A stretch of DNA of 50,713 nucleotides from an uncultured Alphaproteobacteria bacterium. Its GTDB lineage: Bacteria > Pseudomonadota > Alphaproteobacteria > RF32 > CAG-239. A program made the translations under genes and the position numbers. Each line of letters begins with the position of its first letter. Position 1 is the stretch's first letter. Below the pieces are notes generated by a model. That model was not told the DNA's origin. It searched no databases and was given only the letters and a program-made list of their open reading frames with translations. This document shows positions 1 through 50,713 of this stretch, in pieces. The stretch covers positions 1-50,713 of the forward strand of contig CALXVY010000009.1 in NCBI GenBank assembly GCA_944392255.1, given 5' to 3'.

Positions 1-76
1 TCTCCTTTATAGCGCGAAGATATGGGTATGTCTACATCTACCTGCTTACGCAGGTAGTGTTACGTTCGAATCATAA
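1..76 (+). repeat. Truncated palindromic element or gene end at the window edge
   Basis: Positions 38-57 form a perfect 8-bp stem with a TTAC loop (CTACCTGCTTACGCAGGTAG). One forward frame is open from base 2 to a TAA at 74-76, giving 24 residues ending AGSVTFES. The element is cut by the window start. It may be the end of a dispersed palindromic repeat, at which an assembly could have broken, or the 3' end of a gene. A T-loop-like GTTCGAATC is present, but its flanks do not form a tRNA T-stem, so I do not call a tRNA. Confidence 0.3.
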
Positions 77-80
77 ATAA

Positions 81-100
81 AGCCTCTCAAATGAGAGGCT
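81..100. terminator. Bidirectional intrinsic terminator
   Basis: AGCCTCTC and GAGAGGCT pair around a short loop. A T-rich tract follows on the plus strand, and TTTATTTAT follows when read on the minus strand. It closes the minus-strand operon ending at 110 and whatever lies left of the window. Confidence 0.75.
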
Positions 101-109
101 TTTTCTTTC

Positions 110-1132
110 TTATTGCAGATTTTGCTTGAAAAAGCTTTCAATCTTATCAAAGGGGATTTTTTCCATATTATCATACAAATCGACGTGATTTGCGCCTTTG
201 ATAATCATCAGCTCTTTATTCTTACCTTGCAGTTTTTTGAACGCATCTTCACTAAAATAGCGGCTATGCGCTTTTTCTCCATGCAACATCAGCACCGGTG
301 TTTTAATCTCACCGGCATAGCTTAAAATCGGCATATTGATAAAGGACAAAGAAGATGTCATATTCCAATTGCCGTTGGAGTTGATAGAGCGTTTGTGGAA
401 ACCGCGTTTGGTTTTATAATAACCATAATAGTCTTGCACAAACTGCGGCTCGTTTCCGCTCAACTTATCCGGCAATCCCGGGGCTTTGGCATAAGTTCCT
501 TCTTTATAATCTTGTGTGCGTTGAGCGTTTAACTGTTCTCTTAACGTATAACGTGCTTTAGCATCCATAGCATCAAAATAACCATTGGCATTCACCCTAC
601 TCATATCATACATTGTAGAAGTCACGGTTGCTTTGATTCTTGTATCCATAGCTGCCGCATTCAAAGCAAAACCGCCAAAGCCGCAAATACCGATAATACC
701 GATTTTGTTCGCATTGACTTCCGGCAAGGTGCTCAGATAATCAACCGCTGCGCTGAAATCTTCGGTATTAATATCAGGGGATGCCACATTTCTTGGTTTG
801 CCGCAGCTTTCGCCGGTATATGACGGGTCGAAAGCCAGCGCAATAAAGCCTTTTTCTGCCATATTCATGGCATACAAGCCTGAAGCTTGCTCTTTAACCG
901 CACCAAACGGACCGGACACGGCAATTGCCGGAACTTTCTCTTTGCCTAAATTTTTCGGCAAATATAAATCACCGACCAACTTAATACCATAGCGGTTGTG
1001 AAAGCTGACTTTTTTAACATCTACTTTATCGCTCTTGGCAAAAGTTTTATCCCAAACGCAACAAGCATATATTTTCCAAGACACGGCTGCTACAACAACC
1101 AAGCCAATGATAATACTCAAAATCATTTTCAT
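110..1132 (-). CDS. Membrane-anchored alpha/beta hydrolase, dienelactone-hydrolase-like
   Basis: This 340-aa protein has an N-terminal hydrophobic segment (residues about 4-20), so it is probably exported or anchored with the enzyme on the periplasmic side. The nucleophile elbow reads GICGFGG with Cys150 in place of the usual Ser, as in dienelactone hydrolases and YcjY-like proteins. The likely catalytic His316 lies in GANHVDLY, and an acid is expected near LHGEKAHS (about 285-292). The substrate is unknown. AAGGAG precedes the ATG. It is the last gene of the MerR-facing operon, 15 nt after the FMN-reductase-like gene. The fold assignment is firm; the exact reaction is not. Confidence 0.85.
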   Translation of the reverse strand: MKMILSIIIGLVVVAAVSWKIYACCVWDKTFAKSDKVDVKKVSFHNRYGIKLVGDLYLPKNLGKEKVPAIAVSGPFGAVKEQASGLYAMNMAEKGFIALAFDPSYTGESCGKPRNVASPDINTEDFSAAVDYLSTLPEVNANKIGIIGICGFGGFALNAAAMDTRIKATVTSTMYDMSRVNANGYFDAMDAKARYTLREQLNAQRTQDYKEGTYAKAPGLPDKLSGNEPQFVQDYYGYYKTKRGFHKRSINSNGNWNMTSSLSFINMPILSYAGEIKTPVLMLHGEKAHSRYFSEDAFKKLQGKNKELMIIKGANHVDLYDNMEKIPFDKIESFFKQNLQ

Positions 1133-1147
1133 CTTATCTCCTTTGTT

Positions 1148-1687
1148 TTAAGCATTTTTGCCCATTTCATAAGCTTCTTTCATGGCCGGCTTGCTCATAA
1201 TCTCGCCTTTTTGCCATGCGCCCAAACCATAAACAATGCCCTTCTCTTTAGCATTATCCAAGCAATCTATGGTGAAACCGCGCAAACCTTCAATCACTTT
1301 TTCAACAGCAGCTTTTCTATCGTCTGCTGCCGTGATGATATAATAAAAATCTTTATTGCTGATTTCGGTATATCTCGGAACACATCTATCAATAAAGGTT
1401 TTCATTTGACCATTCATGGCATAGAAATAAACCGGTGTTGCCAAAACTATCACATCAGTTTCCACCATTTTATCAACCAACTCTGCCATATCGTCTTTTT
1501 GAACACATTTGTGCGTGTCGTTACAAACACCGCAACCTAAACAGAAATTAATTTTCTTATCTCTTAAAAAGATTTTTTCAACCTTATTTCCGGCCTCTGT
1601 TGCGCCTTTGATAAACTCATCAGCCAAAGTATCGGAATTGCCGCCTTTGCGGTAACTTGCCGAAATCACTAATATATTTTTACTCAT
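1148..1687 (-). CDS. Flavodoxin-family NAD(P)H/FMN oxidoreductase with iron-sulfur-flavoprotein Cys motif
   Basis: This 179-aa protein is of the NADPH-dependent FMN reductase/flavodoxin-fold type. It has the phosphate-binding start ISASYRKGGNSDTL and the later TPVYFYAMNGQMKTFIDR segment. Cys49, Cys52, Cys55 and Cys61 give the spacing CX2CX2CX5C, the compact [4Fe-4S] pattern of iron-sulfur flavoproteins (Isf). It therefore may carry both FMN and a cluster, but many family members keep only part of this motif. There is no signal peptide, so it is cytoplasmic. Its start overlaps the end of the flavodoxin gene by 8 nt, implying coupled translation in the redox operon. Confidence 0.85.
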   Translation of the reverse strand: MSKNILVISASYRKGGNSDTLADEFIKGATEAGNKVEKIFLRDKKINFCLGCGVCNDTHKCVQKDDMAELVDKMVETDVIVLATPVYFYAMNGQMKTFIDRCVPRYTEISNKDFYYIITAADDRKAAVEKVIEGLRGFTIDCLDNAKEKGIVYGLGAWQKGEIMSKPAMKEAYEMGKNA

Positions 1688-2237
1688 TTTTTAATCCTTC
1701 CAACCATTCTTTAACGCTACTTCCTGCCATTGAAGCAAAACTGCCGCGAAAGGCCTCTGCACCGGTTACATTGGCTTCGGGAATAATGCTCTTAATATCT
1801 GAAACACTATGTCCTAATCCACTGCCGCCGTGAGTCATAAACGGCACAACGGTCTTACCCTTAAAGTCATTCTCGGTTAAAAAAGTGCGTACCGGAGAAG
1901 CAATGGTTCCCCACCAGCAAGGAGAGCCTATAAACACCACGTCATATTTGCTTAAATCTACCTTGACATTTTTAATGGCAGGTGTCATTTTCTCTTGCAC
2001 TTCTTTTTTGGCTTGTTCGGTGGTTTGACGATAATCCTCAGGATAAGCTGTAACCGGTTCAATTACCAAAATATCTGTCGATAAATTCTCCTTAATCTTT
2101 TCGGCAATCGCTTGTGTGTTTCCGGTTTTGGAATAATATGCCACCAAAACCTTATCTTGTGGTTTAATGACTTGCGCCGAAACATTTCCGGCAACAAATA
2201 TACTCCCAATCATGGCTAATAGTCCCATCAGTTTCAT
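1680..2237 (-). CDS. Exported flavodoxin
   Basis: This is a flavodoxin-like protein of about 185 aa with the FMN phosphate loop YYSKTGNTQAIA and the SPCWWGTIASPVRTFL segment. It begins with a clear Sec signal peptide (MKLMGLLAMIGSIFVAG) with a likely cleavage after VSA. The ATG at 2237 is chosen because GGGAG lies 7 nt upstream and because a longer reading to 2261 would overlap the previous gene and spoil the signal peptide. A secreted flavodoxin implies a periplasmic electron carrier or reductase and raises the question of how FMN is supplied. The neighbours on both sides in the operon are also redox proteins. Confidence 0.85.
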   Translation of the reverse strand: MKLMGLLAMIGSIFVAGNVSAQVIKPQDKVLVAYYSKTGNTQAIAEKIKENLSTDILVIEPVTAYPEDYRQTTEQAKKEVQEKMTPAIKNVKVDLSKYDVVFIGSPCWWGTIASPVRTFLTENDFKGKTVVPFMTHGGSGLGHSVSDIKSIIPEANVTGAEAFRGSFASMAGSSVKEWLEGLKNE

Positions 2238-2238
2238 C

Positions 2239-3033
2239 TTATTCTCCCTTATATATTTCATTGATTATCGTAATAGCATTCAGGCTCCGCGGATAACCAA
2301 TATATGGCAACATCTCGGTTACGGCATCAAGCAACATTTGCTTATCGTTGCCAACATTCTTATTAGCACTGGCATGAGCCCTGGCTTGCGGTTCCACGCC
2401 ACCCATAGCCACCAAAACGCTAAAGGTAATCAGTTCACGTTGTTTTATATCCAAACCACTTCTGGTGTAATAATCGCCAAAGCAGTTAGCGGAAAGATAA
2501 TCTTGAACATGTTTCAGTTCTTCCGGCGCATTGGCACGCATAGAATCAATATTTTCTTTGCCAAAAATTTCTCTTTGCGTATCCAAGCCTTTTTGCAATC
2601 TGTTCTCTACCGTGGTGTTTGATTGCCCTTCTAACGGTAATTTCACACCAGCATTTTGTAGTTCTTCATTGGTTATCTGCACGAAGTCATAAACTTTTGC
2701 AAAGCCTGCATAAGGCACGGTTTGGTACAAAGTTTCTTTTATCACAATCGGATCAACACCTTGTGCTAAAGCCTCTCTTATCACGTTGCGATAATTTTCT
2801 TTACCGCCGGCGCCGATATGGGCTGCTATTTTAACTGCCGTGCGCATATTTTTATCTAACTTGCCATGTGGTTCGACATCGTTTCTAACAAAGTTTTGCC
2901 ACAGTGCCGTAAACTCCGGGTCGGTTTTATTAATATCCGTCATTTGGTTTCCTCTCATCCAATAGGCGGTTGAGGCAGCGGCAATGATAACCACTGCCGC
3001 CGTCAAACAAATTTTTTTATTTATACTCGGCAT
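2239..3033 (-). CDS. Exported carboxymuconolactone decarboxylase (AhpD-like) family protein, two-domain
   Basis: About 264 aa with an N-terminal hydrophobic segment (residues about 8-25: signal or anchor), then two CMD-type helical domains (about 40-130 and 160-258). The second contains GLDIKQRELITFSVLVAMGG and the helix YIGYPRSLNAI. The AhpD CXXC peroxidase pair is absent, so a peroxidase role is not supported. ATG 3033 is preferred over GTG 3036. It overlaps the cupin gene by 17 nt. Two-domain CMD proteins are often found beside small cupins, as here, but their substrates are mostly unknown. Confidence 0.82.
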   Translation of the reverse strand: MPSINKKICLTAAVVIIAAASTAYWMRGNQMTDINKTDPEFTALWQNFVRNDVEPHGKLDKNMRTAVKIAAHIGAGGKENYRNVIREALAQGVDPIVIKETLYQTVPYAGFAKVYDFVQITNEELQNAGVKLPLEGQSNTTVENRLQKGLDTQREIFGKENIDSMRANAPEELKHVQDYLSANCFGDYYTRSGLDIKQRELITFSVLVAMGGVEPQARAHASANKNVGNDKQMLLDAVTEMLPYIGYPRSLNAITIINEIYKGE

Positions 3034-3487
3034 CACTTACAGGCTCCAACCAAGTGGACTTGTTATTTGCCCCGTTACTTTCTATAGAAATGTGAACAAA
3101 CCAGCTGTTTGGAGCAGCGCCGTGCCAATGCTCGACTTCCGGCGGAATGCGGACGACATCGCCTTTATGCAAAATTTGAATTTCTTTGCCGCGTTCCTGA
3201 TATCTGCCCTCGCCTCCGGTCACGAGCAAGATTTGCCCGCCGCTGTGTTTGTGCCAGTTGGTTCTGGCGCCCGGCTCAAAAGTCACGTTTCCAACCGGTG
3301 CGTTCCAAACATCATCTTTCACGCTCAGCATATTCAAATAGGTTTGTCCGGTGAAAAACTCAGAATAAGGGTTGATTTCACCTTGTTTGAAAATTGTATC
3401 AACTTCACTTGTTTTCATCTCTTGTGCCTTGGTTATAGTTGTCCCTATCAGCAAACTCACGCTTGCCAACATCAAAAGTTTTTTCAT
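3017..3487 (-). CDS. Exported cupin-domain protein
   Basis: A 156-aa protein with a Sec signal peptide (MKKLLMLASVSLLIGTTITKA) and one cupin-2 barrel. Motif 1 is PGARTNWHKHSGGQI, with two metal-binding His but Gln where Glu is common. Motif 2 is GDVVRIPPEVEHWHGA with its His. It is likely a periplasmic metal-binding enzyme or partner of the following CMD protein. It lies 10 nt after the Fe-ADH gene, with AGGAG before the start. The reaction is unknown. Confidence 0.85.
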   Translation of the reverse strand: MKKLLMLASVSLLIGTTITKAQEMKTSEVDTIFKQGEINPYSEFFTGQTYLNMLSVKDDVWNAPVGNVTFEPGARTNWHKHSGGQILLVTGGEGRYQERGKEIQILHKGDVVRIPPEVEHWHGAAPNSWFVHISIESNGANNKSTWLEPVSDAEYK

Positions 3488-3497
3488 TGTCTTCTCC

Positions 3498-4667
3498 TTA
3501 TTTGTAAGAAGCCTGATAGATGGCGATGCAATCTTCTTTGCTCAATTGCGCACGGTCGCAAGCAAACAAGAAGCCCATGCAATCTAAAGCATTTTCTGCC
3601 ATTGCCGGAAATTCTTCAGGTTTAATGCCATATTCAGACATTTTCAAATCTGCCACGCCGCAATCTTCTTGCAATTTTACCAATGCCTTAATAAAGTCCA
3701 TCGGCTCTTTGGCATTTTCCATACCCAAAGCTTTGGCCATTTTTACAAATCTGTCATCGCAAACGTGTTGATTGATGAAGTGGGTGTAATAAGCCTTACT
3801 AATCATAATCAAACCGGCACCATGCGGAAGCTCTTGATGATATGCCGACAAAGCATGTTCCAAAGAGTGTTCACTAGTGCAAGAACCAACGGTCATAACA
3901 AAACCGGACATAGTGTTGCCGTAAGCAACTTTTTCTCTGGCTTCAACATTCTTACCGTTTCTAACTGTTTCAGCCAAATTGCGACCAACATTTTCAATCA
4001 CACTCAAAGCCAACATATCTGTCATCAGGCTGGCTTTATTGGAAATGTAGCACTCAACGCTATGGAACAAAGCATCAAAACCTTGATAAGCAGTCATGCG
4101 TGGCGGAACGGTGGTCATCAATTCCGGGTCAACAATAGAAACAATCGGGAAAGAATATTCAGAAAAGAAAGCTGTTTTTTCGTTGGTCTCCGGATTGGTG
4201 ATAACGGCACCGGCATCTGCTTCCGAACCCGTGCCTGCCGTTGTGGTAATGGTTACCAAAGGCAAAGGTTTGTGTTGTAAAGCTTTTTTCTTACCTTTAC
4301 CAAATTGGATATAGTCCCACAAGTCGCCATCATTGGTGGCCATAGCGGCAATGGCTTTGGAAGCATCCATCACACTTCCGCCACCTAAAGCAACAACCAC
4401 GTCACAATTGTTTTTTCTGGCAGCTTCTGCACCTCTCATCACGGTAGACTTCAACGGATTAGGCTCAACCTCATTAAACAAAACAAATTCCAAACCGGCT
4501 TTTTTCAACTGTTCTTCAACTCTATCCAAATAGCCGTTGGCTTTGGCGGATTTACCATTAGAAATTACCAACAAAGCCTTTTTGCCGCCCAAGTTTTGTT
4601 TGTGCAGATTGTTTAATTCTCCGGCGCCAAACAGAATGCGTGTGGGCAAATAAAATTCAAAACTCAT
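3498..4667 (-). CDS. Iron-containing alcohol dehydrogenase
   Basis: A 389-aa group III (Fe-type) alcohol/aldehyde dehydrogenase. It has the nucleotide loop ALGGGSVMDASKA, the TTTAGTGSEAD segment, a metal-ligand region GFDALFHSVECY and the later pair HSLEHALSAYHQELPHG. ATG 4667 is chosen because AGGAG sits just upstream; an upstream in-frame extension of 16 residues lacks family similarity and runs into the promoter. This is the first gene of the operon read from the MerR-type promoter at 4716-4746. It probably reduces a reactive aldehyde or ketone, as in AdhR/NmlR-controlled operons; the substrate is inferred. Confidence 0.93.
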   Translation of the reverse strand: MSFEFYLPTRILFGAGELNNLHKQNLGGKKALLVISNGKSAKANGYLDRVEEQLKKAGLEFVLFNEVEPNPLKSTVMRGAEAARKNNCDVVVALGGGSVMDASKAIAAMATNDGDLWDYIQFGKGKKKALQHKPLPLVTITTTAGTGSEADAGAVITNPETNEKTAFFSEYSFPIVSIVDPELMTTVPPRMTAYQGFDALFHSVECYISNKASLMTDMLALSVIENVGRNLAETVRNGKNVEAREKVAYGNTMSGFVMTVGSCTSEHSLEHALSAYHQELPHGAGLIMISKAYYTHFINQHVCDDRFVKMAKALGMENAKEPMDFIKALVKLQEDCGVADLKMSEYGIKPEEFPAMAENALDCMGFLFACDRAQLSKEDCIAIYQASYK

Positions 4668-4715
4668 TTTGTTTTCTCCTTTTTTAGTTGAGGTTAACGA
4701 ATCTTTCTGTAACAA

Positions 4716-4746
4716 AGCTTAATCTTTAGAGTTAACTCTAAGTCAA
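4716..4746 (-). promoter_or_regulatory. MerR-type promoter and operator of the redox operon
   Basis: Reading the minus strand, TTGACT (4746-4741) and TAAGCT (4721-4716) are separated by exactly 19 bp. The spacer region carries the perfect 16-bp palindrome TTAGAGTTAACTCTAA (4726-4741). An over-long 19-bp spacer with a centred dyad is the hallmark of promoters activated by MerR-family DNA distortion. The -10 is weak, which fits activator dependence. Confidence 0.8.
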
Positions 4747-4754
4747 GACTTTTA

Positions 4755-4783
4755 TTGACATTCCTTTTATTTTTTTCTATCTT
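4755..4783 (+). promoter_or_regulatory. Promoter of the merR-family regulator
   Basis: TTGACA at 4755-4760 and TATCTT at 4778-4783 with a 17-bp spacer, followed by AAGGAG (4796-4801) and the ATG at 4809. The operator palindrome lies just upstream of this promoter, so one MerR dimer could affect both directions. Confidence 0.65.
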
Positions 4784-4808
4784 GAGGATAACTTTAAGGA
4801 GATTAAAA

Positions 4809-5237
4809 ATGAGTTACTCAATAGGCGAAGCTGCAAAAATGGTCGGTTTGACCGCACATACCTTACGTTTTTATGATAAAGAAGGTTTGCTGCCTTTTGT
4901 GAAAAAAACTTCTTCCGGCTTGCGTGCCTTTACCGAATCTGACATTGAATGGCTGAAAATTATTGAATGTCTCAAAGGTACTGGTTTGCCCTTAAAACAA
5001 ATCAAGCAATACATTGACTGGTGCATGGAAGGAGATACTACTATTCCGCAGCGTCTTAATATGTTTATTGAACAGAAAAAACACGTAGAAGAGCAAAAAG
5101 CCAAATGGGAAAAACATTTGGAAAAAATCAATTTCAAAATCAAATATTATGAAGATGCTGCTCAACATGGCAACCTTAATGTTTTTGAACGCAACCCCAA
5201 ACTTCTCGAAGAAAAGAAGAGACTTTTTAAAGACTAA
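4809..5237 (+). CDS. MerR-family transcriptional regulator (AdhR/NmlR-like)
   Basis: A 142-aa MerR regulator. It has an N-terminal winged helix (SIGEAAKMVGLTAHTLRFYDKEGLL), then a long C-terminal helix for dimerisation (about 78-120). It lacks the CXnC metal-binding tail of heavy-metal MerR proteins. Cys54 in IIECLKGTGLPL sits where AdhR/NmlR proteins carry their electrophile-sensing Cys, so aldehyde or quinone sensing is plausible but inferred. The start is fixed by AAGGAG at 4796-4801. It is divergent from the Fe-ADH operon and faces the 19-bp-spacer promoter, which it most likely controls. Confidence 0.9.
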   Translation: MSYSIGEAAKMVGLTAHTLRFYDKEGLLPFVKKTSSGLRAFTESDIEWLKIIECLKGTGLPLKQIKQYIDWCMEGDTTIPQRLNMFIEQKKHVEEQKAKWEKHLEKINFKIKYYEDAAQHGNLNVFERNPKLLEEKKRLFKD

Positions 5238-5294
5238 ACTTTTCTTTACTCACCCTTGATTTTATGGTATGGTAAAGTCAATGGGAGATAAGCT

Positions 5295-6587
5295 ATGGCT
5301 GAAGAAAAAACTCCGGACTTGATTTTACCAAACGGACTTAAAGTTTTTTATGAAGAAAATCCGCAAGCAGAAAGGTTTTCTCTCAATATGTTTGTCGGAA
5401 GCAAAGCAAGTGATGAAAATAAAGAAGTTATCTTTGCCACCAACCACATTATTGAACATAGCATCCGACTTGCCGATGAACAAAAAGCCATCCAATATCA
5501 ACAAGACAATGTTCGCCCACAAAATTGTATCACCTCTTATGACAATATTCGCTTCGGAAAAAACTTAGAACAATCTTCAAAACTTGAAGAAACATTAAAT
5601 TGCTACGGCGATATCTTTTCTAATTGGCATACTCCTGATTTAGAAAGCGAAAGAGAGGTTATTTTTGAAGAATGGTGCGATAAAAGGCAAAACGGAAATC
5701 CGGCTTTTTTGTCGGCTTATCTCGGAAACAAAGAAGATTTATATACTATACCAGAAAGTAATTTAACTTTACTTAAGCCCGAATATGTAGAGCAAAACGA
5801 AAACACTACCATTAAAGAATGGTTTAATAACCAAATTAATTATACCAAGGATTTGAAAACCGAAGATATCAGAGCTTATGCCAAGCATATTTGCGGTGCG
5901 GATAATATGATTTTTGTTGCTTCAGGAAATATGCCCAAAGAAGAATTTTTACAATTAGTACAAAAATCTGCACTTACTCAAATTCCGCAAGCACAAAAAT
6001 ATAATCCTTTTGAAAATCTGACAGATAAACAGGCTCGTCAAAGTCTTTCTTCGCAAATGGATATTGATGATTATAAAGTATCTTCCTTTGAAGTGACTTA
6101 TCCAAGCAGAAATCCTAAAGAGGCTAAAATTGCCAAAGAGTTTTTTAAGCTTAAAATGTGCAAAGGGTTGCAAAAAGAAGAGCCTCACGCTTATATCGCT
6201 GATTTTACAACAAAAGGAATATCTGCACAAATTACCACACAAAAAGAAAAACTTATGCAAGATAAGATTGTTTCTTTGATGGCTGCTTCAGTCAAAGATT
6301 TTTCTCTTTCTGCAGCTGAAATGCAAACTCTTCAATCGCGTCTTAAAATGGATAATCTTTCAGCAGAAACTATTAGAGATGTTGCGACTCAAGCTTTTCA
6401 AAATGCAAAATTATCTGTTAATGGCTCGGAAGCAAAATCCATCTCCAATTTAGCTTATTTGCAAAGCGTTCAAAATAAAAGTATGTTACGCATTCAACAA
6501 AATATTAAAGCACCTCTCAAACCCAAACAAATATCTGTTGATATTGCTAAAATCAATTATAGTCAACAGCATCAAGGCTCCAGATAG
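5295..6587 (+). CDS. M16-family (insulinase/pitrilysin-like) zinc peptidase, single unit
   Basis: A 430-aa protein with the inverted zinc motif HIIEH (His51, Glu54, His55) and a downstream EREVIFEE stretch (119-126) that should supply the third ligand. The start ILPNGLKVFYEEN resembles M16 N-terminal strands. The C-terminal half diverges and resembles the inactive second domain of the family only loosely. There is no signal peptide, so it is probably cytoplasmic. GGGAG precedes the ATG. Both neighbours lie outside any obvious operon with it, and the substrate is unknown. Confidence 0.72.
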   Translation: MAEEKTPDLILPNGLKVFYEENPQAERFSLNMFVGSKASDENKEVIFATNHIIEHSIRLADEQKAIQYQQDNVRPQNCITSYDNIRFGKNLEQSSKLEETLNCYGDIFSNWHTPDLESEREVIFEEWCDKRQNGNPAFLSAYLGNKEDLYTIPESNLTLLKPEYVEQNENTTIKEWFNNQINYTKDLKTEDIRAYAKHICGADNMIFVASGNMPKEEFLQLVQKSALTQIPQAQKYNPFENLTDKQARQSLSSQMDIDDYKVSSFEVTYPSRNPKEAKIAKEFFKLKMCKGLQKEEPHAYIADFTTKGISAQITTQKEKLMQDKIVSLMAASVKDFSLSAAEMQTLQSRLKMDNLSAETIRDVATQAFQNAKLSVNGSEAKSISNLAYLQSVQNKSMLRIQQNIKAPLKPKQISVDIAKINYSQQHQGSR

Positions 6588-6679
6588 CAAATATCCATTG
6601 CATAGACTTTGAGTTGTATTGACAATCTTCTTTTTTTGTTTACGCTATCTATAATTGAACCTAAAACAAGGAGAAGAAG

Positions 6680-8281
6680 ATGAAAGTTGTTATAATTGGC
6701 GGGGGTGCCGGCGGGGCTAGTTGTGCCGCTCGTTTAAGACGTTTGAACGAACAAGCTGAAATTATCATTTTGGAAAAAACTAATGAAATTTCTATCGCTA
6801 ACTGTGGGCTTCCTTACTATTGCGGAAATGTGATTGCCGACCGTGATGACTTGATGGTTTCTTCTCCCGAACATTTTGAAAATGTTTTTAATATCCGCGT
6901 TAAACTCAACAGTGAAGTTACAAAAATAAATTCTGCATCAAAAACAGTTACCACTCTCAGCGGCGAAGAAATTTCTTATGATAAATTGGTAATTGCAACC
7001 GGTGGTAAACCTTTTGTTCCGCCGCTTGATGGTTGGGGAAATATGCCACACTTTACTATTCGTCATCTTGCAGATGCCGATGCGGTCAAAAAATATATTA
7101 ATGAACATCATCCCAAAACAGCCAGCGTTATCGGTGGCGGTTTTATTGGTGTGGAAATGGCGGAAAATCTCATTGAAGCCGGCTTAAAAGTCAATCTTAT
7201 TGAACTGGCTCCGCAAGTATTAGCACCGCTTGATGAAGATATGGTTGGCATGATTCACAAAGAGCTTAAAGATAAAGGCATCAATCTTTATCTTAACACC
7301 AGTATCAATGCCGTTCTGCCTAAACAATTTAATCTTGCTTCAGGCGAAACCCTCGAATCAGATATGCTTATTTTGGCGCTTGGCGTACGCCCTGAAACCA
7401 AAATTGCCGCTGATGCCGGTATTGAAACTCTTGCAACAGGTGCTATTCGTACCAACGAATTTATGCAGACCAATTTTGCCGATATTTATGCATGTGGCGA
7501 CAATGTAGCCGTCAAAGATTTTGTTGATGGTGCCGAAACAACCATCGCTCTTGCTGGTCCGGCTAATCGTCAAGGACGCCTGATTGCCGACCATATTTGC
7601 GGCTCTGCTTATCCTTATACCGGAACACAGGGCTCTGGTGTGGTTAAGGTCTTTAATCTTACTGCTGCCTTTACCGGTCATAATGAAAGACAGCTCAAAA
7701 AGAAAAATATTGCTTACAAAAAAATGTTGATTTGGGGAAAATCTCATGCCGGATATTACCCTAATTCTACCCCTTTGGCTCTGAAAGTTCTTTATAATGC
7801 CGAAGGAAAAATCCTCGGGGCTCAAGCTATCGGTACGGAAGGTGTGGATAAGAGAATCGATATTATAGCAACCATTATGCGCTTGAACGGAACTTACAAA
7901 GATTTGCGTGATGCCGAGCTTTGCTATGCTCCTCCCTATTCTTCCGCTAAAGATCCGATTAACCTTATTGGTATGGCCATTCAAAATGTGGAAGAAAATC
8001 GTCTTAAACCTTATTTTGGTACCGATTTTCAAGATATGTTTGTAATAGATGTTCGCTCTACTGCCATGCACAAAGCTGGACATCTGCCCAATGCCATCAA
8101 TATGCCTATTCCACAGCTCAGACAGCACTTAAATGAAATTCCGCATAACCGTCCTATTCTCTTACACTGTATGATTGGTTATAACAGCTATCTGGCTTCT
8201 TGCATTTTGCGCCAAAACGGTTTTGATAATGTATTTAGCTATGCTGGTGGCTTTTCACAATATAAAACTCAAAAGGACTAA
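6680..8281 (+). CDS. CoA-disulfide reductase-like FAD/NAD(P) oxidoreductase with C-terminal rhodanese domain
   Basis: A 533-aa fusion. The N-terminal pyridine nucleotide-disulfide oxidoreductase has an FAD motif IGGGAGGASCAARLRR and the single active Cys42 in ANCGLPYYCG. It has a NAD(P) loop VIGGGFIGVEMAE and an FAD-binding DIYACGDN, with a dimerisation domain after about 330. The C-terminal rhodanese domain (about 450-530) carries Cys497 in LHCMIGYNS. CoADR-rhodanese enzymes reduce CoA disulfide, CoA persulfide or polysulfide and act in sulfur redox balance. AAGGAG lies 6 nt before the start, and the next gene follows after 5 nt. Confidence 0.92.
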   Translation: MKVVIIGGGAGGASCAARLRRLNEQAEIIILEKTNEISIANCGLPYYCGNVIADRDDLMVSSPEHFENVFNIRVKLNSEVTKINSASKTVTTLSGEEISYDKLVIATGGKPFVPPLDGWGNMPHFTIRHLADADAVKKYINEHHPKTASVIGGGFIGVEMAENLIEAGLKVNLIELAPQVLAPLDEDMVGMIHKELKDKGINLYLNTSINAVLPKQFNLASGETLESDMLILALGVRPETKIAADAGIETLATGAIRTNEFMQTNFADIYACGDNVAVKDFVDGAETTIALAGPANRQGRLIADHICGSAYPYTGTQGSGVVKVFNLTAAFTGHNERQLKKKNIAYKKMLIWGKSHAGYYPNSTPLALKVLYNAEGKILGAQAIGTEGVDKRIDIIATIMRLNGTYKDLRDAELCYAPPYSSAKDPINLIGMAIQNVEENRLKPYFGTDFQDMFVIDVRSTAMHKAGHLPNAINMPIPQLRQHLNEIPHNRPILLHCMIGYNSYLASCILRQNGFDNVFSYAGGFSQYKTQKD

Positions 8282-8286
8282 ATTTT

Positions 8287-8772
8287 ATGCCTCAATGCTT
8301 TCCGCCGCTTATTGATAATAACGCAAAAATTTTGATAATCGGTACCATGCCGAGCGTGAAATCTTTAGCGGCGGAAGAATATTATGCACACCCGCGCAAT
8401 GCCTTTTGGAAGATAATTGCCACCCTTTTTAACAATAGCACAGATTTTTCTGATTTTTCTGAGAAAAAAGCTTGCATTCTTGCCCATCATCTGGCGCTTT
8501 GGGATAATCTTAAATATTGCGAACGTAATGGTAGTTTGGACAGTAATATCAAAAATATGATTCCCAATGATTTTGAAAGCCTTTTGAAAAAATATCCGCA
8601 TATCTGTCGACTGATTTTTAATGGACAAAAGTCTTTTCAAATATTTAAACGTTTTCACTCAGAACTCTTAGAAAAATATCAGTACTTTGTTCTTCCTTCA
8701 ACCAGTCCAACTCATGCATCTCTTTCTTTTGATAAAAAACTCTCCCTTTGGCAAAAGGCACTCATGTTTTAG
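8287..8772 (+). CDS. Hypoxanthine (deoxyinosine) DNA glycosylase, UDG superfamily
   Basis: A 161-aa protein with the UDG-superfamily motifs ILIIGTMPSVKSL and the flanking YYAHPRNAFWK, and the C-terminal FVLPSTSPTHASLSF. This arrangement matches the DNA-deoxyinosine glycosylase family (UDG family 6), which excises hypoxanthine formed by adenine deamination. The length is typical. It lies 5 nt downstream of the CoA-disulfide reductase gene and is probably co-transcribed with it. A Mug-like specificity cannot be fully excluded. Confidence 0.85.
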   Translation: MPQCFPPLIDNNAKILIIGTMPSVKSLAAEEYYAHPRNAFWKIIATLFNNSTDFSDFSEKKACILAHHLALWDNLKYCERNGSLDSNIKNMIPNDFESLLKKYPHICRLIFNGQKSFQIFKRFHSELLEKYQYFVLPSTSPTHASLSFDKKLSLWQKALMF

Positions 8773-8859
8773 ACAAAAAAATACTTGATTATTACCCCAA
8801 ATGGTGATACCTCTAGTTTTGAGTTAACTATATTTATGTTTCACCAAAATTATTAAGTT

Positions 8860-9603
8860 ATGGATAAAATTATTAACTACATTGAAAATGTGACAAATGA
8901 ACGCAATCTTTCTTTGCTCTCTTGGCAAGAAATTGTCGATAAAGTTGTTCTCCCCAAAATGGCTGGCCCCGAAGATACCAGATGGTGCATCAACGATATG
9001 TTTATGAACTTGCTGGCCTATTTTCCTCAAGAAATAACTGAGAAAAATATTGTTTTGACACCGGTTTTGCTTGAAATTGCATTACAACGCCTTTCTTGCG
9101 GTGCTGTTTTGCATGATCCAGCACCATGGCCGGAACCTCTGCCAAAGAAATATTGGAAATATTCCTCTAAATGGGATGAAAAACATATAATGACAGGGGG
9201 GTGCTACAATTTTATAATGCTTGGAATTGAACAGGCTCTCAAGTTTGAGATGACTAGAAATCATGCCTTGAAAATTCTCTTTGGTTTGATGCAATATACT
9301 GATGCAGCCGGAAATATTTATGCGGGTTTCATGTTAGGCGATTTAAAAAACAAAGCGGCTCAACTTTATTGTCACGCAGAAAAATTGGTTGAGAAATATG
9401 CCTCTTTTGACGAAATTTATCCTTATTATGCTCGCCAAGGACAATGGGAAAAACACATAGTCTATTGGGGCGAATATATAGATAAAATTAATTGGGATGA
9501 CTTTTTTGAAAGAACGCATGCTGTGACAACCAAAAACTTTATTAGTCGACGCATACAAAGAAATGCTATCCGTAAAAAGATTAAAAAAGCGGCTTCAATG
9601 TAG
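8860..9603 (+). CDS. Hypothetical protein, 247 aa
   Basis: I do not recognise a family. The protein is mostly helical and soluble, with many aromatic residues (for example DPAPWPEPLPKKYWKYSSKWDEKH near 105-128) and a basic C-terminus (RRIQRNAIRKKIKKA). There is no signal peptide or membrane segment. The start has only a weak ribosome binding site. It lies between the glycosylase and a terminator shared with the convergent deaminase gene. Confidence 0.65.
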   Translation: MDKIINYIENVTNERNLSLLSWQEIVDKVVLPKMAGPEDTRWCINDMFMNLLAYFPQEITEKNIVLTPVLLEIALQRLSCGAVLHDPAPWPEPLPKKYWKYSSKWDEKHIMTGGCYNFIMLGIEQALKFEMTRNHALKILFGLMQYTDAAGNIYAGFMLGDLKNKAAQLYCHAEKLVEKYASFDEIYPYYARQGQWEKHIVYWGEYIDKINWDDFFERTHAVTTKNFISRRIQRNAIRKKIKKAASM

Positions 9604-9621
9604 CAGAAGATTATTTTTAAG

Positions 9622-9656
9622 AAAAAGCTCTGATTTTTATATCAGAGCTTTTTCTT
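9622..9656. terminator. Bidirectional terminator between convergent genes
   Basis: AAGCTCTGAT (9625-9634) pairs with ATCAGAGCTT (9641-9650), with an A-tract before and a T-tract after. It can serve the gene ending at 9603 and the deaminase ending at 9660. Confidence 0.85.
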
Positions 9657-9659
9657 TTT

Positions 9660-10106
9660 TTAATAAGGTCTTTTGTTTGTATCAGCGTACCAATCATCCA
9701 TTACTGCACGCGCTGTCTTTAAATCAATATGATGCAAGTTTATCACATCTTCATCATAAAAAACTCTGTCTCTGAAGCCAATGGCATCGGCATCATCACG
9801 GGTTGCGGCATAATAAACCTCGGCAATGTTCGCCCATTTGGCCGAGTTCAAACACATGGGACATGGCTCACATGATGTATAGAGCACGCAACCTGTTAAA
9901 TCAAAAGTTCCCAATTCTTTGCACGCTTTTCTAATGCAGTTAACTTCGGCATGGGCTGTTGGGTCATTATCTATCACAACTGTGTTATGCGCTTTGGCGA
10001 TAATCTTACCATCTTTTACAATTACGGCACCAAAAGGAGAACTTCCACTTTCTATTGACAATTTGCTTTCATCAATAGCGGCTTGCAAAAATTCTTTATC
10101 TGTCAT
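9660..10106 (-). CDS. Nucleoside/guanine deaminase, cytidine-deaminase fold
   Basis: A 148-aa zinc deaminase with motif HAEVNCIRKA (catalytic Glu) and PCPMC zinc ligands. The DPTAHAEV segment, TSCEPCPMCLNSAKWA and the aromatic C-terminal tail resemble GuaD-type guanine deaminases more than tRNA adenosine deaminase TadA. It is likely to deaminate guanine or a related base in purine salvage. GAGG lies just before the ATG. The upstream terminator at 10128-10149 separates it from the IHF operon, so it probably has its own promoter. Confidence 0.82.
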   Translation of the reverse strand: MTDKEFLQAAIDESKLSIESGSSPFGAVIVKDGKIIAKAHNTVVIDNDPTAHAEVNCIRKACKELGTFDLTGCVLYTSCEPCPMCLNSAKWANIAEVYYAATRDDADAIGFRDRVFYDEDVINLHHIDLKTARAVMDDWYADTNKRPY

Positions 10107-10127
10107 TTTTCCTCTCTTTGCATAAAA

Positions 10128-10149
10128 AAAGCTTCCTTTAAGAAGCTTT
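10128..10149 (-). terminator. Terminator of the rpmF-plsX-fabH-ihfA-merR operon
   Basis: AAAGCTTC/GAAGCTTT stem (10128-10135 with 10142-10149) followed on the minus strand by a run of T. The stem overlaps the last codons of the MerR-like gene. Confidence 0.8.
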
Positions 10150-10554
10150 ATTTATTTTGTTTAACGTTTGGGTTAAATCTTCTTTCATTACTTTGAGTTC
10201 ACCTATCAAACCCGTGATAAATTCTCGGCTTTGCAAATCTAATTTAACATCGGGAATCACTTCTTCAAAAAAGTCTTTCTGAATCTCTTCTCCCAAAATG
10301 TTTTTTAAGCCTTTTTCCTTAAAAACTTTTTGTACTCCTTCAATGGTGTAACGTTTATTATACAAAAAGTCTTTAATGGTTTTGACGATTTCAACATCAT
10401 CAGGACGGTAGTATCTTCTACCACCATTTCTTTTCATTGGCTTGATTTGCGGAAACTTTGTTTCCCAAAAGCGAAGCACATGCGTTGCCACGCCTAACTC
10501 TTCAGCGACTTCGGCAATGGTTCTAAATGCGGCTTTGCTCTTGTTTACAGCCAT
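10138..10554 (-). CDS. MerR-family regulator downstream of ihfA
   Basis: A 138-aa protein with a MerR helix-turn-helix ([23 protein letters not shown], then [23 protein letters not shown]) and a short C-terminal helix. Its position directly after ihfA is a conserved alphaproteobacterial arrangement. Effector and targets are unknown. GGGGAAG precedes the ATG, and the gene ends inside the terminator hairpin. Confidence 0.9.
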
Positions 10555-10569
10555 TAAACTTCCCCTTTA

Positions 10570-10854
10570 TTAGGCGTTGATGATTTTTCTCATGGTTTGA
10601 GAAGGTTTGAACGAAATAACACGACGAGAAGAAATAACTGCTTCTACTCCGGTTTTAGGATTGCGTCCGGCGCGAGCTTTCTTATCTCTTAATGAGAAAG
10701 TACCAAAAGAAGACAATTTTACTTCATTGCCGCTACTTAATTCATTGACAATTTCATCTAAAATCATATCTAAAACGTCTGTCGAATCTTTACGGGATAA
10801 GCCGATTTCTTCATAAATGGTTTCTGCAACATCTGCACGTGTTATTGTTTTCAT
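10570..10854 (-). CDS. ihfA: Integration host factor subunit alpha
   Basis: A 94-aa HU/IHF-fold DNA-bending protein. It has the N-terminal helices TRADVAETIYEEIGLSRKDS, the core VKLSSFGTFSLRDKKARAGRNPKTG and the arm/tail RRVISFKPSQTMRKIINA. The ATG at 10854 is chosen because the family begins at MKTITRAD; upstream in-frame codons are non-conserved and run through the leader. It lies after fabH and before the MerR gene, as in most alphaproteobacteria. Confidence 0.93.
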   Translation of the reverse strand: MKTITRADVAETIYEEIGLSRKDSTDVLDMILDEIVNELSSGNEVKLSSFGTFSLRDKKARAGRNPKTGVEAVISSRRVISFKPSQTMRKIINA

Positions 10855-10953
10855 ATTTATAATCCTCTTTATTAATTTGTTGCAAACAATTAGCTTATTT
10901 TTTTTACTCTGACAAGTCCCTAAAAACAACTTATCCAAAGTATTATAATTCTC

Positions 10954-11934
10954 TTATATACGGACTAATGCGCCGCCCCAAGTAAAACCTGCACCCATGG
11001 CGTTTAAGACAACCAAGTCACCTTTCTTGATGGTGCCATCTGTCAATTTTTCTGACAAAGCCAATGGAATGGTTGCGGCTGAGGTATTAGCTTGATGATC
11101 AATCGTGACAATAACTTTTTCTTCCGGCAAACCTAATTTTTGACCAACGCCTGAGATAATGCGAACATTGGCTTGGTGCGGAACTAACCAATCAATATCT
11201 TGAGCAGATACGCCACCCATTTTCATAACTTCTTCTGCAGCTTCGGTTAAGCTGTTAATGGCATATTTGAAAACTTCTTTACCATTCATCCAAATATAAC
11301 CCGCAGTCTGTGTGGTTGAAACACCACCTGTGCAAAGCAAGTTTTCAAATTGTGTTCCATCGGCATATATTTTTGTTGCTAAGACTCCGGTGTCTTCTGA
11401 TGTTCCATTACCTTCTTTAGCGCGTAAAATAATGGCGCCGGCACCATCGCCGAACAAAACACAAGTATTTCTATCTGTCCAATCGGTAATTTTAGATAAT
11501 GTTTCTGCACTAACAACCAAAACTGTTTTCATTTGACCCAGACGAATCATATTATCAGCAACGGTTAATGCATAAACAAAACCTGAACAAGCTGCGGAAA
11601 TATCCATTGCGGCTGCGCCGACACGCATTCCTAATTTGGCGGCAATTTTGGCTGATGTTGCCGGTGTTGTATTATCCGGTGTAACGGTAGCCAAAACAAT
11701 TGCATCTATCTCTTCTGCAGAAATTCCAGCAGTTTTAACAGCCATTTGAGCGGCTTTTAATGCCAAATCAGATGTATATTCATCTTTTTCGGCCACATGA
11801 CGACTCTTGATACCGGTACGTGTACTAATCCACTCATCGTTAGTATCAACAATTTTTGCCAAATCATCATTGGTTAACTCTTTGGCCGGAAGATAGTGTC
11901 CGTGCCCAATAATTTCAGATCTAATACATGTCAT
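10954..11934 (-). CDS. fabH: 3-oxoacyl-ACP synthase III
   Basis: A 326-aa KAS III that starts fatty-acid synthesis by condensing acetyl-CoA with malonyl-ACP. The catalytic triad is visible: Cys116 in DISAACSGFVY, His253 in VPHQANVRI and Asn283 in HQANTSAATIP. The usual Gly before the Asn is Ala here. It ends with the typical MGAGFTWGGALVRI. Its start lies inside the end of plsX (14-nt overlap), so the two are translationally coupled. Confidence 0.96.
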   Translation of the reverse strand: MTCIRSEIIGHGHYLPAKELTNDDLAKIVDTNDEWISTRTGIKSRHVAEKDEYTSDLALKAAQMAVKTAGISAEEIDAIVLATVTPDNTTPATSAKIAAKLGMRVGAAAMDISAACSGFVYALTVADNMIRLGQMKTVLVVSAETLSKITDWTDRNTCVLFGDGAGAIILRAKEGNGTSEDTGVLATKIYADGTQFENLLCTGGVSTTQTAGYIWMNGKEVFKYAINSLTEAAEEVMKMGGVSAQDIDWLVPHQANVRIISGVGQKLGLPEEKVIVTIDHQANTSAATIPLALSEKLTDGTIKKGDLVVLNAMGAGFTWGGALVRI

Positions 11935-12982
11935 ATAATATTTCCTGTGATAATTCGTCTAAATCTACTTTTTCAATTTCGGACTTAATTGTTGAAACAA
12001 AGTTTTGTCTTACCAAATTTGCGGCATTGCTTACGGCGACAGAAAATCCTAAAGCATCTGTTCCGCCATGACTTTTTACGGTCAATCCATTCAAGCCGAC
12101 CATCATGGCTCCGTTATACAAACGCGGGTCCATTGTTTTTTTAACCTTCAACATTACGCCGAGCATAAACGGAATACCAAATTTTGCCAAAAATGAATGT
12201 TTGATTGCATCTTTTAGCAAGCGTACGACCAGCTTGGCAGTTCCCTCAATGGATTTCAAGGCAATATTTCCGGTAAAACCGTCTGCGACAACAACATCAG
12301 CAACGCCGTTTGAAAGTTCATGAGGTTCTATATAGCCAATAAAATCAATATTCATATGAGAATGTTTGATAATCTTAGCGGCCTGCTTGATTTCTTCTTT
12401 ACCTTTCATCTCTTCTGCACCAATGTTGAGCAAAGCAACACGAGGCTTTTCAAGATTTAAGGTATGACGTGCCAAGATGTCTCCCATGAGGGCAAATTCT
12501 GCTAAGTTTATTGCATCACATTCCGTATTTGCACCTAAGTCCAACATAACGTATTTTCCGGTACGATGCGGCATGATACTCACAATTGCCGGTCGGTGAA
12601 TTTTGGTAATGGTACGCAAAACAATTTTAGAAATTGCCATCAATGCGCCTGTATTACCGGCAGAAACAATAGCTTGTGCCTCACCTCTGCGAACGGCATC
12701 TATTGCCATATACATACTGGTATTTTTGTTACGAATGACTTGTGAAGGTTTATCTTCATTGTGAACCATCTCTGCACAATGACGAACTTCACAAACCTTT
12801 TGGAGTGCGGGGTATTGGGTTAAAATTGGCATTACCTTTGCTTCATCTCCAAAAAGCAAAAACCGAACATCGGGATTCTTTTTGGCTGCAATGGCAAGCC
12901 CTTCTATCACGACTCTGGGGGAATTATCTCCCCCCATTGCGTCTATTGATATGACCAGATTACTAGACAAAACCTGCTCCAT
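11921..12982 (-). CDS. plsX: Phosphate acyltransferase PlsX
   Basis: A 353-aa enzyme that makes acyl-phosphate from acyl-ACP for phospholipid synthesis. Family motifs are ISIDAMGGDNSP at the start, SAGNTGALM, RPAIVSIMPHRTGKYVMLDLGAN and VADGFTGNIALKSIEGTA. It is of normal length and lies between rpmF and fabH in the conserved order. Confidence 0.96.
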   Translation of the reverse strand: MEQVLSSNLVISIDAMGGDNSPRVVIEGLAIAAKKNPDVRFLLFGDEAKVMPILTQYPALQKVCEVRHCAEMVHNEDKPSQVIRNKNTSMYMAIDAVRRGEAQAIVSAGNTGALMAISKIVLRTITKIHRPAIVSIMPHRTGKYVMLDLGANTECDAINLAEFALMGDILARHTLNLEKPRVALLNIGAEEMKGKEEIKQAAKIIKHSHMNIDFIGYIEPHELSNGVADVVVADGFTGNIALKSIEGTAKLVVRLLKDAIKHSFLAKFGIPFMLGVMLKVKKTMDPRLYNGAMMVGLNGLTVKSHGGTDALGFSVAVSNAANLVRQNFVSTIKSEIEKVDLDELSQEILYDMY

Positions 12983-13045
12983 ATAGATAATTGTGACATT
13001 TACAGACTCTCATAACAAGAGTTTATAAATGCTTTGATTTTTTAA

Positions 13046-13237
13046 TTATTCTTCAGCAGCTGCTTTTTTAGCAACAACTTCACGACCATCGTATTGACCG
13101 CATGACGGGCAAACACTGTGAGGTCTTTTCAACTCGCCACAATTCGGGCATTCCATGTATGAATTGGGTTTCAAAGCATCATGTGAACGACGCATGTTGC
13201 GACGAGAAGGTGTTGTTTTCTTCTTTGGTGTAGCCAT
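13046..13237 (-). CDS. rpmF: 50S ribosomal protein bL32
   Basis: A 63-aa bL32 beginning [20 protein letters not shown], with a zinc-ribbon [18 protein letters not shown] (four Cys). The ATG is preceded by the sequence AATAAGAGTATAAGAAA, which is identical upstream of rpmG at 34612, suggesting a shared expression signal. Confidence 0.96.
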
Positions 13238-13429
13238 TTTCTTATACTCTTATTCTATTACACTTAAAATTAATACACTTTCACAGCCATTAATAAACCA
13301 TTTAGTTTTTTAAATCAACTAATAAAAACGGCTTTATGAACTGAATGACGTTTTATATAATATTTTTGCTTTTGGCAAGTCTTTTTTATTATATTTTACC
13401 TTTTTATTTGGTTTTTCCGCCGTTTAATC

Positions 13430-13948
13430 TCATTTCTTGAGTTTTTTTAACACGTTGAATGGATTATTTGACTCTGTTGTCTCTTCATCAAACTCTGAAA
13501 CAAAGTGAAATTCTTCGCCTTCTTTGCGTGGATTGTCATCCATGACGAGTGCAACCTGCTCTATGGCAATTTGGCATAAGTCTATTTTTCCATTGTCAAG
13601 CAAATATGGTTCATCATCATAAATATCAAAGTCAAAATCTTTTAAATCTTGCGGGGTGGCTGTTGTATCAAAATAAATGGAAAATTCCAGCGAATAAGTC
13701 TTATAAAAATTTTCCAAACTTATTACGCTCTTTAATTCGAACTCGGCATCAACTTTACCCCAGACATCTAATCTATGCTCTTTTTTCTTATACTTCAAAA
13801 ATATTTCGGCGGCAAAAGAGCGCACGCTTTCTACTTTGAAAACTTCTTTTAAATAGTTCAATTCTTCTTCATTTGCGTGAAGATGATATTTTTTTTCCGA
13901 AGCTGTTAATTCATCAACAACTATGGGATAAGAAAAAAGATTTTGCAT
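13430..13948 (-). CDS. DUF177 (YceD) family protein
   Basis: A 172-aa acidic protein with the DUF177 pattern: VWGKVDAEFELKSVISLENF in the middle and YDDEPYLLDNGKIDLCQIAIEQVALVMDDNPRK near the end. In bacteria and plastids DUF177 proteins are linked to 23S rRNA and rpmF, and this gene sits directly upstream of rpmF. The typical Cys pair is missing, as usual in alphaproteobacteria. Confidence 0.88.
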   Translation of the reverse strand: MQNLFSYPIVVDELTASEKKYHLHANEEELNYLKEVFKVESVRSFAAEIFLKYKKKEHRLDVWGKVDAEFELKSVISLENFYKTYSLEFSIYFDTTATPQDLKDFDFDIYDDEPYLLDNGKIDLCQIAIEQVALVMDDNPRKEGEEFHFVSEFDEETTESNNPFNVLKKLKK

Positions 13949-13987
13949 TAATTTTTTCCTTGTGTTATAAGTTCTACTAAACTTTTA

Positions 13988-13996
13988 TGATATAAT
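13988..13996 (+). promoter_or_regulatory. Extended -10 promoter of bamE
   Basis: TGATATAAT is an extended -10 (TGnTATAAT) with no good -35 at standard distance. It lies 15 nt before the bamE ATG, so the leader would be very short. Confidence 0.45.
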
Positions 13997-14011
13997 AGCA
14001 AGGATTACGAG

Positions 14012-14473
14012 ATGTCAATAAACAAAATTTCTATCTTGAGTTTGGCTTTATCTATAATGCTTTCGGCTTGTTCCAGTGACTTATTTTTAACTCATAACGG
14101 AAATATGCCTTCTAATGAACGCATTTCTCAACTCAAGCTCGGCGATACAAAAGAACAAGTGGTCAGAACTCTCGGGGCTCCTTCTTCCGTGGTTTCTTTT
14201 GATAAGAATACTTGGATTTATATGTCTTCTTCCATCAAACGTGTTGCTTTTATGGAACCCAAAGAAGTTAATCGAGACATTTTAACAATTGAATTTAATA
14301 ATGAAGGAAGAATATCTAATATAGAACGTTTAACCAAAGCTGACGGAAAAGAAATTGCCGTTAGTACAGATGCTACAAAATCTCAAGGACATGACGTTGG
14401 TTTCTTTGAAAAATATTTTGGCGGCGTTGGCGGATATTCTCCTTTCCCCGTGGTTGACCCCAGAGAATTATAA
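14012..14473 (+). CDS. bamE: Outer membrane assembly lipoprotein BamE/SmpA
   Basis: A 153-aa lipoprotein with lipobox LSAC (Cys20). The SmpA/OmlA domain includes ISQLKLGDTKEQVVRTLGAPS and WIYMSSSIKRVAF. BamE is the small outer membrane lipoprotein of the BAM complex that folds beta-barrel proteins. It is divergent from the DUF177 gene, as in other alphaproteobacteria. The sequence after about residue 115 is variable. Confidence 0.9.
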   Translation: MSINKISILSLALSIMLSACSSDLFLTHNGNMPSNERISQLKLGDTKEQVVRTLGAPSSVVSFDKNTWIYMSSSIKRVAFMEPKEVNRDILTIEFNNEGRISNIERLTKADGKEIAVSTDATKSQGHDVGFFEKYFGGVGGYSPFPVVDPREL

Positions 14474-14476
14474 ACT

Positions 14477-14500
14477 AAAGGCTCCTTTTACGGAGCCTTT
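14477..14500. terminator. Bidirectional terminator
   Basis: AAAGGCTCC and GGAGCCTTT pair around TTTTAC, with a T-run after. It serves bamE and the convergent gene ending at 14505. Confidence 0.88.
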
Positions 14501-14504
14501 TTTA

Positions 14505-15176
14505 TTATAATCCGACATCAGGTTCTACCCCTTGCTCTCTTAAAATTTGCAAAATTTCAGCCAAGTATATTTTTTCGTTATAAGCCAAAAAACCATCACT
14601 TATACAAATTTTGACTACGGCTTGTACTAAATCTTCTGCTTCTTCGGGCGTTTTTTGTTTTAGATTTTCTACCGATTGATAAAATTCTTCCGTTGTCGGA
14701 TGTAAAGATTTTAGGCAACTTTCTATATAATTTTTACTCAAACTTTGCGGTCTGGGATGATGTTGCTCAATGTATTGCAAAATTGTTTTTTTCTTAATCT
14801 CTGAAAAATAGTCTATACATTTGGCAATATATAGCAAAATAACAATATCATCTTTTAAGATTTCCAATAATTCTAGATTAACCGGAATCTTGCGCACTGG
14901 TTGTTCCTGAGGTTCTATTTGCTCTGATTTAAATTCATTATAATCTCGAAGTAAGACCGAACAAGATGTGTATAATTTTTCTGTACTTAAATCAAAAATA
15001 TCTTTGACATAGGCTGCATCTATTACTTTTGAACTTTTATCTTTATAAAAATATAAATTCAGCATGATATTGCCGCTATGTTCCCATATATTTTTTAATG
15101 CAACATTTTCTTCTTTGATGCCATCTCCAAAATTGATATGCGCCAATAGATTATAAAACATTACATCTTTTGCCAT
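14505..15176 (-). CDS. TerB-like domain protein downstream of mfd
   Basis: A 223-aa soluble helical protein. The C-terminal part (about 165-218: EEAEDLVQAVVKICISDGFLAYNEKIYLAEILQILRE) resembles the TerB/DjlA-N metal-binding helical domain. The N-terminal part is not recognised. Its start codon follows the mfd stop codon directly, so it is co-transcribed with mfd. A link to repair is only positional. Confidence 0.65.
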   Translation of the reverse strand: MAKDVMFYNLLAHINFGDGIKEENVALKNIWEHSGNIMLNLYFYKDKSSKVIDAAYVKDIFDLSTEKLYTSCSVLLRDYNEFKSEQIEPQEQPVRKIPVNLELLEILKDDIVILLYIAKCIDYFSEIKKKTILQYIEQHHPRPQSLSKNYIESCLKSLHPTTEEFYQSVENLKQKTPEEAEDLVQAVVKICISDGFLAYNEKIYLAEILQILREQGVEPDVGL

Positions 15177-18100
15177 CTAGTCCTCGAGTAATTGATTGAG
15201 TTTGTTGACATAATTTTTGATAGTTTCTACGCGCAAGGCATAACTGTCAAGATTTTTCTCTATAAACAACTTCTGATCAGGGCGAATCTTAATGGCTCCA
15301 AACTGACGAGCGACAAAATCTATCAATTTTTCCGGTTTGGCAAAGGTATTGTTTCGCAAAGTAATCAAAATTCCCTTAGCTCCGGCATCAATTTTCTCAA
15401 TATTTGCCTTACGGCAAAGTTGTTTTATCTCAACCGTCTTCAAAAGGTTATCCACCTCAACGGGCAATGGTCCGAAGCGGTCTATCAATTCTTCTCTGAT
15501 ATCATCCAAACCGGCTTTGTCTTCAATATCGCCAATGCGTTTATATAGCCCCAAACGAACACCCAAATCTCTAACATAGGTTTCGGGAATCATAATCGGG
15601 ATACCGGTGGTAATTTGCGGTGCCCAATCTGTTGCCATAGATGTTTCTTCTTTCTCGCCTTTTGTACCTTGAGTCTTGAGACGCATAATTTCTTCTTCCA
15701 ACATATGTTGGTACAAAGCAATACCCACTTCTTTGATGTGGCCGGATTGCTCCTCCCCCAAGATGTTGCCCGAACCTCGGATATCCATATCATGGCTGGC
15801 CAATGAGAAACCAGCGCCCAAAGAATCCAATGCTTGCAAAATGTTCAATCTTCTTTCGGCAATCGGTTTCAAAGCCTTTTGTTTGGGCACGGTAAAGTAG
15901 CAATAGCCCCTCACCTTGCCGCGACCGACACGCCCTTTGAGCTGATACAACTGAGCCAAACCAAACATATCTGCCCGATGGACAATCATGGTGTTCACGC
16001 TCGGCATATCAATACCGGATTCAATGATGGTGGTGGAAAGCAATAAATCTGCCTTGCCATCGGCAAAATCGTTCATCACGTTTTCAAGCTGTTTGACCGG
16101 CATTTGTCCATGTGCCACCAAAATTTTGACATCAGGCACCAGTTCGCGCAATTCTTTTTCCACACCGAAAATATCCGACACGCGCGGACAAACAAAGAAG
16201 GTTTGACCATGGCGGAATTTTTCGCGATAGATTGCTTCTTTTATCATTACCTTATCAAAAGGCATGACGAAAGTACGCGCGGCTAATCTATCTACCGGCG
16301 GGGTAGCAATCAAGCTCAGTTGCTTAACGCCTGTCAAAGAAAGTTGCAAGGTTCTCGGAATCGGGGTTGCAGTCATAGTCAAAACGTGAACATCAGACTT
16401 GATAGATTTCAATTTCTCTTTATGAGCCACGCCAAAGTGCTGCTCCTCATCAATAATCAGCAAACCCAAATTGCAGAATTTGATATCTTTGGCAAGCAAA
16501 GCATGGGTGCCAATCACAATCTCAACCGAGCCCTCTTCCAAACCTTTTTTGGTTTCGGCGGCTTCTTTTGGGGTGACCAAACGAGAGAGCATTCTCACTC
16601 TTATCGGAAAACCTTCCATGCGCTTTTTGAAGTTGATATAGTGCTGGCGGGCAAGCAAGGTTGTCGGTACAATCAAGGCCACCTGTGCCCCACTGGCGGC
16701 AACGGCAAAGGCTGCTCTTAAGGCAACTTCTGTTTTGCCAAAGCCGACATCGCCACAGACCAATCTATCCATCGGCACGGTATCGGCCAAATCTTGCAAA
16801 ACATCGCTTATGGCATTCAACTGGTCATCGGTTTCGGAATATGGAAAACGAGAGCAAAATTCATCATACATGCCTTGCGGAGCAATAAAGCTATCGGCTT
16901 TTTTCAAATGACGTTCGGCGGCAATTTTAATCAGCTTTTCGGCAATATCTTTAATGCGCTGTTTAACTTTTGCTTTCTTGGCCTGCCATGCCAAACCACC
17001 CAATGTATCGAGCTGAATATTATCATCATCCAAACCGTAGCGCGACAAAACATCAATATTTTCTACCGGTACAAAAAGTTTGGCATCATTAGCATATAAA
17101 ATTTTCAAACAATCGTGCGGGGCACCACCGGCGGTGATATTCTCCAACCCCATAAATTTACCGATACCATGTTCAATATGAACGACCAATTCGCCAACGC
17201 TCAAAGAGCCGACATCGGCAATAAAATCTTTACTGGATGCTTTTTTCTTGGTGGCACGATGTTGACGTTCGCCTAAAACATCTTGCTCGGAAATAAAGCA
17301 CAAACCATCGCCTCTAAAACCATGCGGCAGATTCAAAACCACCATAGCGGTGCGTTTATTTTCCGGATGATTGGCATCTTTCCAACTATCGGCAAAATAT
17401 AAATTTTCAATGCCGTGTTCATGCATTAAGGTAAATAACCTATCGCGAGAACCTTCGGAATAACAACAAATTACACGGCGAAGTTTATTATTTTCCTTAA
17501 GATATTCATCTAGTTCTTTATACACTTCTTGCAGGTTGACGTTTTTGGCTTGAGCAAAACTACGCCCCGGTAACACTCCGGCATTGACCGTATTGTCATT
17601 TTCAGCCAAAGTCATGGAGGTGAAATAAACAGCTTCTTTTTTCTTGAAAATATCGGTGATTTCTTTTTCGGTCAGATACAATAATTCGGGCGCAATCGGG
17701 CGGTAAATATCCACCTCGTTAACCGACTTAACATTCAAAGCCTCTAAACGCGCCTGATAATAATCGGCAATACTCTCGCATTTGGACTTAACTGCTTCCA
17801 AAACATTGCGACCGACAATCACTTTGGCTTGCGGCAGATAGGCAAAAATATCAGGCAAAGCTTCTTCATAGAAAAACGGCAGCCAGTTTTCCATACCCAA
17901 ATGTTTCACGCCATTACTGATATCGGCATAAATTTCATCATCTTTAAATGCGGCGCCGAAAGCCTCGCGATATTTGGTGCGGAAAGACTTGATGGTGTTT
18001 TCATCCAAGGTTACCTCGCCCATCACCTGAAAAGTATAATGGCTGAGTTCACCCGTGGTGCGTTGGGTCATGGCATCAAATGTACGGATACGTTCAACCT

Positions 18101-18659
18101 CATCATCAAACATATCAATACGCAACGGCTCATCGGTGCCAACCGGAAAGATATCAATAATATCTCCGCGAACGGCATATTCTCCAGGTTCAATCACTTG
18201 CTCAACGCGGTTATAGCCATTGATGGCAGCATAATGCACAAAATCATTAAAGCTCAGCTTATTACCGACTTTGACTTGTCTTATGGCGTTTAAGAAAATT
18301 TTTTGCGGCGGCAGTTTTTGCAAAACCGAGCCGACACTTGCCAATATCACACGTGATTTTTTCGGCTGCGGGTTGCTGACAATTGCGGTCAGTGTTTCTA
18401 TTCTTTGGGCAACGATATTGATGTTGGGCGAAACTCTATCATAAGGCACGGTATCCCATGACGGCAGCAACAAAACCTCTAAATCGGGATTAAGCCAGCG
18501 CAACATATCGGCGGCGCGCTCCATAGAAATACCGTCACTCAAAATATATAAAATATCTTGCTTTTTCTTTTGGCTGAATTTTTCTGCCAGCACGGCATCA
18601 TAGCCATCCGGCACGGAAGAAATGATTTTGCCTTTTAACTTTTCAATATCGTCCAACAT
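15177..18659 (-). CDS. mfd: Transcription-repair coupling factor Mfd
   Basis: A 1160-aa superfamily 2 translocase that removes stalled RNA polymerase and recruits UvrA. The UvrB-like N-terminal module is followed by the RNAP-interaction domain (VGELVVHIEHGIGKFMGLE). The motor has Walker A GDVGFGKTEVALRAA, DEEQHFG, MTATPIPRTLQLSL and the RecG/Mfd-like motif IHRADMFGLAQLYQLKGRVGR; a C-terminal TRCF domain ends the protein. Length is typical. No clear Shine-Dalgarno precedes the ATG. recG is divergent 84 bp away. Confidence 0.97.
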   Translation of the reverse strand: MLDDIEKLKGKIISSVPDGYDAVLAEKFSQKKKQDILYILSDGISMERAADMLRWLNPDLEVLLLPSWDTVPYDRVSPNINIVAQRIETLTAIVSNPQPKKSRVILASVGSVLQKLPPQKIFLNAIRQVKVGNKLSFNDFVHYAAINGYNRVEQVIEPGEYAVRGDIIDIFPVGTDEPLRIDMFDDEVERIRTFDAMTQRTTGELSHYTFQVMGEVTLDENTIKSFRTKYREAFGAAFKDDEIYADISNGVKHLGMENWLPFFYEEALPDIFAYLPQAKVIVGRNVLEAVKSKCESIADYYQARLEALNVKSVNEVDIYRPIAPELLYLTEKEITDIFKKKEAVYFTSMTLAENDNTVNAGVLPGRSFAQAKNVNLQEVYKELDEYLKENNKLRRVICCYSEGSRDRLFTLMHEHGIENLYFADSWKDANHPENKRTAMVVLNLPHGFRGDGLCFISEQDVLGERQHRATKKKASSKDFIADVGSLSVGELVVHIEHGIGKFMGLENITAGGAPHDCLKILYANDAKLFVPVENIDVLSRYGLDDDNIQLDTLGGLAWQAKKAKVKQRIKDIAEKLIKIAAERHLKKADSFIAPQGMYDEFCSRFPYSETDDQLNAISDVLQDLADTVPMDRLVCGDVGFGKTEVALRAAFAVAASGAQVALIVPTTLLARQHYINFKKRMEGFPIRVRMLSRLVTPKEAAETKKGLEEGSVEIVIGTHALLAKDIKFCNLGLLIIDEEQHFGVAHKEKLKSIKSDVHVLTMTATPIPRTLQLSLTGVKQLSLIATPPVDRLAARTFVMPFDKVMIKEAIYREKFRHGQTFFVCPRVSDIFGVEKELRELVPDVKILVAHGQMPVKQLENVMNDFADGKADLLLSTTIIESGIDMPSVNTMIVHRADMFGLAQLYQLKGRVGRGKVRGYCYFTVPKQKALKPIAERRLNILQALDSLGAGFSLASHDMDIRGSGNILGEEQSGHIKEVGIALYQHMLEEEIMRLKTQGTKGEKEETSMATDWAPQITTGIPIMIPETYVRDLGVRLGLYKRIGDIEDKAGLDDIREELIDRFGPLPVEVDNLLKTVEIKQLCRKANIEKIDAGAKGILITLRNNTFAKPEKLIDFVARQFGAIKIRPDQKLFIEKNLDSYALRVETIKNYVNKLNQLLED

Positions 18660-18743
18660 TTTTTTATTTCTGTTATTTACTTAACCGAATAAACTATATA
18701 CAATATGCGCATAAGTACAACCATTTTTTTGAAAAAAAAGCAG

Positions 18744-20822
18744 ATGCGTCCCGAGATTTTATATCCCTTATTTGGCTCACTTACTTCCATCGGCGGATTG
18801 GGAGAAAAAAGTGCTAAGCTTTTGCAAAATTTGGATTGCCGCCTGATTAAAGACCTTATCTTTCATCTGCCGTCAAATATGGTTGATCGTCGCTATTCGC
18901 CAAAGCTTGCCGATGCTATTCCGGAGCGTGTGGCAACGCTCAAAGTGAAAGTGATTGAGCATATTGCGCCACAAAAAAAATCGCAACCCTACAAGGTGAT
19001 TGCCGCTGATGAAACCGAGCAAATCATCATCAGTTTTTTTAAGGCTTATCCCTCCACCATTCAAAAAAATCTGCCGCTCAATCAATGGGTGGCTATCAGT
19101 GGCAAGCTTGAGAAATTTAACAATTCTTTGCAAATGAGTCATCCTGACTATATTGTTCCTGCCGCGCAGATTGATAGTATTCGCACGATTGAACCGGTTT
19201 ATCCGCTCACTGCCGGCATCAGCAACAAGATGCTTCGTAAATGGATTTTGCAAGCCCTTGCCCGCACGCCAAAGCTTGACGAATGGATTGATGAAAACTT
19301 GCTCAAAGAGAAAAAATGGCTCTCTTTTAATCAATCTCTACTCAACTTGCACCATCCGCAATATCTCGCCGATTTGGACATTAATTCACCTGAGCGTCAG
19401 CGCCTCGCTTATGATGAGCTACTTGCCAACCAACTCACCCTTGCCATCGCCCGACAAAAAATAAAAAAGCAAGCCGGTCGCTCACTCAAAGGCAACGGTC
19501 TCTTACGCAAAAAACTTATGGAGATTTTACCGTTCAAACTTACGGAAGCACAAGAAAAAGTACTTCGCGAAATTTTTGCCGATCAAGCCTCGCCTTTCCG
19601 TATGCTTCGACTTTTGCAAGGTGATGTCGGCTGCGGTAAAACCATTGTGGCATTTTTCTCCATGCTCAATGCGATTGAATGCGGGGCTCAAGCCGCCATT
19701 ATGGCGCCGACCGAAATTTTAGCCAAGCAGCACCAAGAAACTATCGCACCCCTATGTGAAGAACTCGGTATCACCTGTGCGCTTTTAACCGGCAAGACCA
19801 AACCAAAACAACGCAAAGAAATTCTTGCTCAATTGGAAGAAGGCAAAATCAACATTCTTATCGGCACGCACGCCCTTTTTCAAGAGAACGTCATTTTCAA
19901 AAACCTTGCCTATGCTGTGATTGATGAGCAGCATCGCTTTGGTGTACACCAACGTCTTAACTTCTCCAATAAAGGCAACAAAGCCGATATTTTGGTTATG
20001 ACCGCGACTCCTATTCCGAGAACACTTCTACTAACGGCATACGGAGATATGGAATATTCCAAAATCGACCAAGTGCCGGAAGGGCGTCAGCCGGTTTCTA
20101 CCCTTGTGATGCCGATTGATAAAATTCATGATGTCGTCTCCGCCCTTGCTCGTAAACTGCAACAAGGAGCGCGGGCTTATTGGGTTTGTCCCCTTGTCGA
20201 AGAATCGGAAAAAATTGACCTTGCCGCCGCCGAAGAGCGTTACGAATCGCTCAAAAAATATTTTGGCGACCAAGTCGGTCTTGTTCACGGCAAGATGAAA
20301 GAGGCGGAAAAAGATGCGGTAATGGAAAAATTCAAAAAAGGAGAAATTTCTCTCCTTGTTGCCACAACCGTAATTGAAGTGGGCGTCAATGTTCCTGAAG
20401 CCACCCTCATGATTATTGAACATGCCGAGCGCTTCGGCTTAGCGCAACTACACCAACTGCGCGGACGTATTAAGCGTGGTTTTCAGGCTTCTACTTGTAT
20501 TCTGCTCTATTCACACCCGCTTTCGGAAACCTCGCGCGCGCGCCTCAACATTATGAAAGAAACCGAAGATGGTTTTCGTATTGCCGAAGAAGATCTTGAC
20601 CTGCGCGGCGGCGGTGAGTTGCTCGGTACCAAGCAAAGCGGTTTTAATACCTTCAAACTGGCAGACCTTTCCGTGCATAAAGGTCTTCTCCTTACAGCCT
20701 CACAAGATGCCAAACTTTTTATCGCACAAGACCCTGATTTTACCTCTCCACGAGGCAAAGCACTTAAAAACCTGCTCTACCTCTTTGAACGTGATGAAGC
20801 AGTTAAAACCTATAACCAATAA
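18744..20822 (+). CDS. recG: ATP-dependent DNA helicase RecG
   Basis: A 692-aa branch-migrating helicase that acts on stalled forks and Holliday junctions. It has a wedge domain (about 50-150), Walker A LLQGDVGCGKTIVAF, DEQH in VIDEQHRFGVHQRL, MTATPIPRTLLLTAYGDM and the helix GLAQLHQLRGRIKRG. The start MRPEILYPLF at 18744 fits the family; an upstream in-frame ATG at 18705 would add 13 residues without similarity. The ribosome binding site is weak at either start. Confidence 0.95.
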   Translation: MRPEILYPLFGSLTSIGGLGEKSAKLLQNLDCRLIKDLIFHLPSNMVDRRYSPKLADAIPERVATLKVKVIEHIAPQKKSQPYKVIAADETEQIIISFFKAYPSTIQKNLPLNQWVAISGKLEKFNNSLQMSHPDYIVPAAQIDSIRTIEPVYPLTAGISNKMLRKWILQALARTPKLDEWIDENLLKEKKWLSFNQSLLNLHHPQYLADLDINSPERQRLAYDELLANQLTLAIARQKIKKQAGRSLKGNGLLRKKLMEILPFKLTEAQEKVLREIFADQASPFRMLRLLQGDVGCGKTIVAFFSMLNAIECGAQAAIMAPTEILAKQHQETIAPLCEELGITCALLTGKTKPKQRKEILAQLEEGKINILIGTHALFQENVIFKNLAYAVIDEQHRFGVHQRLNFSNKGNKADILVMTATPIPRTLLLTAYGDMEYSKIDQVPEGRQPVSTLVMPIDKIHDVVSALARKLQQGARAYWVCPLVEESEKIDLAAAEERYESLKKYFGDQVGLVHGKMKEAEKDAVMEKFKKGEISLLVATTVIEVGVNVPEATLMIIEHAERFGLAQLHQLRGRIKRGFQASTCILLYSHPLSETSRARLNIMKETEDGFRIAEEDLDLRGGGELLGTKQSGFNTFKLADLSVHKGLLLTASQDAKLFIAQDPDFTSPRGKALKNLLYLFERDEAVKTYNQ

Positions 20823-20826
20823 AAAA

Positions 20827-20850
20827 GAGGGATGACTCACGTCAGCCCTC
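20827..20850 (+). terminator. Weak stem-loop after recG
   Basis: GAGGGATGAC and GTCAGCCCTC pair with one internal mismatch around TCAC. No good T-run follows, so termination strength is uncertain. Confidence 0.4.
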
Positions 20851-20938
20851 CTTCACTGAATACAAAATAAAACATAGAAGAATGATTTTCATCAATTCCT
20901 CTAGCATTCATCTAATGAGCTAGTAACATTTTTATTTA

Positions 20939-21517
20939 TTATGGAACTATTGTAATTTGCTGAGTCTGCAATAAAGAATATGTCGTTTCTGAATTGTTTT
21001 TGTTTACCAGAAAAGCATAATCTCCACGATGTGGCTTCAGCCATACCTGCTGATTATCAACTTGAGCCGATACAATTTCAAGTCCAGGAATTTTGAAATA
21101 GTTTTGCTGTAGTTCAATATCAGACATGGCTACGAATGCTTTGATTTGCATTTCGGCCTGTTCTTTGTTTCTACATCTTTTTCCGGATGAAAAGCTCTCT
21201 TTACTGAGAACTATCTCATCATTTTCTATTTCTGCAGTTAAAATTCCCCGATGATAGGCCTTGCCCATTTCATAATCAGGTGTTTGGGGCATATCTTCAA
21301 AAATATTTATACTCATCTGCAATGGCGAGTAAATCAGATATTTAATCTCGTTAGCCTTCTGAGCATCAATTACAAGTCCCGGCACATAGTCCATTACTGA
21401 AGTACTAAACAATAATTTGACTTCCGGATTTCCCAAGTTGTATCCTTGCAACTCATCCATAAATAGATTGGTCAACATTGTCTTTACTTCTGCTTTGTTT
21501 ACAATTTTTCTTTCCAT
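20939..21517 (-). CDS. Hypothetical protein, 192 aa
   Basis: I do not recognise it. It is soluble, with no signal peptide. It alternates strands and helices and contains QKANEIKYLIYSPLQMSIN and a C-terminal stretch VWLKPHRGDYAFLVNKN. The sequence before the ATG is A-rich with no Shine-Dalgarno, unlike its neighbours. It sits in an accessory block with another unknown protein and may be a recent arrival. Confidence 0.6.
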   Translation of the reverse strand: MERKIVNKAEVKTMLTNLFMDELQGYNLGNPEVKLLFSTSVMDYVPGLVIDAQKANEIKYLIYSPLQMSINIFEDMPQTPDYEMGKAYHRGILTAEIENDEIVLSKESFSSGKRCRNKEQAEMQIKAFVAMSDIELQQNYFKIPGLEIVSAQVDNQQVWLKPHRGDYAFLVNKNNSETTYSLLQTQQITIVP

Positions 21518-21601
21518 AGCTTTTAATTTTTAAATTATACAACAAAAAATAATAAAATTCGCAAAAGGGAATTTATTACGTCATTAGACAAAAGTCAACA
21601 A

Positions 21602-21637
21602 AAAAAATACCTCCGTTTGGTGACGGAGGTATTTTTT
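21602..21637 (-). terminator. Strong intrinsic terminator
   Basis: Perfect stem of CCTCCGT and ACGGAGG extended by A/T pairs on both sides, loop TTGGTG. It ends the gene at 21651-22112 and can also act on the plus strand. Confidence 0.9.
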
Positions 21638-21650
21638 TATCCTCTATATT

Positions 21651-22112
21651 TTAAGATAGTTCCATTGCCATTTCTTTGTACACCATATTTGTTTTAGGTC
21701 TGTCTTTTTCTTTTTGTTTTTTCTGATAGCTATCATATTCTTTATAAAAACCATCTATTGTGTGTTTTTTATCCATTTTTAAATAGGTATCCATAGCAAT
21801 AACCGCATAATCTTTGGGTTTTGGGGACATTATATTAAGCATATCTAATACCGCTTTTTTCTTTGCTACACTTTTCATCTTATCTATTTTGGGTAAAGCC
21901 ATCATGGCCTTTTGATCATATAACTTAATTCTGTATTTGGCTTTACTACTTTCTAAAAACGCAACCGCAGGATTGGACGGGAGTTCTAGTTCTGATAACT
22001 TACAGTCTTTTCCAGCAATATGATAAAATTGTTCAAATAACTGTTCTTTGGTTAAGCTCTCCGCTGACAGTTTTTCTACGAATACACTTCCGACAGTTCT
22101 TTTTTCTCCCAT
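21651..22112 (-). CDS. Hypothetical protein, 153 aa
   Basis: I do not recognise it. It is a basic, helical, soluble protein with Lys-rich segments (DKMKSVAKKKAVLDML; YDSYQKKQKEKDRPK). There are no membrane or export signals. It has its own terminator and is separated from its neighbours, so it is probably a single-gene unit. Confidence 0.6.
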   Translation of the reverse strand: MGEKRTVGSVFVEKLSAESLTKEQLFEQFYHIAGKDCKLSELELPSNPAVAFLESSKAKYRIKLYDQKAMMALPKIDKMKSVAKKKAVLDMLNIMSPKPKDYAVIAMDTYLKMDKKHTIDGFYKEYDSYQKKQKEKDRPKTNMVYKEMAMELS

Positions 22113-22200
22113 AATAATCCTCCCCTGTTTACTGTTCTTTTATAGGTTTTATTTTACCACATTTAATCGACCAGCTCAAGTTTTATCAGCAATAAAAAGG

Positions 22201-23277
22201 CTATCTAATCACTTTTTTTAATATCGTTTCCGTTTCTACTAAATGAACCGCTTTTAAAAAACTATCTTTTTCACTCAAAACGGTATAATAATCTTTCTTA
22301 ACCATGGGAGCTTGTTGCAAAGCTTGGATATATTGTTCTTTGGGTAATGGATCTGAGGCTACATATTCAAAAAAACCGCTCGTTAATAAAAAATTGCGAA
22401 TCTTATCTATTGCCGGATTGTTTTGCAATAAACCACAAAGATAAGTAGACACACCCACTTGAATTCCATGCAGATGCGGACGTTTGCATATATTATCTAA
22501 GGCATGTGCAATTAAATGTTCTGCTCCGCTCGCCGGCCTTGATGTTCCAGCTATTTCCATAGAAACACCGCTTAATAATAATGAGGTGCTTAAATTGCGC
22601 AAAAATTCCGAACTCTCCAAATTGTACTGCGGCATAGATAACAATATATCAATGGAATTATACGCCAACATGGCCGAAAAATCATTATATCTTTCATAAC
22701 CCTTGCGAAATGCAACTTTCCAATCCCATAAAGCCGTAAGTTTAGAAATCATATCCCCCATGCCCGAATATAAAAACATTTTTGGACTTTTGGAGACTAT
22801 ATCTAAATCTATTATCACTCCAAACGGAATACTCGACTTTACACTGGTTCTTCTACCATCAACCAACAATGATGTATTGGGACTGCAAAAACCATCATTG
22901 GATATGGATGTTGGAACAGATATAAACGGCTTTTTTAATAAATGAGCACAATATTTGGCAAAATCTATTACTTTTCCGCCTCCAATTCCAATAATGGCAT
23001 CTGTATTGCGCGGTAAATTAAATGCAACTTTATCTACTTCTTCAATATTGATATACTGAACTATCTTGTTGCAAACTATCTCAATATCATGCTGTTCAAA
23101 ACCTTTATATAATTTTCCGCCTATCAGTTCTTCTAAACCATCACTCCAAAATAATGCGACATTGGACATTCCTTTATCAATTAAATATTTACCGATACGA
23201 CCTATTTTTCCATAGCCGATTTTTACCAGATAAGGGATATTGATTTGACGATTGGTAAAGAAATGTTGATATGGCAT
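22201..23277 (-). CDS. sn-Glycerol-1-phosphate dehydrogenase-like (EgsA/AraM family) Fe/Zn dehydrogenase
   Basis: A 358-aa protein from the ATG at 23277, which follows a strong GGAGG; an upstream in-frame extension has no family similarity. The NAD(P) loop is IIGIGGGKVIDFAKY (about 95-109), and VPTSISNDGFCSPNTS (121-136) is the signature of glycerol-1-phosphate dehydrogenases. Likely metal ligands are Asp174 (GMGDMISK), His254 (GAEHLIAH) and His270 (PHLHG). The family reduces dihydroxyacetone phosphate to sn-glycerol-1-phosphate. This is unexpected in an alphaproteobacterium and might feed a polymer or unusual lipid, which is inference. Confidence 0.82.
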   Translation of the reverse strand: MPYQHFFTNRQINIPYLVKIGYGKIGRIGKYLIDKGMSNVALFWSDGLEELIGGKLYKGFEQHDIEIVCNKIVQYINIEEVDKVAFNLPRNTDAIIGIGGGKVIDFAKYCAHLLKKPFISVPTSISNDGFCSPNTSLLVDGRRTSVKSSIPFGVIIDLDIVSKSPKMFLYSGMGDMISKLTALWDWKVAFRKGYERYNDFSAMLAYNSIDILLSMPQYNLESSEFLRNLSTSLLLSGVSMEIAGTSRPASGAEHLIAHALDNICKRPHLHGIQVGVSTYLCGLLQNNPAIDKIRNFLLTSGFFEYVASDPLPKEQYIQALQQAPMVKKDYYTVLSEKDSFLKAVHLVETETILKKVIR

Positions 23278-23370
23278 AATTTCCTCCAATTCACAGAAAA
23301 TGTTTACATATAATATATTTAACATAGATTTTTTTATCTTGCCATAAAAAAACCTGTAAGAATGTAAAAA

Positions 23371-23395
23371 AAAGAGCCTGTAAAACAAGCTCTTT
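23371..23395 (-). terminator. Intrinsic terminator
   Basis: AAAGAGC (23371-23377) pairs with GCTCTTT (23389-23395). An A-tract on the plus strand before it gives a T-tract on the minus strand. It ends the 452-aa gene at 23403. Confidence 0.7.
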
Positions 23396-23402
23396 GATGA
23401 GG

Positions 23403-24761
23403 CTATACGCGTTTGGTTTGATTTTGATGAAGCAGAAATGCAAAATATGTTTTATTCATTTTTTCTTGCATGATATTTATTTTATCTATTGCTAAATCAT
23501 TGGCTTTGGATTTTATGCTTTCACCTAAATCACAAAAATAACCATTTTGAACCGGAAGTTGGTCTAGTTTATCAATGTCCATTCTGGCAATTCTATTGTT
23601 ATTATACGCCATTAAATAAGCTTTGTTATCACCAGAGCCAATCACCGTCATACGGTGTAAATTTCCCTCTTTATTTTTAATCCAAACCATATAAATGCCG
23701 TATTGATTGCGCTTCAATTTTTCTTTCAAATCTTTGCGTAAATTTCTTGAATAATGACTACGAAAAGTTTGTTTGTTAGATTGACATGCATGCGGATTTG
23801 GAACTTGCAACAATAAATCTTTGCAAGCTTTTGCAACATAATCTTCGGGGTTTGAGCGTTTATCCAATACCTTTAAAAATGTGGCATAAGACATAGATTC
23901 ACAACTTGAATGCGGAACAATGTGAGGTGCTTTGCCATATTTACCAATTAGTCTTTCTTGCTCCAAATAAAATTGTCTGCGATTGGTCTTTGAGCTTTGT
24001 AATGTTTGAATATTTTCTTTAAATTGAGAAATCAAATCTTGAACAAAATATTTGTAATTTTTCTCGTTTTCTTTCAATCCTCGATAAAATTCTGCCTGAT
24101 ATGGCGGCATGACACTATCAACCTTTTCCGATACGGGCAATTGCATTTGTTTGATGATATATGTTGTGTCTTGAGGGCCATATTCAGAATTTGTCAGAGG
24201 CTTTATTTTTTCTTGCCCAATTTTTTTATTTTGCAAAAAACTGGTCGTATTGCAGTTGCCAAAAGATAAAACGGCTAAACCTGCAGCTGCGGCATATTTC
24301 ATCGTATTCAAAACTGTTTGATGCGATTTTTTTAGCTTAGCTTTCATCTTAGCCCAAAAACTATCCGGAGTTTTTTCTTTTACTTCTATGACTCGAGGTC
24401 TGCTTTCTGCCATATTTTGAGTTTTGGATATTTTGACCTCTTTGCTCGCTGAAGTATTGGCTTGTTTGAAACTTATACTTTGCGCTTTTTTATATGCCTG
24501 TACTACCCCATAAGATAATGCATATTTTTCTTGTCGGCATTTTTGAAAGAAATCTTGTACCATTTCAAAAAATTCTTCTTGAGCTGACGCATCAACAATT
24601 TTCTTTTCTGAGGCAACGTTTCTTAAAATCTGCTCTAAATTTTTCATTAGCACATTTACTCGACGTTTTTTCTCAACACCTTTAAAACTAAAACGGCAAT
24701 AAAAATTGCGCATTTTTTTTACATCTTCACTATCAATATATCTACTATCTTTACTCTTCAT
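23403..24761 (-). CDS. Membrane-anchored protein with possible Cys/His catalytic pair
   Basis: A 452-aa protein without a family I can name. Residues 1-150 are basic and helical, then one hydrophobic segment (about 155-170, ending SFGNCNTTSF), then a C-terminal domain of about 280 residues. That domain contains Cys287 in HSSCESMSYATFLKVL, His369 in GNLHRMTVIGSG and Asn387-389 in LMAYNNN, in the order seen in papain-like peptidases and transglutaminases. This is pattern reading only. The start has an A/G-rich ribosome binding site. The gene has its own terminator. Confidence 0.6.
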   Translation of the reverse strand: MKSKDSRYIDSEDVKKMRNFYCRFSFKGVEKKRRVNVLMKNLEQILRNVASEKKIVDASAQEEFFEMVQDFFQKCRQEKYALSYGVVQAYKKAQSISFKQANTSASKEVKISKTQNMAESRPRVIEVKEKTPDSFWAKMKAKLKKSHQTVLNTMKYAAAAGLAVLSFGNCNTTSFLQNKKIGQEKIKPLTNSEYGPQDTTYIIKQMQLPVSEKVDSVMPPYQAEFYRGLKENEKNYKYFVQDLISQFKENIQTLQSSKTNRRQFYLEQERLIGKYGKAPHIVPHSSCESMSYATFLKVLDKRSNPEDYVAKACKDLLLQVPNPHACQSNKQTFRSHYSRNLRKDLKEKLKRNQYGIYMVWIKNKEGNLHRMTVIGSGDNKAYLMAYNNNRIARMDIDKLDQLPVQNGYFCDLGESIKSKANDLAIDKINIMQEKMNKTYFAFLLHQNQTKRV

Positions 24762-24909
24762 TTCTTCTTCTTTTTCTTATCTATTTACCTGTAATGAACT
24801 TCACGAAAATACACATTTTTTTTTGATTGTAAACACCTATTTTGCAATTTAACATAAATGAAACATATTTTTGTTTTTACGTCATTTTTTATACAAAATT
24901 CCACAAAAA

Positions 24910-24936
24910 AAGAGTCTATTTTGACAATAGACTCTT
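24910..24936 (-). terminator. Terminator of the ATP synthase operon
   Basis: AAGAGTCTATT and AATAGACTCTT form a perfect 11-bp stem with loop TTGAC. The A-run before it gives T-run on the minus strand. It lies 25 nt after atpC. Confidence 0.9.
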
Positions 24937-24960
24937 CTTTTTGTTTATTTTGGAAATTTG

Positions 24961-25329
24961 CTAGGCTTGCTTTTCCAAAACGCTAATTACATATTCATAA
25001 AAATTCTTGTCTTCTTCATGAAGGGCCGAATCTCTTTTTTCTTTTGCTCTCTCCAAAGTTGTTCCTTCTACACAAAAAACTTTTTCACAAGAAACCGCAC
25101 ATCTGTTACGAGCAATATCTGCTATTCCGCCTTTAACAAAATAGCTTTCTATTACTTTTAATTGGTTGTCCAATACACGAACTATACCATTGCGTAACAA
25201 TAATAAGGTTGGTGCTCTGTCCGGTAATATGGTAATGTCGCCATCTATGGCCGGAAGCTGCAGCGCAGCTACTTTTTTAGTGCTGAAAACTTTGTATGGA
25301 CGAGAGATTCGAAAAAGTATTTCCTTCAT
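24961..25329 (-). CDS. atpC: ATP synthase F1 epsilon subunit
   Basis: A 122-aa epsilon subunit. It has the N-terminal beta-sandwich with ALQLPAIDGDITILPDRAPTLLLL and the GGIADI strand, then a short C-terminal helical hairpin. It couples gamma rotation in F1 and may inhibit hydrolysis. It is the last gene of the operon, 11 nt after atpD. Confidence 0.9.
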   Translation of the reverse strand: MKEILFRISRPYKVFSTKKVAALQLPAIDGDITILPDRAPTLLLLRNGIVRVLDNQLKVIESYFVKGGIADIARNRCAVSCEKVFCVEGTTLERAKEKRDSALHEEDKNFYEYVISVLEKQA

Positions 25330-25340
25330 GATTTTTTACC

Positions 25341-26885
<1,545 letters not shown>

Positions 26886-26903
26886 TTAACTCTCCTATTG
26901 CTC

Positions 26904-27824
26904 TTAAAGTGCCTCAGCACCGGATATAATTTCCGTCAATTCGGTTGTGATAGCCGATTGACGAATGCGGTTATATTTTATGGTTAATTTATTAATCATA
27001 TCAGTTGCGTTTCTGGTCGCATTATCCATTGAGGTCATACGTGCGCCATGCTCAGATGCCTGAGAATGAACGACAGCCTTAAAAATAACACCACGGAAAA
27101 TCAACGGAAGCATTCCTTCCAATAGAGCTATTTTATCAGGTTCATAATCATAAAATGCGCCTCTGACGACATTGGTGGGAAGATGAAGTTTATTATATTC
27201 AAATTCTTCAATCTTCAAAGGCAAAATTTGTTCATCGACTATTTCGCGACTAATGGCGGATTTAAAACGACTGACTATAACTTCGCAAACATCTATTTTT
27301 TCTTGATGATAAGCATCCAACACATCATATCCGATATCTGATGCTTCATAATATTTTGCACCTTTAGCAGCCACACCTTCTTTTGTTTTTACAATCAAAT
27401 CGCCATAGCGACTTTTCAAAATATCGCGACCTTTTTTACCGATGCAATATATTGAAACATTTTTGCCTTCTGACTTTAATTCTTCTATGCGGCGTGCTGC
27501 TTCTCTTGCAACACCAGAGTTAAAGCTGCCACATAATCCGCGATCTGAGGTAAAGACAAGAAGAAGATAATTTTGAGCTTGTTTATTTTCTCTCATCATT
27601 TTGGGCCATTCTATGTTTTGGCCGGTTGCTTCTTCTTGTTGCTTTAACTCATAAATCACGCGATTTGCACAAGACAAAAGATTGTGATTATAAAACTCAG
27701 ATTTTCCGATTAAGCCTTGAGACCGACGCAGGCGCGCAGCAGCTACCATTTTCATCGCCGAGGTAATTTTACTCGTCGATTTAACGGTGCTGATGCGAGT
27801 TCTTAACTCTTTTAATCCTGCCAT
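26904..27824 (-). CDS. atpG: ATP synthase F1 gamma subunit
   Basis: A 306-aa central-stalk subunit with the N-terminal helix GLKELRTRISTVKSTSKITSAMKMVAAARLRR, the middle SDRGLCGSFNSG and the C-terminal helix ASEHGARMTSMDNATRNATDMI. It rotates inside the alpha3-beta3 ring. It lies between atpA and atpD in the standard order. Confidence 0.96.
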   Translation of the reverse strand: MAGLKELRTRISTVKSTSKITSAMKMVAAARLRRSQGLIGKSEFYNHNLLSCANRVIYELKQQEEATGQNIEWPKMMRENKQAQNYLLLVFTSDRGLCGSFNSGVAREAARRIEELKSEGKNVSIYCIGKKGRDILKSRYGDLIVKTKEGVAAKGAKYYEASDIGYDVLDAYHQEKIDVCEVIVSRFKSAISREIVDEQILPLKIEEFEYNKLHLPTNVVRGAFYDYEPDKIALLEGMLPLIFRGVIFKAVVHSQASEHGARMTSMDNATRNATDMINKLTIKYNRIRQSAITTELTEIISGAEAL

Positions 27825-27833
27825 GTTTTAACC

Positions 27834-29384
27834 TCAAGCTGCTTCTTCAATCTTCTTATATTCATTCAAGAAATTATCATAAAATTCTGTTAATTTCTTA
27901 TCCAAATCTTCGGATATAATCTTTGTATCGGCAATTTCTTCCAGATATGCGGGATAATTTGTCTTCAAAGCTTTAATTGCAGATTGTTCAAAATCGCTTA
28001 TTTCTTTGAGTTCCAACTTATCCAAATATCCGCGTACTCCGGCAAAAATTGATACAACTTGTTCTTCTACCGGCATTGGATGATATTGCGGTTGTTTCAA
28101 CAATTCGGTTAAACGAGCACCACGCGCCAGCAAGTTTTTGGTTGCTGCATCTAAATCAGATGCAAATTGCGCAAATGATGCCATTTCTCGATATTGTGCC
28201 AATTCCAGCTTAATCTTTCCGGCAACTTGTTTCATTGCCTTGATTTGTGCGGCAGAACCAACACGACTTACCGATATACCTACGTTTACAGCCGGACGAA
28301 CACCTTGGTAGAACAAGCCTGTTTCCAAAAAGATTTGTCCGTCGGTAATAGAAATCACATTCGTCGGAATATACGCTGATACGTCACCGGCTTGGGTTTC
28401 AATTACCGGAAGTGCAGTCAAAGAGCCGCCACCAAGTTCATCATTCATCTTAGCAGCTCTTTCAAGCAAACGAGAGTGCAAATAGAACACATCTCCGGGG
28501 AAGGCTTCACGCCCTGGCGGACGACGCAAGAGCAATGACATTTGTCTGTATGCCGTTGCTTGTTTGGTTAAGTCATCATAGAAAATAACAGCATTCATAC
28601 CATTATCTCTGAAAAACTCGCCCATGGCGCAACCTGAATATGGTGCCATAAATTGCATCGGCGCCGGATCAGATGCCGTAGCAGCAAGAACAATAGTGTA
28701 ATCCATTGCACCATGGTCACGTAAAGTTTTTACAACTTGTGCCACGGTTGAACGCTTTTGTCCGACAGCTACATATATACAGTAAAGTTTTTCTTTTTCA
28801 GATTTTGCATTATCATTAATGCGTTTTTGATTTATGATCGTATCGACAATAATTGCCGTTTTTCCGGTTTGACGGTCGCCAATAATCAACTCACGTTGTC
28901 CGCGACCAATTGGAACCAGAGAATCTACAACCTTCAGACCGGTCTGCATCGGTTCATAAACGCTGCGTCTGGTGATAATACCGGGAGCTTTTACTTCTGA
29001 CAATCTAAACTCATCAGATTTAATTTCTCCTTTACCGTCAATCGGCTCACCCAAAGCATTGACCACGCGGCCGAGAAGACCTTTTCCGACAGGAACGCTC
29101 ACAATTTTATCAGTGCGTCTTACCGTATCGCCTTCTTTGATGTTTTGGTCTGAACCGAAGATAACGATACCGACATTATCTTCTTCCAGATTCAACGCCA
29201 TGCCTTTGATGCCGCCATCGAATTCAACCAACTCTCCAGCCTGTACTTTATCCAGACCATAGACACGGGCAATACCATCACCGACGGATAAAACCTTGCC
29301 TACTTCGGAGACATCAATATCCACTTTGGCTCCGGCGATTTTTTCCTTTATAATGGAAGATATTTCGCTTGCATGCACAGACAT
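27834..29384 (-). CDS. atpA: ATP synthase F1 alpha subunit
   Basis: A 516-aa regulatory nucleotide-binding subunit with P-loop GDRQTGKT (169-176), [12 protein letters not shown] near the start and the [21 protein letters not shown] signature. Its ATG shares one base with the atpH stop codon (TAATG), so the two genes are translationally coupled. Confidence 0.97.
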
Positions 29385-29938
29385 TATTGTCCACCTTTCA
29401 TCATCATTTCTAAACGATTTAATTTTCCCAAAACAGAATCGTCTATCATGGTTGAGCCATATTGCATCCTTAAACCGCCTAAGAGTTCAGGTACAATATT
29501 ATAGTTAACCACAATTTTCTTACCAAATTTCTGTTCCAGCATTTGTAAAACTTTTTCATTTTGCTTATCGGTCAATTTTTTTACCGAATCAACCGAGATT
29601 TCCGTAATATTTTGCTTCTTGTAATATAAATGCACAAACGCATCCAAAATCTGTTCGATTTCGGCAAAACGATTATTATCGGCAATTATATCAAGGCAAT
29701 TCAAACTTTCTTTAGAAAGCTTCAGTTTAGAAGCAATCTCTTTCAATGCAGATTTTTTAGAATCTGCATTCCAGAGCGGATTAGCAAAAGATTTGGCAAA
29801 ATTTTCTTCTTCTTTTATAACTTTAATCAATGTTAAAACATCGCCATGGACTTTTGCCACTGCTTTTAATTCCTCAGCAGCGCCATACAATGCTTCAGCA
29901 TAAACAGATGCAATTTTACTTTTAGAATCTTTTTTCAA
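29384..29938 (-). CDS. atpH: ATP synthase F1 delta subunit (OSCP)
   Basis: A 184-aa stator subunit with helical N-terminal domain ([14 protein letters not shown]) and the C-terminal [27 protein letters not shown]. The best start is a TTG codon at 29938, since no ATG fits. F0 genes are absent from this operon, as is normal in alphaproteobacteria. A 12-bp palindrome TATTAGCTAATA lies upstream at 29982-29993; its meaning is unknown. Confidence 0.93.
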
Positions 29939-30057
29939 TGTATTTTACTCTACTCAAATATTCATCCGATGGCTCACATATTATTAGCTAATAGTTTCTA
30001 ATTTATTAAAATATTAAATATTCACTTTAAAAACATTTTCTCTTTAGTATGTAATTT

Positions 30058-32238
30058 CTACATAAAATTATAAGGGTCAATATCCACCTCCACTCGTACG
30101 GAATTTGGAACATTTATCCGGCTCAGCCACTGATATAAAACATCCTGAATTTTTATTAACTTTGTGGTTTTTAACAGCAAACGATAACGATATTTTCCGC
30201 GCAATTTATAAATTGGCGCCTGTGCCGGTCCCAAAACCGATATCGAATCCGAATTGGGCGCAATTCCACCTAACTGGTTAGCCACGCGTTCTGTTTGTTC
30301 TTGATTTCCGCCACTGATAATCAACGCCGCTAAACGTCCGTACGGCGGAAGTTTTAACATTCTTCTGGTTTTCTTTTCCAGACTCAAAAATTCTTCTCTG
30401 TTTCCACTCAACAAAGCTTTCAAAACCGCATTTTCCGGATATAATGTTTGCAAATAGACAACGCCTTTTTTCTCACCTCTGCCGGCACGCCCCGAAACTT
30501 GTGACAATAATTGATATGTTTGCTCTGTGGCGCGTAAATCACTTCCCATCAAGCCTAAATCAGCATCAACAATTCCCACTAAGGTTAAGCTTGGAAAGTG
30601 GTGTCCTTTAGCAAGAATCTGTGTTCCAATTAAAATATCGACCTCGCCTTTTTCCATTTCATAAATCACTTCGGAGACATCGGATAAGGTTGATGTTATA
30701 TCGCTAGATATCACACGAATCCTTGCCTCAGGAAAACGGCATTTCACTTCTTCGGCCACGCGTTCAACCCCTGGGCCACAAGCGGTTAATCCACTTTCTG
30801 AGCCACATTCTGGACAAGATGAAGGAATCGGTATCGAATAGCCACAATGATGGCAGACCAAGTTTTTGGTATTTTTATGCTCGGTCAACCAAGCGGTGCA
30901 ATGAGGGCACTGAATTCGATGTCCGCAATCGCGGCAGATAATGAGCGGAGCATAGCCTCTTCTGTTCAGAAACAGCATGGACTGCTCGCCTTTTTGCAAA
31001 TTGGATTTCAATGCCTCGACCAAACTTGGCGCCAACCACGATGTTCCCCACTCACCTTTTTGCGGCTTATCTTTTTTCAAATCTATAATCTCTATTTTCG
31101 GCAACTCGGCAGCTGCGTAACGGCTGGTTAATTTAACCACCTCATATTTACCTTCATCAACATTATTCAAGGTTTCCAAATCCGGTGTAGCCGTAGCCAA
31201 AATAATCGGAAAGGCTTCCATTTTAGCTCTGACAACCGCCATATCTCGCCCCTGATAATTGACACCATCTTCTTGCTTGTAAGAATGGTCGTGGCTTTCA
31301 TCTACAACAATCAAACCTAAATTTTTATAAGGCAAAAACAAAGCTGAGCGTGCACCTACAATCACTTTGGCTCTTCCCTCAGCTATTGCCAACCAATTAT
31401 CGGTTCGCTCCTTGGTGCTTAATCCTGAATGCCAGCAAGCCGGCTTAACACCGAATCTTCTTTCAAATCGACCTAACCATTGGCTGGTCAAAGCAATTTC
31501 CGGCACGGTGACCAAAACTTGCTTGCCTTTACTCAACGCCTCTGCCACGGCCTCAAAATAAACTTCGGTTTTACCCGAACCGGTCACACCGTCTAATAAT
31601 GTTACGGAAAAACCTTCACCAACCTTGGCAACCAATTGTTCCGCCGCAGCTTTTTGCTCAGTGGTTAAATCAACCTTATGAAACTCTCCCTTGGGTTCGG
31701 CAAACTCTTTTTTCTTTTCTACCTCTATTGGCTTTAGCACACCGGCATCTATCATGGTTTTAATCACGCTTTGACCGACCCCTGCACCTTTAGCTATCTC
31801 CGCCCTTGAATATGGATAATGTTTGAGTAAATCTATCACCCGCCAACGAGCATCAGAATTTTTTAATTTGGCTTCAGCCAAAGTTTTGCCGGACAATGTA
31901 TAAAGCACATTCATCTTCGGGTCTTCAAATGCGCCTTTAGCAGAAAGCACCATTTTTAAGCTCAAACCTAAAAATGCCATATTATAGGTGGCAACAAAGC
32001 TGACAAATTTTCTTAAAGCATCAGATAAAGGCGGAAGTCTTAACACCTCGATAATCGGTTTGATTTTGCTCTCGGGAATATCTGCAGATTTGCCTAACTT
32101 CCAAACCACACCGACTTGTTGTTCCCTGCCCCAAGGCACCCTTACGATTGAGCCTAAAACCACATTATCGCTTTCAACCTTATAGTCAAAAACGTCATTA
32201 AAAGGCAGAGGTAACAATACGCCGACAATCTCAGACAA
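30058..32238 (-). CDS. priA: Primosomal replication-restart helicase PriA
   Basis: About 726 aa. It has the N-terminal 3'-DNA-binding domain (VLLPLPFNDVFDYKV), P-loop LDGVTGSGKTEVYFEA, VVDESHDHSYKQ and zinc-binding Cys pairs (CRDCGHRIQCPHC; CHHCGY; CPECGS). Helicase motifs end with QVSGRAGRGEKKG. I place the start at TTG 32238, which has AAGG about 9 nt upstream; another TTG at 32295 would add 19 basic residues. Its position next to atpH and xerC is conserved in alphaproteobacteria. Confidence 0.95.
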   Translation of the reverse strand: MSEIVGVLLPLPFNDVFDYKVESDNVVLGSIVRVPWGREQQVGVVWKLGKSADIPESKIKPIIEVLRLPPLSDALRKFVSFVATYNMAFLGLSLKMVLSAKGAFEDPKMNVLYTLSGKTLAEAKLKNSDARWRVIDLLKHYPYSRAEIAKGAGVGQSVIKTMIDAGVLKPIEVEKKKEFAEPKGEFHKVDLTTEQKAAAEQLVAKVGEGFSVTLLDGVTGSGKTEVYFEAVAEALSKGKQVLVTVPEIALTSQWLGRFERRFGVKPACWHSGLSTKERTDNWLAIAEGRAKVIVGARSALFLPYKNLGLIVVDESHDHSYKQEDGVNYQGRDMAVVRAKMEAFPIILATATPDLETLNNVDEGKYEVVKLTSRYAAAELPKIEIIDLKKDKPQKGEWGTSWLAPSLVEALKSNLQKGEQSMLFLNRRGYAPLIICRDCGHRIQCPHCTAWLTEHKNTKNLVCHHCGYSIPIPSSCPECGSESGLTACGPGVERVAEEVKCRFPEARIRVISSDITSTLSDVSEVIYEMEKGEVDILIGTQILAKGHHFPSLTLVGIVDADLGLMGSDLRATEQTYQLLSQVSGRAGRGEKKGVVYLQTLYPENAVLKALLSGNREEFLSLEKKTRRMLKLPPYGRLAALIISGGNQEQTERVANQLGGIAPNSDSISVLGPAQAPIYKLRGKYRYRLLLKTTKLIKIQDVLYQWLSRINVPNSVRVEVDIDPYNFM

Positions 32239-32321
32239 AATCTTTTTCCTTATTCTTTTGTTCTTAATATTATCAATCTGCTTTGCTTTATACAAATCTG
32301 TTTACATTTTACGCACAAAAA

Positions 32322-32354
32322 AAATCCGCATTTGATTTTACTCAAATACGGATT
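32322..32354 (-). terminator. Terminator-like hairpin
   Basis: AATCCGCATTTGA and TCAAATACGGATT pair with one C-A mismatch, flanked by A and T tracts. It follows the small membrane protein gene on the minus strand. Confidence 0.7.
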
Positions 32355-32361
32355 TTGTTTT

Positions 32362-32661
32362 TTAGAAAAACGGGCTTAGTAGTTTAATGATTCCATAAAC
32401 AACTAATGAGGCTATCACCAAACCTATGCATTGTTGTGTTTCGGTATATTGCGCTATCAACGGCATTTGCACCAACAAATATTTGCAACCGGCTATACAG
32501 GCAATATATCCCAAACCGCTCATAAGCGTGCTTAAAAAACTAAAAACTCTGAAAGCTGTTGCCAACAATAACGCACTGATAAACAACAAAGCATAAAACC
32601 ACAAATTCTGCAGGCATAAAAGTTCCCAAGCCTGTTTTACAAAACTAAATACTTCTTCCAT
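32362..32661 (-). CDS. Small integral membrane protein
   Basis: A 99-aa protein with three probable membrane helices (about 20-42, 45-66 and 76-98) and a short N-terminal helix. I see no catalytic motif and no family. It ends in its own terminator and is divergent from xerC. The function is unknown. Confidence 0.6.
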   Translation of the reverse strand: MEEVFSFVKQAWELLCLQNLWFYALLFISALLLATAFRVFSFLSTLMSGLGYIACIAGCKYLLVQMPLIAQYTETQQCIGLVIASLVVYGIIKLLSPFF

Positions 32662-32769
32662 AATGATTTATTAAAAATTAAAGTTTGGCTTGAAAATTAC
32701 TCCTTATTTTTATGATTTGTCAAATTTAAAATACATATTTTTTTAAACTATTTTTGCTATTCTTTTTAT

Positions 32770-33690
32770 ATGAAACAGGAAATTAGATATAATGTTGATG
32801 CTTCTTTGAAACAAATTATCAAAGAATGGCTCGATTGGCTCACCGATGAGCGTAAATATTCGCCGCACACACTCGATGGATATGCTCGTGATTTGGCTGA
32901 TTTTACCGCCTCTTTTGATAAGCCTCTCTCCCTCAAACAGCTTGAAAAAATGGATGTGCGAGCTTTCCGCAACTATATTTCTGCTAAAGCTGCTCATGGG
33001 CTTGAGAAATCTTCTCTGGCGCGGCATATTTCTACGCTTCGTAATTTTTTCAAATTCCTCAATGCACGTAAAATTATCAAAAATACCGCAATTTCAGTTA
33101 TCTCTTCACCCAAGCGCAACAAGGTTTTGCCTAAAGCGCTTGATGTGAACCAAACTTTTGATGTGTTGGAAGAAAGCAAAAATTTTGCGACCAACGCTTG
33201 GCAAGGACTTCGTGATGCCGCTATTTTTACCCTGCTCTACGGATGCGGTTTGCGTATCTCCGAAGCCCTTAACCTCAACGTTGGTGATATAGACAGCAAT
33301 GATTTCGTACGCATCCGGGGTAAAGGTAATAAAGAAAGAATCGTGCCCGTGCTACCTCAAATCAAAGATGCCATCAATGCTTATTTGAAAGAATGCCCCT
33401 ATCATCTTAAAAGTGGCGAACCGCTTTTCTTGGGCGCCAGGGGTGAGCGCCTCTCGCCACGGATTATACAACGGCAGCTGCAAAAAATTCGCGCGGGGCT
33501 CGGACTACCTGAAAACTTAACTCCTCATGCGCTGCGACATTCTTTTGCAACTCACCTCTTGGCGGAAGGAACCGACCTACGCTCCATTCAAGAGCTCCTT
33601 GGTCATGCTTCCCTCTCGACAACTCAGCGATATACTGATGTTAATATCGAAACTCTCAAAAAAGAATACTCCAAACTGAAGCCTGTTTGA
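32770..33690 (+). CDS. xerC: Tyrosine recombinase XerC
   Basis: A 306-aa Xer recombinase resolving chromosome dimers at dif. It has a SAM-like core-binding N-terminal domain (13-105) and a catalytic domain with Arg162 (GCGLRISEAL), Lys185 (RGKGNKER), His253/Arg256 (HALRHSF), His279 (LLGHASLS) and Tyr288 (TTQRYTDV). Its place next to priA and the atp operon supports XerC rather than XerD or a phage integrase. The stop codon lies inside the first copy of a 72-nt repeat (33685-33756). Confidence 0.93.
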   Translation: MKQEIRYNVDASLKQIIKEWLDWLTDERKYSPHTLDGYARDLADFTASFDKPLSLKQLEKMDVRAFRNYISAKAAHGLEKSSLARHISTLRNFFKFLNARKIIKNTAISVISSPKRNKVLPKALDVNQTFDVLEESKNFATNAWQGLRDAAIFTLLYGCGLRISEALNLNVGDIDSNDFVRIRGKGNKERIVPVLPQIKDAINAYLKECPYHLKSGEPLFLGARGERLSPRIIQRQLQKIRAGLGLPENLTPHALRHSFATHLLAEGTDLRSIQELLGHASLSTTQRYTDVNIETLKKEYSKLKPV

Positions 33691-33756
33691 CCGCATCAGT
33701 TAGACGGCCGCTCTGACTGGGGCTTGAAACCGCGATGCTCTCTTAGTTCTTGGCGG
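33685..33756 (+). repeat. 72-nt direct repeat, copy A
   Basis: Ungapped match to 34020-34091 at about 80% identity. The first 25 and last 28 bases are nearly identical and the middle differs. The copy starts on the last codon and stop codon of xerC. Its end (ACCGC...GCGGT) can form a short stem. See copy B. Confidence 0.75.
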
Positions 33757-33783
33757 TACTTTCGTGCCACGTTCAAAAAATGT

Positions 33784-33812
33784 TTGCTTTTTTGCTTTTA
33801 TCTCATTACAAT
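33784..33812 (+). promoter_or_regulatory. Sigma-70 promoter of the putative ncRNA
   Basis: TTGCTT (33784-33789), 17-bp spacer, TACAAT (33807-33812). No open reading frame follows, so transcription from about 33820 would make a non-coding RNA. Confidence 0.65.
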
Positions 33813-33819
33813 CCTCTTT

Positions 33820-33980
33820 GCAGGTTAGAGATAGCCTGTGGTGTCTGAAAAACATCTCACTAATAAACATCCACTTGAGGTGGAGTGCATGATATAAGCC
33901 TATTTATAGGTCGAATAAATGCGTCTGTGTTAGTGCAGTTTTTCAGCTCCACCGCCGATGTTTTTTAACATTCGGCGGTA
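33820..33980 (+). ncRNA. Putative structured non-coding RNA, about 160 nt, unassigned
   Basis: Downstream of a good promoter lies a long nested stem. GGTG (33840-33843) pairs with CACC (33950-33953), CTGAAAAAC (33845-33853) with GTTTTTCAG (33938-33946) and CACTAA (33858-33863) with TTAGTG (33930-33935). Inside are the hairpins TCCAC/GTGGA (33870-33884) and CCTA/TAGG (33899-33910). A GC-rich hairpin follows and can terminate it. Length and rod shape recall 6S RNA, but I cannot match 6S consensus sequence, and SRP, RNase P or tmRNA signatures are absent. Confidence 0.6.
33952..33978 (+). terminator. Hairpin at the 3' end of the putative ncRNA
   Basis: CCGCCGATGTT pairs with AACATTCGGCGG with one bulged T. 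A modest T-run (GTTTTAAC) follows. Confidence 0.6.
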
Positions 33981-34019
33981 TGTTTTAACAAGCTGGCGGC
34001 AGCTTGACAAACGTAGCAC

Positions 34020-34091
34020 GTTTGACCGCATTAGTTAGACTGCCTATCTTGCGGTGCCTCGTGACCGCGATGCTATCTTCGTTCTTGGCGG
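34020..34091 (+). repeat. 72-nt direct repeat, copy B
   Basis: Second copy of the repeat at 33685. It is preceded by two small perfect hairpins: AAGCTG/CAGCTT (33990-34005) and AAACGT/ACGTTT (34009-34023). It lies 43 nt before the HTH gene. The rest of the 444-nt gap between xerC and that gene holds the ncRNA and no protein gene. Confidence 0.75.
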
Positions 34092-34134
34092 AAAAAACAC
34101 GGCTCGAACAAAAAAACTGAAAAGGAGTTGAAAT

Positions 34135-34377
34135 ATGTTAGATAAAAAACAAGCTAAACAAAATTTGAAACAAACCAGATTGAACCTTGCCGAGCAAATT
34201 ATCGCTCTCCGGCGCGCCAATCATATGCGCGTGGTGGATCTTTCCGCTCAATCTGACGTGCCCTCAATCTATATTGAAAAACTGGAACTTGGTCTTGCCG
34301 AACTCAATATCGGCTATCTCAACCAAATTGCTCGAACTTTTCATCAAAAAATTTCCATCGAATTGGAAAATGTATAA
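34135..34377 (+). CDS. Small helix-turn-helix (XRE/Cro-type) protein
   Basis: An 80-aa protein made almost entirely of one Cro/C1-type HTH domain: LAEQIIALRRANHMRVVDLSAQ, then SDVPSIYIEKLELGLAELNIGYLNQIARTF. A strong AAAGGAG precedes the ATG. It may act as a repressor of itself or of the upstream ncRNA/repeat region; targets are unknown. Confidence 0.8.
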   Translation: MLDKKQAKQNLKQTRLNLAEQIIALRRANHMRVVDLSAQSDVPSIYIEKLELGLAELNIGYLNQIARTFHQKISIELENV

Positions 34378-34390
34378 TAATTATAAAAAA

Positions 34391-34417
34391 AAATACCGGC
34401 ACCTTGCGCCGGTATTT
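34391..34417. terminator. Bidirectional terminator
   Basis: AAATACCGGC and GCCGGTATTT form a perfect 10-bp stem around ACCTTGC with flanking A and T runs. It serves the HTH gene and the convergent rpmG. Confidence 0.92.
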
Positions 34418-34444
34418 TTCTAAACTTAAAAAGTATCAAAGAAA

Positions 34445-34612
34445 TTACTTCAATTTCTTTTCAACGAACTCTTCGTGTTTTCTTGACTTCTTGTCATATT
34501 TTTTCAAAGTCAATTTTTCCGGATGAGTTCTCGGATTCTTTTCAGCAAGAAAAAATGTGCCGGTTCCGGCTGTGCTTTCCATTTTAACTTTTACTTTTAC
34601 TGCTTTTGCCAT
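34445..34612 (-). CDS. rpmG: 50S ribosomal protein bL33
   Basis: A 55-aa protein: it begins MAKAVKVKVKMESTAG, continues with FFLAEKNPRTHPEKLTLKKY and ends HEEFVEKKLK. It has no Cys, so it is the zinc-free type of bL33. The ATG and the bases before it are identical to those of rpmF (22 nt in all). It lies downstream of the S41 peptidase and rnr genes, as expected in alphaproteobacteria. Confidence 0.95.
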   Translation of the reverse strand: MAKAVKVKVKMESTAGTGTFFLAEKNPRTHPEKLTLKKYDKKSRKHEEFVEKKLK

Positions 34613-34699
34613 TTTCTTATACTCTTATTTTTAGGTTTCAAATTAAAACATTTAGCCGCATTATGCACGTTTCCTAAACTTTGTCAATAAATTTTTTTA

Positions 34700-35821
34700 T
34701 CATAATTGGGATTCTATGATATATTTTGCCACACTGATATCAAATTCTTGCTTTTCTCGCCCTTGACTCTGGCATATTGTTTGCGGCTTTTGATTAACAA
34801 ATTTTTCCATGTTGGCAACTTCTTGAGTGCCATAAGTACAAATATCGGGCATTACGCCATTTCCATCCAGCGCTTCTCCTCCCGCTGTATAAAAATATCC
34901 GCGCGTCAACCCCATAACCGCTCCATTGGGCAACTCGTACAATTCTTGTTTGCTTCCTTTACCAAATGTTGTCGTACCAACCAATTTGCCGCGGCTTTGT
35001 GCCTGCATGGCTGAGGCAACCAACTCTGCCGCAGACATTGTTTCTCCATCAACCAAAATGACTAATGGTTTGTCTTGTGTCTTATCTTCTTCATCAGCAT
35101 GATAATATGTTATCTTACCATCTGCCTTGCTTTCTGCAACCATAATACCACCTGACAAAAACATATCTGCAACCTTCATGGCTTCTGACAATTCTCCTCC
35201 GACAGAACCGCGTAAATCTAAAATTATGCCCTCATAGTTAGGATTTTCTTGCCATGTTTTTTCTAAATTTTTTATTGTATAATCGTTAAACGCGCTAATC
35301 TTTATATAGAGTATATTGTCTTGCAAACCTGCGGCAAAACTCTTGGCCGCCCCACTTTTTACCACAGCTTCACTTTGCCCTTCCGGATAATATTTTGATA
35401 CTCCATCCAAACTTTGATTAACGGCTTCTTCCATTATCGTATCCAAAATCATAAAGTCATTTTGTTTGGCTCTGGAAGAAACATTTTGCGCCGCCTTTAT
35501 CATATTTTCGGTCAATTTGTTCCATGCTTCTATGTTTTGTCTGTTCTCGGGTTTGAGATGGCTACGCACAACACGTCCCTTATAATATAAAGACATACGT
35601 TTTTCATCATCGGCCACAGATAAATTTTTATCAATATTATGCAAAGCCTTTAAGCCATTGATGGCCATGTTTTCTATATCTTCTGGCTGATAATGTATAT
35701 ATTTTTCTTGCACCAAATTAAAAGCGCTCTGATAAACTTCGGCACTGTTATATTCTTGTGCTTGGGCAAATGAGGACAATAACATCCCCCAAGATATTAT
35801 TCCAAAATATTTTTTCTTCAT
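34700..35821 (-). CDS. Exported S41-family (C-terminal processing) peptidase
   Basis: A 373-aa protein with a signal peptide (MKKKYFGIISWGMLLSSFAQA). The S41 protease core has GIILDLRGSVGGEL and the Ser263-Lys288 pair in VDGETMSAAELV and TTTFGKGSKQEL. Unlike CtpA/Prc it has no obvious PDZ domain; a helical region (about 30-145) replaces it. It is likely a periplasmic endopeptidase of unknown target. Its start overlaps the rnr stop by 4 nt (ATGA). Confidence 0.88.
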   Translation of the reverse strand: MKKKYFGIISWGMLLSSFAQAQEYNSAEVYQSAFNLVQEKYIHYQPEDIENMAINGLKALHNIDKNLSVADDEKRMSLYYKGRVVRSHLKPENRQNIEAWNKLTENMIKAAQNVSSRAKQNDFMILDTIMEEAVNQSLDGVSKYYPEGQSEAVVKSGAAKSFAAGLQDNILYIKISAFNDYTIKNLEKTWQENPNYEGIILDLRGSVGGELSEAMKVADMFLSGGIMVAESKADGKITYYHADEEDKTQDKPLVILVDGETMSAAELVASAMQAQSRGKLVGTTTFGKGSKQELYELPNGAVMGLTRGYFYTAGGEALDGNGVMPDICTYGTQEVANMEKFVNQKPQTICQSQGREKQEFDISVAKYIIESQL

Positions 35822-37974
35822 TTGGCGTTAGACTTCTTTCTTTTTTGTTTTAATTTATTCTTATCTTTAATTTTTTGTTTACGTCGTTTTTTAGGCAACT
35901 TTTCTTTCTTTTTCTTGGCCTTCTTTTCCGGCTTTTCTTTTTTCATAGCCCTCTTTTGTGCCATTACCTTTTTATAGCCGCCAAAGAATCTACCTCCTTT
36001 TTCAACATAAGAAACACCTTCTTCAGGATCAATATACTTAAATATCAAGCCACCAGTTATCGGACTGGCTTCCAACAACCTCACCTGCAACTTTTGCCCA
36101 AAGTGAAAACTCAAACCATATCTTTGGCCGGTTAAACTCATATTCCCATCATTTAAAATATACATATCCGTCGGCAGGCTTGACATCGGTATCAGACCTT
36201 CTGCCCCTATTGTTTCAATCTCGGCAAACACACCGGCTGCCGATACGCCTGATACCTTAACCTCAAAATCTGCACCTATCATCGGCAATAAATAATCAGA
36301 AACATAACGCGCCGTCATTTCTCGTTCCGCGTTTGCGGCACTTCTCTCGGTAACACACAAATGCTCGCCGGTTTCTTCAAAAATTTTCACACTTGCCGAA
36401 TCTTCTAATTCTCCGCCTTCGGGCATTTTATAGGCTTTTACCAGCGCACGATGTACCAACAAATCAGCATATCTTCTAATCGGAGAAGTAAAATGCGCAT
36501 AATCTTCCAGCCCCAAACCAAAGTGCCCTAAATTATGCGGTGAATATTTGGCCTGACACTGCAATCTTAAAATCAATTCCCCAACACCGGCATTATAGCC
36601 ATCCTCACTGCACATTGCCAAAATTTTGTTAAAATGTTCCGGTTTCAAGGCATTTATATCCGGCAGTTTCAAATGCAGATTATGCAACAATGGTTCTATG
36701 TCTTTTAGCTTTTCTTCCAACGGCTTTTCATGCACACGATACATGGTCGGAAGCTTACTCTTGCCAAGCGCTTTGGCGGCGCAGATATTGGCGGCAATCA
36801 TAAACTCCTCTATCATCTTGTTGGCTTCAAGACTTTCTTCTTTTTCTATGGCTACAACCTCGCCTTTATCATTAAAGCGAATCTTATATTCATTACTTTC
36901 CAAATTGAGTGCGCCGCGTTTTTCTCTTGCCATTCTCAAGGCTAAATATGCACGATAAATCGGTTCTATCGTTTTGACATACACTTCTTTAATATTTGCC
37001 GATTTTTTACCCTCAAGCGCATTTTGCACTTCTTTATAGGTCAATCTTGCCGCAGATTTTATCACCGCTCGTTTAAAATCATATTGGATTATATTTCCCT
37101 GCTTATCAATATCTATAAAACAAGCAATGGCGGCGCGGTCTTCTTTGGGGCGCAAAGAGCACAAATCATTGCACAAAGCCTCCGGCAACATCGGCACGAC
37201 TCTGTCCGGCAGATATACCGAATTGCCACGCTTATAGGCTTCTTTATCCAATGCTGAAAACGGACGCACATAAAAACTGACATCAGCAATCGCAACTATC
37301 AACAAAAATCCGTCCGGTGTCGGCATGGCATAGACCGCATCGTCAAAATCTTTGGCATCATCACCATCAATCGTCACCAATGGAATGTTGGTTAAATCCT
37401 CTCGCACATTCTTATTAAACTTTGGCAAATTTTGCGTTTCTTTTATCACCTCTTTGGGAAACTCATGCGGAATGTTATATTTATCGAGTACCAATAAAGA
37501 AGCCGCTTTTTGCAAAGCAAAAGCACCATAAGACTTTATCACTCGGGCTTGTTTGAAGCGTCTACTGCCCCCCAAAGCCACTTTGACAAAGTCTCCTTCC
37601 TTAAAACCAAAATCATTTTCCAAAAGGTAAGACATATAGTCTTTTTTCTCAGAAGGTTTGAGATAAAACTTACCCTCTTTTTTCTCAACAATGCCATAAA
37701 TAATTTCATCGGGCAAATTAGGATTGCCTAAGCGCATAACCGGTTTGGCCATATAGCAATCTTTGCGTTTGCTCAAGTTTGCCAAAAATTTATCCCCCAC
37801 AGCCAAAGCCGGTTTGAGGCGCTTGTTTTCCACCACATAAATCGGAATATTTAATGGATTATCGCTCGGCTCAGATGTTACGGCAATATAATCGCCAAAA
37901 TCGCTGACACCGGATATTTCGAGTACACAACTTTCCGGTAATTCTTTCTTTTGAACTTTACTTTTTCTATTCAT
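35818..37974 (-). CDS. rnr: Ribonuclease R
   Basis: A 718-aa RNB-family 3'-5' exoribonuclease. It has cold-shock-like N-terminal domains and the catalytic Asp cluster TIDGDDAKDFDDAV (201-214). RNB motifs include YLPDRVVPMLPEALCNDLCSL and HFTSPIRRYADLLVHR, followed by a C-terminal S1 domain. The last ~50 residues are almost only Lys/Arg, a strongly basic RNA-binding tail. It overlaps xth by 8 nt and the S41 gene by 4 nt, forming a compact operon. Confidence 0.95.
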   Translation of the reverse strand: MNRKSKVQKKELPESCVLEISGVSDFGDYIAVTSEPSDNPLNIPIYVVENKRLKPALAVGDKFLANLSKRKDCYMAKPVMRLGNPNLPDEIIYGIVEKKEGKFYLKPSEKKDYMSYLLENDFGFKEGDFVKVALGGSRRFKQARVIKSYGAFALQKAASLLVLDKYNIPHEFPKEVIKETQNLPKFNKNVREDLTNIPLVTIDGDDAKDFDDAVYAMPTPDGFLLIVAIADVSFYVRPFSALDKEAYKRGNSVYLPDRVVPMLPEALCNDLCSLRPKEDRAAIACFIDIDKQGNIIQYDFKRAVIKSAARLTYKEVQNALEGKKSANIKEVYVKTIEPIYRAYLALRMAREKRGALNLESNEYKIRFNDKGEVVAIEKEESLEANKMIEEFMIAANICAAKALGKSKLPTMYRVHEKPLEEKLKDIEPLLHNLHLKLPDINALKPEHFNKILAMCSEDGYNAGVGELILRLQCQAKYSPHNLGHFGLGLEDYAHFTSPIRRYADLLVHRALVKAYKMPEGGELEDSASVKIFEETGEHLCVTERSAANAEREMTARYVSDYLLPMIGADFEVKVSGVSAAGVFAEIETIGAEGLIPMSSLPTDMYILNDGNMSLTGQRYGLSFHFGQKLQVRLLEASPITGGLIFKYIDPEEGVSYVEKGGRFFGGYKKVMAQKRAMKKEKPEKKAKKKKEKLPKKRRKQKIKDKNKLKQKRKKSNAK

Positions 37975-38767
37975 ATTTATTTATCTCTGCAATTAACGGC
38001 GTATGGTCCGAGGGTCTAATCCCTCGTCTCGGATTTTTATCAATGCTTATACTTACAAGTTTGTCTGCCACGCTCGGTGACAACAATAAATAATCTATTC
38101 TCAAGCCCGAATCTGATACAAAGGCATTACCGGCATAATCCCAATAAGTGTATCCAATATGCTTGGGATAAAGCATGCGGTAGGCATCATAATAGCCTAG
38201 ATATAAAATGGATTTCAAACGGCTTATCACTTCCGGTCGATACAAGGCATTGCCGATAAAGGCTTTTTCATCATAAACATCCAAAGCGCTCATAATCACG
38301 TTAAAATCGCCGCCCAATATTACATTCTCACCACTTACAAGCAACTTTTGAGCATGATTATACAAGGCATCCATAAAAGCCAATTTATAAACAAACTTAC
38401 TTTCATCTTTGCTATTATTATACGCCGGATTGCCATTGGGCAGATAAATGGAAGCAACGCGATATTTTTGTCCCTCCACCTCAATTTTAGCCTCAATATA
38501 ACGCGCATGCTCGTCGGCAAAATTAGGTAGTCCTTGCGACGCTAATTTTATTTTATGACGACTCAAAATGGCCACACCGTTATAGCTTTTTTCTCCCATC
38601 ATCACGGCATTGTAACCCAAGGCACTTATCTCCAAAAACGGAAAAGCTGCCTCCTCACATTTGAGTTCTTGCAACAAAACAATGTCGGGTTGCTCGGCTT
38701 TGAGCCATGCGCTCAAATTTTCCATACGAGCATTGATAGAATTGACGTTAAAAGTTGAAATCTTCAT
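37967..38767 (-). CDS. xth: Exodeoxyribonuclease III
   Basis: A 266-aa AP endonuclease/exonuclease of the Xth family. Motifs are FNVNSINARM, LLQELKCEE (Glu34), GGDFNVI, DSGLRIDYLLLSP and SDHTPLIAEI. It works in base-excision repair. It is divergent from dgt and is the first gene of the xth-rnr-S41 operon. Confidence 0.94.
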   Translation of the reverse strand: MKISTFNVNSINARMENLSAWLKAEQPDIVLLQELKCEEAAFPFLEISALGYNAVMMGEKSYNGVAILSRHKIKLASQGLPNFADEHARYIEAKIEVEGQKYRVASIYLPNGNPAYNNSKDESKFVYKLAFMDALYNHAQKLLVSGENVILGGDFNVIMSALDVYDEKAFIGNALYRPEVISRLKSILYLGYYDAYRMLYPKHIGYTYWDYAGNAFVSDSGLRIDYLLLSPSVADKLVSISIDKNPRRGIRPSDHTPLIAEINKYE

Positions 38768-38835
38768 ATTGTGCCTTTACTTTCTTTTGTTTGGCATTGT
38801 ATATTAAAAATATATTTTAGCAAAGGGATTTTACA

Positions 38836-39990
38836 ATGGACTTAGCAACTTATGCCACAAAGCCCGAAGATAGCCGCGGGCGCTTATATCCGGATTTTAC
38901 CAACATCATTCGTTCGCCGTTCCAACGCGACCGCGACAGACTTATCCATTCTTCGGCTTTTCGCCGCTTGGACGGAAAAACGCAAGTGTTTGCCTATCAT
39001 GAAGGTAAAAACTATCGTACCCGCCTCACCCATAGCATTGAAGTGGCACAAATCACCCGTACCATTTGCAAAAGCCTGAACCTTAATGAAGAACTGGCGG
39101 AAGCTCTTGCCCTTGCCCATGACCTTGGTCATTCTCCTTTCGGGCATGCCGGTGAACGCGGTTTGCAAAACGCCATGAAAAAATATGGAGGTTTTGACCA
39201 TAATATTCATTCTCTTAAAATTATGACCAAAACCGAAATTCATTATCCTGAATTTGAAGGTTTGAACCTCACATGGGAAACTTTGGAAGGAACCGTCAAA
39301 CATAACGGACCTATCAAAAAAATCTCAAACAATTACCTTAAAGAATTTAACAAAAAATTTGATTTAGATTTGAAAAATTATCCCTCTTTGGAAGCGCAAG
39401 TTGCCTCCTTTGCCGATGATATTGCCTACAACAACCATGATATTGATGATGGTTTCCGTGCCGGATTTTTCTCAATTAACGACCTTAGAGAACTTCCGTT
39501 TATCAATGAAATTTTGGCAAAGTTTGAAGCAGAAAATCCTCATGCCGACGATAATTTGCGAATCTATTCCATTACCCGAAATATGATTGCACGCATGATT
39601 TTTGATGTGCTTGATAATTCTAAAGAAAACATCAAAAAATATAAAATTCAAACACCGCAAGACGTGCGCAAACAGAAATGTTTTGTCGTGGATTTTTCTC
39701 CATCCATGCATAATGAAATTTCTCAGCTGCATCAATTTTTGAAAAAATATTTCTACACCAATACTTCGGTGGCTCGTATGGACATGAAATCTCAACGCAT
39801 TGTCGAAGAACTTTTTGCCATTTTTACCGACAACTGGATGCTCTTGCCTATGGATATTCGTAAATATCTTGATAAAAATTCAACTGATGAAAGAATCGCC
39901 GATGTGGTTTGCGAATATATTGCCAATATGACTGATATGCACGCTATTGAAGAACACAAAAAACTTTATGATCCTCATACACGTTTTTAA
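38836..39990 (+). CDS. dgt: Deoxyguanosinetriphosphate triphosphohydrolase-like protein
   Basis: A 384-aa HD-domain dNTPase. It has an N-terminal RDRDRLIHSSAFRRLDGKTQVF, metal ligands His66 (THSIEV) and His95-Asp96 (LAHDLGHSPFGHAGE), and a later Asp in FADDIAYNNHDIDDG. The length fits the class-2 dGTPase-like proteins common in alphaproteobacteria. The exact nucleotide specificity is not certain. It is followed by the SPOR gene, the standard order. Confidence 0.92.
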   Translation: MDLATYATKPEDSRGRLYPDFTNIIRSPFQRDRDRLIHSSAFRRLDGKTQVFAYHEGKNYRTRLTHSIEVAQITRTICKSLNLNEELAEALALAHDLGHSPFGHAGERGLQNAMKKYGGFDHNIHSLKIMTKTEIHYPEFEGLNLTWETLEGTVKHNGPIKKISNNYLKEFNKKFDLDLKNYPSLEAQVASFADDIAYNNHDIDDGFRAGFFSINDLRELPFINEILAKFEAENPHADDNLRIYSITRNMIARMIFDVLDNSKENIKKYKIQTPQDVRKQKCFVVDFSPSMHNEISQLHQFLKKYFYTNTSVARMDMKSQRIVEELFAIFTDNWMLLPMDIRKYLDKNSTDERIADVVCEYIANMTDMHAIEEHKKLYDPHTRF

Positions 39991-40075
39991 GAAAATGACC
40001 TTTTGTTAAATGATTATAAAGTTTTTCATGATAGAATCCGTTCAAAAGTAAAAGTTTTGTACGGGAGTAAAGCGT

Positions 40076-41041
40076 ATGTTTCCTGATTTTCCAGATGATA
40101 ATAAAAATGATGATTTTCTAAATGAGTTCAGACAAAAAATTGCTGAGCAATCGAGTATTTCTTTTGAAGAAAGAAAAAATGAACTCAATCGCTCTAAAAG
40201 TGTGTTTATCGGCGCTGTTTCCGGCGTTGTTTTAGCCGGTATCGTCGGTTGGTTTATTCTTTCTCCTCGCTATGCTCAAAACGAAAATGTGGAAATTCCA
40301 GTCATTCGCAGACCTCAGACTGCAATAAAAGTACAGCCTACCGAACCCGGTGGTATGGAAATTTTAAATCAAGACAAATCAGTTTATGATATCTTGGATA
40401 AATCAAAAAATGATAAAAAAGTGGTGGAGAATCTGCTTCCTCCGCCTGAAGAACCTAAACTTCCCGTAATTACGCCGAGCGCCGATACCGCTCCGCAAAC
40501 AATTGATGATGTTTTGGCTAAAGCTGAAGAACAAACCAATAATGTTGCCAATGAAGCTGAAAAGATTATTAATGTGGCAACAGCTCCGAAAGCAACTCCG
40601 GCTAAAGAATCTCAACCTGAAGCTCAAGTAAAAACTCTGTCTCAAGCTGTTCAAGAAACCGCTAAAAAGGAAATTAAAGTTCCCGAAAAAGAAAGTATTA
40701 AAGTTTCTGAAGATGATGTAAAAAGTGTTTACAGTGCTAAAATTCAAAATGGAAAAGTTGTTCCTTCCGCTCCTATTTCCACAAAAATAGCCAGTGGTGT
40801 TTGGCAAGTTCAGTTGATGTCTTCCAATAATAAAGCTGCTGTTGAAAAATCTTGGAAAACATTAAGTGCAAAATATAATGTTTTAGCTAATCAACCCTAT
40901 GAAATTGAAACCGCAGATTTGGGGGCTAAAGGTACTTATTATCGTCTTAAAGCCGGTGCTTTTGCAACGCGCGATGGTGCTGATGAGCTCTGCAAAGATA
41001 TTAAAGTTATGGGCGGAACTTGTATTGTGAAGAAAAAATAA
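40076..41041 (+). CDS. SPOR-domain membrane protein
   Basis: A 321-aa bitopic inner-membrane protein. It has a cytoplasmic N-terminus, one helix (about 43-62), a long Pro/Lys/Glu-rich periplasmic linker, and a C-terminal SPOR domain (about 240-321: WQVQLMSSNNKAAVEKSWKTL and YYRLKAGAFATRDGADELC). SPOR domains bind denuded peptidoglycan at the division site, so a role in division is likely. Its stop codon overlaps the next start (TAATG). Confidence 0.9.
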   Translation: MFPDFPDDNKNDDFLNEFRQKIAEQSSISFEERKNELNRSKSVFIGAVSGVVLAGIVGWFILSPRYAQNENVEIPVIRRPQTAIKVQPTEPGGMEILNQDKSVYDILDKSKNDKKVVENLLPPPEEPKLPVITPSADTAPQTIDDVLAKAEEQTNNVANEAEKIINVATAPKATPAKESQPEAQVKTLSQAVQETAKKEIKVPEKESIKVSEDDVKSVYSAKIQNGKVVPSAPISTKIASGVWQVQLMSSNNKAAVEKSWKTLSAKYNVLANQPYEIETADLGAKGTYYRLKAGAFATRDGADELCKDIKVMGGTCIVKKK

Positions 41042-41703
41042 TGTTGGCTCATTTTCTTGTTTTGATTCTTAACTTTATACCTATTGTTTTGGCAATTGTC
41101 TTACATGAAATTGCTCATGGTTATGTTGCCTTAAAGCTTGGTGATAATTCAGCGAAAAGATTTGGACGCCTTTCCTTAAATCCCATTAAACATATTGACT
41201 TGTTCGGAACAATTGTTCTTCCGATTGTGCTTTATGTTTCCAATGTTGGTTTTATTTTTGGTTGGGCGCGTCCGGTTCCGGTTAATTTTGCTAAACTAAA
41301 AGCTCCCTATGGTGAATTAATGGTTGCTTCTGCCGGAATTGTTATGAATCTGGCTCTGGCTGTATTTTCAGCTATTTTGCTTTTGCTCATTGATTTCATT
41401 TCTTGGCCGCTTGTTCATGGCATTTTGGAAGTATTTTTTGTGAATATGGTCGTTTATAATATTGTTTTGGCTGTATTTAACATTTTGCCTTTCCCTCCCA
41501 TGGATGGTTCAAAAATCTTTTTTGGAAATGTTAATCAGCCTTGGGCAAAAAAATATGTTAAAGCAGAAAAAACCGGTTTGTTTGTTTTCTTTTTTATTGC
41601 CATCATTTTGCCTCTTGTCGGCTCTCTCTTTAATCAAGATTGGAATATTGTCGGCTGGTATGTCATGAATGTTTCTAAATTTTTGATTTCAATTCTTATC
41701 TAG
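41041..41703 (+). CDS. M50-family (site-2 protease) membrane peptidase
   Basis: A 220-aa membrane protein with the zinc motif HEIAH (His22, Glu23, His26) and the second M50 motif FNILPFPPMDGSKIF. It has about five hydrophobic helices and no PDZ domain. This is the small rhomboid-sized YwhC-like type. The start at 41041 is chosen for the TAATG overlap with the SPOR gene. Its substrate is unknown. Confidence 0.9.
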   Translation: MLAHFLVLILNFIPIVLAIVLHEIAHGYVALKLGDNSAKRFGRLSLNPIKHIDLFGTIVLPIVLYVSNVGFIFGWARPVPVNFAKLKAPYGELMVASAGIVMNLALAVFSAILLLLIDFISWPLVHGILEVFFVNMVVYNIVLAVFNILPFPPMDGSKIFFGNVNQPWAKKYVKAEKTGLFVFFFIAIILPLVGSLFNQDWNIVGWYVMNVSKFLISILI

Positions 41704-41712
41704 GAGGAATTG

Positions 41713-42798
41713 ATGGACAAACCTGTTCTTGCCGCTATGCTCTCAATTGCCGGAACAAAACTTTCCGATGAAGAAAAACATCTTTTTGAACAGTTTAATC
41801 CACTCGGCATCACACTATTTGCTAAAAATATTGAAAGCAAACAACAACTAAAATCTCTCACTAAAGAAATCAGAGAAGTGTTGGGGCGTGATGATGTTTT
41901 AATTGCCGTTGACCAAGAAGGTGGACGTGTTCGCCGCCTGAGAGAACCTGAATTTAGAAGTTATGCCGCGCAAATTGATTTGGGAAAAATTGAAGAGAAT
42001 TTTGGTTTTGAAACAGCATTACAGACTTGCCGTAATCATGCTCTGCTCATTGCTCAAGATTTAAAAGATTGCGGTATTAATTGGAATTATGCGCCTTGTT
42101 TGGATATTTATTATGCTCAAACATCAGATGTTCTTAAAAGTCGTTGCTTAAGTCAGGATGAACATAAAGTTGCTATTTTGGGTAAAGAAATGATTGATGC
42201 ATACATCTCCTCGGGAATTTGTCCTTGCATGAAGCATATGCCCGGACACGGACGAGCCAATGTTGACCCGCATTTACAATTACCCATATTGGAAAATTCT
42301 ATATCTGAACTCAAAAAAGATTTTTATCCTTTTTGGTTTAATCGTTATGCTCCTGCCGGCATGACCGCCCATATCATTATTAAAGAAATTGATGCTTCTC
42401 ATCCGGTAACACAAAGCAAAATTGCCATAGATAAAATTATTCGCGGAGAAATCGGGTTTAAGGGTTTTCTTATCTCTGATTCTATTAAAATGAATGCCTT
42501 ACGCGGAAATATCGTAGATCGCGCTCACGCTTGTCTTGAAGCCGGTTGTGATGCGGTTTGCTATTGCCACGGAGATATTGATGAAATGTTTTCTCTGTGC
42601 CAAAATTGTTCGTTTTTAACGGATAACTCGCTGATTAGACTTGCAATGATTCAAAATATATTCAAAAATAAACTTAATGATTTTGATTATGGCAAAGTTG
42701 AATATGATTATGCTCAAATTTGCGGAAAAATTGATAAATATGATGATAAATATGATGCAACAGAAACTTTGCGCCTTATGAGTAATATGAATCAATAG
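41713..42798 (+). CDS. nagZ: Beta-N-acetylglucosaminidase NagZ, GH3
   Basis: A 361-aa cytoplasmic GH3 enzyme that removes GlcNAc from muropeptide fragments in peptidoglycan recycling. Motifs are AVDQEGGRVRRL, KHMPGHGRANVDPH (acid/base loop with His and Asp) and FLISDSIKMNAL with the nucleophile Asp. GGAGG at 41703-41707 fixes the ATG at 41713 rather than a TTG one codon earlier. It is followed 10 nt later by the TatA-like peptide. Confidence 0.94.
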   Translation: MDKPVLAAMLSIAGTKLSDEEKHLFEQFNPLGITLFAKNIESKQQLKSLTKEIREVLGRDDVLIAVDQEGGRVRRLREPEFRSYAAQIDLGKIEENFGFETALQTCRNHALLIAQDLKDCGINWNYAPCLDIYYAQTSDVLKSRCLSQDEHKVAILGKEMIDAYISSGICPCMKHMPGHGRANVDPHLQLPILENSISELKKDFYPFWFNRYAPAGMTAHIIIKEIDASHPVTQSKIAIDKIIRGEIGFKGFLISDSIKMNALRGNIVDRAHACLEAGCDAVCYCHGDIDEMFSLCQNCSFLTDNSLIRLAMIQNIFKNKLNDFDYGKVEYDYAQICGKIDKYDDKYDATETLRLMSNMNQ

Positions 42799-42808
42799 GA
42801 GAGTTGAT

Positions 42809-42979
42809 ATGTTAGAATGGATTATAATAATTGCCGTATTACTGGCCATTTTTTATGCTAAAGATTTACCGGCATTGAAAAATAAAACTTTGGAAATCGG
42901 CAATGAATTGTTACAAAAAGCCAAAGAAAAAAAAGAACAATTGGCTGATAAACAGAATGAAAATAAAGAAGAAAAATAA
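42809..42979 (+). CDS. TatA/B-like small membrane protein
   Basis: A 56-aa peptide. It has a short N-terminal membrane helix (MLEWIIIIAVLLAIFYAK), then a DLPALKNKTLEIGNELLQKA amphipathic helix and a Lys/Glu-rich tail. This is the layout of TatA-type twin-arginine translocase subunits, but the normal FG hinge is FY here. AGGAG overlaps the nagZ stop. In related bacteria nagZ is followed by scpA, scpB and tatA; here scpAB are absent. A true Tat function is plausible but unproved. Confidence 0.6.
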   Translation: MLEWIIIIAVLLAIFYAKDLPALKNKTLEIGNELLQKAKEKKEQLADKQNENKEEK

Positions 42980-42986
42980 TTTTTTT

Positions 42987-43009
42987 AACGGTGCTTTTAA
43001 AGCACCGTT
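42987..43009 (+). terminator. Intrinsic terminator
   Basis: AACGGTGCT and AGCACCGTT pair, followed by TTCTTTTTTATT. It closes the dgt-SPOR-M50-nagZ-tatA-like unit. Confidence 0.92.
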
Positions 43010-43109
43010 TCTTTTTTATTATTTTGCAAGAAAAATCAAATAATTATAGATTTTATTAAAATTTTGTGCTATAAATGATATATAGGTTAAATACCGTTGG
43101 AGAAATGCA

Positions 43110-43550
43110 ATGAGTATATCGTCTACCAGAAAAGTATCAGGCGCAACCTTAACAACAAGAAAAAATGATCGCTTATATGCATCTAATAATGAAAGCGAGA
43201 GTTTTGTTGAGCATATTGATACCGCTAACAATGTGTTGATAAAAAAGGATTTTGATGGCGAACACCAAAACCAACAAAAATATCAACAACCCAAAGAACA
43301 AGCTGAAAAGAACGATGTTTCGGGAAATCAGCCTCAGACTTATGTGGCCAGTGCCATAGAAGCTCTAGAGGCAAGCGGTGCTTATGAAGAACAAGAAAGC
43401 TCTCATGCCAAAAATGTTAATAATATTGGAATTTATGGTAACAACCAATCTATGATTACATCTGAAAATAAGGAACGTAAAAGCCAATCTTATCTTAAAC
43501 ATTTTTATGAAAAGAATGAACCTCCCGAAGAGATTGATCGTTTAGTTTAG
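43110..43550 (+). CDS. Hypothetical Gln/Asn/Glu-rich protein
   Basis: A 146-aa hydrophilic, probably disordered protein. The middle is rich in Gln, Asn and Lys (HQNQQKYQQPKEQAEKND). One short helix (ASAIEALEASGAYEEQ) may be folded. There is no membrane segment or signal. GGAG lies 7 nt before the ATG. Its 3' end overlaps the convergent Mo-cofactor gene by 4 bp. The function is unknown. Confidence 0.65.
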   Translation: MSISSTRKVSGATLTTRKNDRLYASNNESESFVEHIDTANNVLIKKDFDGEHQNQQKYQQPKEQAEKNDVSGNQPQTYVASAIEALEASGAYEEQESSHAKNVNNIGIYGNNQSMITSENKERKSQSYLKHFYEKNEPPEEIDRLV

Positions 43551-45202
43551 GCTTTTCTTTTACGCACTAATGATTTGGCATATTCTTCTAAATCTAACGG
43601 ATAGGTAATGTCTAAAGCTTCTTTTTTATCCTTTATTTCTATTGTCGAAGTATAATCGGCAAACTCTACAAAAACAGGTCTTAAATCGGCATTTTCCGGA
43701 ACAATATCGGCAAATTCATATAACTCTTTGCTCCAGATAATCGGGTTTATTTTTTTACCCTCGTACATAGACATTATGACTTGCTTGGATTTATCTTTTT
43801 TGAAGCTTTTTATCATATTGTTAATATGGTTGATACTGATATTAGGCATATCAGCAGGAATCAAAATTGCACCATCACAAAAACTCGGAACGGATTTTAT
43901 TCCCATAGAGATAGATGTTTTAATACCTGAACGGAAACCGGAATTGTATATTACATTGACATCTATCTTATCTAAATATTCTTCCATTTGTTCTGCCTGA
44001 TAACCGGTAATTAAAAAAACCGGAGAAGCTTTAGATTTGACCGCCGCTTGCAACGCTTTAAGGAAAATCGGCTCTCCATTGATATCTGCCAACAGCTTAT
44101 TTCTTCCGCATCTAGCCCCTACTCCGGCCGCTAAAACAATTGCCGCAATTCTTGCTTCTTTTCCATTTTCATCATGTCCGGCAGAAGTGATGAAATTTTG
44201 CATCATCGCATCGGGCAACTTGGTTTCGGTGGAAATGATAAAATTTTGCGGGTGATTAAAGTCAAAAACATTTAACTTATCAGCCACTATGGCCTGTTTG
44301 ATATAACGTACCGCATATGAACTGTCGATAATACCATAATTATATGGCACAACAATTATTCTCTTACCTTTTTTGGAGGCAATAATAAAATCTCCGGCAT
44401 TAACTTGTGGCAAATATGGACACACAATTTCATCAACAATACTTTTTAAGGCCTGTACAATGATATCATGCGGACATCTGGTCTGTTGTGCCGGAAGAAT
44501 GAATAAAACATCATTATTGTCTTTTAAGGCTCGTTGTAAAATATTGGCCACTTCCTCTTCTTGATGAGGGGCTTCATATTCTTGTTCAAAAGTCAAATCC
44601 ATATTGGGAAAATCTTTAACCAAGCGTTTAACAATGTTGGTAAAATGTCTGGTCTCACTTTTATCGTTGGTCAAACGCGTATACATCAAGCCTACTTTTT
44701 TAGAGCTGATATCATGCACCGAAAGCATATCTGTATTGCCGGACAGACTATATAAAACTTCATCAACCATATTTTGTGGAATTATCGGCAAATTTAATTC
44801 CAGTTCGGCAATAATTGTGTCTTCTTCCACAATTTTATAGGGTTGAATGGTGTTCAAAATAAAGAAACTTCCGTGACGATTGAACTTAGCCACACGCTCT
44901 TCATTGAGCATAAAAACCCCATTTGAACTGGCGGCTATTCGACAAATTCCATCTTCACCAACACTATAGGCGGTGTTTTTTCCGCATAACTTTGCGGCAA
45001 CTTCACCCAAAGCAGCTTCAAAGCTGATATCTCCTTCTTCCATTTTGGCTGCAAAAATTTTATCAATCTTATTTTGCTTTAAAATAAAGATATCCTCTTC
45101 TTCTAACTTATGCGCTTTGGGAAAAAAAACACCTCCGACAACCATTTGATTGAACAGATACATTCCTAAAGCATCAGTTACTTTGAGTTCTTGGCAAATC
45201 AT
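43547..45202 (-). CDS. MoeA-like/MobA-like fusion: molybdenum cofactor nucleotidyltransferase
   Basis: A 551-aa two-domain protein. The N-terminal ~345 residues resemble molybdopterin-binding MoeA/MogA-type domains (VGGVFFPKAHKLEEEDI; SSKKVGLMYTRLTNDK). The C-terminal ~200 residues form a MobA/MocA-like NTP transferase with AIVLAAGVGARCGRNKLL and IPADMPNISINHI. Such fusions in alphaproteobacteria are thought to attach CMP or GMP to molybdopterin for xanthine-oxidase or DMSO-reductase type enzymes. No molybdoenzyme is present in the window. Confidence 0.82.
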   Translation of the reverse strand: MICQELKVTDALGMYLFNQMVVGGVFFPKAHKLEEEDIFILKQNKIDKIFAAKMEEGDISFEAALGEVAAKLCGKNTAYSVGEDGICRIAASSNGVFMLNEERVAKFNRHGSFFILNTIQPYKIVEEDTIIAELELNLPIIPQNMVDEVLYSLSGNTDMLSVHDISSKKVGLMYTRLTNDKSETRHFTNIVKRLVKDFPNMDLTFEQEYEAPHQEEEVANILQRALKDNNDVLFILPAQQTRCPHDIIVQALKSIVDEIVCPYLPQVNAGDFIIASKKGKRIIVVPYNYGIIDSSYAVRYIKQAIVADKLNVFDFNHPQNFIISTETKLPDAMMQNFITSAGHDENGKEARIAAIVLAAGVGARCGRNKLLADINGEPIFLKALQAAVKSKASPVFLITGYQAEQMEEYLDKIDVNVIYNSGFRSGIKTSISMGIKSVPSFCDGAILIPADMPNISINHINNMIKSFKKDKSKQVIMSMYEGKKINPIIWSKELYEFADIVPENADLRPVFVEFADYTSTIEIKDKKEALDITYPLDLEEYAKSLVRKRKA

Positions 45203-45371
45203 TTCTTTTTCCTTCTTTTTAACACTTTTAGATTATCAAAATTTTTCAAAAGTAAAAGTACGAATTCTGATTTTTCAACCCTATTTATCAGCGTGATTGC
45301 AAAAAATTGATGACTTTTTGAAAAAAATGAGCTATAGTGCGTTCAATTCTTTCAACAAATAAAGGTTTATT

Positions 45372-46013
45372 GTGAAAAAAATAATTTCGATTGCTGAAGC
45401 CGGAAAGCTTGTTAAAGACAATGCTTCCGTGATGATTGGCGGTTTTTTGCGTTGCGGAACGCCAGCTAAAATTATTGATGAATTGGTAAAAAATAAAATT
45501 TCTAACCTCACCCTTATTGCTAATGATACCTGTATTCCGGATTCCGGTAGAGGTAAATTGATTGTCAATAAACAGGTTAAAAAAGTGATTACCACTCATA
45601 TCGGAACAAATCCTGAAACCGGTAGACAAATGACCAATAATGAAATTGAGGTCGAATTGGTGCCGATGGGGACTTTGGTTGAACGCATCCGTGCCGCAGG
45701 TGCCGGTTTGGGCGGCGTTTTGACACCAACAGGGGTTGGTACCGTAGTTGAGAACGGAAAAAAAGTTTTAGAAATTGATGGTAAAAAATTCATTTATGAA
45801 AAACCTCTGAAGGCCGATTATGCTTTGATTTATGCCTCAAAAGTTGATAAATTCGGTAATGCTTTTTTGGAAGGAACCACACGCAATTTTAACACGGTTA
45901 TGGCTACAGCTGCCGATACGGTGATTGTTGAGGCTCAAGAAATTTCTGAGGAACCGCTTGACCCTAATTATGTTACAATTCCGGGTGTATTTATAGATTT
46001 TATTGCCAAATAA
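45372..46013 (+). CDS. atoD: Acetate/acetoacetate CoA-transferase subunit alpha
   Basis: A 213-aa CoA-transferase family I alpha subunit with IGGFLRCGTPAKIIDEL, IANDTCIPDSGRGKL and RAAGAGLGGVLTPTGVGT. With the next gene it forms a heteromer that moves CoA between acetate and short-chain acyl-CoA, often in fermentation. The exact acceptor is not resolved from sequence. Confidence 0.9.
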   Translation: MKKIISIAEAGKLVKDNASVMIGGFLRCGTPAKIIDELVKNKISNLTLIANDTCIPDSGRGKLIVNKQVKKVITTHIGTNPETGRQMTNNEIEVELVPMGTLVERIRAAGAGLGGVLTPTGVGTVVENGKKVLEIDGKKFIYEKPLKADYALIYASKVDKFGNAFLEGTTRNFNTVMATAADTVIVEAQEISEEPLDPNYVTIPGVFIDFIAK

Positions 46014-46022
46014 GGAGTTATA

Positions 46023-46688
46023 ATGGAACTTTCTAAAGAACAAAAACGTGAAATTATTGCTAAACGTGTTGCTCAAGAATTGCACGATGGAGATGTTGTG
46101 ACTTTAGGTATTGGACTGCCTACCGAGGTGGCTAATTATGTTCCTCACGACGTTAATATTGTTATTCAATCTGAAAATGGTATGATTGGGGTCGGACATA
46201 GAGATTTTAATGCTCCGGAACGTCCAATTGTGACTAACGCCGGTGGAATTCCGGTGACCACAAAGCAAGGAGCTTGTTTTTTTGATACAACCATGTCTTT
46301 TACCCTTATTCGCGGTGGTCATGTTGATGTAACTGTTCTAGGTGCTTTACAGGTCGATCAAGAAGGCAATCTTGCCAACTGGATGGTGCCGGAAGTTTTT
46401 GTCCCCGGTATGGGTGGCGCTATGGATTTGGTGGTTGGCGCCAAAAAAGTGATTATTGCCATGGAACATACGGCAAAAGGTGAAAAACGTATTGTCAAAA
46501 AATGCAGCCTTCCCCTAACCGCGGCTCATGAAGTAGATATGATTATTACGGAAATGTGCGTGATTGAAGTTACCCCGCAAGGTCTGCTCTTAAAAGAAAT
46601 TAATCCGCTTTTCTCTTTGGAAGATGTGCTTAATGCCACAGATGCCGAGTTAATTGTACCGGAAGCTTTTGTTCAAAAAGCTGTGTAG
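46023..46688 (+). CDS. atoA: Acetate/acetoacetate CoA-transferase subunit beta
   Basis: A 221-aa beta subunit with the catalytic Glu51 in IQSENGMIGVG, plus GLPTEVANYVP, GGHVDVTVLGALQVDQEGNLANW and the late VIEVTPQGLLLKEI. It follows the alpha subunit after 9 nt with AAGGAG. No thiolase or dehydrogenase lies next to the pair, so this looks like a stand-alone CoA-transfer unit. Three hairpins follow. Confidence 0.92.
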   Translation: MELSKEQKREIIAKRVAQELHDGDVVTLGIGLPTEVANYVPHDVNIVIQSENGMIGVGHRDFNAPERPIVTNAGGIPVTTKQGACFFDTTMSFTLIRGGHVDVTVLGALQVDQEGNLANWMVPEVFVPGMGGAMDLVVGAKKVIIAMEHTAKGEKRIVKKCSLPLTAAHEVDMIITEMCVIEVTPQGLLLKEINPLFSLEDVLNATDAELIVPEAFVQKAV

Positions 46689-46705
46689 TTTTTTTGAGTT
46701 TATCT

Positions 46706-46748
46706 AAATAAAGGCTAAGAGATTTTATCTTTCTCTTAGCCTTTATTT
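46706..46748 (+). terminator. Long intrinsic terminator after atoA
   Basis: A perfect 17-bp stem (46706-46722 with 46732-46748), core AAGGCTAAGAGA/TCTCTTAGCCTT, followed by T-rich sequence. It is the first of three consecutive hairpins. Confidence 0.9.
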
Positions 46749-46773
46749 TTGTATTGCATGGTTAGCAATACAA
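46749..46773. terminator. Second hairpin
   Basis: TTGTATTGC and GCAATACAA pair around ATGGTTA. A-run follows on the plus strand, so on the minus strand it is preceded by T only; orientation is uncertain. Confidence 0.55.
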
Positions 46774-46774
46774 A

Positions 46775-46801
46775 AAAAGAGGTGCAATCTGCACCCCTTT
46801 T
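46775..46801. terminator. Third hairpin
   Basis: AAAAGAGGTGCA and TGCACCCCTTTT pair with one mismatch around ATC. It could terminate transcription from either side and separates the chromosome-like part from the AT-rich island. Confidence 0.6.
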
Positions 46802-46876
46802 TGTGTCTTGTTCCAAGCCCAAACGATTAACGTTTAGAGAATTGGTAGAAACTTTTTATTATTATTTTTCAATCTA

Positions 46877-46930
46877 TTATACAACCAAAAATTATTATGT
46901 GAATATTATGTGAATTATATTCTTGTATAA
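46877..46930. repeat. Inverted repeat around tandem 11-bp repeats at island edge
   Basis: TTATACAA (46877-46884) and TTGTATAA (46923-46930) flank two tandem copies of ATTATGTGAAT (46894-46904, 46905-46915). It lies 40 nt after the end of the ATPase gene. It could be a recombination site, an element end or a protein-binding site. Confidence 0.5.
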
Positions 46931-46969
46931 AGCAATTCATTTTTCTTATTTATTTTTGAATAGTTAAAA

Positions 46970-48691
46970 TCATTTGGGGTTCCAGACCTCAATACTGTTA
47001 TATTCTTCTATTCTGAATAGTTTATTTGTTTTTGATAATTCTAAAATGGTGTTTTCTTTAATAAAATCTTCACCTAAAAAAGCCAAAGAACTTCTTATAG
47101 ATGGAACTATAAACTGACAGTCTAGCAGAGGAATGATTTTGGTAAAGACCTCTTTTTTAGGATTTGTATCAGTCAATTCAAGTTGGTCGTGAATAATAAA
47201 TTTTGGAGACTTTATGTTTTTCTCTGAAGTCATTTTGTTGTAAGCTAAATCAAAAATTATAACCTCTCCTTTTTTTTGCCCTGAGCCACTCCTAGATTTA
47301 TCAGTACTTAATTTAAAGCCTTTTTTATCATCTGCATAAATGAATGTAGATGCCTCTCCATAAACATCCTCTTGGAATGTACGGTACACTTGATTAAAAT
47401 ATGTGAGATTTTCATTAAATGTTGAAAGTCCTGCCTCAATTTTAGAAGAAATCTTTTTTATTTCATTATTTACATCATTTATTTTTTCTAAAATCTCATC
47501 AAGCTGTTTTTTTCTCTCACTATATTCACCCAATTTTTTATTAGATTCAGATAAATTTTCAGATAATTTATTGATTTCTTTAATTAATTCAATAGATATA
47601 TCTTCTTTTGATAACTTTTTTATATTAAATTCAATTTGACTTTTCTGAAGTTTTAAGTTCTCTAAATTAGAGAGGATAAATTTTTTTTCATTATCTATTG
47701 TTTGATTATGAATATTGACTAAATCTGAAAATTTTTTTTGCAATTTAGGAATATATAATAATGTTTCTTTATATATTTGTTCCAATATATTAGGGTCTAT
47801 AAAAGATATGTTTGAATTCAGGATGTTTATGCTGTCACTAAATTTTTTAATTTTAAAGTCAATATAAGAATATTCCTCTAGTAACTCTTTTAGCTTTGTT
47901 TTATTTTTGTTTTCCTCTTTTAATATTTCTAAAATACCTTCTGATGTATTTAATTTATTTAACTGTTCTTTAATATTCTTTATATTGCACTTTTCAAAAT
48001 TTATAAGTTGCTCTAATTCTCTCTCATTATAATCTGCATTTTGCATATAATAATTTTTCAAATTCATATATTTCTTTTGTTTTTGAATAAAAGTTGAAAG
48101 GTCTTTTGTTTGCTTAACATCTGTATATCCAAACAGAATTAACCTAATAGCTTTATATAAATCATCACTAGAAAATGCAGATAAATAATCTATGATGTTA
48201 TTCATAGATTCCTTATTACTTCTTATAAATTTTGCCATTAAATTTCTAAAGCTCACATATTGGCTGTTTATCCCAAAAAATAAGCTACATAGAAATTCCT
48301 GAATTGCATTAACTTTAGCCTCTTCACCATCTAAAATAAATATATTTTTGGGCTTTGTTTGAAAAAGGGGTCTAATTAATTTATGACCACATAGATTTAA
48401 TTCAACAGCAATTTTTTTATCTTCAATAAATTTCTGAACCACATTGGAGATATTCTTAGATGTTTTTGTTTCTTTATCTGAATAAATAATATCTACATCC
48501 TTAGCCCCTAGACACAAATCTATAAGGTTTATAAAAGTTGTTTTACCAATATCATTTCCTCTTCCTTCTATATCATCAGAATCAATAATTAAATTTAAAC
48601 CTTTTTTAAAGGAAATGTTTCTTATTAACTTAGTAATTAATAAGTTCTTTGTATTTCCATTTGTACTATATATTTTTAAACTTTCTAACAT
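46970..48691 (-). CDS. DUF2326-type SMC/ABC-like ATPase, ABC-3C system ATPase
   Basis: A 573-aa ATPase. It has Walker A GRGNDIGKTT (43-52) followed by FINLIDLCLGAK, a long coiled coil (about 200-430), a signature-like SRSGSGQKKGEVIIFDLAYN and a Walker B variant FIIHDQLELTD (about 498-507). The HD after the hydrophobic strand is typical of DUF2326 ATPases that power ABC-three-component conflict systems. ATG 48691 is preferred over an upstream GTG at 48706. It overlaps the middle component gene by 7 nt or more. It probably senses or acts at DNA. Confidence 0.82.
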   Translation of the reverse strand: MLESLKIYSTNGNTKNLLITKLIRNISFKKGLNLIIDSDDIEGRGNDIGKTTFINLIDLCLGAKDVDIIYSDKETKTSKNISNVVQKFIEDKKIAVELNLCGHKLIRPLFQTKPKNIFILDGEEAKVNAIQEFLCSLFFGINSQYVSFRNLMAKFIRSNKESMNNIIDYLSAFSSDDLYKAIRLILFGYTDVKQTKDLSTFIQKQKKYMNLKNYYMQNADYNERELEQLINFEKCNIKNIKEQLNKLNTSEGILEILKEENKNKTKLKELLEEYSYIDFKIKKFSDSINILNSNISFIDPNILEQIYKETLLYIPKLQKKFSDLVNIHNQTIDNEKKFILSNLENLKLQKSQIEFNIKKLSKEDISIELIKEINKLSENLSESNKKLGEYSERKKQLDEILEKINDVNNEIKKISSKIEAGLSTFNENLTYFNQVYRTFQEDVYGEASTFIYADDKKGFKLSTDKSRSGSGQKKGEVIIFDLAYNKMTSEKNIKSPKFIIHDQLELTDTNPKKEVFTKIIPLLDCQFIVPSIRSSLAFLGEDFIKENTILELSKTNKLFRIEEYNSIEVWNPK

Positions 48692-48909
48692 TTTATGATG
48701 ATACACCTATTATCTTTTATTTCTATAATTCCTATTAATTGTAGCCAGTCTATAGATAATATATACAAACAAAAACTTGTTCTATTATTCTTCTGATATT
48801 CTTTATACAAATCTATTATACTATAAGAATTATTCTTTAAAATTTTTATTAACATTGCAGCAATATAATAAATATTATCTTCAGGCTTACTATCCACATT
48901 AACAATCAT
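48685..48909 (-). CDS. ABC-3C middle component-like protein
   Basis: A 74-aa protein with the winged-helix-like pattern of ABC-three-component middle components: MIVNVDSKPEDNIYYIAAML, then a helix with SIIDLYKEYQ and ILSIDWLQLIGIIEI. In these systems the middle component bridges the ATPase and the effector. Its ATG overlaps the previous stop codon (ATGA, 4 nt), and its end overlaps the ATPase start. Family placement is by pattern and position. Confidence 0.72.
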   Translation of the reverse strand: MIVNVDSKPEDNIYYIAAMLIKILKNNSYSIIDLYKEYQKNNRTSFCLYILSIDWLQLIGIIEIKDNRCIIIKC

Positions 48910-49532
48910 AATGTTTCCTCTGACACTTTTGCATATATTTTACATTTTATAAAAGCATAGCACATTAAATAACTCAGTGCATATGTAGCAGAACTATTTG
49001 TATTAATTTCAAAAATAATTTCAGAATAAATCTTTTCCCATATTTTTGTAGCATTGAGCCTTATATAATTAATATCAGCATTTCTAACAATAGTAAGATA
49101 TTTATGCTGAATATAAGCAATCATTCTATTAAATGCATAAGGATTTGTTTCATCAAGAATTTTTTGAGATTTATTTATTAAGTCAAAATATAATCCATAA
49201 TCATTCACAAGAGCTTCTAGCTCAAAAAGATTGTTATATTTAATTTTATCTTTTACAAACATAGGTACTTCTGCTTTATCATCTTCTCTATCAATAACTA
49301 AATTTGCTATCTTTTCTATTACACAAACAAAATCATCAATAGTTGGTCTTTCATTACTAATATTTATTATAACTGGATTATTTGCAACAAAAGAATTTTC
49401 AACCAAAGACTTTTCTAAATTAATACTACCAGTTGCTTCAGCACTTGACTGTTTATACTCTGCACATCCATTATTGCATATAGTAGACTTATCAATAGAA
49501 GATTTATTAATATTTATAACTTCTTTACTCAT
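48906..49532 (-). CDS. Putative adaptor/effector component of the ABC-3C-like system
   Basis: A 208-aa protein. Residues 6-60 hold repeated short strands of Ile/Asn/Ser (ININKSSIDKSTICNNG; SINLEKSLVENSFVANN), a beta-helix-like pattern. The rest is helical (about 75-205) and may be the CTD that docks on the middle component. No nuclease, protease or TIR motif is visible. The ATG at 49532 overlaps the membrane gene's stop codon region by 8 nt; a TTG at 49553 is less likely. Its function is inferred from position only. Confidence 0.65.
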   Translation of the reverse strand: MSKEVININKSSIDKSTICNNGCAEYKQSSAEATGSINLEKSLVENSFVANNPVIINISNERPTIDDFVCVIEKIANLVIDREDDKAEVPMFVKDKIKYNNLFELEALVNDYGLYFDLINKSQKILDETNPYAFNRMIAYIQHKYLTIVRNADINYIRLNATKIWEKIYSEIIFEINTNSSATYALSYLMCYAFIKCKIYAKVSEETL

Positions 49533-49710
49533 TTTTAGAATCTGAGTCCCCAATATTTTGTATAGTGCTGTCTTTTATTGATGAATTGCTAATGTTAATA
49601 TTGTTTGTATTTTTTTTTATATTTAATTTATTAATCTTTACTATGAAAATTAACAATAATCCTATAGTTATTGGAATATATATCCAAGCACTTGAAAAAT
49701 CAAAAGACAT
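49525..49710 (-). CDS. Small single-pass membrane protein of the ABC-3C-like operon
   Basis: A 61-aa protein. One membrane helix (about 9-26: WIYIPITIGLLLIFIVKI) is followed by a basic stretch and a tail NINISNSSIKDSTIQNIG (37-54). The tail is nearly the same as residues 6-22 of the next protein. TGGAG before the ATG at 49710 favours this start; an in-frame ATG at 49752 would add 14 residues. It is a candidate membrane-acting effector or anchor. Confidence 0.65.
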   Translation of the reverse strand: MSFDFSSAWIYIPITIGLLLIFIVKINKLNIKKNTNNINISNSSIKDSTIQNIGDSDSKNE

Positions 49711-49813
49711 TTTTTTCTCCACAACATTTAATATAATGCTAGGATATTTCATCTTTCTTTAAGTGTAAATACAATTTTTTTAATTTTCTTCCTCAAATTC
49801 CCTATAAAACAAA

Positions 49814-49840
49814 GAGGAAAGATAAAATTATCTATTCCTC
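49814..49840 (-). terminator. Possible terminator of the recombinase gene
   Basis: GAGGAAAGATA pairs with TATCT and TTCCTC with one bulged A. On the minus strand TTTGTTTTA follows. Confidence 0.5.
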
Positions 49841-50006
49841 TCTGTCCTGTTCATACAGTTTTTGAGCATCCTTTAAAAATGTATCATGCAAAATTTTAAA
49901 AAGGAGCCCTCTTTTTTTATTTTCTTGAAAAAAATTTATTAAAACTAGGCTTTTTGATAAATATATGTGAATGAGTTTCAATAAGTATATAATAATCCAT
50001 TAATAT

Positions 50007-50031
50007 CTCCAACATTGATAGGATGTTGGAG
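50007..50031. terminator. Stem-loop after the recombinase gene
   Basis: CTCCAACAT and ATGTTGGAG form a perfect 9-bp stem around TGATAGG, next to the recombinase stop codon. A T-run lies on the plus-strand side only. Confidence 0.55.
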
Positions 50032-50032
50032 T

Positions 50033-50584
50033 TTAATTTTTTAGATATGCATACAAAGTAGGTCTTGAAATTTGATATTTCCTAGCTAATTCAGATAAAG
50101 AAACTTTTTGAGAGTTAGCTAATTCTCTCAATTCTGAAATCTCTTGAGGAGATAATTTATGCTTTCCTCCTTTGTATTTTCCTTTGAGCTTGGCAAGTGC
50201 TATTCCTTCTTTTTGTCTTTCAAGAATTAAAGACCTTTCTAGTTCTGCAACAGCACCAAGCATTGTCATCATCAGTTTTTGATAAGGGTCATTTTTTCCA
50301 GATTCAAAAGTAAGGTTCTCTTTGTGGAATTTTACAGTTACTCCTTTTGAAGTAATTTCTTCCACCAAATTTAACAAATCTCTAGTGTTTCTTGCAAGCC
50401 TGTCCATAGAATGCACATTGATGATGTCTCCAGCTCTAATGATGGAGAGCAATAATTCCAGTTGAGGTCTATTTCTGTCCTTACCTGACAATTTATCCTC
50501 AAACTCCCTATCACATTTTATGTTTAACAACTGTCTTTCTGTATTCTGCTCTATTGTTGAAACTCTCTTATAATTGAAAATCAT
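50033..50584 (-). CDS. Serine recombinase (resolvase/invertase family)
   Basis: A 183-aa small serine recombinase. The catalytic Ser9 lies in NYKRVSTIEQNTERQL, and the DRLARN motif and the long E helix (MMTMLGAVAELERSLILERQKEG) are present. It ends with a helix-turn-helix (VSLSELARKYQISRPTLYAYLKN). Length fits Tn3-type resolvases and Hin-type invertases. The DNA just upstream holds clustered inverted TGTAAA repeats that look like its site. It probably resolves or inverts the island. Confidence 0.92.
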   Translation of the reverse strand: MIFNYKRVSTIEQNTERQLLNIKCDREFEDKLSGKDRNRPQLELLLSIIRAGDIINVHSMDRLARNTRDLLNLVEEITSKGVTVKFHKENLTFESGKNDPYQKLMMTMLGAVAELERSLILERQKEGIALAKLKGKYKGGKHKLSPQEISELRELANSQKVSLSELARKYQISRPTLYAYLKN

Positions 50585-50593
50585 ATTGCCACC

Positions 50594-50713
50594 TGTAAAG
50601 TTAAAATCTAATACATAACTTTACAATAAACAAAAACTGTAAAATTGTCAAGTATTTTGACTTCAACTTTACAGTTTTAAAATTGTTAAATCAGCCTCTA
50701 CTCTAAATTTACA
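50594..50713. repeat. Cluster of TGTAAA/TTTACA half-sites: candidate res or inversion site
   Basis: TGTAAAGTTA (50594-50603) and TAACTTTACA (50616-50625) form a perfect inverted repeat. AAAACTGTAAA (50633-50643) and TTTACAGTTTT (50668-50678) form a second, enclosing GTCAA (50647-50651) and TTGAC (50657-50661). A further TTTACA ends the window (50708-50713). The placement directly upstream of the recombinase gene is typical of res sites and of autoregulated promoters. Confidence 0.6.

Follow-up and report, generated by a model that had tools for sequence, protein, structure and literature searches.

The locus and its folded RNA

The window analysed here, a stretch of 50,713 nt, lies in contig C9 of an alphaproteobacterial assembly of 1.64 Mb in 43 contigs. 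Between xerC (32770-33690) and an ORF for an 80-aa helix-turn-helix protein lies a structured RNA, termed type I below, flanked by a promoter-like element and a terminator-like hairpin, Table 1. An earlier note on this DNA had recorded that no reading frame follows the promoter. This is true of the RNA proper but the unit runs on into the helix-turn-helix ORF. A strong terminator-like hairpin (ATACCGGCACCTTGCGCCGGTATTTTT, 34385-34421) was observed directly 3' of this gene, so that RNA and gene make up a self-contained unit.

Table 1. Features of the RNA and its downstream gene. Positions are those of the full 50,713-nt window, forward strand; colons separate paired strands.
Feature	Position	Strand	Evidence
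Promoter-like element TTGCTT-17-TACAAT	33784-33812 (33784-33789, 33807-33812)	+	Sequence; positional conservation
Conserved structured RNA (type I), model R1 positions 1-139	33818-33956	+	157.9 bits in own genome; covariation
P1 hairpin	33820-33839 (33820-33827:33832-33839)	+	98.6% of cells paired; 8/8 pairs with double changes
P_A hairpin, GGTG[loop]CATC; loop is 5' strand of P_B	33840-33856 (33840-33843:33853-33856)	+	98.4% paired; third pair UA68/AU21/GC1
P_B, P_A loop CTGAAAAAC with GTTTTTCAG; pseudoknot with P_A	33845-33946 (33845-33853:33938-33946)	+	96.2% paired; 8/8 pairs with double changes
P_C, copy-specific stem, CACTAA with TTAGTG (P_H loop)	33858-33935 (33858-33863:33930-33935)	+	97.6%/97.7% paired; 6/6 pairs with double changes
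P_D hairpin TCCAC:GTGGA, exclusive with P_G	33870-33884 (33870-33874:33880-33884)	+	88.1% paired; 65 double-change cells; score 0/500 shuffles
P_G, GGTGGAG with CTCCACC	33879-33953 (33879-33885:33947-33953)	+	94.4% paired; one pair UA34/GC32/AU13/GU8/CG4
P_E and P_F	33887-33922 (33887-33890:33919-33922; 33899-33902:33907-33910)	+	97.7% and 97.5% paired; double changes in every pair
P_H hairpin CTG:CAG; loop is P_C 3' strand	33925-33938 (33925-33927:33936-33938)	+	Paired in 89/93, 94/96 and 96/97 type I sequences
Terminator-like hairpin ACCGCCGATGTT..AACATTCGGCGGT, then ATGTTTT	33951-33986	+	Sequence
SD region GGAGTTGAAA (= GGAGUUGAAA)	34124-34133	+	10 bp complementary to UUUCAGCUCC at 33941-33950, one G-U
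Small XRE-like helix-turn-helix protein, 80 aa, cotranscribed behind RNA	34135-34377	+	ORF; weak HTH_3 match, clearer in homologues

The minimum free energy of the window RNA was -63.3 kcal/mol as against -42.7 ± 4.2 kcal/mol for dinucleotide shuffles (z = -4.96, 0/200). The opposite strand is likewise stable (z = -5.19), thus energy alone cannot fix the strand of the RNA, which is fixed by the promoter, the order of the terminator and covariation. The earlier note had proposed a structured RNA, to be checked against homologues for compensating base changes. These proved to be massive, with double changes in 32 of 34 pairs, and comparison and computed energy together confirm a real structured RNA rather than a chance fold. 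The individual elements of the proposal were also recovered, namely nested stems of 9 bp (P_B) and 6-8 bp (P_C), two internal hairpins (P_D and P_E/P_F) and a GC-rich end hairpin (33951-33979). A strict sigma-70 scan did not flag the promoter-like element but its position is conserved, TTG[CA]NN-16/18-TANNNT being found just upstream of the RNA in 77/95 homologous loci versus 1.8% of random windows from the same loci.

Over 97 sequences, 97.6% of all cells in P1, P_A, P_B, P_C, P_E and P_F were paired, and their covariation score was 0.737 compared with 0.196 for shuffled and less than 0.09 for slid controls, bearing in mind that shuffle and permutation tests are inflated by kinship among the sequences. 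A MAFFT alignment, which is not fitted to structure, gave double changes in 26/36 pairs, and no shuffle reached the observed values. P_A and P_G were absent from the model that made the alignment, yet both covary. P_A, for example, flips between GGTG:CAYC and GGAG:CTCC in g3, g9, g12 and outgroup sequences. Every helix covaries except P_H, which is nearly invariant in type I sequences and therefore has no covariation support there. The internal loop GANATAAG/CGAATAA enclosed by P_E and P_F is also nearly invariant.

P_D and P_G use the same middle strand and both covary, hence there are two mutually exclusive pairings; at locus L118, TTCCAA, GGTTGGAAG and CTTCCAACC all change together. The 5' strand of P_G mimics an SD and its 3' strand is an anti-SD. 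When only nested pairs were modelled, folds with P_D were on average 5 kcal/mol more stable than those with P_G. P_G therefore relies on contacts within the pseudoknots, which such a model leaves unscored.

Copies, downstream genes and SD complementarity

Seven close copies were found in the same genome by BLAST, with further ones in other genera, and the covariance model R1, built from 41 copies, added an eighth (C2:74054-74187), giving at least eight type I copies in this genome. R1 matched 109/152 genomes of the window's family, covering 14/16 genera, with about 735 matches when the counts for the 109 matched genomes are summed. The maximum per genome is at least 21, this being the number of candidates scored. 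R1 also matched a few genomes outside the family (G224, G317 and G241). Named records with the same RNA are MAGs of uncultured gut and rumen Alphaproteobacteria. The xerC-linked copy lies at the same place in three other species (G001, G005 and G002), from which it follows that this copy is vertically inherited. In a phage collection, neither the RNA-gene unit nor the helix-turn-helix protein was matched, and a single pattern match among viral contigs, within a coding gene of a 210-kb contig, was judged to be due to chance.

In nearly all copies across the family, the RNA is followed by a 70-95 aa XRE-like protein with a helix-turn-helix core and a C-terminal strand (K..IxLxD). These proteins are ∼13-39% identical to the one in the window and match Pfam HTH_3/HTH_31 below the cut-off. 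The exceptions are pilin-like genes (L101 and L118) and, in genome G026, a multi-copy exported protein whose C-terminal domain is weakly of the Lcl_C type. Just downstream of the RNA, 82/95 homologues have a terminator-like hairpin and a T run. In genera other than g1, the ORF starts ∼40-60 nt past the end of the RNA model and the SD comes right after this hairpin, in most of them only 10-20 nt past it; the gene must therefore share the transcript of the RNA. The window's genus has a longer spacer, 18-137 nt after a 180-nt core, with dispersed repeats in some copies.

The A[GA]CUCC strand that the RNA carries at its 3' end is complementary to the gene's own SD, and CTCC can pair either with this SD or with the internal SD mimic. 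The predicted duplex between each anti-SD and its own SD was stronger than in permuted pairings, both for type I (-10.94 versus -9.70 kcal/mol, 70 unique pairs, 0/5000) and for type II, the related RNAs described below (-10.48 versus -8.62 kcal/mol, 43 unique pairs, 0/5000). Since the permutation leaves relatedness in, independent switches of strand and SD are the stronger evidence. The pairs AACTCC/GGAGTT, with AACTCCCC/GGGGAGTT in the fourth copy at L107, and AGCTCC/GGAGCT were found, as were GCTTCC/GGAAGC in L118, GAACATCC/GGATGTTC in most type II loci, GAACACCC/GGGTGTTC in L302, CTAACATCC/GGATGTTA in L281, L283 and L300, ACTCCC/GGGAGT in L320 and ACCTCC/GGAGGT in L322. It is rare for SDs to depart from consensus together with an internal strand, and such joint drift is a directly testable signature of anti-SD control encoded in a leader. 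The complementarity is weak in some copies, for example 5-6 bp in L064/L065.

Several other arrangements were noted. Locus L107 (1012-1894, G123:C7) carries four tandem type I RNAs, each preceded by a promoter-like element; a helix-turn-helix ORF lies behind the last only, and the other three have a relict SD and no gene. In the window's own genome, the helix-turn-helix protein at L043 (G000:C21) is 98.75% identical to that of the window while the RNAs are only ∼84% identical, suggesting that the gene part was recently duplicated or underwent gene conversion. The window RNA lies between two direct repeats of 101 nt that are 73% identical (33680-33780 and 34015-34115). Related pieces, GACCGCAT..GTTAGAC..CCGCGATGC..TTCTTGGCGG, are found at other places in the genome (G000 C19, C4, C15, C38 and C20) without the RNA or the helix-turn-helix gene. 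The flanking repeats are a separate dispersed repeat.

Relation to sRNA-Xcc1 and C4 RNA

No Rfam family matched anywhere in the window at curated thresholds. The sole resemblance noted at the level of E<=10 was to sRNA-Xcc1 (RF02221), over the 3' half of the RNA, with 20.9 bits and an E-value of 0.4. The curated cut-off of RF02221 is 53 bits and the best type I relative, L118, reached 33.8 bits, so that type I RNAs lie outside the family as curated. However, RF02221 finds the loci called type II, and R2, a model of type II, finds type I loci (G011:C10, G014:C26, G011:C25 and G010:C15) with E-values from 1.4e-7 to 4.5e-6, which closes the chain from RF02221 through type II to type I. The closest described family is sRNA-Xcc1. 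These comparisons support a common ancestry of type I RNA and RF02221 with a shared 3'-domain architecture, the window RNA being, on this support, a distant and unrecognised relative.

The 3' domain of RF02221 maps one-to-one onto P_G, P_E, P_H and the 3' strand of P_B; shared are the closing stem P_G, P_E with an AAUACAA/GAAUAA-like internal loop, the P_H hairpin and the UUUUUGAG strand. The 87-position Rfam model differs in having no 5' half, that is, no hairpin whose loop pairs downstream in a pseudoknot. Type I RNAs additionally have P1, P_D, a CUCC anti-SD and XRE-like genes downstream. Nevertheless, RF02221 matches in Alphaproteobacteria do carry the upstream P_A hairpin (P_A/P_B) and a P_C strand, for example AGGGCTTCGAAAACCCT with GTTTTCGAA. 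The RF02221 model appears truncated, in that its matches here have ∼75 nt of conserved, covarying structure upstream. Northern blots show sRNA-Xcc1 as an independent RNA of 88 nt, whose ends have been mapped (PMC2996969), and in Xanthomonas integron cassettes it lies upstream of the small ORF symE (PMC12444791). The comparison indicates that the mapped RNA corresponds to the 3' half of a folded leader that is larger.

The window's own genome (G000) contains six type II copies (C1:108293-108444, C15:6613-6777, C16:24835-24988, C17:12454-12607, C29:3217-3371 and C32:9329-9485). Behind the four examined lie small lipoprotein/exported or other proteins, most of them with the unusual SD GGATGTT(C), which matches the ACATCC strand of the RNA. 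The RF02221-type RNAs of other Alphaproteobacteria stand in front of KilA-N and Rha-like phage regulators. In some of these phage-type loci (L212, L214 and L219) the P_C and P_B 3' strands match both the spacer and the gene's SD region, giving a candidate second complementary site upstream of the SD, at p values that are modest for the single locus; no such second site was apparent in type I.

The phage-type loci recall the C4 antisense RNA of phages P1 and P7 (RF01695), which blocks a ribosome-binding site and is cut out of a larger transcript (PMC5320573, PMC12197685); RNase P, cleaving at a GG where a stem begins, leaves 77 nt (PMC5320573). One C4 loop covers the ribosome-binding site, specificity comes from another loop, and C4 has expanded to 21 copies in Acinetobacter baumannii (PMC5320573). 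The window RNA is likewise a structured RNA encoded in a leader, and over 10 bp it is complementary to the SD of the gene cotranscribed with it. However, its stems and sequence are different and the anti-SD is a stem strand, not a loop. RF01695 gave no match to the window RNA at E<=10 and none in its own genome or in G011, and C4 was rejected as a direct relative. The window RNA is most likely built like P1 C4 RNA, and closest to it in operon logic, while belonging to a different family. Searches of open-access literature gave no earlier description of the present family. It is a real and widespread RNA family of the sRNA-Xcc1/C4-like kind, uncatalogued as such in the sources searched.

Proposed mechanism and alternatives

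We lean towards the reading that the RNA is the 5' leader of the downstream helix-turn-helix gene and exerts two-state translational control, the sequence evidence suggesting that it probably controls whether the next gene is on or off. A single transcript would carry the ∼140-nt pseudoknotted RNA from its promoter, followed by the terminator-like hairpin, the SD and the gene. We infer a direction, a trigger, processing and action in trans for this switch along the following lines. In the ON state the anti-SD CUCCACC would be locked to the internal SD mimic via P_G, leaving the gene's SD free. In the OFF state the upstream hairpin P_D would take the SD mimic, and the anti-SD, extended by the 3' strand of P_B, would cover the gene's SD, either in cis or, after processing or termination, in trans. 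The 5' domain (P_A loop and P_C strand) may hold the 3' domain through two base-paired docking contacts, and in the phage-type relatives these docking parts resemble the two complementarity sites of C4 RNA. The leader reading is favoured by the covariation, the transcript shared with the gene, the matched changes of strand and SD and the frequent promoter- and terminator-like elements, and C4 RNA offers a precedent for its logic. Counting against it are the weak SD complementarity in some copies, the three ORF-less tandem copies in L107, the preference for P_D in the nested-only energies and the ∼150-nt spacer between terminator and gene in the window.

The RNA might instead be a trans-acting small RNA, ending at its own terminator or cut at P_G, whose 3' domain, once set free, represses many mRNAs that have an SD to match, the downstream gene being one target. 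We regard this as possible but rather unlikely. It is the presumed mode of sRNA-Xcc1 and C4 RNAs; the 88-nt sRNA-Xcc1, Northern-detected and end-mapped (PMC2996969), corresponds to the domain closed by P_G, and C4 is processed by RNase P to its 77-nt form (PMC5320573). The anti-SD common to all copies of one type, the promoter-like element of each ORF-less copy in L107 and the frequent terminator-like hairpin also fit. However, in nearly all loci the RNA is strongly linked to a downstream gene with which it shares a transcript, and SD changes track the local copy. Considerably less probable is a ligand-sensing riboswitch, in which the GANATAAG/CGAATAA loop and the pseudoknots bind a metabolite and so set the choice between P_D and P_G. 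The near-invariant unpaired residues and the many paralogous genes, including those for surface lipoproteins and pilin-like proteins behind type II, would suit such a sensor, and translational riboswitches share the leader position, the anti-SD and anti-anti-SD strands and the two exclusive pairings. Against it, the genes behind the RNA have no common metabolic theme, a context that suggests no ligand; the RNA is a member of no Rfam riboswitch family, P_C is copy-specific, and the phage antirepressor relatives suggest an antisense immunity logic instead.

Two further readings are contradicted by the present evidence. That the locus is only a dispersed DNA repeat or transposable element, with inverted repeats mimicking an RNA, is very improbable: the multiple copies and the dispersed repeats nearby would agree with it, but all variable helices show copy-specific compensatory changes, promoter position is conserved, SDs are coupled to the RNA and three other species have the xerC-linked copy at the same place. 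The 6S RNA resemblance seen by the earlier note in the rod-like drawing and the length deserves hardly any credence. Neither 6S nor, RF02221 apart, any other Rfam family matched at the gathering score or at E<=10, and a multi-copy gene leader with at least eight type I copies in one genome does not resemble 6S. Nor is the RNA a single rod with an open central bubble, given the covarying P_A/P_B pseudoknot and the P_C/P_H contact.

Returning to the two-state leader, a wider reading, which we offer tentatively, is that such RNAs form a large unrecognised superfamily, with XRE-like regulators behind type I, surface lipoproteins and other exported proteins behind type II and KilA-N/Rha antirepressors behind the phage type, and with the sRNA-Xcc1 of Rfam as a truncated fragment. 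A phage immunity RNA may have been domesticated into a genome-wide regulon of gut Alphaproteobacteria, in which copies of one type cross-talk via their shared anti-SD. The present results make sRNA-Xcc1, an orphan RNA that was first described in a plant pathogen, the tip of a widespread class whose mechanism can be tested. They also point to a probable layer of RNA-based gene control, with up to at least 21 copies per 1.5-Mb genome, in a family of gut bacteria for which the records examined include no cultured model.

Genome G026, with loci L074, L078, L079, L080, L084 and L086 among others, contains at least eight type I RNAs. Behind those examined lie exported proteins that are paralogues of one another and whose C-terminus (WWSSS...RPV) is C-lectin-like and looks variable, reminiscent of the targets of diversity-generating retroelements. 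At L302 (G105:C12) a type II RNA precedes the same exported lectin-like family, thus both RNA types can serve the same gene family.
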